DNA of 46,774 nt. It comes from Bacteroidales bacterium. Its GTDB lineage: Bacteria > Bacteroidota > Bacteroidia > Bacteroidales > F082. How positions within the stretch are numbered: position 1 is the first letter of the stretch; each line of letters opens with the position of its first letter. The position numbers and the translations under genes are program-made. This document shows, one piece after another, positions 1 through 46,774 of the stretch. The DNA is taken from positions 1-46,774 of the forward strand of contig JAFSJF010000030.1 of the NCBI GenBank assembly GCA_017439405.1. Reading direction: 5' to 3'. The notes beneath the pieces are model-generated. The model did not search any database and was not told the DNA's origin. It worked only from the letters and a program-made list of their open reading frames with translations.

Positions 1-27
1 ACAACTGAACAACTAATAACTATAAAA

Positions 28-2829
28 ATGAAAAAACTGACCCTTACCCTACTGGCAACGCTTGCCCTGAGCGCGACGATGCTCGCCCAGCAAGCCATGC
101 CCGTGCCCTTCGACCAGAACGTCAGAAGAGGCAAACTTGAGAACGGATTGACCTACTACATCCGTCACAACGAGAAACCCGCCCAACGCGCCAACTTCTA
201 CATCGCGCAGAAGGTCGGCTCCATCCTTGAAGAGGAAGACCAACGCGGCCTCGCCCACTTCCTCGAGCACATGGCCTTCAACGGCACGCAGAACTTCCCC
301 GGCAAGTCGCTCCTTAACTATATGGAGCACAACGGCGTGAAGTTCGGCGAAAACGTGAACGCTTGGACGAGCATCGAACAGACCGTCTATATGCTCACCA
401 ACGTGCCGACCACCAACATGAACCTCGTGGACTCGTGCATCCTCATCCTCCACGACTGGTCGAGCTTCATCTCGCTCGAAGGCGAGGAAATCGACAAGGA
501 GCGTGGCGTCATCATGGAAGAGAAACGCACCCGCAACAGCGCCCAACAGCGCATGTACGAGAAGATGCTGCCCGACATCTACCCCAACAGCCCCTACGGC
601 CATCGTATGCCCATCGGTACCGAGGAGGTCATCATGGGCTTCGACCATGAGGCTTTGCGAGCCTACTATCATAAATGGTATCGCCCTGATTTGCAAGGCA
701 TCATCATCATCGGCGACGTTGACGTGAACGAGGTGGAGAGCCACCTGAAGCGAATCTTCGAGGACATCCCCGCCCCAGTCAATCCCGCCGAGCGCACCCG
801 CTTCGAGGTGGCCGACAACACGGAACCCATCGTCAGCATTTGCACCGACCGCGAGAACACCAACTACAACATCTCGGTCTATTACAAACACGACGTAATC
901 CCTAACGAGGAAAAAGGCGACATCCAGTATTGGCTGAAGGGCTACATCGACGAACTTGTTGCCACCATGTACAACAACCGCCTTGAAGAACTCACCCAGA
1001 AGGCCAACCCGCCCTTCATCTTCGGCTACGGCTACTACGGCACCTTCTTCGTCAGCGACACCAAAGACGCTTGGACCAGCTTGGCCTACGCCAAAGACAA
1101 GGACGGCATTGACGAGGCGCTGAATGCCCTCGTAGCCGAAAACAAGCGTATGCAGCAATTCGGCTTCACTGCTTCCGAGTTCGAGCGTGCCAAGGCCGAC
1201 CTTATGAAACGCATTGAGAACCAATACGATGAGCGCGACAAGCAAGAGACTGCTCGTCTGTTCAACCCCATCCTTGCCCACTTCCTCACCAACGAGCCGC
1301 TGATGGGCATCGAGAACGAATACATGCTGCTCAGCCAAATCCTGCCCGCATTGCCCGTGGAAGCCGTAAACGCCTACGTACCTGAACTGATTCGCGAGGA
1401 CAACATCGTCATCACACTGACCGCCCCTGAAAAGGAAGGCGAAACCCTACCCTCCAAAGCCGAGCTTTTGGCCATGTTCGAAAACGCCAACAAGGTTGAG
1501 GTGGAGCCCTACGTCGAGACCGTCAGCAACGAGCCGCTCATCGCAACGATGCCCGTGAAAGGTGCCATCGAGAGCAAGAAACACGACGACACCTTCGACG
1601 CCACCGTGCTCACCCTGAAAAACGGCGTGAAGGTCATCTACAAGCCCACCACCTTCAAGGACGACGAAGTGCTGATGTCGGCCTACAGCTTTGGCGGCTA
1701 CAGCGTCATGGACCAAAGCGACCCCTATACCTTGCAGGAAATCAACAGTTTGGCAACGCTTGGCGGGGTGGGCAACTTCAGCGCCATCGACCTGCCGAAG
1801 GTGCTGGCTGGCAAGAAAGCCAGCGTCTATCCTAGCATCGGCAACTTCACCGAAGGCATGGGCGGCAACTGCTCCGCCCGCGACCTTGAGACCATGCTGC
1901 AACTCACCTATTTATATTTCACCTCGCCCCGCGCCGATGAGGAGGCCTTCCAGAGCTACATCACCCGTACCAAGTCGCTGGTAGCTAACATCGAATCAGA
2001 CCCGAACACCGCCTTCCGCGACAACCTCATGTTTGCCATGTACGACAACCATCCGCTCGTCACGCGCATGAAAGCCGAAGACTATGACAAGGTGGATTAC
2101 GCCAAGGCCCTGAAACTCTACGCCGACCGCTTCAAGGACGCCAATAACTTCGTGTTCACCTTCGTGGGCAACATCGACCCCGAGACCTTCGAGCCGCTGA
2201 TTGAGCAATACATCGGTGCTTTGAAGACCAAGAAGAACGACGAGAAATGGACCGCCAACGTGCCCGTCATCACCGACAAGGACGTGACGAGCCACTACAC
2301 CAAGGCCATGGAAAACCCGATGGTCACTTGCTACACGGTCTATAACGGCGACATGGAATACACCCGCAAGAACCAACTCACTATGCAAGCCCTCAGCGAC
2401 GTGATGGACATCGTCTATACCGAGAAAATCCGCGAGGACGAAGGCGGCACCTACGGCGTGGGCGTGCAAGGCAACCTCAGCCTCCGCCCGAAGGAGACCT
2501 TCATGTTCCTCATCGGCTTCCAGACCAACAAGGAAATGTACGAAAAGCTGATGGGCATCGCCATCGCCGAATTGCAGAACGTGGCCAACGACGGTCCGCG
2601 CGAGCAAGACCTCAAGAAGGTGAAGGAATTCCTCATCAAGAAGCACAGCGAAGACATGGAGAGCAACCGCTACTGGATGAACTGCATCCAGACGCAGGAG
2701 CGCGACAACATGAACCCGATGAAAGACTACACCGACATCATCAACGGCATCACCGCGACCGACGTGGCCAACATGGCGAAGGCCGTGCTGAAAGGCTACA
2801 AGAAAGAAGTCGTGCAGATACCTGAATGA
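28..2829 (+). CDS. M16 family zinc metallopeptidase, periplasmic
   Basis: A 933-residue two-lobed M16 (pitrilysin/insulinase-like) peptidase that probably degrades peptides in the periplasm. The first 20 residues form a signal peptide ending near A-Q-Q. The inverted zinc motif H77-F-L-E80-H81 is intact. The third zinc ligand is probably E158, 77 residues after H81, in the segment DKERGVIMEEKR. The second half (about 530-933) repeats the M16 fold without a zinc motif, as is usual for the C-terminal lobe, and holds the substrate-binding R/Y-type segment near GGTYGVGVQG. The ATG follows an A-rich leader and no Shine-Dalgarno, normal for Bacteroidota. The window begins 27 bases upstream, so its promoter is not seen. 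The MFS gene follows on the same strand after a palindromic repeat. Family assignment is secure; the substrate is unknown. Confidence 0.93.
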   Translation: MKKLTLTLLATLALSATMLAQQAMPVPFDQNVRRGKLENGLTYYIRHNEKPAQRANFYIAQKVGSILEEEDQRGLAHFLEHMAFNGTQNFPGKSLLNYMEHNGVKFGENVNAWTSIEQTVYMLTNVPTTNMNLVDSCILILHDWSSFISLEGEEIDKERGVIMEEKRTRNSAQQRMYEKMLPDIYPNSPYGHRMPIGTEEVIMGFDHEALRAYYHKWYRPDLQGIIIIGDVDVNEVESHLKRIFEDIPAPVNPAERTRFEVADNTEPIVSICTDRENTNYNISVYYKHDVIPNEEKGDIQYWLKGYIDELVATMYNNRLEELTQKANPPFIFGYGYYGTFFVSDTKDAWTSLAYAKDKDGIDEALNALVAENKRMQQFGFTASEFERAKADLMKRIENQYDERDKQETARLFNPILAHFLTNEPLMGIENEYMLLSQILPALPVEAVNAYVPELIREDNIVITLTAPEKEGETLPSKAELLAMFENANKVEVEPYVETVSNEPLIATMPVKGAIESKKHDDTFDATVLTLKNGVKVIYKPTTFKDDEVLMSAYSFGGYSVMDQSDPYTLQEINSLATLGGVGNFSAIDLPKVLAGKKASVYPSIGNFTEGMGGNCSARDLETMLQLTYLYFTSPRADEEAFQSYITRTKSLVANIESDPNTAFRDNLMFAMYDNHPLVTRMKAEDYDKVDYAKALKLYADRFKDANNFVFTFVGNIDPETFEPLIEQYIGALKTKKNDEKWTANVPVITDKDVTSHYTKAMENPMVTCYTVYNGDMEYTRKNQLTMQALSDVMDIVYTEKIREDEGGTYGVGVQGNLSLRPKETFMFLIGFQTNKEMYEKLMGIAIAELQNVANDGPREQDLKKVKEFLIKKHSEDMESNRYWMNCIQTQERDNMNPMKDYTDIINGITATDVANMAKAVLKGYKKEVVQIPE

Positions 2830-2833
2830 TTTT

Positions 2834-2912
2834 TGGCTATTGGCTATTAGCTGTCAGCCATTAGCTGTTAGCATAGTTGCTGCCAGCTAATGGCTAACGG
2901 CTAAAAGCTAAC
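2834..2912. repeat. Intergenic imperfect palindrome (GCTAATGGCTAAC family), copy 1
   Basis: Between the M16 and MFS genes. The left arm, rich in TTAGCTGTTAGC, is complementary to the right arm, rich in GCTAATGGCTAAC, and would form a long imperfect hairpin. A second copy with the same words lies at about 9503-9625, also between two + strand genes. Probably a dispersed non-coding repeat. Confidence 0.75.
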
Positions 2913-2959
2913 AACCCAATCTTTAAATCTTGAATCTTAAATTTTTAAATCAAATAATT

Positions 2960-4573
2960 ATGACAGAAAAACTCACATTGAGAGACAACCCCACCATGCG
3001 TTGGATTGCCTTGCTGCTGTTGGCTTTGGCCATGTTTTGTAGCTACATCTTCATGGACATCTTGTCCCCCATCAAAGACCTGATGCAGACCGAGCGCGGC
3101 TGGGACAGCCTCGCCTTCGGCACCATGCAGGGCGCTGAAACGTTCCTCAACGTCTTCGTGTTCTTCCTCATCTTCGCGGGCATCATCCTCGACAAGATGG
3201 GCGTGCGCTTCACCGCCGTGCTTTCGGGCGCAGTGATGCTCGTCGGCGGCTTGATCAAGTATTACGCCATCAGCGAGTCGTTCATCGGCAGCGGTGCTGA
3301 AAGATGGTTCACTGAAAACCTGAACTACATCCCGCTGTTCGACGAACTCGGCGTTTCGCCGTTCTATCGCGGCATGCCTGCTTCGGCCAAACTCGCCGCC
3401 CTCGGCTTCATGGTGTTCGGTTGCGGCACTGAGATGGCCGGCATCACCGTAAGTCGTGGTATCGTCAAATGGTTCAAGGGTCGTGAGACGGCTTTGGCCA
3501 TGGGTTCGGAGATGGCATTGGCCCGCTTGGGTGTGGCCACCTGCATGATTTTCTCGCCCTATTTTGCCAAACTTGGCGGCAGCGTCAACGTGAGCCGCTC
3601 GGTGGCCTTCGGCGTGGTGCTGCTCTGCATCGCCCTCATCATGTTCGTCGTCTATTTCTTCATGGACAAGAAACTCGATGCCCAGACTGGCGAAGCAGAA
3701 GAGAAAGACGACCCGTTCAAGGTCAGCGACATCGGCAAGATCTTGTCGAGCCTCGGCTTCTGGCTTGTCGCCCTGCTTTGCGTTCTTTACTATTCCGCCA
3801 TCTTCCCGTTCCAGAAGTACGCCGTCAACATGCTGCAATGCAACCTCACACTGACTGAACCTGCCGCTGGTTCGTTTTGGGCTGGCGACACTGTCACCAT
3901 CGTTCAATACATCATCATGCTTGTGGTGGCTGTCTGCTCCTTCGCCAGCAACTTCTCGAAGAAAAAGAGCCTGAAGTTCGGCCTGATGGCTGTTGCCGTC
4001 GTCGCCTTGGTGGTCTATTGCTACATGGGCTACATGCGTGGCACCGCCGAGACCATCTTCGCCGTGTTCCCGCTGTTGGCCGTGGCCATCACGCCCATCC
4101 TCGGCAGCTATGTCGATAACAAGGGCAAGGCCGCTTCCATGCTGATGATTGGCTCGTTGCTGCTCATCATTTGCCACCTCACCTTCGCCTTCATCCTGCC
4201 CATGTTCAAGGGCAATGCCGTTGGTGGCGTGGTCGTGGCTTATGTGACCATCCTCGTGCTGGGAGCCTCGTTCTCGCTGGTGCCTGCCGCATTATGGCCG
4301 AGCGTGCCGAAACTGGTGGACGAAAAGATCATCGGTTCGGCTTACGCCTTGATTTTCTGGATCCAGAACATCGGTTTGTGGCTGTTCCCGCTTCTCATCG
4401 GCAAAGTTTTGGAGAACACCAACCCCGGCGTTGACGACCCCGTTGCACTCAACTACACCTGGCCCTTGGTCATGTTGGCCTGCTTGGGTGTTGCCGCCCT
4501 CATCATCGGCATCATCCTGAAGCGCGTCGATGCCAAGAAGCACCTTGGTTTGGAAGAGCCGAACATTAAATAA
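2960..4573 (+). CDS. MFS transporter (MFSD1-like), 12 membrane segments
   Basis: A 537-residue inner-membrane transporter of the major facilitator superfamily. About 12 hydrophobic segments are visible, with a charged central loop (DKKLDAQTGEAEEKDD) between the two six-helix halves. The segment KWFKGRETALAMG between helices resembles the loop of MFS proteins related to lysosomal MFSD1. The reading frame is open further upstream, but the ATG at 2960 (MTEKLTLRD) is preferred: it follows an A/T-rich leader and removes an unlikely N-terminal extension. A hairpin with a T tract follows the stop. The substrate cannot be read from the sequence. Confidence 0.88.
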   Translation: MTEKLTLRDNPTMRWIALLLLALAMFCSYIFMDILSPIKDLMQTERGWDSLAFGTMQGAETFLNVFVFFLIFAGIILDKMGVRFTAVLSGAVMLVGGLIKYYAISESFIGSGAERWFTENLNYIPLFDELGVSPFYRGMPASAKLAALGFMVFGCGTEMAGITVSRGIVKWFKGRETALAMGSEMALARLGVATCMIFSPYFAKLGGSVNVSRSVAFGVVLLCIALIMFVVYFFMDKKLDAQTGEAEEKDDPFKVSDIGKILSSLGFWLVALLCVLYYSAIFPFQKYAVNMLQCNLTLTEPAAGSFWAGDTVTIVQYIIMLVVAVCSFASNFSKKKSLKFGLMAVAVVALVVYCYMGYMRGTAETIFAVFPLLAVAITPILGSYVDNKGKAASMLMIGSLLLIICHLTFAFILPMFKGNAVGGVVVAYVTILVLGASFSLVPAALWPSVPKLVDEKIIGSAYALIFWIQNIGLWLFPLLIGKVLENTNPGVDDPVALNYTWPLVMLACLGVAALIIGIILKRVDAKKHLGLEEPNIK

Positions 4574-4600
4574 AGATGTCATAAAAACACTTTTGGATTT

Positions 4601-4636
4601 GTAGAGACGTCACAACATGGCGTCTCTACGTTTTTT
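4601..4636 (+). terminator. Rho-independent terminator after MFS gene
   Basis: Stem GTAGAGACG (4601-4609) pairs perfectly with CGTCTCTAC (4621-4629) around an 11-base loop. A run of six T follows at 4631-4636. The GTAGAGACG word is shared with a dispersed repeat seen again at 35248-35275. Confidence 0.8.
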
Positions 4637-4766
4637 AAAGCCACCCTCACTCCATGACTATTACCACGCTTTACCACATTACGAGAAACAGGAAATGATG
4701 CCAAAAGCGTTTCACGAATAAAAACCAAAGCCTTCCTGATTCAAACGCAAAGAACCCTGTTCGATA

Positions 4767-4882
4767 GGATTTGCAATCCGAACGCATTGAATATCAGCAT
4801 TTGTAATGCGAAACAAACAGATTGTTCACTGTCGTATCGGATAACAAATCCTTATATTCCATAACGGCTGGATTGCAAATCC
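4767..4882. repeat. Inverted repeat in the 4574-4943 gap
   Basis: GGATTTGCAATCC (4767-4779) and GGATTGCAAATCC (4870-4882) are exact inverted copies 90 bases apart. A smaller CGCATT/AATGCG inverted pair lies between them. The 370-base gap between the MFS gene and the convergent FISUMP gene holds this and the terminator. I see no gene in it. Confidence 0.7.
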
Positions 4883-4943
4883 AGTTGAACATGGGGCGCG
4901 TCTCTATCATAAATTCCATCTCCCGTGTTGTCACAAGGAATAG

Positions 4944-6527
4944 TTACTCCGCGTTGCGAACCAAGCGCACCGAGAACCCGCTCCTGCGGGTGCCGTTGTA
5001 GATTGTGTAGAGGTTGTTGCTGTCGAATTCCACGCCGCACGCGTATGCGCTGAGGGAGCTGCGCGAAGCCGACCAATAGTCGCCTTCGCTGCCCACGCTC
5101 TCGACCGAACCCCAGCGGTAGCCAGCGGCAGGAAGGAAGACGGCACCCCAGGCCTCAAGCACATTCGTCCAGTCATCGGCGGAGATGGTGTTGCTGGTGA
5201 AGTCTGCACCACTGCTGTTCGTGTTGCTCAAAGCGTAGTTTGTGGCCGTCCAGTTGTCGGGCAAGAGGATGACACCGTTTACATTGTTCACTTTGGCTTT
5301 GGCGTAGCGGATGCCGGAGGTCGTGCTGCGGGTATCGAACACATACTTCCATTCGTCTTTGGTCAGGGTGCGCCAGCCGCTGTCCTCCGTGTTGCCGCCG
5401 TTGCTTATCTTGTTGTAGCCCCAGTCGGCCTTGCCGTTGCCGTCATACAGGTTCTTATCATTATCACCATAAGCGTGATAGTCGCCGTCGGATGCGCTGA
5501 AGCTCCAGGGCTGGTAGGCGTTGGCACCGTGGTTGTAGCCGCTTGTTCCCCAACCGAAAAGGTCAATCCAGCCGCTATAGGATGAGGAGATGTTGATGTT
5601 GGCTTCACCAATGTAGTCATATTGGTTTTCGGCAAACTGCCAGGTGTCGGTCGAAGCCTGGTATTGTAGGTTGCCTTGCGAGAAATACACTTGGGTGCCG
5701 CTGGAGTTGATCGTGAACAGTCCGGGGATGGTGCCTTTGGGATCCGTTCTTGTCGTCACTGTCAAAGCAATGCCTTCGTTCAGGTAGTCGTTAGGCGTGA
5801 TGGCGGGAATGGCAGAACGCGTACCCGCATAATGTCCGCCCTCGGCATAGACAGAGCCTTCTTCTCCTTCTGTCAAGGCGGCTTGGGGCAGCAGGATGGC
5901 CCAATGCTCGCCGTTTCCGCTTGGCAACTTGACAAGGCCATCATCCATCTGGCTGTAGGCGAAGACGTTGGTCGAGAAATCAACTGTCACCTTGTTGTTC
6001 AAGCCCAAGATGCAGGTCGGGGCGGGCGACAAGGTCGTGACATCAAACTTTACCAAGGCGGCCTTGTTGAGGAAATAGGCCGTGTAAAGTCCCGCGCCCG
6101 TGAAAGTTTCGTTGGAAGTGGCAAACGAAATCACCGGAAACTTCTCCCCCGTCTGGTCGCTGATGTTCACCGAGCATGTGGTGCTGCTGCCTGGGGTGAG
6201 GGTTTCTTCCGGCGTCTTGTTGCCGAGGAAGAAGAAGTAGAGGGGCTGGCCCTCGGTCGGGTTGGTGAGGTTGCCCGCGAAGGTCGCGCCGTTGTTGGTC
6301 AGTGTGCCGACAAATTTCTGTCCGCTGGCCACATACACCACATCGCCATATTCAAAAGCCACCATGCCGTTGTTGGGATTCACATTTATCCTTGAGCCAT
6401 CATGCGACCTCACGTCAAGGGTGATGGCCACGGTCCCTTCTGATGTGGTTTGTTGTTCCTGTTTCTTGCATTGCGCCATGCCCAAAACGAGCGCGACTGC
6501 CGCCAAAACCATACTGATTTTCTTCAT
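4944..6527 (-). CDS. FISUMP-domain lipoprotein
   Basis: A 527-residue probable outer-membrane lipoprotein. The N-terminal hydrophobic stretch ends at C20 (GMAQC), a loose lipobox. Residues about 30-240 are a beta-rich domain resembling Bacteroidales fimbrillin-like/adhesin N-terminal domains. Residues about 265-527 are a Fibrobacter succinogenes major paralogous (FISUMP) domain with DEWKYVF, LPAAGYRWG, DYWSAS and a C-terminal SVRLVR. It is the second gene of an operon and starts 12 bases after the stop of the small repeat protein. Its start is preceded by AAGGAG eight bases upstream, a Shine-Dalgarno unusual for this phylum. Surface location and carbohydrate or matrix binding are inference; no enzymatic motif is seen. 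Confidence 0.82.
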   Translation of the reverse strand: MKKISMVLAAVALVLGMAQCKKQEQQTTSEGTVAITLDVRSHDGSRINVNPNNGMVAFEYGDVVYVASGQKFVGTLTNNGATFAGNLTNPTEGQPLYFFFLGNKTPEETLTPGSSTTCSVNISDQTGEKFPVISFATSNETFTGAGLYTAYFLNKAALVKFDVTTLSPAPTCILGLNNKVTVDFSTNVFAYSQMDDGLVKLPSGNGEHWAILLPQAALTEGEEGSVYAEGGHYAGTRSAIPAITPNDYLNEGIALTVTTRTDPKGTIPGLFTINSSGTQVYFSQGNLQYQASTDTWQFAENQYDYIGEANINISSSYSGWIDLFGWGTSGYNHGANAYQPWSFSASDGDYHAYGDNDKNLYDGNGKADWGYNKISNGGNTEDSGWRTLTKDEWKYVFDTRSTTSGIRYAKAKVNNVNGVILLPDNWTATNYALSNTNSSGADFTSNTISADDWTNVLEAWGAVFLPAAGYRWGSVESVGSEGDYWSASRSSLSAYACGVEFDSNNLYTIYNGTRRSGFSVRLVRNAE

Positions 6528-6539
6528 TGTTTGTTCTCC

Positions 6540-6935
6540 TTACTTGATTTGATTCTTTTTAACATGTTGATTCTTCTTGTTTTGATGTTTTCTTTTCGCT
6601 GCGGCATAGCCCAAGCCTGCCGAGAGCAGGATAAGCATTCCGCTGCCTGTCGGCGTTTCGTTGCCGAAGGTCTGGTGTGTGAAGTTGCCGTCGTGGTTGT
6701 TGCCGAAGGTCTGATGCGTAAAGGTGCCGTCGTAATCGTTCCCGAAGGTCTGATGCGTGAAGGTTCCTTCCGTAGTGCCACGGTTGCCTCTCCCAAGCAG
6801 CCCTTGGCTGCCTCTACTATCGCCAGTCTCTTCGAACAAGCCTTGCCCCAACACGCCAAGCGGCAACGACATCGCCGCCGCCATCGCCAAGGAAAGCGCA
6901 ACGGCCTTCCCTCTCTTTTTGGTTTGCTTCTTCAT
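6540..6935 (-). CDS. Small exported tandem-repeat protein with PTGSG-TM-basic C-terminus
   Basis: A 131-residue protein I do not recognise. It has a signal peptide (about 1-31, ending near VLGQG). A glycine/arginine-rich linker is followed by three 13-residue repeats (57-69, 70-82, 83-95) of the form GTFTHQTFGNDYD. Next comes PTGSG (95-99), a short hydrophobic stretch (100-112), and a strongly basic tail (KRKHQNKKNQ...). The motif + transmembrane + basic layout looks like a C-terminal sorting signal of the PEP-CTERM or LPXTG style, but the motif is not one I can name. It is the first gene of an operon with the FISUMP lipoprotein. It is short, but clean signal features and protein-level repeats make it likely real. 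Confidence 0.7.
   Translation of the reverse strand: MKKQTKKRGKAVALSLAMAAAMSLPLGVLGQGLFEETGDSRGSQGLLGRGNRGTTEGTFTHQTFGNDYDGTFTHQTFGNNHDGNFTHQTFGNETPTGSGMLILLSAGLGYAAAKRKHQNKKNQHVKKNQIK
6660..6767 (-). repeat. Three 39-bp tandem repeats inside the small exported protein gene
   Basis: Three near-identical 39-base units encode GTFTHQTFGN followed by DYD, NHD or ET. Substitutions between units are few, so copy number may vary between strains by slippage. Confidence 0.85.
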
Positions 6936-7020
6936 AAGCGAAAGATTTAGCTTAATACTGGATTTGGATTTAAAGATTTAAGATTTAGGATTTCAGGGCC
7001 TCGCCCCCATACGCGCTTCG

Positions 7021-7098
7021 CGTCATTGCGAGAAGGAACGACGAAGCAATCCAGGAGACAAGTTGATGGTCTGGATTGCTTCGTTCCTCGCAATGACG
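7021..7098. repeat. Intergenic palindrome (GTCATTGCGAG family), copy 1
   Basis: The arms at 7021-7054 (beginning CGTCATTGCGAG, ending GCAATCCAG) and 7071-7098 (CTGGATTGC ... CAATGACG) are inverted copies around a 16-base loop. The trailing GACGCAAAGCGGC is shared with the element at 8121-8250. This is a widespread type of dispersed bacterial palindrome. Confidence 0.85.
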
Positions 7099-7109
7099 CA
7101 AAGCGGCAC

Positions 7110-7156
7110 AAAAAAGCATCCACGCTCAAACCCGAAGGCCCAATCGCGGATGCTTT
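7110..7156 (-). terminator. Rho-independent terminator of a minus-strand non-coding transcript
   Basis: Read on the minus strand: AAAGCATCCGCG (7156-7145) pairs with CGTGGATGCTTT (7124-7113), the inner stem closes on a stable C-UUCG-G loop, and the RNA ends in six U. Several pairs are G-U in the minus-strand RNA and would be A-C mismatches in a plus-strand RNA, so the minus strand is the functional one. No coding region lies upstream on that strand before grpE, which is divergent. Confidence 0.85.
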
Positions 7157-7300
7157 GTTTGTATTAATAAAATAAGGTGTCACCGAAACGACCCGCAGGC
7201 CGTTTTTATCGCCCGGGATTTGAAGTCTTACCCCAACCACCCGTAACTTGCTAAAAATCAATGATTTACAGTGATTTAACATGGTTTTTCGGTGTTTTTC
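7110..7300 (-). ncRNA. Candidate small structured RNA, about 190 nt, unassigned
   Basis: A promoter-like TACCTTTG (7314-7307) and a strong minus-strand terminator (7156-7110) delimit a transcript without a plausible reading frame. Its 5' region CACCGAAA (7294-7287) pairs perfectly with UUUCGGUG (7188-7181), closing a domain. Inside it CCCG/CGGG and GGC/GCC form a hairpin at 7192-7217. AAAUCA/UGAUUU pairs are also possible near the 5' end. I cannot match it to tmRNA, SRP RNA, RNase P RNA or 6S RNA by eye. It could also be a leader or attenuator for the 6935 operon, since that gene lies downstream on the same strand. Confidence 0.5.
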
Positions 7301-7306
7301 GGGAGG

Positions 7307-7314
7307 CAAAGGTA
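7307..7314 (-). promoter_or_regulatory. Bacteroidota -7 element for the candidate small RNA
   Basis: TACCTTTG on the minus strand fits TAnnTTTG. No convincing -33 TTG was seen at the usual distance. Confidence 0.5.
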
Positions 7315-7451
7315 GGGAAAAATCTGGTTGGTGGAAGGTTTTTGGTAAAATATTATGCCTAAGCCCTGCCATTTTGTCAATCCTCTCCCTTTGGCAAAGG
7401 ATTTGATGAACTATGCGGCAAAATGAATGAATAGCAAAAACAACACATATC

Positions 7452-8090
7452 ATGGAAGAAAACGAAAACGTTAAGAATCAAGACGATGCCTTGAACGACA
7501 CCGTCAATGCCGACATGGAGAACAGCCAAGAAACCGTCGAGGAACAGCCCAAGCAAGACGAAAAACCCGAAGACAAGACCGAACCGAATGACAATGGTTC
7601 GGACAAAAAGTCAAGGCGGTTCAAGATTCGTCATGCGCAGGAGAAGGCCATCGAGGAAGCCAGGGCTAAGTTCGCCGAACTGAACGACAAGCACTTGCGC
7701 CTGCAAGCCGAGTTCGACAACTTCCGCAAGCGCACCGCCAAGGAAAAACTCGACTTGACCGTCACGGCTTCGGAAAAAGTCATCAAGGACATCCTGCCCG
7801 TGCTTGACGACTTCGAGCGTGCGCTGCAAAACATGGAAAAGAACGGCAACGAGGCCGACATGCAAGGCGTTACGCTGATTTTCAACAAGTTGAAAGACAC
7901 CTTGAAAAAGAAAGGCTTGGAGGAAATCGAGGCGATGGATGCCGAGTTCAACACCGACGAACACGAGGCCCTGACGATGATTCCCGCACCCGAGGAGGAC
8001 AAGAAAGGCAAGGTCTTGGACGTCATCCAAAAAGGCTACAAACTGAACGGCAAGGTGATACGCTTCGCTCGCGTCGTGGTGGGTAATTAA
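7452..8090 (+). CDS. grpE: GrpE nucleotide exchange factor
   Basis: A 212-residue cytoplasmic co-chaperone that releases ADP from DnaK. The first ~60 residues are acidic and disordered, longer than in E. coli GrpE but common in Bacteroidota. A coiled coil follows (about 65-115, with LQAEFDNFRKRT). The beta-domain ends in the GrpE signature YKLNGKVIRFARVVV. dnaJ follows 213 bases downstream on the same strand, the usual partnership; dnaK is not in the window. Assignment is secure. Confidence 0.97.
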   Translation: MEENENVKNQDDALNDTVNADMENSQETVEEQPKQDEKPEDKTEPNDNGSDKKSRRFKIRHAQEKAIEEARAKFAELNDKHLRLQAEFDNFRKRTAKEKLDLTVTASEKVIKDILPVLDDFERALQNMEKNGNEADMQGVTLIFNKLKDTLKKKGLEEIEAMDAEFNTDEHEALTMIPAPEEDKKGKVLDVIQKGYKLNGKVIRFARVVVGN

Positions 8091-8120
8091 CACTACGAAG
8101 CACTAAAACCAGCCCAAAAC

Positions 8121-8250
8121 GTCATTGCGGGCTTGACCAGCAATCCCCCAAGCGATAAGGACTCCCTTCAGCGTAGGGGATGGCGGATGTCCCTCCGCCA
8201 TGACGGTCAAAGCGTTAAGATAGTGCTTCCCAGTCAATGACGCAAAGCGG
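8121..8250. repeat. Intergenic repeat (GTCATTGCGGG ... CAATGACGCAAAGCGGC)
   Basis: Lies between grpE and dnaJ. It begins GTCATTGCGGG and ends TCAATGACGCAAAGCGGC, the same ends as the 7021 palindrome, but its centre differs (GGATGGCGGATG / CCTCCGCCATG inverted words). Probably a relative of the same dispersed family. Confidence 0.6.
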
Positions 8251-8303
8251 CAAAAGACTGATAATTTTAAAATTTGAAATCTTGAAATTTGGAATCCAAA
8301 AAC

Positions 8304-9500
8304 ATGGCAGACAAACAAAAAAGAGATTACTACGAGGTGCTTGGAGTGAACAAGAACTCCACGCCCGACGAGATAAAGAGTGCCTACCGCAAGGCCGCAC
8401 TCAAATGGCACCCCGACAAGTGGGTGAACGGCACCGATGCCGAGAAGAAGACCGCCGAGGAAAACTTCAAGGAAGCCTCGGAGGCCTATTCCGTCTTGAG
8501 CGACCCGAACAAGAAGGCGCGTTATGACCAGTTCGGCTTTGCTGGCATGGACGGCGGCTCTGCAGGCGGCGGCTTCGGCGGCTTCGCCGACTTCGACTTG
8601 AACGACATCCTGAATAGCGTGTTCGGCCACGGCTTCGACTTCGGTGGAGGTCGCGGTGGCTTTAGCTTCAGCAGTTTTGGCGGTGGCGGCGGTCGTGGCG
8701 GCACCGTCAAACAGCGCGGTTCGAACATCCGCGTGAAGGTGAAGCTCACCCTGCCCGAAATCGCCCATGGCGTGAGGAAGAAAATCAAGGTGAGCAAGTA
8801 CGTGACTTGTACGCATTGCCACGGCAGCGGCTCCGAGGACGGCTCCACCGAGACCTGCCCGACCTGCCACGGTCGCGGCCAAGTGGTGCAGACCGTCAAC
8901 TCGTTCTTCGGCCAGATGCAGACCGCATCGGTGTGCCCGACTTGCAACGGACAAGGCACCGTCATCAAGAAGAAATGCCACCATTGTGGCGGCGAAGGCA
9001 TAATGCGGGGCGATGAAGTCATCGACATCGAAATCCCCGCGGGCGTGGGCGAAGGCATGCAGCTCACTATGCGCGGCAAAGGCAACGCCGGCCCCCACAA
9101 CGGCATCAGCGGTGACCTGCTCGTCCTCATCGAGGAGGAAGCCCATCCCGACTTCGAGCGCGATGACAACAACTTGATTTACAACCTGTTCATCACAATC
9201 CCCGAAGCCATCATGGGCACGCAAGCCGAAATCCCCACCATCGATGGCAAGGTGCGCGTGAAGATTGAAGCGGGTACGCAAAGCGGTAAGGTTCTGAGAC
9301 TGAGAGGAAAAGGTTTGCCTATCCTCAACGGCTATGGCAACGGCGACATGTTGGTCAACGTCAACGTGTGGGTGCCGAAAAAAATCAACAAGAAAGAAGA
9401 AGAGCTCCTGAAGGAATTGGCCCAGTCGGAGAACTTCAAGCCCAACCCGACCGCCGAGGAGAAGAGTTTCTTCAGCAAGATTAAAGACTATTTTAATTAA
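8304..9500 (+). CDS. dnaJ: DnaJ chaperone (Hsp40, type I)
   Basis: A 398-residue co-chaperone of DnaK. The J domain carries H36-P37-D38. A Gly/Phe-rich region follows (about 85-135). Four zinc-binding CxxCxGxG repeats are present ([32 protein letters not shown]), then the two substrate-binding beta domains. The ATG at 8304 ([12 protein letters not shown]) is preferred over an in-frame start 15 bases upstream because it places the J domain at the normal distance from the N-terminus. Length and order are canonical for full-length DnaJ. Confidence 0.97.
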
Positions 9501-9502
9501 AG

Positions 9503-9625
9503 CTATTGGATACTGGCTATTGGCAGTTAGCAATTAGCTGTTAGCTTAAGAGCTCCAGAAGCTAATGGCTAACAGCTAAATAGCTAAAGGCCTAACAAGC
9601 CAGAGCCGGAAGCCAAAAGCCATAA
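9503..9625. repeat. Intergenic imperfect palindrome (GCTAATGGCTAAC family), copy 2
   Basis: Lies between dnaJ and the ABC ATPase gene. Words such as CAATTAGCTGTTAGC and GCTAATGGCTAACAGCTA are inverted with respect to each other. They match the element at 2834-2912. Confidence 0.75.
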
Positions 9626-9633
9626 ACTACAAC

Positions 9634-10557
9634 ATGACAAAAATAACCGTCAACGAGGTCACAAAGAAATACGGCGACTACACCGCCTTGGACGGCATGT
9701 GCATCGACATCCCTGAACGGTGCATCTACGGCCTACTGGGTCCCAACGGCGCAGGCAAGACCACCCTCATCCGCATCCTCAACCAAATCACCGCCCCAGA
9801 CTCGGGAGAAGTGCGCATCAACGGCGACAAGCTGAGCCAGAAACACATCGCCCGCATCGGCTACCTGCCCGAAGAGCGCGGCCTTTACAAGAAGATGAAG
9901 GTCGGCGAGCAGGCCATCTATCTTGCCGAACTCAAAGGCATCAAGAAAGCCGAAGCGCAGAAACGACTGAAGTTTTGGTTCGAGAAGTTCGAAATCGGCG
10001 GCTGGTGGGACAAGAAAGTCGAGGAACTCTCGAAAGGAATGCAACAGAAAGTGCAGTTCATCACCACCATCATCCACGAGCCGGAAATCCTCATCTTCGA
10101 CGAACCTTTCAGCGGCTTCGACCCCATCAACGCCAACCTGCTCAAGGAGTCGATCCTCGAATTGCGTGACAAAGGCGCGACCATCCTCCTTTCAACCCAC
10201 AACATGGCCTCCGTTGAGGAGCTTTGCGACAGCATAACACTGATTGACAAGGGGAGAAGCATACTGCAAGGACAAGTCGGAGACATCAAGCGGCAACACG
10301 ACACGCACCAAAGGGAAATCATCGTGCGCTGCGACGACACCCTCAAGGTGATGACCATCGCCGACACCTATAATAATATAAAGGTGGAACACACCGACCG
10401 TCCCGACGAGACCAAGCTCACGCTGTTCACCGAGTCGCCCAACGACCTGGTTGGGCAACTGCTCGAAATCGGGCAACTCGTTTCGTTCAAGGAGGTGCTG
10501 CCCTCAATGAACGACATCTTCATCCGCGAAGTGCAATCCCAAAACCAAGCCTCATGA
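9634..10557 (+). CDS. ABC transporter ATP-binding protein (ABC-2 exporter, NatA-like)
   Basis: A 307-residue cytoplasmic ATPase that would drive the permease encoded next. Walker A is GPNGAGKTT (36-44), the signature is LSKGMQQK, and Walker B is ILIFDEPFSGFDP. The C-terminal ~80 residues are the accessory domain typical of NatA/CcmA-like ABC-2 ATPases. Its stop overlaps the permease start (ATGA, 4 bases), so the two are translationally coupled. The family is sure; the substrate is unknown. Confidence 0.93.
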   Translation: MTKITVNEVTKKYGDYTALDGMCIDIPERCIYGLLGPNGAGKTTLIRILNQITAPDSGEVRINGDKLSQKHIARIGYLPEERGLYKKMKVGEQAIYLAELKGIKKAEAQKRLKFWFEKFEIGGWWDKKVEELSKGMQQKVQFITTIIHEPEILIFDEPFSGFDPINANLLKESILELRDKGATILLSTHNMASVEELCDSITLIDKGRSILQGQVGDIKRQHDTHQREIIVRCDDTLKVMTIADTYNNIKVEHTDRPDETKLTLFTESPNDLVGQLLEIGQLVSFKEVLPSMNDIFIREVQSQNQAS

Positions 10558-11873
10558 ACAAGATCGGACTCATCATCAAGCGCGAATACCTAACCCGCGT
10601 GCGCAAGCGCAGCTTCCTCATCATGACCTTCCTCGGCCCGCTGCTGATGGCTGCCATATACATCATTCCCGTCATGCTGGCCCTCAACTCGGGTTCGAGC
10701 ACCCAAAACATACGCATCGCTGTCGTCGATGAAAGCCACTGGTTCGAAAACAGCTTTAAGAGCAACGAGCAACGCACCTTCGTCACTATACCAGGCCAGC
10801 CCATCGACTCGGTCAAGGAAATGGTGAAAGACGGATTGTTCGACATGGCTCTCTATGTGCCGCCCACCCAGCTCAACATCCCCTCTAACGGCGTGATCTA
10901 CAGCCTGCGGCAAGTACCGATGGAAATGGAGACCTACATCAACAGCGTGATGCAGAAGGAAATCGAGGACCAGAAGCTGATGGCCCAAGGTGTTGACCCC
11001 GAAATTGTCAGCGCGGTCAAGACCAACGTCAACCTGCAAGTCATGCGCATGGACGAGAAAGGCAACGAAAAAGAGACCTTTACGCAAGTGCAGTTCGCTC
11101 TCGGCATCGTCCTCGCCATGCTCGTCTATATGTTCATCATCTTCTTTGGCGGACAAGTGATGAACGGCGTGGCCGAAGAAAAAACAAATCGCATCATCGA
11201 AGTCATCATCAGTTCGGTGAAGCCCTTCCAACTGATGATGGGCAAGGTCATCGGAGTGTCGTTGGTGGCTCTCACCCAATTCCTGCTCTGGATTATGCTG
11301 ACTGGCGTGATCTACTTGGGCTTCTCGGCCTTCATCGGCATCGGCGGCCCGAAGGCCTTGCCGACGGGTACCGTGATGAGCCAAGATATCGCCGCCACCG
11401 ATGCCATGAGCAACGAAAGCGTGCAAAACATCGTCCAAATCGCCCAGTCCATCGACTTCGGCACCATTATCATTAGTTTCCTGATTTTCTTCATCTTAGG
11501 TTACCTGCTCTACGCGACCCTCTACGCAGCCATCGGGTCGTTGGTGGACAACAACACGGATTCTCAACAGTTTACGCTTCCCATCACCGTACCGCTGATA
11601 ATTGCCATCATCTCATCGTTCTACATCATCAACAACCCAGATGGCAACCTATCTGTTTGGTTGTCAATGATTCCGTTCACCTCGCCCATCTCAATGATGG
11701 TCAGGATTCCGTTTGGCGTTCCGATATGGCAAATCGTGGTTTCGGTCCTCATTTTGGCCGGCACCTTCGTCCTGATGACTTGGGTTGCAGCAAAGATTTA
11801 TCGCACAGGCATTCTCATGTACGGAAAAAAACTTTCTTATAAGGAAATTTTCAAGTGGTTGAAATATAAATAG
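10554..11873 (+). CDS. ABC-2 type permease (NatB-like)
   Basis: A 439-residue membrane protein partnered with the preceding ATPase. One N-terminal membrane segment (about 20-42) is followed by a ~150-residue extracytoplasmic domain. A cluster of five to six hydrophobic segments fills residues 175-425. The motif GVAEEKTNRIIEVIISSV before the third segment is characteristic of NatB/YhaP-type ABC-2 permeases. The gene ends with TAG. The exported substrate (ions, lipids or a drug) cannot be told. Confidence 0.9.
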   Translation: MNKIGLIIKREYLTRVRKRSFLIMTFLGPLLMAAIYIIPVMLALNSGSSTQNIRIAVVDESHWFENSFKSNEQRTFVTIPGQPIDSVKEMVKDGLFDMALYVPPTQLNIPSNGVIYSLRQVPMEMETYINSVMQKEIEDQKLMAQGVDPEIVSAVKTNVNLQVMRMDEKGNEKETFTQVQFALGIVLAMLVYMFIIFFGGQVMNGVAEEKTNRIIEVIISSVKPFQLMMGKVIGVSLVALTQFLLWIMLTGVIYLGFSAFIGIGGPKALPTGTVMSQDIAATDAMSNESVQNIVQIAQSIDFGTIIISFLIFFILGYLLYATLYAAIGSLVDNNTDSQQFTLPITVPLIIAIISSFYIINNPDGNLSVWLSMIPFTSPISMMVRIPFGVPIWQIVVSVLILAGTFVLMTWVAAKIYRTGILMYGKKLSYKEIFKWLKYK

Positions 11874-11883
11874 AAATATTTCT

Positions 11884-11891
11884 TATTTTTG
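11884..11891 (+). promoter_or_regulatory. -7 element upstream of secDF
   Basis: TATTTTTG fits TAnnTTTG and sits 77 bases before the secDF ATG. A TTG lies 22 bases upstream, slightly beyond the usual spacing. It marks secDF as its own transcription unit. Confidence 0.55.
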
Positions 11892-11967
11892 CAGGCTCAA
11901 ATGAGCGAATTATGCCTAATTGAAATAATCAACAAATTAAAAGTCAAATAATTAAATCAGTTTTACA

Positions 11968-14900
11968 ATGCAAAACAAAGGAGCAATCAAAGCGTTGGCC
12001 ATTATTTTCGGCCTGATCTTCCTTTACCAGCTGTCCTTCACCTTGGTGACCACAAGGGTGGAAAAGAAAGCCGTGAAGTATGCCGAAGCGGAAGCCAACA
12101 AACTTGCCAACGGAGACGAGTTACAGTACAATCTCATCAAGAGCCAGAAAGAGACTTACTTCCTTGACTCCGTCAGTAACGTGAACGTGTACAACCTGTT
12201 GGTGAAAAAGTACACCTATCGTGACGCAAAAGAAAGAGAAATCAACTTGGGCTTGGACTTGAAGGGCGGTATGAACGTCACCCTCGAAGTCTCTGTGAAA
12301 GACATCGTCAATGCCTTGGCGGGCAATTCGCAGGATCCCACTTTCGTTCAAGCCATGCAATTGGCCACCGAGCGTCAAGAGAAGAGCGAAGGCGACTTCG
12401 TGACCTTGTTCGGTGAGGCTTTCGAAGAAGTGGACCCCAACGCCAGACTTGCTTCCATTTTCCTGTATGAGTTCAAGGACAAGGGCATCACCGTCAACTC
12501 AAGCAACAATGATGTGCTGAAAGTGTTGAGGAGCGAGTGCGACGGCGCAATCAGCCGTTCCTACCAGATCCTGAGAACCCGTATCGACCGTTTCGGCGTG
12601 GCCCAGCCCAACATCCAGAAGCTGGAGAACTCGGGACGCATCCTTGTCGAGTTGCCTGGCATCAAGGATCCGAAGCGTGTTCGCAAACTCCTTCAAGGCA
12701 CGGCTCAGCTTGAATTCTGGGAGACATACAATTTCTCCGAAATCCAGCAGTATTTCGCCGAAGCCAATAGCAAGTTGGCCGAGACCAGAAAGGCCAAGAA
12801 CGCCATGGAAAGCCCGGAATCCCCTGATGAAGCCGCTGAAAACGAGCAAGAAGCCGCTCCTACAGCCGAAGGCGAAGTGACCGAAGCCCCTGCCGCCGAC
12901 AGCGCTTCGAGCGCCAGTTTGGAAGAACAGCTTGCCCAAAACACCGAAGAAGAAAACCTTACGGAAGAAGAGGAAATGAACAAGTTCCAGGAAAACAATC
13001 CGTTGTTCACCTACCTGCAACCTTCCTATTATCAGAACGAAGTCGGCCAAGTGGTGGCTGGTGAGACCGCCCGCGTGGGTATCGCACAAGTGAAGGACAC
13101 CGCTGTCATCAACCAAATGCTGGCCGAGACGAGAAGCCTCTTCCCACGCAACCTGAAGTTTGCGTGGACCGTGAAGCCCGAAATCACGCAAGGCGAAATG
13201 GAGTTCCTCGAACTTGTTGCCCTTAAGATGTCGCGCGACAACAAGTGCGCCCTCGGAGGCGAAGTCATCACCGATGCCCGTCAGGACTACGGCCAAGGCA
13301 ACCAAGTGGAAGTCACCATCCAAATGAACGCCGAGGGTGCCAAGGCATGGAAGCGCCTCACAGGCGAGAACATAGGCAGACAAGTGGCCATCGTCCTCGA
13401 TGACTATGTTTACAGCTATCCCGTCGTGAACCAGGAAATCAGCGGCGGTCGCTCGCAGATTTCCGGCGGCGGCATGACCATTGAAGAGGCGCAAGACCTG
13501 GCCAATATCCTGAAAGCTGGTAAGTTGCCCGCTCCAGCCAGAATCCTCGAGGAACAGGTTGTCGGTCCTTCGCTCGGTAAGGAAGCCGTACAAAAAGGCA
13601 TGTGGAGTATGGTGTTCGCCTTCATCCTCGTGCTGGTCTATATGGTGTTCTTCTACAACAAGTCCGGTATCGTAGCAGATATCGCCCTGTTGGTCAACGT
13701 ATTCTTCCTGTTCGGCGTGCTGGCTTGCCTCGGCTCGGTGTTGACCTTGCCTGGTATTGCCGGTATCGTTCTTACATTAGGTATGGCAGTGGACTCCAAC
13801 GTGATTATCTTCGAGCGTGTCAAGGAAGAAGTGAAGGCTGGCAAGGGCTTGAAGCTCGCCATCGAAGACGGTTACAAGAACGCCTATTCCGCCATCATCG
13901 ATGGTAACGTCACCACCTTGATCACGGGTGTCATCCTCATCATCTTGGGTACCGGCCCTGTCCACAGCTTCGCCGTCACCCTCTGCATCGGTATCCTTAC
14001 TTCCTTGGCTACCTCTATCTTCATCAGCCGTTTGATCTTCGAACGTATGCTGAGCAAGGAAAGAGGAATCACCTTCTCGACCAACATGACCCGCAACTTC
14101 TTGCAGGACAAGCACTACGACTTCATTGGCATTCGCAAGACCTCGTTCATCATCTGCATTTGCTTCCTCGTGGTCAGCTTGGGTTCGCTCGGCATCCGTC
14201 GCTTGAACCTCGGCATCGACTTCACGGGTGGCCGCAACTATGTGGTCCAGTTCGACAATCCGAACATGAAAGTCGAAACCGTGCGCGAAGCCTTGACCGA
14301 CCTCAATATCGACAAGAACGCCATCCATAAGGCTCTCGAAATGAGAGAAAACCAAGAAGTGGAAGACTGGACTACACCAGAGGTGAAGACCTACGGTACC
14401 AATGGTCAGGTAAAGATTACGACCAAGTTCTTGATCAAGAACGACAGCCCTGAAGTGGACTCCGTCATCCAAGTCATCCTCTACGACGGCTTGAAGGGGC
14501 TTTACAGCAACAACCTCACCATGGAGCAATTCTCTTCTGAGGACGAAACCGTGGGTATCCTGAGTACGCAAAAGGTGGGAGCCACCATCGCCAGCGACGT
14601 GACCCGCAAGTCCATCATCGCCGTCATCGTGGCATTGGCCCTGATGTTCGTCTATATCGCCATCCGATTCAAGAAGTGGCAATATGGTGTGGCCTCACTC
14701 ATGGCCTTGGCTCAAGACACCATCATCGTGTTGGGTATGTACTCGCTGTTCTACAACGTGTTGCCCTTCACCATGGAGGTTGACCAAAGCTTCATCGCCG
14801 CCGTGCTGACCGTCATCGGTTACTCCATCAACGCCACGGTGGTTATCTTCGACCGTATCCGTGAAAACGTCAACCTGCACCCGAAAGCCTCGTGGAAGGA

Positions 14901-15156
14901 GAACATGGTGAACGCCGTGAACAGCACCTTGACCCGTTCATTCAACACCTCGGGTTCGACCTTGGTCGTGTTGCTCGCCATCTTCATCTTCGGCGGCGAC
15001 ACCATCCGTGGCTTCATCTTCGCCCTGTTGGTCGGTGTTTTGGCCGGTACGTTCTCGTCAGTGTTCCTCTCCTCGCCTTTCGCCTACGTCTTGATGAAGG
15101 GCGACAAGAAAGACAAGGAAATCGAGGAAGCTGCCGACAGCAAAAAGAAGAAATAA
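11968..15156 (+). CDS. secDF: Fused protein translocase subunit SecDF
   Basis: A 1062-residue inner-membrane protein that uses the proton gradient to help pull proteins out of the SecYEG channel. SecD occupies roughly 1-700: an N-terminal membrane helix, the NLGLDLKGGMNV motif, the large periplasmic P1 domain and five helices after about 540. SecF starts near 705, with LGIDFTGGRNYVVQF and its own helix bundle. An acidic low-complexity insert (about 285-335, rich in Glu/Ala) interrupts the SecD periplasmic region. The fusion is normal in Bacteroidota. It has its own promoter-like box upstream and a terminator 33 bases after the stop. Confidence 0.96.
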   Translation: MQNKGAIKALAIIFGLIFLYQLSFTLVTTRVEKKAVKYAEAEANKLANGDELQYNLIKSQKETYFLDSVSNVNVYNLLVKKYTYRDAKEREINLGLDLKGGMNVTLEVSVKDIVNALAGNSQDPTFVQAMQLATERQEKSEGDFVTLFGEAFEEVDPNARLASIFLYEFKDKGITVNSSNNDVLKVLRSECDGAISRSYQILRTRIDRFGVAQPNIQKLENSGRILVELPGIKDPKRVRKLLQGTAQLEFWETYNFSEIQQYFAEANSKLAETRKAKNAMESPESPDEAAENEQEAAPTAEGEVTEAPAADSASSASLEEQLAQNTEEENLTEEEEMNKFQENNPLFTYLQPSYYQNEVGQVVAGETARVGIAQVKDTAVINQMLAETRSLFPRNLKFAWTVKPEITQGEMEFLELVALKMSRDNKCALGGEVITDARQDYGQGNQVEVTIQMNAEGAKAWKRLTGENIGRQVAIVLDDYVYSYPVVNQEISGGRSQISGGGMTIEEAQDLANILKAGKLPAPARILEEQVVGPSLGKEAVQKGMWSMVFAFILVLVYMVFFYNKSGIVADIALLVNVFFLFGVLACLGSVLTLPGIAGIVLTLGMAVDSNVIIFERVKEEVKAGKGLKLAIEDGYKNAYSAIIDGNVTTLITGVILIILGTGPVHSFAVTLCIGILTSLATSIFISRLIFERMLSKERGITFSTNMTRNFLQDKHYDFIGIRKTSFIICICFLVVSLGSLGIRRLNLGIDFTGGRNYVVQFDNPNMKVETVREALTDLNIDKNAIHKALEMRENQEVEDWTTPEVKTYGTNGQVKITTKFLIKNDSPEVDSVIQVILYDGLKGLYSNNLTMEQFSSEDETVGILSTQKVGATIASDVTRKSIIAVIVALALMFVYIAIRFKKWQYGVASLMALAQDTIIVLGMYSLFYNVLPFTMEVDQSFIAAVLTVIGYSINATVVIFDRIRENVNLHPKASWKENMVNAVNSTLTRSFNTSGSTLVVLLAIFIFGGDTIRGFIFALLVGVLAGTFSSVFLSSPFAYVLMKGDKKDKEIEEAADSKKKK

Positions 15157-15188
15157 TCCATCATTAACCTTCTAAACTGCTTGCAAAG

Positions 15189-15217
15189 AATCCCGCTGGA
15201 GACGGCGGGATTTTTTT
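15189..15217 (+). terminator. Rho-independent terminator after secDF
   Basis: AATCCCGC (15189-15196) pairs with GCGGGATT (15205-15212) around an 8-base loop and is followed by a T tract. It lies inside an upstream in-frame extension of the next gene, which argues against that longer start. Confidence 0.88.
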
Positions 15218-15250
15218 GTGCAATCAATTATCAGATTCCCCGAAATGTTG

Positions 15251-15258
15251 TACTTTTG
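15251..15258 (+). promoter_or_regulatory. -7 element of the OmpA/PD40 gene
   Basis: TACTTTTG fits TAnnTTTG, just after the secDF terminator and 52 bases before the ATG at 15310. Confidence 0.6.
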
Positions 15259-15309
15259 CCCGATAATAAAAACGCCATTTCCGCGTTTGCAAAAAGAGAA
15301 TTTACGTCT

Positions 15310-17769
15310 ATGAAAAGATACCTCCTTATTATCATGTCGGCACTGTTCATCTTCATGAGCAGCGACCTTTACGCACAGAGAAGAAACCCTGCCAAGAACG
15401 CCGACTTGGCCTTCGGGCGCAAGCAATACACCGAGGCCGCCGACCGCTACAAGAAAGCCTACCGCAGGGTGCGACGAAACAAGAAAGACGAACGCAACCG
15501 AATAAGCTTCCAAATGGGTGAATGCTACCGACTTATCGGCCTCACCAAACGCGCCGAGCCATACTACAAACGCCTATTGAAAACGGACTATCCCAACACA
15601 CATCCCGAGATCTATCTATACTTGGCCGAGACCTACAAGATGAATGAGAAATACAATGATGCCATCGAAATGTACGAAAAATATGCCGAAACGGTTCCCG
15701 ATGACCCACGAGGTCCACTCGGTGCAGAAACCACGGCACTAATCGCCGATTGGATTGAAAACCCTTCAAGATACCAACTTACAGAACTGAAAAAGGTGAA
15801 CTCAACCAAAGACTCCGACTTCGGTGCCTGCTGGATCAACAACAACTTCAATGAGATCATCTTCACCTCCACCCGCGACGCCGCCACGGGCAAGGAAAAA
15901 GACGGCATCACCGGGCAGGAGTTTGCCGACTTCTTCACCTCGAAGCAAGACCGCAAGGGCGAATGGAGTACGCCCGTGCTTGCCGACGAGAACGAGAACG
16001 TCAATACCGAGGCCAGCGAAGGCACGCCCTTCATGAACGCAAAATACACCAAGATGTACTTCACCCGATGCCAAAACGGAGCCCACCGCAAGAACGGATG
16101 CCAAATCATGGTGGCCGGCAAGAGTGGCGGCGCCTTCTCCGAGGCTCGACCTGTCGAAATTGCTGGAGTTGACACGCTTGACATCGTAGGACACCCCACC
16201 CTTTCGAGCGACGAGCTCATCATATATTTCGCCGCCGAACGCAAAGGCGGATTTGGTGGGAACGACATTTGGGTGGCCATGCGCGACAACGCCACTGAGG
16301 CTTTCAAACGTCCGTTCAACCTCGGGGAGAGAATCAACACGGCAGGCAATGAGGTCTTTCCGTTCCTGCGTTATGATACGATGCTCTACTTCGCCTCCGA
16401 TGGTCACGGCGGCATGGGCGGCCTCGACATCTTTGTCAGCACAATGGACACCGCCGGCAACTGGGGCGAGCCACGAAACCTGAAATACCCCATCAACTCC
16501 GTCGGCGACGACTTTGCCATCATGTTCCACCCAACGCAGGAATGCGGTTTCATCTCGTCGAGCCGAGGCAACACGCGCGGCATAGACAACATCTACTACT
16601 TCGAGGAACCGACCATACACTTCACCCTTTCTGGCACCGTCAAGGATGCCAAGACCAAGCAGTTCGTGAGCAACGCCAACGTCCGCATGGTGGGTAGCGA
16701 CGGCTCAAGCCTCTCGACCCGCACCAACGACAAGGGGTACTTCAACTTCAGCGAGAGCCAGATGAACAAGAACACGACCTACGACATCACCATCGACAAG
16801 GACAACTACTTCACGCTCAGCGCACAAGAGACAACTATCGGCTTGGAGTTCAGCAAGGACTTCGAGAAGGAATTCGACCTCGATCCCATCCCGCAAGAGC
16901 CCATCATGCTGCCCGACATCCTTTACGACTTAGGCAAGTGGGACCTGAAGCCCCAGTTTGAAGACTCGCTGCAAGGCCTCATCGAGACCCTGCAAATCAA
17001 CCCGACCATCACCATTGAGTTGGCTTCGCACACCGATGCCCGCGACACCGACGAGCACAACGACATCCTGTCGCAAAAACGCGCCCAAAGCGTTGTCGAT
17101 TACTTGATTATCAGAGGCATCGACCCGCTACGCCTTACTGCAAAAGGCTATGGCGAAAGGGTGCCGCGCACCATCGTGAACGACATTACCGTAAAGGGCT
17201 ATACCTTCAAGGCCGGGACCAGACTGACCGAAGAATTCATCAACTCGCTGCCTGCCACCGAAATCAAGGAAGCTGCCCACCAGATGAACCGCCGCACCGA
17301 ATTCCGCATCCTGAGCAAAGACTTCGTGCCACGCACCGAAATCAAAGAAGGCGGCACCGTCAATATCGCCATCAACCCGCAGGAAGACCAAACCGAGATG
17401 TTCACGGTAACCAATAAAGGCTACTTCACCTTCTTCGGCATGGTTGATGGCTACAGCGAGCCTTTCACCTACAGCCAAAACGCCGACTTCTGCGTCAGCG
17501 AAAGCCGAGCTTTGCAGCTGCTGAAAGACGGTCGCCTCACCGCCGACGACTTCCAAGGCGATGTGGACAAGATCCTCACCACCGACGGCATCGCCAATGG
17601 TGCCATCATCGTCATCAAGGAAGTGAGAATCGCCGGACGCTCGCTCTACAATGTGGAGTGCAAAGTCGTCAGCCGCATGGTCGAGCAATGGGTCATCGGA
17701 CAGAAGAACATGAAGCAACTCGGCAACTTCGAGTTCGACACGAAAGAAAAGAAATTAAAGTTCAAATAA
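15310..17769 (+). CDS. OmpA-family protein: TPR + PD40 propeller + CRD + OmpA + degenerate retropepsin-like domain
   Basis: An 819-residue exported cell-envelope protein. The signal peptide ends near LYAQR (22). TPR-like helices span about 25-140. A PD40/WD40-type propeller spans about 160-430, with repeated blades such as NDIWVAMRD and LDIFVSTMD. A carboxypeptidase-regulatory-like domain follows (about 435-530), then a peptidoglycan-binding OmpA domain (about 535-665, with SHTDARDTDEHN, KRAQSVVDYL and NRRTEFRI). This order matches PorE, a T9SS envelope component, but similar OmpA/PD40 proteins are common. The last ~130 residues resemble a retropepsin-like aspartic protease fold in which the catalytic FDTGAS is replaced by Y721-S-Q-N-A-D726, so it should be inactive. 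The ATG at 15310 is chosen because the promoter box and secDF terminator lie upstream of it. Confidence 0.85.
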   Translation: MKRYLLIIMSALFIFMSSDLYAQRRNPAKNADLAFGRKQYTEAADRYKKAYRRVRRNKKDERNRISFQMGECYRLIGLTKRAEPYYKRLLKTDYPNTHPEIYLYLAETYKMNEKYNDAIEMYEKYAETVPDDPRGPLGAETTALIADWIENPSRYQLTELKKVNSTKDSDFGACWINNNFNEIIFTSTRDAATGKEKDGITGQEFADFFTSKQDRKGEWSTPVLADENENVNTEASEGTPFMNAKYTKMYFTRCQNGAHRKNGCQIMVAGKSGGAFSEARPVEIAGVDTLDIVGHPTLSSDELIIYFAAERKGGFGGNDIWVAMRDNATEAFKRPFNLGERINTAGNEVFPFLRYDTMLYFASDGHGGMGGLDIFVSTMDTAGNWGEPRNLKYPINSVGDDFAIMFHPTQECGFISSSRGNTRGIDNIYYFEEPTIHFTLSGTVKDAKTKQFVSNANVRMVGSDGSSLSTRTNDKGYFNFSESQMNKNTTYDITIDKDNYFTLSAQETTIGLEFSKDFEKEFDLDPIPQEPIMLPDILYDLGKWDLKPQFEDSLQGLIETLQINPTITIELASHTDARDTDEHNDILSQKRAQSVVDYLIIRGIDPLRLTAKGYGERVPRTIVNDITVKGYTFKAGTRLTEEFINSLPATEIKEAAHQMNRRTEFRILSKDFVPRTEIKEGGTVNIAINPQEDQTEMFTVTNKGYFTFFGMVDGYSEPFTYSQNADFCVSESRALQLLKDGRLTADDFQGDVDKILTTDGIANGAIIVIKEVRIAGRSLYNVECKVVSRMVEQWVIGQKNMKQLGNFEFDTKEKKLKFK

Positions 17770-17783
17770 AGAACCAAGACTAT

Positions 17784-17856
17784 TGACCATGACCATGACT
17801 GCTTTTACAAATGGAATAGCTTTCCTATCCCGTTATAGCAGTCATAGTCATGGTCA
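17784..17856. repeat. Inverted repeat between the OmpA gene and purM
   Basis: TGACCATGACCATGACTGCT (17784-17803) and its near-exact inverted copy (17837-17856, 19/20) enclose a 33-base loop. There is no T tract, so it is probably a repeat rather than a terminator, although it could cap the OmpA transcript. Confidence 0.75.
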
Positions 17857-17880
17857 GCGGTCATAGTTAAACAATGAAAT

Positions 17881-19044
17881 ATGGACAACCAACGCTATAG
17901 CTTGCGCGGCGTCTCTGCCGAAAAAGAAGACATCCACAACGCCATCAAGAACCTTGACAAGGGCTTGTATCCCAATGCGTTCTGCAAAATCATCCCCGAC
18001 ATACTCGGGGGCGACCCGCTCTATTGCAACATCATGCACGCCGACGGCGCAGGAACCAAATCGTCGCTCGCCTACCTCTATTGGAAAGAGACTGGCGACA
18101 TGAGCGTGTGGGAAGGCGTGGCGCAAGACGCCGTAGTGATGAACACCGACGACCTCATCTGCGTGGGCGCGACCAACAACATGCTCCTTTCCTCCACCAT
18201 CGGGCGCAACAAGAGCCTGATTCCGGGCGAGGTGATTTCGGCTTTGATTAACGGCACGGAGCACTTCTTGGAGAAGCTGCGCAAGCTCGGCATCGGCATT
18301 TACCTCACTGGTGGCGAAACCGCCGACGTGGGCGACTTGGTACGCACCGTCATCGTCGACAGCACCGTGACGACACGCATCAGACGTGATGAAGTGATTG
18401 AGAACAACCTCCAACCCGGCGATGTCATCGTGGCCTTCGCCTCTTACGGACAAGCCACTTACGAGGACAACTACAACGGTGGCATGGGCAGCAACGGCCT
18501 CACCTCGGCCCGCCACGACATGCTGAACCATTATTTGGCAGAGAAATACGACGAGAGCTACGACCATAGCATCCCTGAAGATTTGGTTTATTCCGGTCCG
18601 CACAAACTCACTGACCCGACCGAAGTCCCAGGCGTTGATGTGGGCAAGCTCATCCTCTCGCCCACCCGCACCTACGCCCCGCTGATGATTCCGATACTGA
18701 AGGAGTTCCGCAAGCAAATCCACGGCATCATCCATTGCAGCGGCGGTGCCCAGACCAAGGTGTTGCACTTCGTTGACAAACTGCACATCGTGAAAGACAA
18801 CATGTTGGCTTTGCCGCCCTTGTTCAAGATGATCCAAGCCACCTCGGGCACCGACTGGCACGAGATGTACAAGGTCTTCAACATGGGCCATCGCCTCGAA
18901 ATCTACACCAACGAAAAGGCCGCCAACGAGATGATTGCCATCGCAAAAGAATTCAATATCGACAGCCAGATTATTGGCCATGTGGAGGCATCCGAGCAAA
19001 AGAGATTGACAATTAAGAGTGAGTTTGGAACGTTTGAGTATTAA
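17881..19044 (+). CDS. purM: Phosphoribosylformylglycinamidine cyclo-ligase (AIR synthase)
   Basis: A 387-residue cytosolic enzyme of purine synthesis that converts FGAM to AIR using ATP. The PurM/SelD-type fold is shown by HADGAGTKS (the ATP-binding DGVGTK equivalent), MNTDDLICVGA, YLTGGETADVGD and, in the C-terminal half, SPTRTYAP, HCSGGAQTKV and MGHRLEIY. It starts at an ATG eleven bases after a long inverted repeat. The final 115 bases (18930-19044) are duplicated in diverged form at 20414-20528, beyond an AT-rich gene, so this 3' end appears to be an insertion hotspot. Confidence 0.94.
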   Translation: MDNQRYSLRGVSAEKEDIHNAIKNLDKGLYPNAFCKIIPDILGGDPLYCNIMHADGAGTKSSLAYLYWKETGDMSVWEGVAQDAVVMNTDDLICVGATNNMLLSSTIGRNKSLIPGEVISALINGTEHFLEKLRKLGIGIYLTGGETADVGDLVRTVIVDSTVTTRIRRDEVIENNLQPGDVIVAFASYGQATYEDNYNGGMGSNGLTSARHDMLNHYLAEKYDESYDHSIPEDLVYSGPHKLTDPTEVPGVDVGKLILSPTRTYAPLMIPILKEFRKQIHGIIHCSGGAQTKVLHFVDKLHIVKDNMLALPPLFKMIQATSGTDWHEMYKVFNMGHRLEIYTNEKAANEMIAIAKEFNIDSQIIGHVEASEQKRLTIKSEFGTFEY

Positions 19045-19066
19045 AACCATCAAAATTATAACCATC

Positions 19067-20413
19067 ATGAAAAAAATTCTTATTTTATCATTAGTTTTAG
19101 TTTGCCTGTTTCATGGCATTTCAGACGCACAAACTACAGACGGACAAACGTTCATTAACGCTTTCTTTCCCGAAAGTTCTTACTATGAAGGTCACCATTG
19201 CAACTCAAATTATCTATTGGACACGCTATATTGGAGTGAATGGTATAACGGTTCTGGTGGATACCATTATCTTCTCAATTACAAATACATCTTCACTTAT
19301 CTTCCTGATGGTAATGTCTATCAGATAATGCAATATGCATATATTCAGGACTACAATCAATGGCGGCAATCATATCGATATTCATTTGACTATGATGAGG
19401 ATGGCCGACTGACAAGTTATAGAAGTGAGGTACAAAAACCTAATGGGCAATGGCAGTATTATACCATCAAAGAATACACATACGACAATCAGGACAGGGT
19501 GTCTGTAATACTCCAAACGAATTGGGCAGGAGAAGGTTATGAGGATAGCCATAAAGAGTTTCAATATGAATATGATGAAGATGGCCACTTGTTGAGAGAA
19601 GCTATCTATTGGCCCGACCAAGGTCGTTATTATTCCCGCTTTCTATACGAATATGAAAATGACAATTTGACCTCCGAATACTATCAAAGATGGCTTCCTT
19701 CATCAGGATGGACTGACATTGATTGGTACCAATTTAGTTATGTAAACGGCAAGATATCAGACATGATTCATCAGATCTGGAATTCTTCAGAACAAAATTG
19801 GTACAATTATGAAAAACAAACATACGAATACCATCCTGAAGAAGAAAGAGCATACATTATTTCCCAGTCATGGGACAACGAATGGATAAACAGATACCGT
19901 GCGACCAATTTTATTTCAAACGGTCGCCTTGTAATAGATAGTACACAAAAATGGCAAAACGAGGAATGGGTTGACTTTACAGCTTGCGAATATTCATTTG
20001 ACGGTTCGGGGAATTTCACAGAAGCAAAATGGAAAGATTATGTTGACGGTGAATGGGTTGATAGTGACTACAATACAAAAACCATTGTCAGTTATAATGA
20101 TGGAGTGTCTATCCTTTGCGACTATATCCAATCATTTCGAGCAAGATACATAAGCACCAACAGCACATCAGAATTATACACTACCAACCAGACTACCATT
20201 TTTCCTAATCCAGGAACGAACCAGTTTACTATTCAAGCCGACACTCCTTTTACGCATGTCATAGTTTATGACATGACGGGCCTTCAAATATTCAGTCAAT
20301 CCGTATCTGAAACTGCAATTCGCATCAACACCGAAAGTTGGCCATCTGGAATCTATTTCTGGAAAGCATACAATTCAAATTCTGCTCAATGCGGGAAATG
20401 GGTAAAAAACTAA
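19067..20413 (+). CDS. Secreted protein with T9SS C-terminal sorting domain, YD-repeat-like
   Basis: A 448-residue secreted protein of unknown function. The signal peptide ends near SDAQT (about 21). The body is a series of loosely repeated aromatic strands with Y-x-Y-D-x-D-G-x-L motifs (for example YEYDEDGHL), reminiscent of RHS/YD-type repeats. The last ~75 residues are a type A T9SS sorting domain (FPNPGTNQFTI, YDMTGL, GIYFWKAY). The ATG at 19067 is chosen because it begins a clean signal peptide. Base composition is visibly AT-richer than in purM and the genes before it. Together with the purM-tail copy immediately after its stop, this suggests recent acquisition. Confidence 0.82.
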   Translation: MKKILILSLVLVCLFHGISDAQTTDGQTFINAFFPESSYYEGHHCNSNYLLDTLYWSEWYNGSGGYHYLLNYKYIFTYLPDGNVYQIMQYAYIQDYNQWRQSYRYSFDYDEDGRLTSYRSEVQKPNGQWQYYTIKEYTYDNQDRVSVILQTNWAGEGYEDSHKEFQYEYDEDGHLLREAIYWPDQGRYYSRFLYEYENDNLTSEYYQRWLPSSGWTDIDWYQFSYVNGKISDMIHQIWNSSEQNWYNYEKQTYEYHPEEERAYIISQSWDNEWINRYRATNFISNGRLVIDSTQKWQNEEWVDFTACEYSFDGSGNFTEAKWKDYVDGEWVDSDYNTKTIVSYNDGVSILCDYIQSFRARYISTNSTSELYTTNQTTIFPNPGTNQFTIQADTPFTHVIVYDMTGLQIFSQSVSETAIRINTESWPSGIYFWKAYNSNSAQCGKWVKN

Positions 20414-20528
20414 GATGATTGCCATCGCCAAGGAGTTCAATATTGATAGCCAGATTATTGGTCATGTGGAGGCTTCGGAGAAGAAGCAGTTAACGATAAG
20501 AAGTGAGTTTGGAATGTTTGAGTATTAA
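20414..20528 (+). pseudogene. Duplicated, diverged 3' end of purM
   Basis: These 115 bases align without gaps to the last 115 bases of purM (18930-19044). I count 19 differences, about 83% identity, most at third codon positions. The reading frame encodes the PurM C-terminus (MIAIAKEFNIDSQ to FEY) with its stop. It begins directly after the TAA of the T9SS gene and is followed by a leader resembling the one after the real purM. It is a remnant or footprint, not a functional gene. Confidence 0.9.
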
Positions 20529-20551
20529 ACAACCTACAAATCATAAACATC

Positions 20552-20962
20552 ATGAACAAATCAAAGTTTTTAGTCTTAATGGGCTTTTTGCTCTGTTTAG
20601 GTTTTGCAGGTTGCAACAAAAACGGCGAAAAAGTCACCATCAAAACCAACCAGCCCGAAGAAGTACAGGCGCATTACGCAAAGATTACCGGCACCATCAA
20701 ATCGCTGGACAAAAACATTAATGAACTTTGGGCTTACGGCTATTGTTTAGGTGAAGAGCCTAATCCCGACATGTCACACATGGTCGCTTGCGTTTATAAA
20801 ACGAACTATGACCATCCTGATGTATCACTTCCGAGACCCTTTGAGTACATGCTTGTTGGTCTGGAGCAAGAAACTGAATACCATTTTAGGGCTTTCGCCT
20901 TTCTCGATCAAAATTCGGTCGTCTTTGGCAAGGACATTAGTTTTACAACCCCAGCCGAATAA
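20552..20962 (+). CDS. Small lipoprotein with fibronectin type III-like fold
   Basis: A 136-residue probable lipoprotein with lipobox GFAGC (C21). The mature part reads like a single FN3-type beta sandwich: strands around HYAKITGTIKS and YGYCLGE, then the characteristic LEQETEYHFRAFAF near the end. It starts 23 bases after the purM-tail copy and has a leader similar to that of the 19067 gene. Its function is unknown. Confidence 0.7.
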   Translation: MNKSKFLVLMGFLLCLGFAGCNKNGEKVTIKTNQPEEVQAHYAKITGTIKSLDKNINELWAYGYCLGEEPNPDMSHMVACVYKTNYDHPDVSLPRPFEYMLVGLEQETEYHFRAFAFLDQNSVVFGKDISFTTPAE

Positions 20963-21018
20963 TAACCAATGCCTTCGGTTGACTACTTCGTCAGCACATT
21001 GATTGACAGACGTTTGAT

Positions 21019-21642
21019 CTACAAAACCAGAACTATTGCATCTAAAGTTCTGGCTTCTGTTTTATAGCCCAACTTCTCCTTAAGTTTCTGTTTCCGCTTG
21101 AAAATGGCGCTTTCGGAAACGCAATAGATTTCGGCCAATTCAAAGGTCGTCAATCCGGATTTCACCAAACAACAGAACTGGAAATCCTTCTCTGGCATTT
21201 CCTTTTCGTGAAGCTTGTCGGAAAATGATGTGAAAGTGTTTGCAACAACCTCGCACAATGCATTGATTTCCTGCTCTTTCACTGCTTCAAGCGAGGTTTT
21301 CCGACTCACCGAGAAATAACCTTTCCGAACAAATGCCTTATATGCATCCGACTGTCGGAGCAACTCATTCCGCAAAGCATTCTCTTGGCTTTCGCTTGCC
21401 GTAATGGTTTGGTTTTTAGCTGATTTCTTACGAAGCCAAAACCAAAATGCAACAGCCAATACGACTATCAACAAGCCGAAAAACATGCTTTTCCATGCCA
21501 TAGTTGATTGAGAATTGGTCTCCCTCTTTTCAAGTGTCAAGCGATAAGCTGTTGCACCATTACTGCTGTCTGTCGAAACCGAAAAGCTTTCAATAGGGCT
21601 CTCCAAATGATAAATCATCTGTTTTGGTATGGTATCAAGCAT
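21019..21642 (-). CDS. Membrane-anchored HTH (LuxR-type) regulator
   Basis: A 207-residue protein. About 50 residues precede a single transmembrane helix (about 52-70), followed by RKK, a helical linker and a C-terminal helix-turn-helix (about 160-195, with LTTFELAEIYCVSESAIFKR). Bacteroidota have many regulators of this layout, usually with a large periplasmic TPR sensor. Here the sensor part is very short, so it may be a truncated member. A good Shine-Dalgarno (AAGGAGG) precedes the ATG and a TATTTTTG box lies just upstream. It is divergent from the thioredoxin-like lipoprotein gene, which it may regulate (inference). Confidence 0.7.
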   Translation of the reverse strand: MLDTIPKQMIYHLESPIESFSVSTDSSNGATAYRLTLEKRETNSQSTMAWKSMFFGLLIVVLAVAFWFWLRKKSAKNQTITASESQENALRNELLRQSDAYKAFVRKGYFSVSRKTSLEAVKEQEINALCEVVANTFTSFSDKLHEKEMPEKDFQFCCLVKSGLTTFELAEIYCVSESAIFKRKQKLKEKLGYKTEARTLDAIVLVL

Positions 21643-21661
21643 AATGCCTCCTTTCGTTTTG

Positions 21662-21669
21662 CAAAAATA
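21662..21669 (-). promoter_or_regulatory. -7 element of the membrane HTH gene
   Basis: TATTTTTG on the minus strand fits TAnnTTTG, giving a leader of only about a dozen bases that contains AAGGAGG. Confidence 0.6.
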
Positions 21670-21882
21670 AAGGTTTTGTCACATTGGAACGCCTTTTTTG
21701 CGGTCACAGGAAACCAAATTCCAGCTTTTTTCCGATATCACAGTCCAATGAAATTTCAATAAATTGATTGTCAGGTAAATACAAAACCATTCCAAAACCA
21801 TTTTCCAGCAAGTTTCCAATATCCTTCCAACTTGTTGCGCCGTTTTATTGCCAATTTTGCAGGCAAACCAAACAACACAATC

Positions 21883-23316
21883 ATGCAAAACATCAGAAAT
21901 GGCCTATTGGCACTTTTGCTCGTCACCACGACGATTTCATGCACGGCACAGAACGAAGAAATCTTTGTCACTGCTAACACCAACCTTTGTCCCAACTGCT
22001 ACAACCAGTACCGAATGCTCGACAGCATCAGCGAGAGCATCCCGCTCCACTTGGTGTTCCAACAAAGCAGTGCCAAAGAAGCGCAGAAGTTCACCGACAA
22101 GTTCCTCCACATCACGCGCGACTTCGACCTCGTTTGCGACGACTCGCTGTTTCAAGCCTACTCGCACAACACGTTTCCATGGCTTCATTACTACCGAAAC
22201 GACACCTTGCTTTTCGATGCCAACCTTGGCCAGTTTGAAAAATGGATACCTTTTATTAATAGGTTATCGAAACGGCATAGCCTCGGACAAAGTCTCGCCC
22301 AATTGCCCGATGATATGGTTTTATCTGAAGACTGTAGATGTATCTCACTGAAAAACAACTACCTTTTCATGGATTTCACTTATAATGAGCTTCATCTTCT
22401 CGATTCGGAATTCAACTTTATGAAGACCCAAGATTTTTCGGAAACTGACTTCCCAACACTGTATCAAGGCATTTTCGGCGACGAAAAGACTTGGCAGAAC
22501 GTAAGCCGTTATGCCTCGGAAATCGCGCCCTACATTCCCGACTTCGGGAAAGTCAAGATCGACAATGGCTGCGTCTTCCACGACACGCTTTTCCTGCTTG
22601 TCAACCTCAACCACATCGAGACCTATTTCAATGAAAAAAAGCAAGACTCGGCGGTCAGGGTTCTCAACGAAAGTGCCATCATCGGTTTGGACGACCAACT
22701 TAACATCCAGAGAACCTATCCTTTACGATTTCGCGACTCATTACGTTTCGATGGGTTCATAGTCAATGCATACGCACATTGTGTGTTTCAAATCAACGAA
22801 TGGGACGACATCGTCTTGGGCATTTCTCAAAAGGAAGAAAGCGAAAAACACATTCTATGCAAAATGGAGAAAACAAGCGGCGAAATCCGATTCAAGTCAC
22901 TGGTTGACAATGCTTTCATTCCCGATTTCAACGAAAAACACCAGCTTGGAACAAGTTTGTGCCTGATTAAAGTGGATAAGGAACACGCCTATTTCAACGC
23001 GGCACCCGTCATCGCCAACTACGAAAGCGGTCGTATCCTCAAACTGCCTTTCTCCAACGAAAACGCCCATTTCGACCTGAAACATGGTATTGCTGAAGCA
23101 GATTATATCCTTGCGGACGCTTTGCAAACGGAATCATCTGATTATCTGTTGTTGCATTACCTCCAGTCAAAGAGCAAATTGAGCCTCATTGACAACACTG
23201 GGGCCCGCATTTGGACACTTCACCTGCCAGACGATTTCAAGAAAGTGTATTTGGTTGATGAGGAAACGGTACTTTTCGTTGATGAGGAGAATTACCTGAT
23301 TGGCATATTAGAATAA
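21883..23316 (+). CDS. Lipoprotein with N-terminal thioredoxin-like CPNC motif
   Basis: A 477-residue probable lipoprotein (lipobox TTISC, C20). The segment VTANTNLCPNCYNQY carries a CxxC resembling a thioredoxin-like redox centre at the N-terminus of the mature protein. The remainder (about 150-477) is rich in short beta strands and may form a propeller, as in other Bacteroidota lipoproteins. I do not recognise the family. The ATG at 21883 gives a clean signal peptide; an in-frame upstream start would add 17 unlikely residues. It is divergent from the HTH gene. Confidence 0.65.
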   Translation: MQNIRNGLLALLLVTTTISCTAQNEEIFVTANTNLCPNCYNQYRMLDSISESIPLHLVFQQSSAKEAQKFTDKFLHITRDFDLVCDDSLFQAYSHNTFPWLHYYRNDTLLFDANLGQFEKWIPFINRLSKRHSLGQSLAQLPDDMVLSEDCRCISLKNNYLFMDFTYNELHLLDSEFNFMKTQDFSETDFPTLYQGIFGDEKTWQNVSRYASEIAPYIPDFGKVKIDNGCVFHDTLFLLVNLNHIETYFNEKKQDSAVRVLNESAIIGLDDQLNIQRTYPLRFRDSLRFDGFIVNAYAHCVFQINEWDDIVLGISQKEESEKHILCKMEKTSGEIRFKSLVDNAFIPDFNEKHQLGTSLCLIKVDKEHAYFNAAPVIANYESGRILKLPFSNENAHFDLKHGIAEADYILADALQTESSDYLLLHYLQSKSKLSLIDNTGARIWTLHLPDDFKKVYLVDEETVLFVDEENYLIGILE

Positions 23317-23324
23317 TTTTGTAC

Positions 23325-23774
23325 TTAATGCGGTGAAACATCGCCAAATCTCGCTTCAACAAAAAACACATAGTAAATCTTCCCTTCCTGTAGACCAACC
23401 ATTACGCGATTGTCGCCGACCGCACGAAAAACATGCAAATCAACTTCGCGGGTGACAAACGCAGGAAGCAATCCATTATGCTTGATTTGGCTCTTCGGTA
23501 TTGGCTCCATGCCAAAGGAATGATTGTGTGATTTGCGAATTTCGTTCCATCCAAGTTCAGAAAGCTTTTGCAAACGATTCAGAAAATCAACAAAAAACTT
23601 ATGGTCGCTACAATCGCAAACCGAAACATCCTTGAAATAACGAAAAGAAAAAAGAGGGTAATCAATCTTGGATAGCGTCTCTATCTCTGAACGGCTTATG
23701 ACCTTTGTCTCAATGGCATTTTTTATGAACTAGAGACCTTCGTCTGCCGTGTTTTGTTTCTTCCCTTTGCCCAT
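23325..23774 (-). pseudogene. Toxin partner of Panacea antitoxin, interrupted by an in-frame TAG
   Basis: From the ATG at 23774 the frame reads MGKGKKQNTADEGL, then TAG (23732-23730), then continues without a further stop for 134 codons (FIKNAIETKV to FGDVSPH). The downstream part reads like small toxins commonly paired with Panacea antitoxins: SKIDYPLFSFRYF near the start, IPKSQI in the middle, LHVFRAVGDNR near the end. The ATG is six bases after the antitoxin stop, the expected spacing for the second gene of such an operon. The amber codon is one substitution from AAG or CAG. Probably an inactivated toxin; the family name is inference. Confidence 0.65.
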
Positions 23775-23780
23775 TTTCCC

Positions 23781-24227
23781 TCAATCCTTGAGCCTTTCCT
23801 TGAAAAACAACCGCATTTTATCTTTGGAAATGACGTGTCCAGTACCTTCTCCAACAGGCGTTGTTTTCCATGGCATTTCGTCATGTGTCATATTCATGAG
23901 GCCGATGGCAGAAAAAGCACCATACACCTTGCAAACTTCTTCAAAAAGAGCCTGTTCCTTTCTTTCATCAAAAGAAAAATCAATGGAACGGTCAGGCTCA
24001 ATGCCATTGCGGCCAAACTCCTTGTATTTCTCATACATTGATGGAACTACAGGACCATACATCCAAGCCTCAATATCGTCATTGAAAAGCGGGGTGTCAA
24101 AGTAAGCCAAATGAAACCCTTGTTGATAATACAGCATCTTCTGAAGCTTCATGTTCGTCATCAGCTCTCCGGAATCCGCAGCATTGATTAAAAGCTGGTT
24201 TGCAATCTGTTCAACTAAATATGCCAT
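23781..24227 (-). CDS. Panacea/SocA-like (DUF4065) antitoxin
   Basis: A 148-residue cytoplasmic protein with the features of the Panacea (SocA/GepA, DUF4065) domain: TNMKLQKMLYYQQGFHLAYF near the N-terminus, then EAWMYGPVVPSMYEKYKEFG. The domain is known as a versatile antitoxin paired with diverse toxins. It is the first gene of a two-gene operon whose second gene is the interrupted toxin. A TAGTTTTG box lies 20 bases upstream of the start. Confidence 0.85.
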   Translation of the reverse strand: MAYLVEQIANQLLINAADSGELMTNMKLQKMLYYQQGFHLAYFDTPLFNDDIEAWMYGPVVPSMYEKYKEFGRNGIEPDRSIDFSFDERKEQALFEEVCKVYGAFSAIGLMNMTHDEMPWKTTPVGEGTGHVISKDKMRLFFKERLKD

Positions 24228-24246
24228 GATCGATGTTATTTTGCTG

Positions 24247-24254
24247 CAAAACTA
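24247..24254 (-). promoter_or_regulatory. -7 element of the Panacea antitoxin operon
   Basis: TAGTTTTG on the minus strand fits TAnnTTTG. It is back to back with the prfA promoter box at 24313. Confidence 0.55.
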
Positions 24255-24312
24255 CAACTTTTTCCGGAAAATAATATGCTTTTGCGAAAAATGTCCATAT
24301 CAAATTATTTCG

Positions 24313-24320
24313 TACCTTTG
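24313..24320 (+). promoter_or_regulatory. -7 element of prfA
   Basis: TACCTTTG fits TAnnTTTG. Transcription would begin near 24327, so codons upstream of that cannot be the start of prfA; this decides the GTG start at 24339. Confidence 0.6.
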
Positions 24321-24338
24321 CCCATCAAATACTGTATT

Positions 24339-25445
24339 GTGGACATCACCTCAAAACTCGAAACGATAAAGCACCGCTGGGAGGAAATGGGCGAACAGCT
24401 CGCCGACCCCGCCGTGGCTTCCGACATGAAGAAGTTCGTGAAGCTCAACAAGGACTACAAGGACTTGGAGCCTATCGTCATGGCCTTCAAGCAATACAAG
24501 ACCCTGAAAGCCAACGTGGAAGAAGCCAAGGAAATCCTCGCCACCGAAAAGGACGAAGAAATGCGCAAGATGGCCCAAGAGGAATGGGACACCGCCCAAA
24601 CGCGCATCGAGCAGCTGGAACAGGACATCCGCGTGATGATGATTCCGAAAGACCCTCAGGACTCGAAGAACGCCATCATGGAAATCCGTGCCGGCACGGG
24701 CGGCGACGAGGCCTGCCTCTTTGCCGGCGACCTCTTCCGTATGTACACCAAATTCTGCGAAAACAAGGGCTGGAAGGTGGAAGTGACCTCCGTCAGCGAG
24801 GGTGCCAGCGGCGGCTACAAGGAAATCGACTTCACCGTGACGGGCAACGGCTGCTACGGTATCCTCAAGTTTGAGTCGGGTGTGCACCGCGTGCAACGTG
24901 TGCCCAAGACCGAGACGCAAGGCCGCATTCACACCTCCGCCGCATCGGTGGCCGTGCTGCCCGAAGCCGAAGAGTTCGATGTGGAAATCAACGAGGGCGA
25001 AATCAAATGGGACACCTTCCGCTCCAGTGGCGCTGGCGGACAGAACGTGAACAAAGTGGAGTCGGGCGTGCGCCTGCGTTATATGTGGAAGAACCCCAAC
25101 ACGGGCGAGATGCAGGAAATCCTTATCGAGTGCACCGAGACCCGCGACCAACCCAAGAACCGCGAACGCGCCTTGGCCCGACTGCGCACGCGCATCTACG
25201 ACATGGAATACCAGAAATACATCAGCGACATCTCCGCCAAGCGCAAGACCATGGTCTCGACCGGCGACCGCTCGGCGAAGATCCGCACCTACAACTATCC
25301 CCAAGGCCGTGTCACCGACCACCGCGTTGAGGGTTTGACCGTCTACAATCTCGCCGCCGTCATGGATGGCGACTTGGAGGAAATCATCAACCGCCTGCAA
25401 ATGGCGGAAAACGCTGAGAGACTGAAAGAAAATATTGAATCATAA
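24339..25445 (+). CDS. prfA: Peptide chain release factor 1
   Basis: A 368-residue release factor that reads UAA and UAG and triggers peptide hydrolysis. The catalytic GGQ is in GAGGQNVNK. The codon-recognition segment is VPKTETQGRIHTS, with P-K-T at the RF1 PxT position. The N-terminal coiled-coil domain and ordinary RF1 length are present. The frame is open upstream, but the promoter box at 24313 excludes earlier starts, so the GTG at 24339 (MDITSKLETIKHRWEE) is chosen. That UAG is a stop here is relevant to the interrupted toxin gene next door. Confidence 0.95.
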   Translation: MDITSKLETIKHRWEEMGEQLADPAVASDMKKFVKLNKDYKDLEPIVMAFKQYKTLKANVEEAKEILATEKDEEMRKMAQEEWDTAQTRIEQLEQDIRVMMIPKDPQDSKNAIMEIRAGTGGDEACLFAGDLFRMYTKFCENKGWKVEVTSVSEGASGGYKEIDFTVTGNGCYGILKFESGVHRVQRVPKTETQGRIHTSAASVAVLPEAEEFDVEINEGEIKWDTFRSSGAGGQNVNKVESGVRLRYMWKNPNTGEMQEILIECTETRDQPKNRERALARLRTRIYDMEYQKYISDISAKRKTMVSTGDRSAKIRTYNYPQGRVTDHRVEGLTVYNLAAVMDGDLEEIINRLQMAENAERLKENIES

Positions 25446-25447
25446 TG

Positions 25448-25585
25448 TCACAAAACAAACAAAACTTACAAAACAATAATAGAAGCAATAGCGACTGGCA
25501 CAACCGTGCCGTCGCAGGAAAGCCGCCGGTTGGCGAGCTTTCCCCAGCAAGAAAACGAGTTTTGCTGGTTTTGCAGGTTTTGTGA
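25448..25585. repeat. Large multi-hairpin palindromic element between prfA and pyrF
   Basis: The outer arms TCACAAAAC (25448-25456) and GTTTTGTGA (25577-25585) pair perfectly, followed inward by CAAAAC/GTTTTG. Inside are three hairpins: GCGAC-GGCAC/GTGCC-GTCGC (25491-25515), GGAAAGC-CGCC/GGCG-GCTTTCC (25517-25543) and CCAGCAA/TTGCTGG (25544-25568). No T tract follows. It may be a dispersed palindromic element or a structured leader of pyrF. Confidence 0.7.
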
Positions 25586-25600
25586 TAAAAAACACCAGTT

Positions 25601-26428
25601 ATGAACAAAAAACAGTTATACGAACAAATCAAGAAAAAGCAGTCGTTCCTTTGCGTCGGGCTCGACACCGACATCAACAAGATCCCTCAGGATTTGTTGG
25701 CCATGGACGACCCCGTTTTTGAATTCAACAAGCAGATTATCAACAAGACTGCCGAGTTTGCCGTGGCCTACAAACCCAACACGGCCTTCTACGAAGTGTG
25801 TGGCAGCAAAGGCTGGCAGAGCTTGGAGCGCACCATCCAATACATCCACAACAACCACCCTGACATCTTCATCATCGCCGACGCCAAGCGCGGCGACATC
25901 GGCAACACCTCGGCCAACTACGCCAAGGCCTTCTTCAACACCTTGAAAGCCGATGCCCTGACCGTGGCACCCTACATGGGCAAGGATTCGGTGGAGCCGT
26001 TCCTCAACTTCGAGGGCAAATGGGTCGTGCTGCTCGCTTTGACCTCCAACAAAGGCTCGCAGGACTTCCAATACCTAAATGTTGGTGAACGGATGCTGCA
26101 CCAGCAAGTGCTGCAAACGGCCACCACTTGGGCCACCTCGGAGCAGATGATGTTTGTGGTAGGTGCGACGCATCCCGAGGAATTGGGCGAAATCCGCAAG
26201 ATGTTGCCCGACTATTTCTTCCTCGTGCCGGGCGTAGGCGCACAAGGCGGCGACCTTCAGGCCGTGGCCCACAACGGCTTGAACGACGAATGTGGCTTGC
26301 TCGTCAACTCGTCGCGTGGCATCATCTATGCCTCCAATGGCAGCGACTTTGCCGTTCGGGCGGGCGAAGAAGCGAAGAAATTGCAGGAACAGATGAGTTT
26401 GCTATTAAAAGAACAAGGGTTGGTTTAA
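25601..26428 (+). CDS. pyrF: Orotidine 5'-phosphate decarboxylase
   Basis: A 275-residue cytosolic enzyme that decarboxylates OMP to UMP in pyrimidine synthesis. It is the longer (type 2) bacterial form. FLCVGLDTD begins the TIM barrel, the catalytic D94-A-K96-R-G-D99 charge network is intact, and [10 protein letters not shown] and [10 protein letters not shown] form the phosphate-binding end. It follows prfA by 155 bases that fold into a complex palindrome. A bidirectional terminator lies about 90 bases after the stop. Confidence 0.96.
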
Positions 26429-26429
26429 T

Positions 26430-26512
26430 CCCCTCGCCCTTCGGACTTGGGTAGAGTTTGAATCCCCCGCCCTTGGGGCATCCCCTTGAAAGAGGGAGGC
26501 GCAAAGCGATGA
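26430..26512. repeat. Intergenic repeat (CCCCTTGAAAGAGGG ... GCGCAAAGCG family)
   Basis: Follows the pyrF stop. It ends in GGAGGCGCAAAGCGATGAC, the same tail word as the tandem units at 32196-32512, and contains inverted CCCCTT/AGAGGG words. A member of a dispersed family. Confidence 0.6.
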
Positions 26513-26516
26513 CAAG

Positions 26517-26549
26517 AAAAAAAGCCACCTCAATCGAGATGGCTTTTTT
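26517..26549. terminator. Bidirectional Rho-independent terminator
   Basis: AAAAAAAGCCACCTC (26517-26531) and GAGATGGCTTTTTT (26536-26549) form a stem with A and T tracts on both sides. It can end both pyrF (+) and the convergent Omp28-like gene (-). Confidence 0.88.
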
Positions 26550-26567
26550 CGTCTAAATCAGAGAACC

Positions 26568-28613
26568 TTATTTGGTCACTGAGAAAGTGCGGTTGAGCAC
26601 CGTGCCGTCGTTGGCGTGGATGCGGACGAAGTAGATGCCGTTGTTCAGGCTTTCAGTGCTGATTTGGGCGGCATCCCCATTGACTTGTTGAACCATAACG
26701 CATTGACCTACAGTATTGTAAACTTCAACACCACTTATGGCCTTGCCTTCGATGTTCAGCACATTCGAAGTCGGGTTGGGATAGAGTTTCAACGTTTGTT
26801 CGAGCTCGTCAACTCCCCACATCCAAGTCTGGAAGGTCGTCTCGGGACCATAGTAAGTCTGCCCGTTGACAACCACATAAGCCTTCACCATATATATGGT
26901 GGAGTGCTCGAGGTCGTCAACCATGGCGAGAATCTTCCTGAATTCGTTGAGGAAGCCCACCACCGTAGTCTCTGTGGAGCTGGTCACCTTCCTATAGCTG
27001 AACCCCACTTCGTCAGGATAGCCATCGTAGGTCAAGGGCGCGATGAATTCGGCATGGGAGTAATCCACGTTGCTGACCTCCGTTTCACCGACTTCAACCT
27101 GAGCCTCAGGCCCTTTGACGGAGACCAAGCAAGAAGCTTCGATGCCAAAGTCGCCATTGTCTTGGTTGCCAAACAGCACGTTGTCATTGCTGTCGTAAAC
27201 GATGTAATAGCCGTGGCCGTAGGAACAGCAAATGCCGTTGTTGCCGCTGTCACGGATAGTGAATTTCACGCATTCGTCCACCGGAACGGTAACATATTCA
27301 AGGTGAATCTGTGTGGCTGTGCCGCCCATCAACATGGTGTAAGGGCCACCGGAAGCCAACACCGTACCGTCGGAAGTGGTGAACTCCCAAGTGATTTGGT
27401 TGCCGAACTTGTCCTGCATCAGTTCAAGCTTCAGTTGCTCTTCTTCTCCCTCGATTTCAAAGTCTTGCCATTCAAGGCATTCAACCATTCCGGTCGCTTC
27501 CTTATCCAAAGGCTCGCCATTGGCCTCCGTAATCGTGACATGGACAGGATAGGTGCCAAAAGGAACCTCAACGGTAGTGCCTATCTTTTCCAAGCCAAAC
27601 TGGGGCAACTCGCCTTCCCAGCTGACGGTTTGGGTCTGACCTTCAACCTCAACCTCAAGCGTCATGCTAGTCAAGGTCTCCGTTCCGATGTTCTGGATGT
27701 TCACGTCAATGTCCTTGGAATGGGTGCAAGTGACTCCTCCAACTTGGCTGACGCCTTTGATGCTGGGATAAATCGGTTCGTCAACACCTTGAACCATGTC
27801 GAGTTTGCAACCCGTCAGGATGGGACGGACGGCTTGGCCCTGTTGCTGCTCGGAAACCCAAGCGAGGAAGAAGATGTTGTCGAGATCGACCTCGACACCG
27901 TTGGGCGAGCCGATAATCTCAGGAATCTGATACTCATAGGTTTGTGTAATCAGAGTGCCTTGTGTGGTCGGGCTGATCGGATCACCCCAAGCGCTTTCGC
28001 TGACGACATCGCGAAGGATGTGCATGTGCACGTACTGGCCGTTGAGCCACTGGTCGGGGTTGTAGTTGCCGTAGTCGGCTTGTGTGCCGAGGATGCTGTC
28101 CTGCAACATGGCCACCGTCAAGTAGTTTTGGTCAACGATGCTGTTACCCGTGTAATACACCTCGACGGTGATGGAAGCGACACGGGTTTCGGGATTGATC
28201 ACTACCATACCAGCGACATTGCATTCTGCTGCCTGGCCCAACTGTGTGTTGGCAATGCCAGCCCAAGCGCTTCTGCTTTGTCCGGCAGCCGTAGAGCGGT
28301 TGACCACGCCCGTAGGATAACCGCTAATTTGGAAGCCGCCATGAATGGTGTTGCCGTCGTTGGTAATCATGTTGGGATAAGTGGTGTAAGCATATCCACC
28401 TGCGTGGATATTGATGGCCCAAAGCCTTCCGGGATTGGCGGCCATGAGTTCATTCGCAATACGGTGACCGTCAGTGCAATAGCCGCAACCACGACCCGTA
28501 AACTCTTCGAGGATGACGTTCCTGTTGGCAGGTTCCGTCGAAACAAACTGCTGGGCCTTCAGTGAGAAGGAAAACACCAGCAAAGCCATGAAGGCAAAAG
28601 TAAACTTTTTCAT
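26568..28613 (-). CDS. Omp28-like secreted protein with T9SS sorting domain
   Basis: A 681-residue secreted or surface protein. The signal peptide ends near LKAQQ (about 21). Residues about 30-260 form an Omp28-related thioredoxin-like domain with the CxxC in FTGRGCGYCTDGH. Several beta-sandwich segments follow. The last ~75 residues are a T9SS type A sorting domain (LYPNPTSNVLNI, VYNTVGQ, GIYFVRIHANDG). The ATG at 28613 starts the signal peptide; an in-frame upstream extension overlaps the -7 box and is rejected. It stands alone, with a promoter box upstream and a terminator downstream. Confidence 0.88.
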   Translation of the reverse strand: MKKFTFAFMALLVFSFSLKAQQFVSTEPANRNVILEEFTGRGCGYCTDGHRIANELMAANPGRLWAINIHAGGYAYTTYPNMITNDGNTIHGGFQISGYPTGVVNRSTAAGQSRSAWAGIANTQLGQAAECNVAGMVVINPETRVASITVEVYYTGNSIVDQNYLTVAMLQDSILGTQADYGNYNPDQWLNGQYVHMHILRDVVSESAWGDPISPTTQGTLITQTYEYQIPEIIGSPNGVEVDLDNIFFLAWVSEQQQGQAVRPILTGCKLDMVQGVDEPIYPSIKGVSQVGGVTCTHSKDIDVNIQNIGTETLTSMTLEVEVEGQTQTVSWEGELPQFGLEKIGTTVEVPFGTYPVHVTITEANGEPLDKEATGMVECLEWQDFEIEGEEEQLKLELMQDKFGNQITWEFTTSDGTVLASGGPYTMLMGGTATQIHLEYVTVPVDECVKFTIRDSGNNGICCSYGHGYYIVYDSNDNVLFGNQDNGDFGIEASCLVSVKGPEAQVEVGETEVSNVDYSHAEFIAPLTYDGYPDEVGFSYRKVTSSTETTVVGFLNEFRKILAMVDDLEHSTIYMVKAYVVVNGQTYYGPETTFQTWMWGVDELEQTLKLYPNPTSNVLNIEGKAISGVEVYNTVGQCVMVQQVNGDAAQISTESLNNGIYFVRIHANDGTVLNRTFSVTK

Positions 28614-28651
28614 TGTGTTGAATTTTAGACGATTATTCTTTTTTGAGGCTA

Positions 28652-28659
28652 CAAAATTA
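28652..28659 (-). promoter_or_regulatory. -7 element of the Omp28-like gene
   Basis: TAATTTTG on the minus strand fits TAnnTTTG and lies about 40 bases before the start. Confidence 0.55.
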
Positions 28660-28670
28660 CACATTAATCA

Positions 28671-28700
28671 AAAAAATGCGCCAAAAATGACGCATTTTTT
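28671..28700 (-). terminator. Terminator after ilvE
   Basis: AAAAAATGCG (28671-28680) and CGCATTTTTT (28691-28700) pair exactly around a 10-base loop. On the minus strand it ends in a T run, 25 bases after the ilvE stop. Confidence 0.8.
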
Positions 28701-28724
28701 TCTTGTTTCTGATAAAGATTCCAT

Positions 28725-29750
28725 TTAAAGTCCTTCGACGACGGTGATCCAGCCGAATTCGTCAGGCTCGGTGCCGTATTGGATGCCACGCAGCTTGTTG
28801 TACAGCTTCTGGCTCCACGGGCCGGGCTTGCCGTCGCCAAAGGTGTACGACTTGCCCGTTTCGGGGTCGTCGATGCGCGAGATGGGGCTGATGACGGCGG
28901 CAGTGCCGCAAGCGCCAGCCTCTTCGAAGGTGGCTAATTCCTCTTCGGCGATCGGGCGACGCTCGACCTTCATGCCAAGGGTCTCGGCCAGCTGCATCAG
29001 GCTCTTGTTGGTGATGCTGGGCAAAATCGAGGTGCTCTGCGGCGTAATGTAGGTGTTGTCCTTGATGGCGAAGAAGTTGGCAGCGCCAGCCTCGTCGATG
29101 TATTTCTTCTCCTTGGCGTCGAGGTAGAACTCGCAGGCGTACTCGCCACCGTGGCAGGCCTCAACGTGGGCACGCAGGGAAGCGGCGTAGTTGCCACCCA
29201 CCTTGTAGATACCCGTGCCGAGCGGGGCCGAACGGTCGTACTTGCGCGTGATGACGTAGGGGTTGGCCATGAAGCCGCCCTTGAAGTAAGGGCCGACAGG
29301 GGTCACGAAGACCACGAAGAGGTACTCGCTGGCAGGCTTCACACCCACTTGGGCGCCCATGCCGATGAGCAGGGGACGGATATACAAAGAAGCACCAGTC
29401 TCATAAGGCGGGATGAACTCAGAATTGAGTTTCACGGCCTTGATTACAGCTTCCTCGAACTTCTCCAAAGGCAGCTTGGCCATCATAATGCCGTCGCAAG
29501 AGCTTTGCAAACGCTTGCCGTTCTCGTCCAGACGGAAGATGCGCACCTTGCCGTCCTTGCCACGGAAAGCCTTCAGGCCTTCGAAAGCCTCCTGACCGTA
29601 GTGCAGGCAGGTGGCGGCCATGTGAATGTTGATGGAGGTCTCGGAAGTCACTTCCAGTTCGCCCCATTTGCCGTTGCGATAATAGCAGCGGACATTGTAA
29701 TTCGTTGGATAATAACCAAATGTTAAGTTTGCCCAATCGATGTTTTGCAT
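28725..29750 (-). CDS. ilvE: Branched-chain amino acid aminotransferase
   Basis: A 341-residue PLP enzyme that transfers amino groups between glutamate and the keto acids of leucine, isoleucine and valine. It is the long form (BCAT type II). Evidence: YGQEAFEGLKAFRGKDG, RPLLIGMGAQVGV, the PLP lysine in GIYKVGGNYAAS, DEAGAANFFAI and EEAGACGTAAVISPI. It is monocistronic with a terminator downstream. The 400 bases upstream hold a dispersed repeat and the end of the RloB-like gene. Confidence 0.95.
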   Translation of the reverse strand: MQNIDWANLTFGYYPTNYNVRCYYRNGKWGELEVTSETSINIHMAATCLHYGQEAFEGLKAFRGKDGKVRIFRLDENGKRLQSSCDGIMMAKLPLEKFEEAVIKAVKLNSEFIPPYETGASLYIRPLLIGMGAQVGVKPASEYLFVVFVTPVGPYFKGGFMANPYVITRKYDRSAPLGTGIYKVGGNYAASLRAHVEACHGGEYACEFYLDAKEKKYIDEAGAANFFAIKDNTYITPQSTSILPSITNKSLMQLAETLGMKVERRPIAEEELATFEEAGACGTAAVISPISRIDDPETGKSYTFGDGKPGPWSQKLYNKLRGIQYGTEPDEFGWITVVEGL

Positions 29751-29919
29751 GATTCCTATAATTTTAGATGATTAAACTCTGTTGCTTTCAAAAAGTCCAC
29801 GAAATTACGAAGAATTTCGATACGAAACGCTGTTCCGGCGAAAAATATTTCCTCAGTAGCCGACGCTTCCAAGCGTCGGATTGTTTGGTTTCATTTTCGG
29901 CAGGGGTTCACACCGCCAT

Positions 29920-29987
29920 GCCAATGTTTTTTTCGGCAGGGGTTCACAGCACCTGCCTATCACGCTGCCGTCCCTTCGGGACTATGG
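29920..29987 (+). repeat. 68-bp direct repeat, left flank of the ATPase/RloB module
   Basis: Begins GCCAATGTTTTTTTCGG and ends CCCTTCGGGACTATGG. It matches 32116-32183 at 64 of 68 positions in the same orientation. A partial tandem copy of its first half (TTTCGGCAGGGGTTCACA) sits just before it at about 29895-29912. The rest of the 29751-30151 gap is AT-rich with a duplicated GGAAAGATAAC word. I see no gene in it. Confidence 0.88.
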
Positions 29988-30151
29988 TATGCCCCGAAAC
30001 CTTGACAGGCATCTCCCTCAGAGATGGAGAACTGACGATAAGTCAAAATCCAAAATTCGGAAAGATAACTCGCGAATTTGCAAAATTTTTGCAAATTTAG
30101 CAGTTTTCTTTTAGTTTTTGGAAAGATAACCAAAAGCTGAGGGATTGACGG

Positions 30152-30778
30152 TTAGAGGTATTTGTTAAGCTCAACAACCAGTTTTTGGACTGTTGTGGGC
30201 GACTCTTCTCGGGCGGGATTCCCATGGGAACCATCTGCCAGCACTGCATCGGCATTGTCGATGGCTTGTTGCTGACGGCTCAGAAGAAACCGATACATCA
30301 ACGCACCAAAACCTTGGATCTTACTATAAGGCATCCCTATCAGCTTTGCCAGCATGTCGGGATATTGGTTGCGGTGAATGGCTCCCATGTACCTGTTGAA
30401 ATGCAGGAGAAACCAATATTCAAAGGCTTGGTTACTATAAGCCACACGAAAACCGTTGCTTTGGGCCAACAGAATCGCTTGATTGAAATCGTTGTCGGGA
30501 TAGTCGTCCTTATCGAACACCACCCAACATTGATCATAGGAATGCTTTTTTGCCCTTCCAGCCTCACGAATGCTGATGGCTTTGTTGACCAACGACACTG
30601 TGTTCATTGCCTGACCGACAGCCTTGATGGTAGCCGCGGTCATGCGGAACGCCTTGAAATAGTCAGGTTCGGTGTTCTCCCCTTCGCAAACAATGAGGAA
30701 CGACTGCTTGATCACCCTCACGCCCATCCGACGTGACAGATTGGATTTCCGATGGTCTTTCTTTTGCTTCTTACTCAT
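30152..30778 (-). CDS. RloB-like protein (TOPRIM-like nuclease candidate)
   Basis: A 208-residue cytoplasmic protein matching the RloB family. IVCEGENTEPDYFKAF (E32, E34) and VVFDKDD (D89-x-D91) together resemble the acidic E and DxD motifs of TOPRIM metal-binding nucleases. SNQAFEYWFLLHF is another family hallmark, and the N-terminus is basic. Its ATG overlaps the stop of the upstream AAA ATPase by four bases, so the two are co-translated. RloA/RloB pairs occur in restriction and defence loci, and an SMC-like ATPase plus a TOPRIM protein is the composition of PARIS and OLD-type systems. The defence role is inference. Confidence 0.85.
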   Translation of the reverse strand: MSKKQKKDHRKSNLSRRMGVRVIKQSFLIVCEGENTEPDYFKAFRMTAATIKAVGQAMNTVSLVNKAISIREAGRAKKHSYDQCWVVFDKDDYPDNDFNQAILLAQSNGFRVAYSNQAFEYWFLLHFNRYMGAIHRNQYPDMLAKLIGMPYSKIQGFGALMYRFLLSRQQQAIDNADAVLADGSHGNPAREESPTTVQKLVVELNKYL

Positions 30779-31992
30779 TGCCTTGAGGAATTAAAGATGG
30801 ATTCCATTTCGCCAATAAGGGGCGTTGCACCATACTTGCCGAGAAGATAATCCTTCTCGAAAGGCGAAGTGCTACGCACCTTGTATTCTACCAAGGAGTA
30901 TAGCTCCGTAGCCCCGAAGCTGTCTTTCTGGGTAAACCAAACCTGGTCTCTGCGGAACAGTCCGGCACTGAGCAGGTAGGTGTCGTGAGCCGTAAACAGT
31001 AGTTGGGCTCCCTTGGGATTGGTTTGGGCATCGTTGAATAGAGCGATGATTTTCTTGACAAGCAAGGGATGAAGCTTTGCATCGAGTTCATCAATCACCA
31101 CACGCTTGCCATTGTCCAACGCATCGATGATGGGGTATGCCAATGAGAAATATTTGACGGTGCCTTCCGACTCGTTGCGGTTGAAGGCGAAAGAAACATT
31201 GTTCACCTCACGCCCTTCGTCGTCATACTGGCGATGGCGGCTGACAATACGGTTGCCGAGCTTCGTGATATTCTCGATACCAAGGTCTGCATACTTGGCA
31301 AACGACGTGATGCGTTCGCGGAGGGTTTCGTCGTCGAGGTGCTTGATGGCGTTTTGCCAAAGGGCCTCGTCCTCAGAGCAGAAAAGCACCTGTGTATCGC
31401 CTAACCAATGAAGCACACTGACGGCTGTGGTTTCGTTGAACTGGGCGGCGGTTGAAAGCAACAGGGCGTTGCTGCGCACCATCTTTTTGCCGACCAGTTC
31501 CTGCAGCAGTTGATTTTTGGGGTGTACCGTGGCGGTGTCGCCTTCGCGGTAGAACACTTCCACCTCTTTTGCCCGTTTTTTGCAGAAGCGCCTGTAGAGC
31601 CATTCCTCCTTCACCGATTTGCTATCCACCTCGAAGCCATAGCGATAGATGTATTCGCCATCGATGAAGGTGGCCTCCAATGCTGTTGGCTCATCGATGG
31701 AAGTGGCGTTCAAGCGGAAGTTCTCCACTTCGATTGATTCACCCACCTGACTATCCTTGAACGAGTCGGTAATGAAACGCTTGTAGAACGCAAAGGCCTT
31801 GAGCACATTGGATTTGCCTGACGCATTGGCGCCATAGATTGCGGCACTCCTTACCAAGGAAATGCCAGTGTCGGCGAGTTCAAACAAATCGTTTGGCTCA
31901 GTGAAAGACTCCTTGAGGGGTGTGGCAACAAAGGACAGCTTCAGATCGTCCTTAATCGACAGGAAATTGGTGGCACAAAATTCAAGAATCAT
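30775..31992 (-). CDS. AAA15-type (RloA/OLD-like) ATPase
   Basis: A 405-residue ABC/SMC-like ATPase. The N-terminus FCATNFLSIKD is typical of AAA_15 proteins. Walker A is YGANASGKSN (54-61). The signature region is near the segment starting SFAFNRNESEGTVKYFSL. Walker B is VVIDELDAKLHP, followed by the H-loop-like FTAHDTYLL. The ATG at 31992 is chosen because the longer frame would run upstream through the TATTTTTG box at 32024. It is the first gene of the two-gene module with the RloB-like protein, and the module sits between 68-bp direct repeats. It probably senses or controls and its partner executes (inference). Confidence 0.87.
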   Translation of the reverse strand: MILEFCATNFLSIKDDLKLSFVATPLKESFTEPNDLFELADTGISLVRSAAIYGANASGKSNVLKAFAFYKRFITDSFKDSQVGESIEVENFRLNATSIDEPTALEATFIDGEYIYRYGFEVDSKSVKEEWLYRRFCKKRAKEVEVFYREGDTATVHPKNQLLQELVGKKMVRSNALLLSTAAQFNETTAVSVLHWLGDTQVLFCSEDEALWQNAIKHLDDETLRERITSFAKYADLGIENITKLGNRIVSRHRQYDDEGREVNNVSFAFNRNESEGTVKYFSLAYPIIDALDNGKRVVIDELDAKLHPLLVKKIIALFNDAQTNPKGAQLLFTAHDTYLLSAGLFRRDQVWFTQKDSFGATELYSLVEYKVRSTSPFEKDYLLGKYGATPLIGEMESIFNSSRQ

Positions 31993-32023
31993 ACTTTTAA
32001 CTTCGATATTTGTCAATTTTCTG

Positions 32024-32031
32024 CAAAAATA
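32024..32031 (-). promoter_or_regulatory. -7 element of the ATPase/RloB module
   Basis: TATTTTTG on the minus strand fits TAnnTTTG and lies about 31 bases before the ATPase start. Confidence 0.6.
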
Positions 32032-32115
32032 GAACTTTTCTTTAAAAAATCGGTAAGAAAACCCCAAAATTTTACCAAACGCTTCAAAGCATGGGCCATC
32101 GGCCATTTTTTTTCG

Positions 32116-32183
32116 GCCAATGTTTTTTTCGGTAGGGGTTTACACCACCTGCCTATCACGCTGCCGTCCCCTCGGGACTATGG
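32116..32183 (+). repeat. 68-bp direct repeat, right flank of the ATPase/RloB module
   Basis: Same orientation as the copy at 29920-29987 and 64/68 identical. It shares GCCAATGTTTTTTTCGG and CACCTGCCTATCACGCTGCC. The copies are 2196 bases apart and enclose only the two-gene module. Confidence 0.88.
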
Positions 32184-32195
32184 CGCATCTCAGCA

Positions 32196-32512
32196 CCCGG
32201 CAGGCGTCCCCCTTCTAAGGGGGCCTGGGGGGGGGCCACAAACCCCGGCAGGGAAAAAAACTCGTAAGGTTAAGGTGCCCTTTACTCCCCTGCCCACCTC
32301 TTTACACCTCCTGCCCCCTCAAAAGGGGGACGCGCAAAGCGACTGAACGGACTGTCTCCTTTCTCCCCGGCAGGCGTCCCCCTTCTAAGGGGGCCAGGGG
32401 GTTTCCACAAACCCCGGCAGGGAAAAAAACTCGTAAGGCAAGGTGTCCTTTACACCCCCTGCCCACCTCTTTACACCCCCTACCCCCTCAAAAGGGGGAC
32501 GCGCAAAGCGAC
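32196..32512 (+). repeat. Two tandem ~147-bp units with internal hairpins
   Basis: Unit 1 (32196-32343) and unit 2 (32366-32512) are nearly identical, with a 22-base spacer. Each starts CCCGGCAGGCGTCCCCCTTC and ends AAAAGGGGGACGCGCAAAGC plus GAC. Each contains CCCCCTTCTAAGGGGG and CCCCTCAAAAGGGGG hairpins and can also fold end to end. With the 68-bp repeat before it, this fills most of the ~600-base gap before the FISUMP gene. I see no gene there. Confidence 0.88.
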
Positions 32513-32598
32513 GAAAAACTTGTGTCCCATTATGTTTGCCGCGGGCGCCCCGCCCGACTGCTTCTGAGCCTCGCCCGTTGCCCGCAACGGAACAAGGG

Positions 32599-33417
32599 CT
32601 ATTTCTGAGGCGCAGAGCGCACTGCTCGGACAGATTGGCCGCTGTCGCGGTAGCCGTAGATGCCCATGTAGTAGTAGCCCGAATAGAAGTCGAAGTACCA
32701 CGCGCCGTACGGGTCGCTCGTATAGAGCGAACTCGACCAGTAGCGGCCGTCGCAGCCTGCGTTGTAGATCTCATCGTTCCAACGGTAGCCGGCGGCGGGC
32801 AGGAAGAGACTGTTGCCATTCGGCCCCGTGAAGCAGCGTCCATTCACGCCGTTCAGGGTCGTCCATGTGCTGGTGCAGTTGTTGTACAGTTCCTGCCATT
32901 CCTCCTTGGTGGGCATACGCCCGCCATAGTTGGCCGTGGCCGCGTCGTCGCCGGGCTGGAGGATGGTCAGGTTGTCATGATAACCAAAATAGCCATACGA
33001 AGATTGGTTACAATACTTAGTATATCCGCAATCATAGTCATCACCTTGATAGCCACAAGTGTAATATTGGTATGTATCCCAGTTGTACATGCTCTTCGGG
33101 CTGGTTTCGCCCCAAGCGAAGTAGCTGCCGTAATCGGAGGGGCTGCTGGCACCCACGTTGCGCGTGGCCCAGAGCAGGCCGCTGGGCAGGCCGAGGTCTA
33201 CCCAGTCGCCCGTGGGCTGCGGTGCTTCAGGCGCGTGCACAGTGTCCCAAGACATTACATTGCCATTAATGTCGTAAAGCTTGGCATAAAGAATATCATT
33301 GCTTGTTGGTGTCCAGTTCACCGTCACTTGCCCGTTGTGGGCAATTCCATATTCGGAGGAGAGTTGGCCATTGGCCTCAAACTTCACGAATTGTGGCAAA
33401 GGTGTAAGCTGTTCCAT
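32599..33417 (-). CDS. FISUMP-domain protein, probably split from the upstream gene by a frameshift
   Basis: A 272-residue frame. An Ig-like segment (about 1-65, TPLPQFVKFEANGQ, GQVTVNWTP) is followed by a FISUMP domain (about 70-272, LPSGLLWATRNVGASSPSDY, FAWGETSPK, LPAAGYRWND, RYWSSS, SVRAVRS). It has no signal peptide although FISUMP proteins are exported. Its start lies 34 bases inside the 3' end of the preceding gene in another frame, and a stop lies just upstream in its own frame. The simplest reading is that it was the C-terminal part of the 33384-34961 protein and a small indel separated them. It could instead be translated by coupling. Confidence 0.7.
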   Translation of the reverse strand: MEQLTPLPQFVKFEANGQLSSEYGIAHNGQVTVNWTPTSNDILYAKLYDINGNVMSWDTVHAPEAPQPTGDWVDLGLPSGLLWATRNVGASSPSDYGSYFAWGETSPKSMYNWDTYQYYTCGYQGDDYDCGYTKYCNQSSYGYFGYHDNLTILQPGDDAATANYGGRMPTKEEWQELYNNCTSTWTTLNGVNGRCFTGPNGNSLFLPAAGYRWNDEIYNAGCDGRYWSSSLYTSDPYGAWYFDFYSGYYYMGIYGYRDSGQSVRAVRSAPQK

Positions 33418-34961
33418 GTTAATAAATGGTTCTGGTCATACACATTGAAAGTCGCTGTTTTCGTAGTTCCTGAGCCTTCAAGCGAGACCTTTTGGATTCT
33501 TTTCGGGGAATGGTAGAGCGGCTTGTCAATGATGTTCCAGTTGGGCGTGGAGTAGTTTCCCATCTCATAGCCGAACACGGGGTTCATGATGCTCAGGCCA
33601 GCGGCGGCATCGAGGCCTGTGTTGCAGTCCAAGCTCCAGGCGCAGTAGTCGTTGGTCTGTCCCAACATCTCTTCCCTGAAGCCGCCGCTCACGGTGGTGG
33701 AGAGGTAAGGCTTGAAGTCGAACGAAGGGCCTATGAAATGATAGAGTATCAAGCGGACGCGCGGGATGGCCCACACCTTGGCCGTCAGCGTGCCTCGGCC
33801 TTCCACGGTGGGCGGCGTAAGCTCGAAGGTGTTGGAGAACGAGGCCACGGGGCTTATCCCGCCCGTTTGCCGCCAATTGAATCCGAGGCGGCCTTGGGCC
33901 ACGTCGCTGAAGCCCGCGTAGGCCGAAATCTCGCCGCTGGCCGTCAGCTCCACCTGCCGATAGAGGTCGGAGTTCAAGGTGATAACGACAGGCACGCCGT
34001 AAACGACAAACTTGATGTCAAACGGCTGGAAGATCTTGTGTTTCCAAATGTCGTAGCCGGGGTTGTAGCTGCAGCTGCCCTCGATGTCGCAGCGGACGCG
34101 CTGCTCCGTGCTGAAGGTGCCGAGCAGGGCGGCGTTGACGTTCAGGGCGCGGCTGCGGTACACCTCCAAGGCCTCGCCCACGATTTCAAGGACGTCCCTG
34201 CCGCCGAAGTTCATGTACAGTTCAAGGTCAAGGTCGAGGTCGAAGTTCATGTGTTCCATGTAGACGGAATAGTTGTCGCCGCTGAACAGCACTTCGCCGT
34301 CGAGGTTCTGTCCGTAGTGCCACAGGTTGTGGGTGAAGCCCCAGCGGAGGTCGCGCTGGCTGAGGTTCATGGGGCTGTAGCCGCCTTCACTGTCGCGTTG
34401 GTAGGCGGCCACGGGATAGAACACCGGGCCGCGCCCCGACGACCTTCGGTTGGGGTTGGTGGCGAGGGTGAACTCCACGTCGGCGAAGATGTCGGTGAGG
34501 TTGGTCTCGGTGGACGACAGGGTCACCGTGTTGCGGTTCACGCTCACCGTCTCCACATAGACGTAGCGCACCGCCGTGTCATAGTCGATGGCGATGACGG
34601 AGCCTGGCACCAGGTCTTCGGGCACCGCGCCGCCGAACTGCATTTGGTAGTTGCCGAGGCTGTCGTCGGCTTGCACGAGGGTGGTGCTTTCCCAGTCGAT
34701 GGGCACGTAGGCGGGATTGACGGTCTCGTCGCCGCGATAAACATACACGGTGTCCATGTCGGCCAAGGCCGACCATTCCGTGCCGCCCTCGTGGGTCATC
34801 TCGTGCCCAAGCGTGTCGATGTGAATGCCGCTGACGGCCTGCACGTTGTGCCGGATGGTGTCGCCTTGCGAAGCGTAACGGATGATGTAAGGCCTGTTGC
34901 TTTGCCCGAAGCCGAGGAAGCCGACCGTCAGGAAGGCTATGAGTAATGCTGTCTTTTTCAT
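33384..34961 (-). CDS. Large exported protein of unknown family, N-terminal part of a possible FISUMP surface protein
   Basis: A 525-residue exported protein. The signal peptide (about 1-19) ends near GFGQS. The body is rich in beta strands and aromatic residues, with an acidic D-L repeat stretch (NFDLDLDLELYMNFGG). I do not recognise the family. The frame ends in NSLHLCHNS, which looks like out-of-frame sequence; the other frame there continues into an Ig-like and FISUMP region. Its start overlaps the stop of the upstream T9SS gene by four bases (ATGA), so the three frames form one operon. Confidence 0.68.
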   Translation of the reverse strand: MKKTALLIAFLTVGFLGFGQSNRPYIIRYASQGDTIRHNVQAVSGIHIDTLGHEMTHEGGTEWSALADMDTVYVYRGDETVNPAYVPIDWESTTLVQADDSLGNYQMQFGGAVPEDLVPGSVIAIDYDTAVRYVYVETVSVNRNTVTLSSTETNLTDIFADVEFTLATNPNRRSSGRGPVFYPVAAYQRDSEGGYSPMNLSQRDLRWGFTHNLWHYGQNLDGEVLFSGDNYSVYMEHMNFDLDLDLELYMNFGGRDVLEIVGEALEVYRSRALNVNAALLGTFSTEQRVRCDIEGSCSYNPGYDIWKHKIFQPFDIKFVVYGVPVVITLNSDLYRQVELTASGEISAYAGFSDVAQGRLGFNWRQTGGISPVASFSNTFELTPPTVEGRGTLTAKVWAIPRVRLILYHFIGPSFDFKPYLSTTVSGGFREEMLGQTNDYCAWSLDCNTGLDAAAGLSIMNPVFGYEMGNYSTPNWNIIDKPLYHSPKRIQKVSLEGSGTTKTATFNVYDQNHLLTWNSLHLCHNS

Positions 34962-36337
34962 TGTTTGATGAATTTGAGGGTTTGGTTGTTGACTTTGATG
35001 ATGTACAAGGTGTTGGGAGCGAGCCTGTCAAGGTCGATGACGCAGGCCTCCTCGCGGATGGGCTGGCTATAGACGACCCTGCCGAGCACGTCGGAGACGA
35101 CGACGGAGCCGTCCTTGCCGGCACTCCTGACGTAGAGCTTGCCGCCCGCAATGTGGCTTTCGGGTTCTTCGCCAATGCCCGTCGTGCTGCTGAAGCTGAC
35201 GACGTAAGGCGCGGCGAGGCTGCCCACGATGGCGTTGGTCTCGTATGGTAGAGACGTTGCGTGCAACGTCTCCATCACGTTGCCCGTCACGGCATCATAG
35301 AGCCTGAAGCGAAGCTCGGCGGCCTCGTCGCCGGCGATGGTCAGGAAGGCAACGTAACGCCCGATGGGTTCAACGTACATCAGCCTTGCGCTGCCGCGGC
35401 ATTCACCGTCGGCGAAGGCGGCTAGCTCGTAGCTCTCGCCTTGCAATTCCACGTCGTCGAGTTCGACGACCGCCGTGACGGTCATGTTGTCGGGATAGGC
35501 GGTCAGGTTGGGTCGCCAGTGGTTGCCTGCCGTGGTTTGGTTGGCCTTCAGGCCTGCCCTTGTCCCGCTTTCGGGATAAACGAGCGTCATCGCGGCGGCG
35601 GCATTCGACTTGTACATCAAGCCCATGCCGGGGTGCAGCGTGTTGAGCGAGCCGTACCAGCCGTAGCCGTCAAGGTAGGAGGCGTAGCCGTCGTTCTGCG
35701 ACTTCAGCATGTCGCCGTCCTGCGGCTCGATGCTGGCCAAGGCGTCCTCAACGCCCATGCTGGCCGCCACGGGATAGCCTATCCACGACCAGCCGCTGCC
35801 GAGCGTGATGGGGTGGTCGGCGGGATGGGCCGTCGCGCCCGTCAGGCGCACGGTGCAGGCCGCGTTGGCCTTCACCTGATACGTCGATTCGTTGTTGATG
35901 GAGGTTAGCGAGCCGTACCAGCCGTAGCCATCCAGATAGGAGACATAGCCGTCGTTCTGCGACTTGACCATCACCCCGTTTGCGCCGAGGCTGCTTTCGA
36001 GGCCTTGCAAGCTGCTTGTGCCGTCAAGCTCGACGTAGCTACTCCACCAGTTCCAGCCCGAACTGAACAGGCTGGCCTGCCCGTTGCCTTCGCCTCCTTC
36101 CGAGAAGTAGTATTTGACGAAGTCTTCCATGTGGAAGCCCATGCCGTTCACCACCATAAGTGAGTCCTGGAAATGGATGTCAATGCCGTTGGTCACCTCA
36201 TAGCTGACCACCGTGTTGTCGGGCAGGACGAGGTTGAAAAGCCTCTGCTCGCCCGTGTTTTGGGCATGAAGCCCGTGGCATACAGCAAATGCCATCAAGA
36301 GGACAAGTAATCGTTTTTTCATACTTCGGTTTTTCAT
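34958..36337 (-). CDS. Secreted protein with internal duplication and T9SS sorting domain
   Basis: A 459-residue secreted protein, first gene of the surface-protein operon. The signal peptide ends near GLHAQ. Two tandem ~70-residue modules (about 90-260) each contain a KSQNDGY segment followed by SYLDGYGWYGSL, preceded by GWNWW or GWSWIGYP. The C-terminal ~65 residues (GGKLYVRS, VVVSDVLGRVVYS, NTLYIIKVNNQ) are a T9SS type A sorting domain. ATGs at 36337 and 36322 are both possible; the first follows a better A-rich leader. A dispersed palindrome (35251-35272) lies within the frame and encodes part of METLHATSLP. Confidence 0.8.
   Translation of the reverse strand: MKNRSMKKRLLVLLMAFAVCHGLHAQNTGEQRLFNLVLPDNTVVSYEVTNGIDIHFQDSLMVVNGMGFHMEDFVKYYFSEGGEGNGQASLFSSGWNWWSSYVELDGTSSLQGLESSLGANGVMVKSQNDGYVSYLDGYGWYGSLTSINNESTYQVKANAACTVRLTGATAHPADHPITLGSGWSWIGYPVAASMGVEDALASIEPQDGDMLKSQNDGYASYLDGYGWYGSLNTLHPGMGLMYKSNAAAAMTLVYPESGTRAGLKANQTTAGNHWRPNLTAYPDNMTVTAVVELDDVELQGESYELAAFADGECRGSARLMYVEPIGRYVAFLTIAGDEAAELRFRLYDAVTGNVMETLHATSLPYETNAIVGSLAAPYVVSFSSTTGIGEEPESHIAGGKLYVRSAGKDGSVVVSDVLGRVVYSQPIREEACVIDLDRLAPNTLYIIKVNNQTLKFIKQ
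35251..35272. repeat. Dispersed palindrome inside a coding region
   Basis: GAGACGTTGC-GT-GCAACGTCTC, with 10-base perfect arms, lies inside the T9SS gene without breaking its frame. The GTAGAGACG word at its edge (with one mismatch) is the stem word of the terminator at 4601-4629. Confidence 0.8.
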
Positions 36338-36421
36338 TTTTGTTTGTATTTGGATTGATTTGAATTGTCATTTGAATTGTCACGAGACTGGGGGAGGCGA
36401 ACCCACAAGAAAAAGACCATT

Positions 36422-37594
36422 TTACGAAAATTCCATACCCAAAGTCTCTTCCAAATAATGCCGCCCAATGCCGTATCGCGCTTTCAACTCGTTGATTTGC
36501 TGTAAGATACATGATTTATCGGGCACTTTCGAGGTTTTCCGTCCCACAAGCAATACATTCTTCGGTGTGTGTTCCATCTCAATAAACTCCATCACTTGCG
36601 TCTTGTAGCCGAAATACTCCAGAATGAGGGCGCGGATGGTGTCGGTGATCATAACCGCCTGACGTTCAAGGAAGATGCCGTAGCGCGTGATGGCATCGAA
36701 ACGGCCCGCGCGCTCCATCTCCTGCCGGATTTGCTTGTGGCAACACGGAGCGCAAACGATCAACTCCGCGCCTGCCTTAATGCCCGATGCGATAGCATCG
36801 TCGGTGGCCGTATTGCAGGCATGAAGCGCAATCAAAACGTCCAACTTTTCGGGATGATACGCCTCGATGCTGCTCTCCACAAACTCCAAGCCTTTCAAGC
36901 CATCGGCCTTGATAATCTCGTTGATTTTCAGCACCAAGTCGGGACGAATTTCCACGCCTTTGATGTCGACGTCGAGGTGCAGGCGGTGGGTCAGCACTTC
37001 ATGGAGGGCGAAGGTGAGATACCCCTTCCCTGCCCCCATGTCGGCGATGTGAACCGTGCCGCCGAACTTCATCGGCTTGACGAGGCTTTCCACGATTTCG
37101 GCATATTTGTAGATCTGCTTGAACTTGTGCTGCATGTCCGCCGTAATCTTGCCTTCGCGGGTGGTCAGGCCGAGTTGGTACCACCACGGGTTGGCCGGGT
37201 TGATGAGGCGGGTTTTCTGCCTGTCGTGGTCGAGGTTCTGCTCGCGGTTTTCCTGCACTTTCTTGGTTTGCAACGTGGCCTTGCCTTTTGCCGAAACAAG
37301 CAAGGTAACATCTTCATTCACAGTGAAAAGCACTGCATTTTGGAATCGTGCAGGCAGCATTTCCTGTAAAATGTCAGCCATTTGCGCAGCAGCGTAGTTT
37401 TTCACCTCGTCGCGACGATCGTAGTGGTAGGTGAAGGCAAAAAGGCGTTTCTCCTTGATTAATACGGGCTTCACATACACGTTACGCAAGTCGTCGTGCC
37501 TGTTGGCGGGCTTGCTCAGCGTCATCTTCACCAAGGCGCTTTGCTCGGCGGACTCGGCCACGCGGTCTAAGAATTTTTGCAGGGTCTCGGACAT
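36422..37594 (-). CDS. SAM-dependent methyltransferase (Methyltransf_32-like)
   Basis: A 390-residue cytoplasmic class I methyltransferase. SAM motif I is ADMGAGKGYL (about 184-193) and motif II lies near DVDIKGVEIRPDLV. LIALHACNTATDDAI and VCAPCCHKQI match the Methyltransf_32 family (relatives of METTL25/GSTCD). A ~140-residue N-terminal domain precedes it. The target is unknown. The start at 37594 (MSETLQKFL) is chosen because an in-frame TTG further upstream lies within the -7 box. Confidence 0.85.
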   Translation of the reverse strand: MSETLQKFLDRVAESAEQSALVKMTLSKPANRHDDLRNVYVKPVLIKEKRLFAFTYHYDRRDEVKNYAAAQMADILQEMLPARFQNAVLFTVNEDVTLLVSAKGKATLQTKKVQENREQNLDHDRQKTRLINPANPWWYQLGLTTREGKITADMQHKFKQIYKYAEIVESLVKPMKFGGTVHIADMGAGKGYLTFALHEVLTHRLHLDVDIKGVEIRPDLVLKINEIIKADGLKGLEFVESSIEAYHPEKLDVLIALHACNTATDDAIASGIKAGAELIVCAPCCHKQIRQEMERAGRFDAITRYGIFLERQAVMITDTIRALILEYFGYKTQVMEFIEMEHTPKNVLLVGRKTSKVPDKSCILQQINELKARYGIGRHYLEETLGMEFS

Positions 37595-37609
37595 GGTTGA
37601 AATTTTCGG

Positions 37610-37617
37610 CAAAGGTA
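37610..37617 (-). promoter_or_regulatory. -7 element of the methyltransferase gene
   Basis: TACCTTTG on the minus strand fits TAnnTTTG. Its position rules out the longer start at 37612. Confidence 0.6.
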
Positions 37618-37668
37618 ATCAATCTCACGCAGAAACCGCAGAAATCGCAGAAAAAGCACGAAAAGAAG

Positions 37669-38166
37669 CTAAATAACGGACATGCTTCGCTGCCTTTCCA
37701 ATTCCAGCATCCACCGCTTCCGTTCCAGTCCGCCGCCATAGCCCGTGAGCGAGCCGTCGGCACCAATCACGCGATGGCAAGGAATGATGATGCCGATGGG
37801 ATTGCGCCCCACTGCCCCACCGACGGCCTGCGCCGACATGGTTGGGGAAACGAGGCGGGCCACATCGCCGTAAGACATTGTATTTCCGTAAGGTATGGTG
37901 AGAAGGATGCCCCAAACCCGTTGCTGGAAATCCGTTCCTTTTGGCGTAAGCGGCGGCGTGAAATCAGGCTTGTTGCCGGCGAAATACAGGTCGAGCCAGC
38001 GGCGGGTTTCGTCGAAAACAGGCGGCACTGTCGTTGCGGGAGCCATGCCCGAAAGCTGAGGCTCGCGCCGTGTCCCTTCAAACCATAGGGCGGTAAGGGC
38101 CGTGCCGTCGGAGGCCATCGTCATGCCGCCGATCGGGGAATCGTAATGTGCAGTGAAACAGGTCAT
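37669..38166 (-). CDS. ogt: Methylated-DNA--protein-cysteine methyltransferase (MGMT/Ogt)
   Basis: A 165-residue DNA repair protein that removes alkyl groups from O6-alkylguanine onto its own cysteine. The acceptor C130 is in IIPCHRVIG. The helix-turn-helix and arginine-finger region reads FQQRVWGILLTIPYGNTMSY and AVGGAVGRNP. The C-terminus has the usual GYGGGLERKRWML. The ATG at 38166 overlaps the sialidase stop by four bases; a longer in-frame start would run back through the sialidase gene. It is a stand-alone enzyme without an Ada regulatory domain. Confidence 0.93.
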   Translation of the reverse strand: MTCFTAHYDSPIGGMTMASDGTALTALWFEGTRREPQLSGMAPATTVPPVFDETRRWLDLYFAGNKPDFTPPLTPKGTDFQQRVWGILLTIPYGNTMSYGDVARLVSPTMSAQAVGGAVGRNPIGIIIPCHRVIGADGSLTGYGGGLERKRWMLELERQRSMSVI

Positions 38167-39320
38167 TTCACAATCCAATCGAGGCCAAAGTTGTAGAACA
38201 CCATCGAATAGCCCAAGGTGTCGCCATCGGATTCCTCCACATAGAGGCCAATCGTGCGGTCGGGAAGGATGCAGAGCGAGGAATAGGCGGCATCGTAAGG
38301 CACGACACACTTGCTCACAGGCCAAGTCTTGCCTTCGTCGTAGCTGACGTAAACGGTCACGTTCCTTCGGCCTTCAGCGCAAGGCAAGGAATGCAGCAGA
38401 ATGTTCTTTTCATTCTCGTTTTCAGTCGAATAGCGGATGATGTCGCCGTTGCAGGCCGTGGCCACAAGGTCGGGCCAAGCGGAGGTTTCGGGCTGCCAGG
38501 TCGAGCCGCCGTCGTCGGAGATGTTGTACCATCTTTCGCCCTCGTTGCGGATGCTCATCAGGATGCGCCCATCGGCGAGTTCCACCACTTTGGCCTCGTC
38601 GCCACGTTGCGAGGCGCGACCTGAAATGTGCCACGTTTCGCCGTTGTCGTCGGAATAGGCCACATAGTTGCAGGCCGCCCACGACTCGGTGTCGCGCACG
38701 GCGAGGACGAACATGATGCGCCCTGTGGAGGTCAGCAGGCCGTTGCCCGAAGCGAAGAACGCCGACCACCACGAGCGGCTCACCTCGTTTTCGCACTTCG
38801 CGCCATACAGTTCGTCGGTGATGTCCTTTGGGTCGGTCCACGTCTGGCCGTTGTCGTAACTTCTTGAAACATAGGTGCGTAATGGATTTTCTGACCGACC
38901 TTGCCAAAAGCCGCAGCCGCCGACGAAAGCCGCCATGAGGCCGCCTTCGTCGTTGGTATGCACGAGGGCGCAGTCGCCGAAGCCCTTCCCTACCCCTTGG
39001 CCTTCGACCAAGGTGTAAGGTTCGCTCCAAGTATGTCCGCCATCGGTGCTCCTATTAATAAGGATGTCGATGTCTTCGGGCAGGTCGGCGTCGTTGAATT
39101 TCCGCTTGTCGGTGGCTATGACCAACGAGCCGTCCTTCGCCGTGACGATGGCGGGGATGCGGTAGTTCGTCGAGTTGTGGTCGCCTGGACGGTAGATCAC
39201 CGTGCGCGTGATGATGGTATCCGTCTTGGTTTCAACGGTTTGCGAAGGCTTTTCAGTGTTGCCGCAAGCGCAGAATGTTAGACAGAGCGCGAGGGCGAAG
39301 ATGATGGGAAAATGCTTCAT
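38163..39320 (-). CDS. Exo-alpha-sialidase (GH33), lipoprotein
   Basis: A 385-residue six-bladed propeller enzyme that releases terminal sialic acids from glycans. The signal peptide ends in a cysteine-rich lipobox-like stretch (LTFCAC, C17 or C19), so it is probably anchored in the envelope. The RIP motif is Y53-R-I-P56, its arginine expected to bind the carboxylate. Five Asp boxes are visible: STDGGHTW, SYDNGQTW, SDDNGETW, SDDGGSTW and SYDEGKTW. The ATG at 39320 begins the signal peptide; the frame upstream of it includes palindromic repeat sequence and is rejected. Co-transcribed with ogt by a 4-base overlap. Confidence 0.9.
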   Translation of the reverse strand: MKHFPIIFALALCLTFCACGNTEKPSQTVETKTDTIITRTVIYRPGDHNSTNYRIPAIVTAKDGSLVIATDKRKFNDADLPEDIDILINRSTDGGHTWSEPYTLVEGQGVGKGFGDCALVHTNDEGGLMAAFVGGCGFWQGRSENPLRTYVSRSYDNGQTWTDPKDITDELYGAKCENEVSRSWWSAFFASGNGLLTSTGRIMFVLAVRDTESWAACNYVAYSDDNGETWHISGRASQRGDEAKVVELADGRILMSIRNEGERWYNISDDGGSTWQPETSAWPDLVATACNGDIIRYSTENENEKNILLHSLPCAEGRRNVTVYVSYDEGKTWPVSKCVVPYDAAYSSLCILPDRTIGLYVEESDGDTLGYSMVFYNFGLDWIVK

Positions 39321-39363
39321 TTTTCTGTTTGTTTTTATCGGTTCTTTAGGTTGGAAAAGCATC

Positions 39364-39412
39364 GGATAACGGGCTAAAAGTATCAAAAAAAATCGGTTTT
39401 AGCCCGTTATCC
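39364..39412. repeat. Perfect 16-bp-arm palindrome, downstream flank of DUF234 ATPase
   Basis: GGATAACGGGCTAAAA (39364-39379) and TTTTAGCCCGTTATCC (39397-39412) pair exactly around GTATCAAAAAAAATCGG. A second copy in the same orientation lies at 40888-40940, upstream of the ATPase gene. Confidence 0.92.
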
Positions 39413-39418
39413 AAATGA

Positions 39419-40849
39419 TTATTTGAACATATCTTCAAGATTTACAATATTTTGTGCGATTTCTGAATATTCATTTTCTGAAATTCCGAAAGTGGAAATT
39501 ATGGCAACATGAACACCCTTCTTAGTGTTGGTTTCCTGACTGAAAGTTTCCACCCTGTGCGTTATCTTTTTGTACTCGGCTTTGGTCAGCGTATATTTGT
39601 CGCGCGAATACTTCATCTCGCAGATGTTGAGCATGTCGTCGGCGCGGTCGATGATGAGGTCGATTTGCGCGCCATCGTCGGAATCCTTGCTGCGCCAAGA
39701 GTAGCATTCGGTGAGCACGCTATCTAAATGCAACGCATTCAGTATCTGAGGAATATGCGTTAGGCAAACCCTTTCGTAAGCCAAGCCGTACCAAGTGTTT
39801 TGCAAAGGCGTGTTCACGATCTTTGTCCAATAGCGCGCGTCTTTCCTGTGTTTCCCGTCCACAAACTGAAGATAAAACAGGGTGAAGAAATCCATGAGTT
39901 GGTAAATCGAGCCATTCGACTTCACGCGCACGCCGGCCACATCGTATCGTCGGATAAAGTCGCAATTGATGAGGTCTTCCAGAACCGCACTCAAATGGCC
40001 GTTGTTGGCCACATGGAGCTTTTCGGCGATTTGCTTTCGAGTCAGCCCTTTCTTGTTGTCAGACAGCACTTTGATTACTTCCATATACCGCTCCGGATGC
40101 GAAAACAGCGACTTGTAGAGCCGTGCATATTCCTTCCTCAACTCGGCGTCTTCGGAGAAAAACATCTGGTCGATGTTCTCCGTCAGGCTTTGGCTGACAT
40201 CGAGCATGCTGAGATAATAAGGTATGCCGCCCAAGATCATGTAGGCCTGCAAGGTTGAAAGGCGCTTCCACTTCGACTTCTGCTTCTTCAAGAAATGCTC
40301 GGTTTCCTTCAAAGTGAAGGGTTTCAGGTGGATTTCATGGGTGATTCTTCCGTGCAAACCGCCGTGATTGTCGATCACGTTGCGCACAATCCACGAGGTG
40401 GCCGAGCCGCACACGACGAGGAAGAAACCGCTTTGGCGCGAGGCCCAACTGTTCCAGAAATAGTCGAGCGCGTGGACAAAGCCCGACTTGGGCGTGTCGA
40501 AACACGGCAATTCGTCGAAAAAGACGACGCAACGTTTGCCTTTCCGTTTCTTCATCCTTGCCTCAAGCAAGGTTCGCAATGCCTCGAAAGCTTCCATCCA
40601 TTTCTTGGGCCTTTTCCCCTGATAGCCATAACGTTGCAACGCGGAATGAAAAGCCTCCAACTCCTCATCCTTGCGCCCACCGATGATGCCCGTCACGTCG
40701 AAATCGAACTTGTTCTTGAAGTAGGAAGTCACCAGAAAGGTCTTCCCCACCCTTCGGCGGCCGTACAAAGCCACAAACTCGGCCTTGCCCGACTGCATGA
40801 ATTTTGAAAGTTGCCCAATCTCTTTCGTTCTGCCGATTATCGTTTCCAT
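39419..40849 (-). CDS. Archaeal-type AAA ATPase with DUF234 C-terminal domain
   Basis: A 476-residue cytoplasmic ATPase of the archaeal-ATPase/STAND-like group abundant in Bacteroidota. Walker A is YGRRRVGKTF (30-37), Walker B is CVVFFDELPCFD, and a sensor-like VVCGSATSW follows. A winged helix comes next (about 285-340, KKGLTRKQIAEKL). The C-terminal DUF234 region (about 345-476) contains IDLIIDRADD and NICEMKYS, which look like the D/ExK core of a restriction-like nuclease fold. The ATG at 40849 (METIIGRTKEIG) is chosen; upstream sequence is promoter and palindrome. The gene is bracketed by two copies of the same palindrome, which suggests it moved as a unit. Confidence 0.85.
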   Translation of the reverse strand: METIIGRTKEIGQLSKFMQSGKAEFVALYGRRRVGKTFLVTSYFKNKFDFDVTGIIGGRKDEELEAFHSALQRYGYQGKRPKKWMEAFEALRTLLEARMKKRKGKRCVVFFDELPCFDTPKSGFVHALDYFWNSWASRQSGFFLVVCGSATSWIVRNVIDNHGGLHGRITHEIHLKPFTLKETEHFLKKQKSKWKRLSTLQAYMILGGIPYYLSMLDVSQSLTENIDQMFFSEDAELRKEYARLYKSLFSHPERYMEVIKVLSDNKKGLTRKQIAEKLHVANNGHLSAVLEDLINCDFIRRYDVAGVRVKSNGSIYQLMDFFTLFYLQFVDGKHRKDARYWTKIVNTPLQNTWYGLAYERVCLTHIPQILNALHLDSVLTECYSWRSKDSDDGAQIDLIIDRADDMLNICEMKYSRDKYTLTKAEYKKITHRVETFSQETNTKKGVHVAIISTFGISENEYSEIAQNIVNLEDMFK

Positions 40850-40868
40850 ATCCCCGTTTTTAGTGGCA

Positions 40869-40876
40869 CAAAGATA
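40869..40876 (-). promoter_or_regulatory. -7 element of the DUF234 ATPase gene
   Basis: TATCTTTG on the minus strand fits TAnnTTTG. The palindrome begins 11 bases further upstream, over the expected -33 region, so it could also act as an operator. Confidence 0.6.
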
Positions 40877-40887
40877 AGGAAAAAAGT

Positions 40888-40940
40888 TCGAATAGCAGGC
40901 TAAAAGTATCAAAAAAATGAAGTTTTAGCCCGTTATCCGA
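40888..40940. repeat. Imperfect palindrome, upstream flank of DUF234 ATPase
   Basis: CGAATAGCAGGCTAAAA and TTTTAGCCCGTTATCCG pair with three mismatches around GTATCAAAAAAATGAAG. Same orientation and nearly the same loop as 39364-39412. Confidence 0.9.
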
Positions 40941-40993
40941 ACATGATATTTAATGTATTTTGATTATTATCAACAACTTATGCAAATCACAAA

Positions 40994-41851
40994 TCACTTG
41001 AACACCACAGCAAAAATTGTCATATTCGAGTCGCTTTGTTCGAGGCGGAGGTCGCCGTTGTGACGGAGCATGATTTGGCGCGAGAGGCTGAGGCCGATGC
41101 CCGTGCCGTTTTGCTTGGTGGTGTAGAACGGCACGAAAATCTCCTCCATCTGGCTCAGTGGGATGGCCTTGCCGTTGTTGGTCACGCGGATGATGGTTTG
41201 GTCGTCCTTGTTGAGGTCGGCGGTGATGCGGATGGAAGTGGCTCCCGCCTGCACCGCGTTCTTGATCAGGTTGTTGAACACTTGTGTCATCTGCCCTTCG
41301 TCAGCATAGACCAACAAGTCGGGGGTGTTCGCTTTGTAGGTCAAGGCGGCACCTTGCTCGGCCACACGCGCCTTTTGGAGCAGCATGACGCGCTCCATCA
41401 TCTCATCGACCATCACGGCCTTGCGGACGGGCTGCGCCACGTTGGTGAAGTTGCGATACGACTCCACAAAGCGAATCAAGTCCTTCGAAGAGGCCGAGAT
41501 GGTCTCCAAGCCCGCTTTCATGTCCACGTCGTCGGCCTGCAATAGCGCGTCACTGAGCGAAGCGATGGGCGCGACGGTGTTCATGATTTCGTGCGTCATC
41601 ACGCGAAAGACCTTGGTGAGCGATGCCGCCTCGTTGGAAGCCGTGCGCCGCTCGAAGATGCCACGGATGCGGTTCAAGGCACGGTTTTGGACCGAGTTGT
41701 CGCGAAAGCGGAAGTTCAGCTCGCCGTCTTCGAGGGCATCCATCATGAACGACACCTTCTTGGCGTCGCGCCGAGCCACAATCATTGCGGTAACAACAAT
41801 CGCCACCACGACTGCCACCGTCACGACCAATATCCAAAGCCAAATGCTCAT
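40994..41851 (-). CDS. Sensor histidine kinase, single membrane helix
   Basis: A 285-residue kinase. One N-terminal transmembrane helix (4-26) is followed by a short linker, the H box VMTHEIMNTVAP with H87, the N box FNNLIKNAV, F box EEIFVPFYTT and G box NGTGIGLSLSRQ. There is no periplasmic or PAS sensor domain, so any input must come through the helix or a partner. The ATG overlaps the response regulator stop by four bases (ATGA). It would phosphorylate that NtrC-type regulator. Confidence 0.92.
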   Translation of the reverse strand: MSIWLWILVVTVAVVVAIVVTAMIVARRDAKKVSFMMDALEDGELNFRFRDNSVQNRALNRIRGIFERRTASNEAASLTKVFRVMTHEIMNTVAPIASLSDALLQADDVDMKAGLETISASSKDLIRFVESYRNFTNVAQPVRKAVMVDEMMERVMLLQKARVAEQGAALTYKANTPDLLVYADEGQMTQVFNNLIKNAVQAGATSIRITADLNKDDQTIIRVTNNGKAIPLSQMEEIFVPFYTTKQNGTGIGLSLSRQIMLRHNGDLRLEQSDSNMTIFAVVFK

Positions 41852-43191
41852 ATCCCATAGTCTTTGAGGCGCTTGTAAAGCGTCGGGCGACTGATTCCCA
41901 AGGCTTTGGCAACGAGCGAGAGGTTGCCGTTATACTTCTTCATGGCACTACGTATGACCTGCTCCTCGGCGCTCTCAAGGCTCTCGTTTGAGGAAAGTGC
42001 CCGCGCCTCTTCCATCAGTTCGCTGGCGCGGATTTGGAGGTCGGCGGCACGCACCTGCTCCGTCTCGGAATAGATGACCGCCTTCTCGATGCAGCCTTGC
42101 AACTCGCGGATGTTGCCGCTCCAGCGGCAGCGCAGCAGCAGCTTTCGGGCCTCGTCGGAGAGGCCTTTCGCCTGACGGTGGTACTTCGAGGCGTATTGCT
42201 TGATGAACAGCTCTGACAACGAGACGATTTCGTCCTGTCGCTCGCGCAATGGCGGCAGTTGCAGCGGCATCGTGTTGATGCGGTAGAACAAGTCCTCGCG
42301 GAAACGCCCCTCCCTGACCATCGCGGGCAAGTCCATGTTGGTGGCGCAAATCAGGCGGATGTCGATGGGGATGGTCTTGTCGTCGCCCACGCGGGTGATG
42401 GTGCGGTTTTGCAACACACGAAGCAGTTTGGCCTGCTGCGCCAAAGGGATGTTGCCGATTTCGTCCAAGAACAGCGTCGTGCCGTTGGCTTGCTCGAACT
42501 TGCCGATGTGGTCGGCGTGGGCGTCGGTGAAGGCACCTTTCACATGGCCGAACATCTCGCTCTCGAACAGCGTCTCAGTGATAGCCCCAATATCGACGCT
42601 CACCATCGGCTTGGCCGAACGGTTGGAGAGACGGTGTATCTCGTTGGCCAGCACGTCCTTGCCCGTTCCGTTCTCGCCCATGATGAGCACGGTGGCCTCA
42701 GTCGGGGCGATTTTCTCCACCATGCGGCGGAGACTGCGCATCGCTTCGCTCTTGCCCCACTGCATGGGTGGCGTGGTGTTGGAGGCCGTTTGTTTGGACT
42801 TCCGGCGTTTCTTGGTCGCCTCTTCAAGGATGCCAAGCAGTTTGGCGTTGTCCCACGGCTTGACGACGAAGTCGAAGGCACCGCGCTTCATGCCTTCGAC
42901 GGCTAAGGCGATGTCGGCGTAGGCCGTGAAGAGCACCACCTCCACATCGGGGAAGTCGCGCTTGAGTTCGGAGAGCCAAAACAGGCCCTCGTTGCCCGTG
43001 TTGATTTGCGACTCGAAGTTCATGTCTAAAAGCACCGCATCGGGCTGGAATTGGCGCATGGTCTCCATCAGCGCCTTGGGCGAGTCGATGAGCTCCACCT
43101 CGGCGAAGCGCATCGGGAGCAGGATTTTCAGTGCCGATCGGATGCCGGCGTTGTCGTCCACGACGAGTATTTTTGATTTGAGTTTGGGCAT
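41848..43191 (-). CDS. Sigma-54-dependent response regulator (NtrC family)
   Basis: A 447-residue activator. The receiver domain (1-120) has acidic D12/D13 and the phosphoacceptor D56 in VLLDMNF. The AAA+ domain (about 145-380) has Walker A GENGTGKD (172-179) and Walker B LFLDEIGN. The sigma-54 contact loop is GAFTDA (219-224), a G-to-D variant of GAFTGA seen in Bacteroidota relatives. A C-terminal Fis-type HTH follows (LSLVAKALGISRPTLYKRL). Translationally coupled to the kinase. The ABC permease upstream on the same strand is a plausible target or former operon partner. Confidence 0.94.
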   Translation of the reverse strand: MPKLKSKILVVDDNAGIRSALKILLPMRFAEVELIDSPKALMETMRQFQPDAVLLDMNFESQINTGNEGLFWLSELKRDFPDVEVVLFTAYADIALAVEGMKRGAFDFVVKPWDNAKLLGILEEATKKRRKSKQTASNTTPPMQWGKSEAMRSLRRMVEKIAPTEATVLIMGENGTGKDVLANEIHRLSNRSAKPMVSVDIGAITETLFESEMFGHVKGAFTDAHADHIGKFEQANGTTLFLDEIGNIPLAQQAKLLRVLQNRTITRVGDDKTIPIDIRLICATNMDLPAMVREGRFREDLFYRINTMPLQLPPLRERQDEIVSLSELFIKQYASKYHRQAKGLSDEARKLLLRCRWSGNIRELQGCIEKAVIYSETEQVRAADLQIRASELMEEARALSSNESLESAEEQVIRSAMKKYNGNLSLVAKALGISRPTLYKRLKDYGI

Positions 43192-43195
43192 TTTT

Positions 43196-43232
43196 CAGTT
43201 GTCAGTTTTTAGTTGTTCAGTTGTCAGTTTTT
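43196..43232. repeat. Two direct copies of CAGTTGTCAGTTTTT
   Basis: The 15-base word occurs at 43196-43210 and 43218-43232, a 22-base period, immediately upstream of the response regulator start. It could be simple repeat sequence or tandem binding sites. Confidence 0.6.
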
Positions 43233-43281
43233 TTGACACGGGACTGCGAGACGCGGGACACGAGACTCCAGCCGCCGTAAT

Positions 43282-44418
43282 TCATACTTTTCTTCTATCA
43301 AGCCATAGTTTCATCAATGGGTCGGAGATAGAATAGATTTTTTCTTTTCTTGTAATAATATCATATTCAAGCAGTTTTAAAGCCGCTGATTGGCTTGAAC
43401 TGGGTGAACGCAAACGGTATTTCTTGTTGAATGCCGTGGAAGTGATGCCTTGCACCTGTTTTTCGGCATGAATGGCGTAAAGCAGTTCCTTTTGTGCCTC
43501 TGTGATATAGGCCAGTTGTTCGCGCAACCGCGAATCACTCTCGTCAATATAATCCTCAATCAGTTGATTTACAGCCTCGAGGTCACAAGTTTGGCCTTTT
43601 GGCGTTTCAGAAAATGCTTCCTTCATAATACGCTGCACATACAAAGTAACGCCCATAAAGACCTCGTAAACATGCGCAAAGGCCTCTGGCGCGAGGTCTT
43701 TTCCCGCCTCCCGAAAATGTCGGGTCGCGAAATCCAAATAGATGTCGTATGCAATCGGTTCCAGTCGGAGTGATTTCGCGCTTTGGAAAAACGGCCTCTT
43801 TGACGAGAAAAACATCTCCTCCATAAGTCGGCGCTGGCTGCCCGAAAACACGAAATTGGTATTGGAAAGTTTCTGGATATGAGACCTTAGCAACGCCTCG
43901 ACATTCTTTTCAGGATAGCGTGTAATCTGTTGAAATTCATCAATAACAACGATACAACGCTTGCCAACTTTTTCAAGATAGCCGAAAATCTCCGCCAAGG
44001 TGTATTCAGGGTTCTGCACATCGCCCAGCTTGACATCGAAAGTGGGCATGTTTTGGACGGTGTCGTAGCCGAAACTCGCGCTGAGCGATTTCAGGAAAGT
44101 GACAAACTGCTTGCGCAACTTTGCGCTTCGGGTGGCCACGCTGTCGAAAACCGCCGTACCAAAGGCAAGGATAAACTCGCGGAACGTCGTAGTGTGCAGA
44201 ATATCAACGGAAATAGTGACATACTCATCCTTGATTTCCGGCTTGTCGAAGACAAAATCAACGAGCGAAGTCTTTCCCATGCGGCGCGGCGAAGTGAGCA
44301 CCACATTCATCTGATTATGAATCGATTTCTCCAAATCAGCCGCTTCCTTCACTCGGTCACAAAAGTATTCTGGGGCAATCTTTCCTGAAACTATGAACGG
44401 ATTGATGTTCTTTACCAT
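43282..44418 (-). CDS. Archaeal-type AAA/STAND ATPase
   Basis: A 378-residue cytoplasmic P-loop ATPase of the archaeal-ATPase group. Walker A is LTSPRRMGKTSLV (43-50), Walker B is CIVVIDEFQQI and sensor-1-like FVFSGSQRRLM. A C-terminal winged helix (about 305-378) ends in YSISDPLMKLWLDRRK. It lacks the longer DUF234 tail of the other ATPase in this window. It has its own promoter box and a set of TTACCGAAAA words upstream. It lies between the ABC permease/toxin-antitoxin genes and the two-component genes, and its function is unknown. Confidence 0.83.
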   Translation of the reverse strand: MVKNINPFIVSGKIAPEYFCDRVKEAADLEKSIHNQMNVVLTSPRRMGKTSLVDFVFDKPEIKDEYVTISVDILHTTTFREFILAFGTAVFDSVATRSAKLRKQFVTFLKSLSASFGYDTVQNMPTFDVKLGDVQNPEYTLAEIFGYLEKVGKRCIVVIDEFQQITRYPEKNVEALLRSHIQKLSNTNFVFSGSQRRLMEEMFFSSKRPFFQSAKSLRLEPIAYDIYLDFATRHFREAGKDLAPEAFAHVYEVFMGVTLYVQRIMKEAFSETPKGQTCDLEAVNQLIEDYIDESDSRLREQLAYITEAQKELLYAIHAEKQVQGITSTAFNKKYRLRSPSSSQSAALKLLEYDIITRKEKIYSISDPLMKLWLDRRKV

Positions 44419-44437
44419 AATGCCTTGATTTTGGGGA

Positions 44438-44445
44438 CAAAGATA
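44438..44445 (-). promoter_or_regulatory. -7 element of the second ATPase gene
   Basis: TATCTTTG on the minus strand fits TAnnTTTG and lies 20 bases before the start. Confidence 0.6.
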
Positions 44446-44451
44446 GTGCTT

Positions 44452-44484
44452 TTACCAAAATTACCGAAAAAAAATTACCGAAAA
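44452..44484. repeat. Repeated TTACCGAAAA words upstream of the second ATPase
   Basis: TTACCGAAAA occurs at 44461-44470 and 44475-44484, with a variant TTACCAAAA at 44452-44460. They cover the region just upstream of the -7 box, so they may be an operator or a short repeat. Confidence 0.6.
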
Positions 44485-44507
44485 AACATAATTTTCGTTG
44501 GGTTGGA

Positions 44508-44924
44508 TTACAACCCAAGTATTTCCACCATTTCGGCTGGCGTGACCACGAATGGTTTCTTCGGGAAATGCTTGATGTTTCCCGTGACCAAATAGGCATC
44601 GTCTTTGCTCAAAGTGACTTCATAAAAAACAACATCCTTGGGGTCGGGGAAAACGCCTTCCCATGATCTTGTTCTATCTAATTCCAGCCCAATCTGTTTG
44701 ATATGGTTGACTACCGTCTCGACACTTGTTCTCTGGAAGTGAAATTTTTCTCGCGTCAGCACTTCCAAATATTCCCCAAGTATTTCACTATTGAAAACGG
44801 GTATTATTCTTTCATTCATAATTGCCCCTAATACGACGGATGGATTAGTAACCCCTTGATGTGGAAGCAGCGCAGAAACAAGGACATTGGTGTCAATGAC
44901 CGCATAAATCTTATTTCTTTCCAT
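44508..44924 (-). CDS. PIN-domain toxin
   Basis: A 138-residue PIN-fold ribonuclease, toxin component of a toxin-antitoxin pair. The first acidic residue is D11 in VIDTNVLVSAL. Further conserved acids lie in DPKDVVFYEV and SKDDAYLVTGN, followed by the family's KHFP. It overlaps the antitoxin gene by 14 bases. The substrate RNA is unknown. Confidence 0.88.
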   Translation of the reverse strand: MERNKIYAVIDTNVLVSALLPHQGVTNPSVVLGAIMNERIIPVFNSEILGEYLEVLTREKFHFQRTSVETVVNHIKQIGLELDRTRSWEGVFPDPKDVVFYEVTLSKDDAYLVTGNIKHFPKKPFVVTPAEMVEILGL

Positions 44925-45210
44925 AACGAACTTCCCTGATTATTTCGTTGATTTCGTCAAGAGACATATCTTGGACACCTGCCGCAGCAGCATCTTTCCT
45001 CATCTGTTCAATAGCGAGAAGCGCTTTCCTTCTACTCTCTTCAATTGTGTCCGTCTTGATTTCAAACGGAATTCTGCGTTCGCGCACCATCGTCTTGATG
45101 AACAACATCAGTGCGGCAGTATTGCTTAAACCGAACTCATCGCAAAGGAGATCGAATCTTTGTTTTAGATTACTGTCAAGTCGAATTGACATCGTGGTTG
45201 TTTGAGACAT
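44911..45210 (-). CDS. RelB/DinJ-type antitoxin
   Basis: A 99-residue ribbon-helix-helix antitoxin. TTTMSIRLDSNLKQRFD forms the DNA-binding strand and first helix, and SNTAALMLFIKTMV the second. The C-terminal half would bind the toxin. It precedes and overlaps the PIN toxin. RelB-like antitoxins usually pair with RelE-fold toxins; pairing with PIN toxins is known but less usual. It probably autoregulates the operon. Confidence 0.87.
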   Translation of the reverse strand: MSQTTTMSIRLDSNLKQRFDLLCDEFGLSNTAALMLFIKTMVRERRIPFEIKTDTIEESRRKALLAIEQMRKDAAAAGVQDMSLDEINEIIREVRYGKK

Positions 45211-45240
45211 ATTGCTTTACATTTTATGGTTATCGTACTG

Positions 45241-45248
45241 CAAAAATA
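45241..45248 (-). promoter_or_regulatory. -7 element of the RelB/PIN operon
   Basis: TATTTTTG on the minus strand fits TAnnTTTG, about 30 bases before the antitoxin start. Confidence 0.6.
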
Positions 45249-45287
45249 CATAAAATTTCAATACAATGTATGTCTCAATTGCTATTT

Positions 45288-45451
45288 AACTACAGATTGC
45301 ACAGATTTTACAGCGTCGAGTCTCCAAAATTTTGAGGTCGCAGGCTCCCGATTTTACAGATGGCTGTCGCCGGTATGAATCCGTATGAATTTGGCGCTTG
45401 CGCCCCGAAAATTTCTGTCGAAAATCTGTTTCATCTGTGCAATCTGTAGTT
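45288..45451. repeat. Long inverted repeat with 18-bp perfect arms
   Basis: AACTACAGATTGCACAGA (45288-45305) and its exact inverted copy (45434-45451) enclose about 128 bases that also contain GGCGCTTGCGCC. The element fills most of the gap between the permease and the toxin-antitoxin operon. Palindromes built on ACAGATT words are a common dispersed type. Confidence 0.85.
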
Positions 45452-45456
45452 TATCT

Positions 45457-46774
45457 TCACTCCTTCTGCAACACATCAACAGGGTTGGTCTTGGCGGCCT
45501 TGAGGGTTTGCCAAAGCACCGAAAGGAAGGCCATCACAAGGGCGATGACGACTGCGACGACGAAAATCCAGCCGTAGTTTTCAAGTTTGACGATGAAACC
45601 CTCCAAATAACGTTGCGCCGTCCACACCGCCACAGGCACACCAATGACGCAAGCCACCGCCACCAAAACCATATATTCCTTCACGGTGCGCCAAGTCTCG
45701 CTCTCAACGGTGCCACCAAACACCTTGCGCACGGCGATGCTTTTGGCGTTCTCGCCTGCGTAATAGGTGCTCATGGCGATAAGGCCAAGCAGAGAGATCA
45801 GCACGGCAAGCAGCATAAAAATCTCCAAAAGACGCATATTATTCTTGGCGGGCTTGAGGGCGTCGCGGTAGAAATCGTCAATGAAACCATCGGCAAAAGG
45901 ATCCACGAGTTCACCATTGCGCCATTCATCGACCACCTCGTGGATGGCTTTTCTCGCTTCCGCATGATCACCTATAATTTCCATCACAAAACCGCCATAT
46001 TTGATGTCTTCCTCCTTCATAATGCTGATAATCTGATAGTCTTCGTCACCCATATTGCTTATGGTTACCGGGAAATCACGAATCACGCCTGCCACCTGGT
46101 CGCAGTTGCCCGCCCTTCCCCTTAAGACATCTATTTCGTGATCCTCATCAGTTAGTCCTGTGGCTGCAAAGGCCCGCTCGCCAAACCACACCGTATTGTA
46201 AAGCGGTGCCTGATAATCTTTAAGGATTTCAAAGTCAAGCATTTGAAAAGCAACAGTGTCCATCATCAAATGCCGATATAAGATATTCTGTCCGTCACGA
46301 GTGAGGCTGTACTGTCCACCAATCATACACCCCGGCACGCCCCTACTTCTGCCAATCCGCTTCACACAAGGCAATTCTTCAAGTTTGTCAAACAAATCGG
46401 ATTGCGGTTCGGAGGCGAACACCACCAAATAGTATTTGTCTTGGGTATTGCAGTTTTTCGGGCGGTTCAGCGAGGTGCGGTATTGCGCCTCCATCACAAT
46501 GGCCATTGCAACGAGAAAAACCGCTAAAGTGCTTTGGATGACGATGAAAACCTTGTTGAACACTAACTTCGTGTTGCGGCGGAACGTGCCTTTCACCACA
46601 TCGATAGGCTGCACACGACTGGCAAACAAAGCCGGAATGATGCCATTGAGCACGCCAACCACCACAATGACAGCCAAATAAGCCACAATGTACATAGGTT
46701 TCATCTGAATGGTAATCGGCACCTCAGGGGCGTTGAGCAAGGCATTGACCGAAGGTGCCAACAGATAGGCCAAC
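45457..46774 (-). CDS. MacB/FtsX-type ABC permease, C-terminal part (cut by window edge)
   Basis: The last 438 residues of a permease that continues beyond the window. Visible are two membrane segments near the cut end (VAYLAVIVVVGVLNGIIPAL and the VFIVIQSTLAVFLVA region), a ~230-residue periplasmic MacB-like domain, and three C-terminal helices, the first near LLEIFMLLAVLISLLGL. The FtsX motif YYAGENAKSIAVRKVFGG follows the first of these. It would work with a LolD/MacB-like ATPase encoded outside the window. In related genomes such permeases often sit beside sigma-54 regulator/kinase pairs; here ATPase and toxin-antitoxin genes intervene. Confidence 0.88.
   Translation of the reverse strand, partial: LAYLLAPSVNALLNAPEVPITIQMKPMYIVAYLAVIVVVGVLNGIIPALFASRVQPIDVVKGTFRRNTKLVFNKVFIVIQSTLAVFLVAMAIVMEAQYRTSLNRPKNCNTQDKYYLVVFASEPQSDLFDKLEELPCVKRIGRSRGVPGCMIGGQYSLTRDGQNILYRHLMMDTVAFQMLDFEILKDYQAPLYNTVWFGERAFAATGLTDEDHEIDVLRGRAGNCDQVAGVIRDFPVTISNMGDEDYQIISIMKEEDIKYGGFVMEIIGDHAEARKAIHEVVDEWRNGELVDPFADGFIDDFYRDALKPAKNNMRLLEIFMLLAVLISLLGLIAMSTYYAGENAKSIAVRKVFGGTVESETWRTVKEYMVLVAVACVIGVPVAVWTAQRYLEGFIVKLENYGWIFVVAVVIALVMAFLSVLWQTLKAAKTNPVDVLQKE

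Follow-up and report, generated by a model that had tools for sequence, protein, structure and literature searches.

The junction between purM and prfA in a genus of uncultured Bacteroidales is best explained as a hotspot where small genes enter and leave as cargo and pass from one species to another through recombination in the flanking genes. In the genome that provided the locus studied here, a gene encoding a secreted protein with a T9SS sorting domain lies between the intact purM and a second, diverged copy of the purM 3' end, and comparison with a relative shows, at the level of sequence, that this gene moved recently. Its entry very probably involved one homologous and one non-homologous end and no dedicated integrase.

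The repeated purM end

The window, by which we mean the whole stretch of DNA analysed (46,774 nucleotides), is one whole contig of a draft genome (159 contigs, 5.2% estimated contamination) designated G000, and the other genomes of the genus are cited by the same kind of code. Its complete purM (17881..19044, forward strand; an ORF of 387 aa matching TIGR00878 with E 7.3e-28, below the curated cut-off) ends in a stretch, 18930..19044, here called tail 1, which is found again by sequence comparison on the same strand at 20414..20528 as a second purM 3' end, here called tail 2. The two enclose a leader (19045..19066, forward, one substitution relative to genome G007) and cargo 1, the T9SS protein gene itself (19067..20413, forward; type A sorting domain, PF18962, E 6e-11, and TIGR04183, E 7e-10), hereafter T9.

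The repeat is real. A repeat search recovered 18929-19045 at 20413-20529 (117 nt, 84% identical, ungapped), and the two tails are identical at 96 of 115 nt, their 19 differences falling 2, 3 and 14 times on the first, second and third codon positions (114 in-frame nt), which agrees with the earlier note, where an ungapped repeat of 115 bases with 19 mostly third-position differences had been described. The best ungapped tail match in the interval is this 96/115, the maximum of 100 dinucleotide-block shuffles being 53, and no further tail copies were found in the G000 genome beyond chance pieces. Two other claims of that note were also confirmed, namely that the copy starts directly after the T9 stop, since TAA is followed at once by tail 2, and that similar leaders follow the two tails, both of which end in ATCATGAA. 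At this non-homologous junction (20413..20414, without strand) the T9 stop is joined to purM position -115 and 1 nt is shared (by eye). A divergence peak at third positions specific to the purM end was considered and not used: the last windows were the highest (0.43 and 0.39), yet another window reached 0.42.

Tail 2 forms an intact open frame of 37 codons from purM Met351 (20415-20528), the ATG of which lies one base past the T9 stop; G053 has TTG at the same position. This frame might couple translation to the following gene.

Downstream of tail 2 there are a lipoprotein-gene leader (20529..20551, forward), which is the same in G053, G060, G065 and G086, and cargo 2, a small lipoprotein-like gene (20552..20962, forward; label given by eye). 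These are followed by cargo 3, a LuxR-like protein (21019..21642, reverse; labelled by eye, with a weak BT3442-family match only), and its 477-aa partner (21883..23316, forward; no Pfam family), which accompanies relatives of the LuxR-like gene in G052, G059 and G083, and by cargo 4, an antitoxin-like gene with a SocA/Panacea domain (23781..24227, reverse; PF13274, E 1.7e-20). The right flank is prfA (24339..25445, forward; TIGR00019, E 5.8e-138; GTG start). Thus prfA is not the next gene: four more larger genes lie between it and T9, and its GTG start at 24339 is separated from the purM stop by 5294 nt. The absence of an integrase, remarked on earlier, held for the five larger cargo genes of this interval, among which neither a site-specific recombinase nor intI was found.

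Upstream of purM, and directly adjacent to it, there is a porE-like gene (15310..17769, forward; T9SS PorE/OmpA family; NF052230, E 4.9e-172, 573.6 bits, below the curated cut-off of 600), so that secretion machinery and T9SS cargo flank the same gene, probably by coincidence. Other repeats in the window pair 39355-39415 with 40881-40941 and 29920-29987 with 32116-32183, and there is an inverted repeat at 2832-2919.

Cargo at the purM-prfA junction in related genomes

A purM match was present in 92 of the 99 genomes of the genus, G000 included, and the closest named records to purM are mostly metagenome genomes, many of them from ruminants. We compared 58 stretches around purM and defined a clade by at least 90% purM identity, with 51 full-length purM places, in 47 of which (from 46 genomes, including G000) both flanks were resolved. 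G027 is counted twice among these 47 loci, G061 was read from a contig starting inside the purM tail, and the loci of G055, G060, G070, G075 and G082 were placed by hand; the clade loci of G014, G046, G048 and G097 and the fragmentary purM genes of G003, G058, G068 and G087 were left out. The prfA genes of G055, G060 and G070 align as two pieces with a gap or overlap, as after an internal insertion, deletion or frameshift. In G061 and G097 contigs end within the purM tail and overlap exactly over 99 and 55 nt; this could reflect strain variants or a repeated tail.

Fifteen of the 47 resolved loci are empty, that is, the purM stop and the prfA start are at most 5 nt apart (3 nt in 13 loci, 5 nt in one and a 1-nt overlap in one), and the empty site that had been predicted in relatives thus exists. 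The other 32 hold 427 to 5294 nt of cargo, and it is in these that unrelated cargo sets occupy the same place between the same two core genes. Mean G+C is 39% for cargo, 54% for purM and 56% for prfA. In a more distant clade (purM 84-86%) prfA directly follows purM in all ten loci compared. In the control interval prfA-pyrF three of the 46 rows from the clade with at least 90% purM identity have a 1.7 kb insertion (G056, G065 and G089; ten distant-clade rows left out), which makes purM-prfA the more active site without making it unique, and a protein search reported no second prfA piece at the insertion in these three genomes.

Grouping the cargo ORFs from 40 aa upwards, small ones included, gives 23 clusters, in a listing that ends at the prfA-start remnants in G020, G052 and G083 and leaves out G075. 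A small lipoprotein-like gene accounts for 11 rows, another lipoprotein-like family for nine (eight genomes) and the T9SS protein for six, and there are also vapBC with a PIN toxin (PF01850), an AAA_14-DUF4143 ATPase, a YhcG/DUF1016 nuclease, an NYN protein, DUF559 and SocA/Panacea proteins, the lipoprotein and vapB labels being given by eye. In PADLOC the matches of the ATPase were all to candidate class PDC-S01, and those of the nuclease to PDC-S02 plus one PD_DExK model (among the 25 of 33 matches listed). Strong matches to the cargo 2 lipoprotein occur in 12 of 99 genomes, in all 12 inside the purM-prfA interval, in addition to two weak matches (E about 1e-9) outside it. A Pfam scan of 15 larger cargo proteins revealed no recombinase, integrase or transposase, and no fixed repeat marking cassette ends was seen.

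The T9 genes of G000 and G007 are identical at 1336 of 1347 nt (99.2%), with two synonymous and nine nonsynonymous codon changes, whereas purM DNA of the same two genomes is 94.0% identical over 949 nt (91.3% over the first 1046 nt), with 48 synonymous and five nonsynonymous changes in codons 41-349. T9 therefore moved recently. Full-length relatives of the T9 protein (E 4.5e-62 or better) were found in six of 99 genomes, all at the purM-prfA site, among the matches listed; 17 candidates per genome were scored in this search, the sorting domain being common. No relatives of the protein were found on plasmids or viral contigs. The lipoprotein gene shows no difference between G084 and G086 (0/411), although the purM bodies of these two genomes have 96 differences over 949 positions. 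In eight near-identical cassette pairs (six of them among four lipoprotein-carrier genomes and thus not independent; repeats with the second locus of G027 left out) the first purM mismatch lies 13-42 nt from the stop, and since variation is low in the final 12 nt of purM, a distance of 13 nt could stand for a cassette without any shared purM. At the other flank the first difference falls no more than 26 nt from the prfA start in seven of these eight pairs and at position 161 in the remaining one.

Cargo was predicted to differ between purM tails, and besides differing between genomes it does so in G053, where purM is followed by a gene for a 228-aa protein with a signal-like start, vapB, a shortened vapC, 113 nt of a purM end and a lipoprotein gene, so that the order purM, cargo, purM tail recurs with another cargo. 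The purM cut positions in G000 and G053 are about 3 nt apart, the joined partners differ and each joint has an overlap of about 1 nt (by eye; the G053 joint was compared with the intact vapC of G052 only), and this near-coincidence is the best hint of a preferred site. Mirror scars, each a 27-37 nt copy of the beginning of prfA, are situated between modules in at least five genomes, G020, G052 (two copies), G057, G061 and G083, and decayed copies were recognised by eye in G027, G059 and G074. The copies of purM align over 116 nt in G000 and 113 nt in G053, and no core common to these and the prfA copies was seen. At E 1e-10 no second purM piece was found in a set of 80 loci, which may or may not have included G000 and G053.

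At module borders in G020, G052, G053, G057, G059, G060 and G061, what we take to be a Bacteroidetes-type promoter box is directly preceded by an inverted repeat that measures about 18 nt by eye. With at most one mismatch, all eight matches to this hairpin-promoter repeat in ten genomes lie inside the purM-prfA interval, and it may be a vapBC operator. As a recombination site in G000 the repeat was rejected, given that the window contains no match and that a single match with three mismatches lies elsewhere in the genome.

Origin of the two tails and entry of T9

Against the G007 tail, tail 1 has five differences in the first 58 nt and 14 in the last 57 nt, and tail 2 has seven and one, respectively. 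The closeness of tail 2 and G007 over the last 57 nt is matched by only 2 of 1035 pairs of first tails, and each of the five pairs with at most two differences there shares a cargo family. More generally, same-cargo pairs are closer over the last 57 nt of purM (9.8 versus 13.2 differences; permutation p 0.0005), with no cargo association over the preceding 58 nt (p 0.35), so that purM end and cargo tend to move together; since the purM body is also associated with the cargo labels (p 0.0065), relatedness contributes. In this test the label was the cargo adjoining purM, and empty loci, G046, G047, G000, G053 and the carriers of unshared cargo (G055, G056, G057, G064 and G075) were left out.

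The end of tail 2 is thus of the type that stands beside a near-identical T9 in G007, yet it is positioned after T9, the order in G007 being tail and then T9. This is the order expected from a circle or a head-to-tail duplication of [tail - T9], and we favour an insertion of this kind. T9 would have come in through a single homologous crossover close to the 3' end of purM (in the last ~14 nt or the stop codon), and the other end would have been closed by the non-homologous join of the T9 stop to purM position -115; the incoming DNA, holding tail and T9 in permuted order, would leave resident purM with tail 1, T9, donor tail 2 and then the older cargo. The two junctions have the corresponding form, the left one lying inside the homologous purM end and the right one sharing 1 nt; the crossover itself and its position, the circular or tandem intermediate, RecA dependence and the uptake route are inferred. 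The seven differences in the first 58 nt indicate that the donor was not G007 itself, and the four other T9 carriers lack the tail 2 type (12-16 differences). The arrival of tail 2 with T9 is the probable reading of these alignments, and for its permuted form, by circle or head-to-tail duplication, the chances seem to us about even; no circle or tandem form of [tail - T9] was seen, which counts against it.

The strongest rival is a linear, homology-facilitated illegitimate recombination, a known process with a close parallel in the Vibrio T6SS array model (PMC5361080). Here a donor [purM end - T9] would have recombined in purM and its far end would have been joined to resident purM position -115, making tail 1 the donor end and tail 2 the displaced resident one. 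The scars on the prfA side do look like displaced resident prfA starts, the remnant in G083 having an ATG start directly after the right end of the first cassette and the working prfA a GTG start. In addition, G007 is the nearest genome not only for tail 2 but for the purM body (57/949 differences) and, among full-length matches, for prfA DNA (92.0%), which leaves room for a resident tail 2. A genome-wide sister relation to G007 was rejected, as the secDF DNA of G000 is only 85% identical to that of G007 (88% to G077) and 12 other genomes score as high or higher; with prfA nearest G007, a local relation remains. Against the linear scheme, the resident tail end would have to match the T9-side tail of G007 by chance, at a closeness reached by so few pairs of first tails, and tail 1, which would then be the companion of T9, is not akin to the G007 tail over the last 57 nt. 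The permuted reading, for its part, is weakened by tail 1 not being clearly of a resident, lipoprotein-associated type, since its last 57 nt have five differences to the empty locus of G071 and five to the carrier G086; both tails of G053 are near those of lipoprotein carriers and do not discriminate between the readings. We regard the linear scheme as a serious, if tentative, alternative.

A tree of the tails (112 columns, too few for firm support) places tail 2 with G007 and G015 (92/97) and, on a branch with support 88/0 and a bootstrap that has not settled, with G007. The best tree separates tail 1 from tail 2. AU tests rejected neither a clade of the two tails (p 0.09) nor a grouping of tail 1 with G007 (p 0.35). 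The expectation that the second tail would group with another species is thus borne out as to its nearest relative and its separation from tail 1, the AU tests falling short of a rejection. Of the further proposal, a cassette carrying its own purM end, the recent movement of T9 and the affinity of tail 2 to G007 stand, and the permuted and linear schemes divide over whether tail 2 arrived or was displaced.

A less probable reading is a dedicated, almost base-precise exchange of single-gene cassettes across species between the purM stop and the prfA start, with circles in which a short piece of purM or prfA serves as the targeting sequence; such an exchange would be marked by the near-identical breakpoints of G000 and G053 and by the tight boundaries of the exchanged tracts, and, if true, the ends of core genes would act as an attachment site without a cassette-encoded integrase. 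The same boundaries, tight on both sides of the cassette pairs, and the same pair of breakpoints could also point to site-specific integration by a recombinase encoded elsewhere, with the purM end and the prfA start as attachment sites. We consider this improbable, given that none of the 15 cargo proteins scanned is a recombinase, leaders and right ends differ between cargo families, repeat lengths differ at the two flanks and no shared terminal sequence was seen. For the same reasons (no recombinase among those 15 proteins, no fixed end repeat, scars of different lengths at both flanks) the likeness to target-gene restoration by an integrative element, which the earlier note had drawn, was not supported, and homology-anchored insertion in an exchange hotspot is the more likely mechanism.

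An assembly chimera of two strains, conceivable in a draft of many contigs with some estimated contamination, is very unlikely, since a chimeric join needs a shared word and the ~1 nt shared at the joint is too little for an assembler, and since G053 has an analogous structure. Least likely of all is a tandem duplication that arose in situ and whose second tail diverged afterwards, which would give a direct repeat without foreign DNA and is compatible with the AU value for one-clade tails, but leaves tails 17% diverged next to a T9 only 0.8% from that of G007, a tail 2 that matches G007 at nearly all of the last 57 nt, where tail 1 differs, and a best tree that parts the tails.

Relation to known systems

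Genomic islands that integrate in the 3' ends of genes restore them, so that an intact gene and a displaced 3' copy flank the cargo, as purM and its copy do here. The purM-prfA site differs from them in the absence of an integrase among the scanned cargo, the lack of a constant core and the mirror scars at the prfA 5' end. Integron cassette arrays, in which modular cargo genes stand in a row at one site, resemble the row of modular genes between purM and prfA; here, however, no integrase was found among the scanned cargo and no attC was recognised, the pattern sought being the hairpin-promoter block of the relatives, which has no close match in G000.

Our literature search found no paper that links purM and prfA with an insertion site in Bacteroides and related groups. 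Hotspots between core genes that lack mobile elements are known and have been explained by recombination in the flanking genes (Oliveira et al. 2017, PMC5635113). They share with purM-prfA the single core-gene interval, the rapid turnover of cargo, the empty and filled alleles among relatives and the lack of recognised mobility genes (here among the 15 larger cargo proteins scanned). The purM-prfA site is distinguished from the hotspots described there by having mostly one or few genes per locus, by exchanged tracts that, in the pairs compared, extend hardly at all into the flanking genes, and by duplicated fragments of both flanking genes, left as scars.

One-sided insertion has been described in three naturally competent species and in E. 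coli conjugation (PMC3240628, PMC2884548), and transformation can make tandem duplications in pneumococcus (PMC3784515). For T6SS clusters of Vibrio, with their displaced effector 3' ends and immunity arrays, homology-facilitated illegitimate recombination was proposed (PMC5361080). The likeness lies in homology anchoring one end, illegitimate joining at the opposite end and a remnant gene 3' end that precedes the older cargo. The differences are that at purM-prfA the anchor is a housekeeping gene, the cargoes are unrelated and scars occur at both flanks, and that the leftover tail end of G000 matches the T9-carrying G007.

The entry of genes into integrase-free hotspots has largely been inferred so far. 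The present locus has scars at both flanks and empty, single and multiple states among close relatives, which, together with one recent event whose orders can be compared, make one-sided insertion and possible circular intermediates testable. It also shows that single surface-protein genes move between species of gut Bacteroidales with hardly any flanking DNA. What is added here to the systems above is the occurrence of scars at both flanks, a recent movement between species and one case in which the donor-type and the inserted orders are permuted relative to each other.
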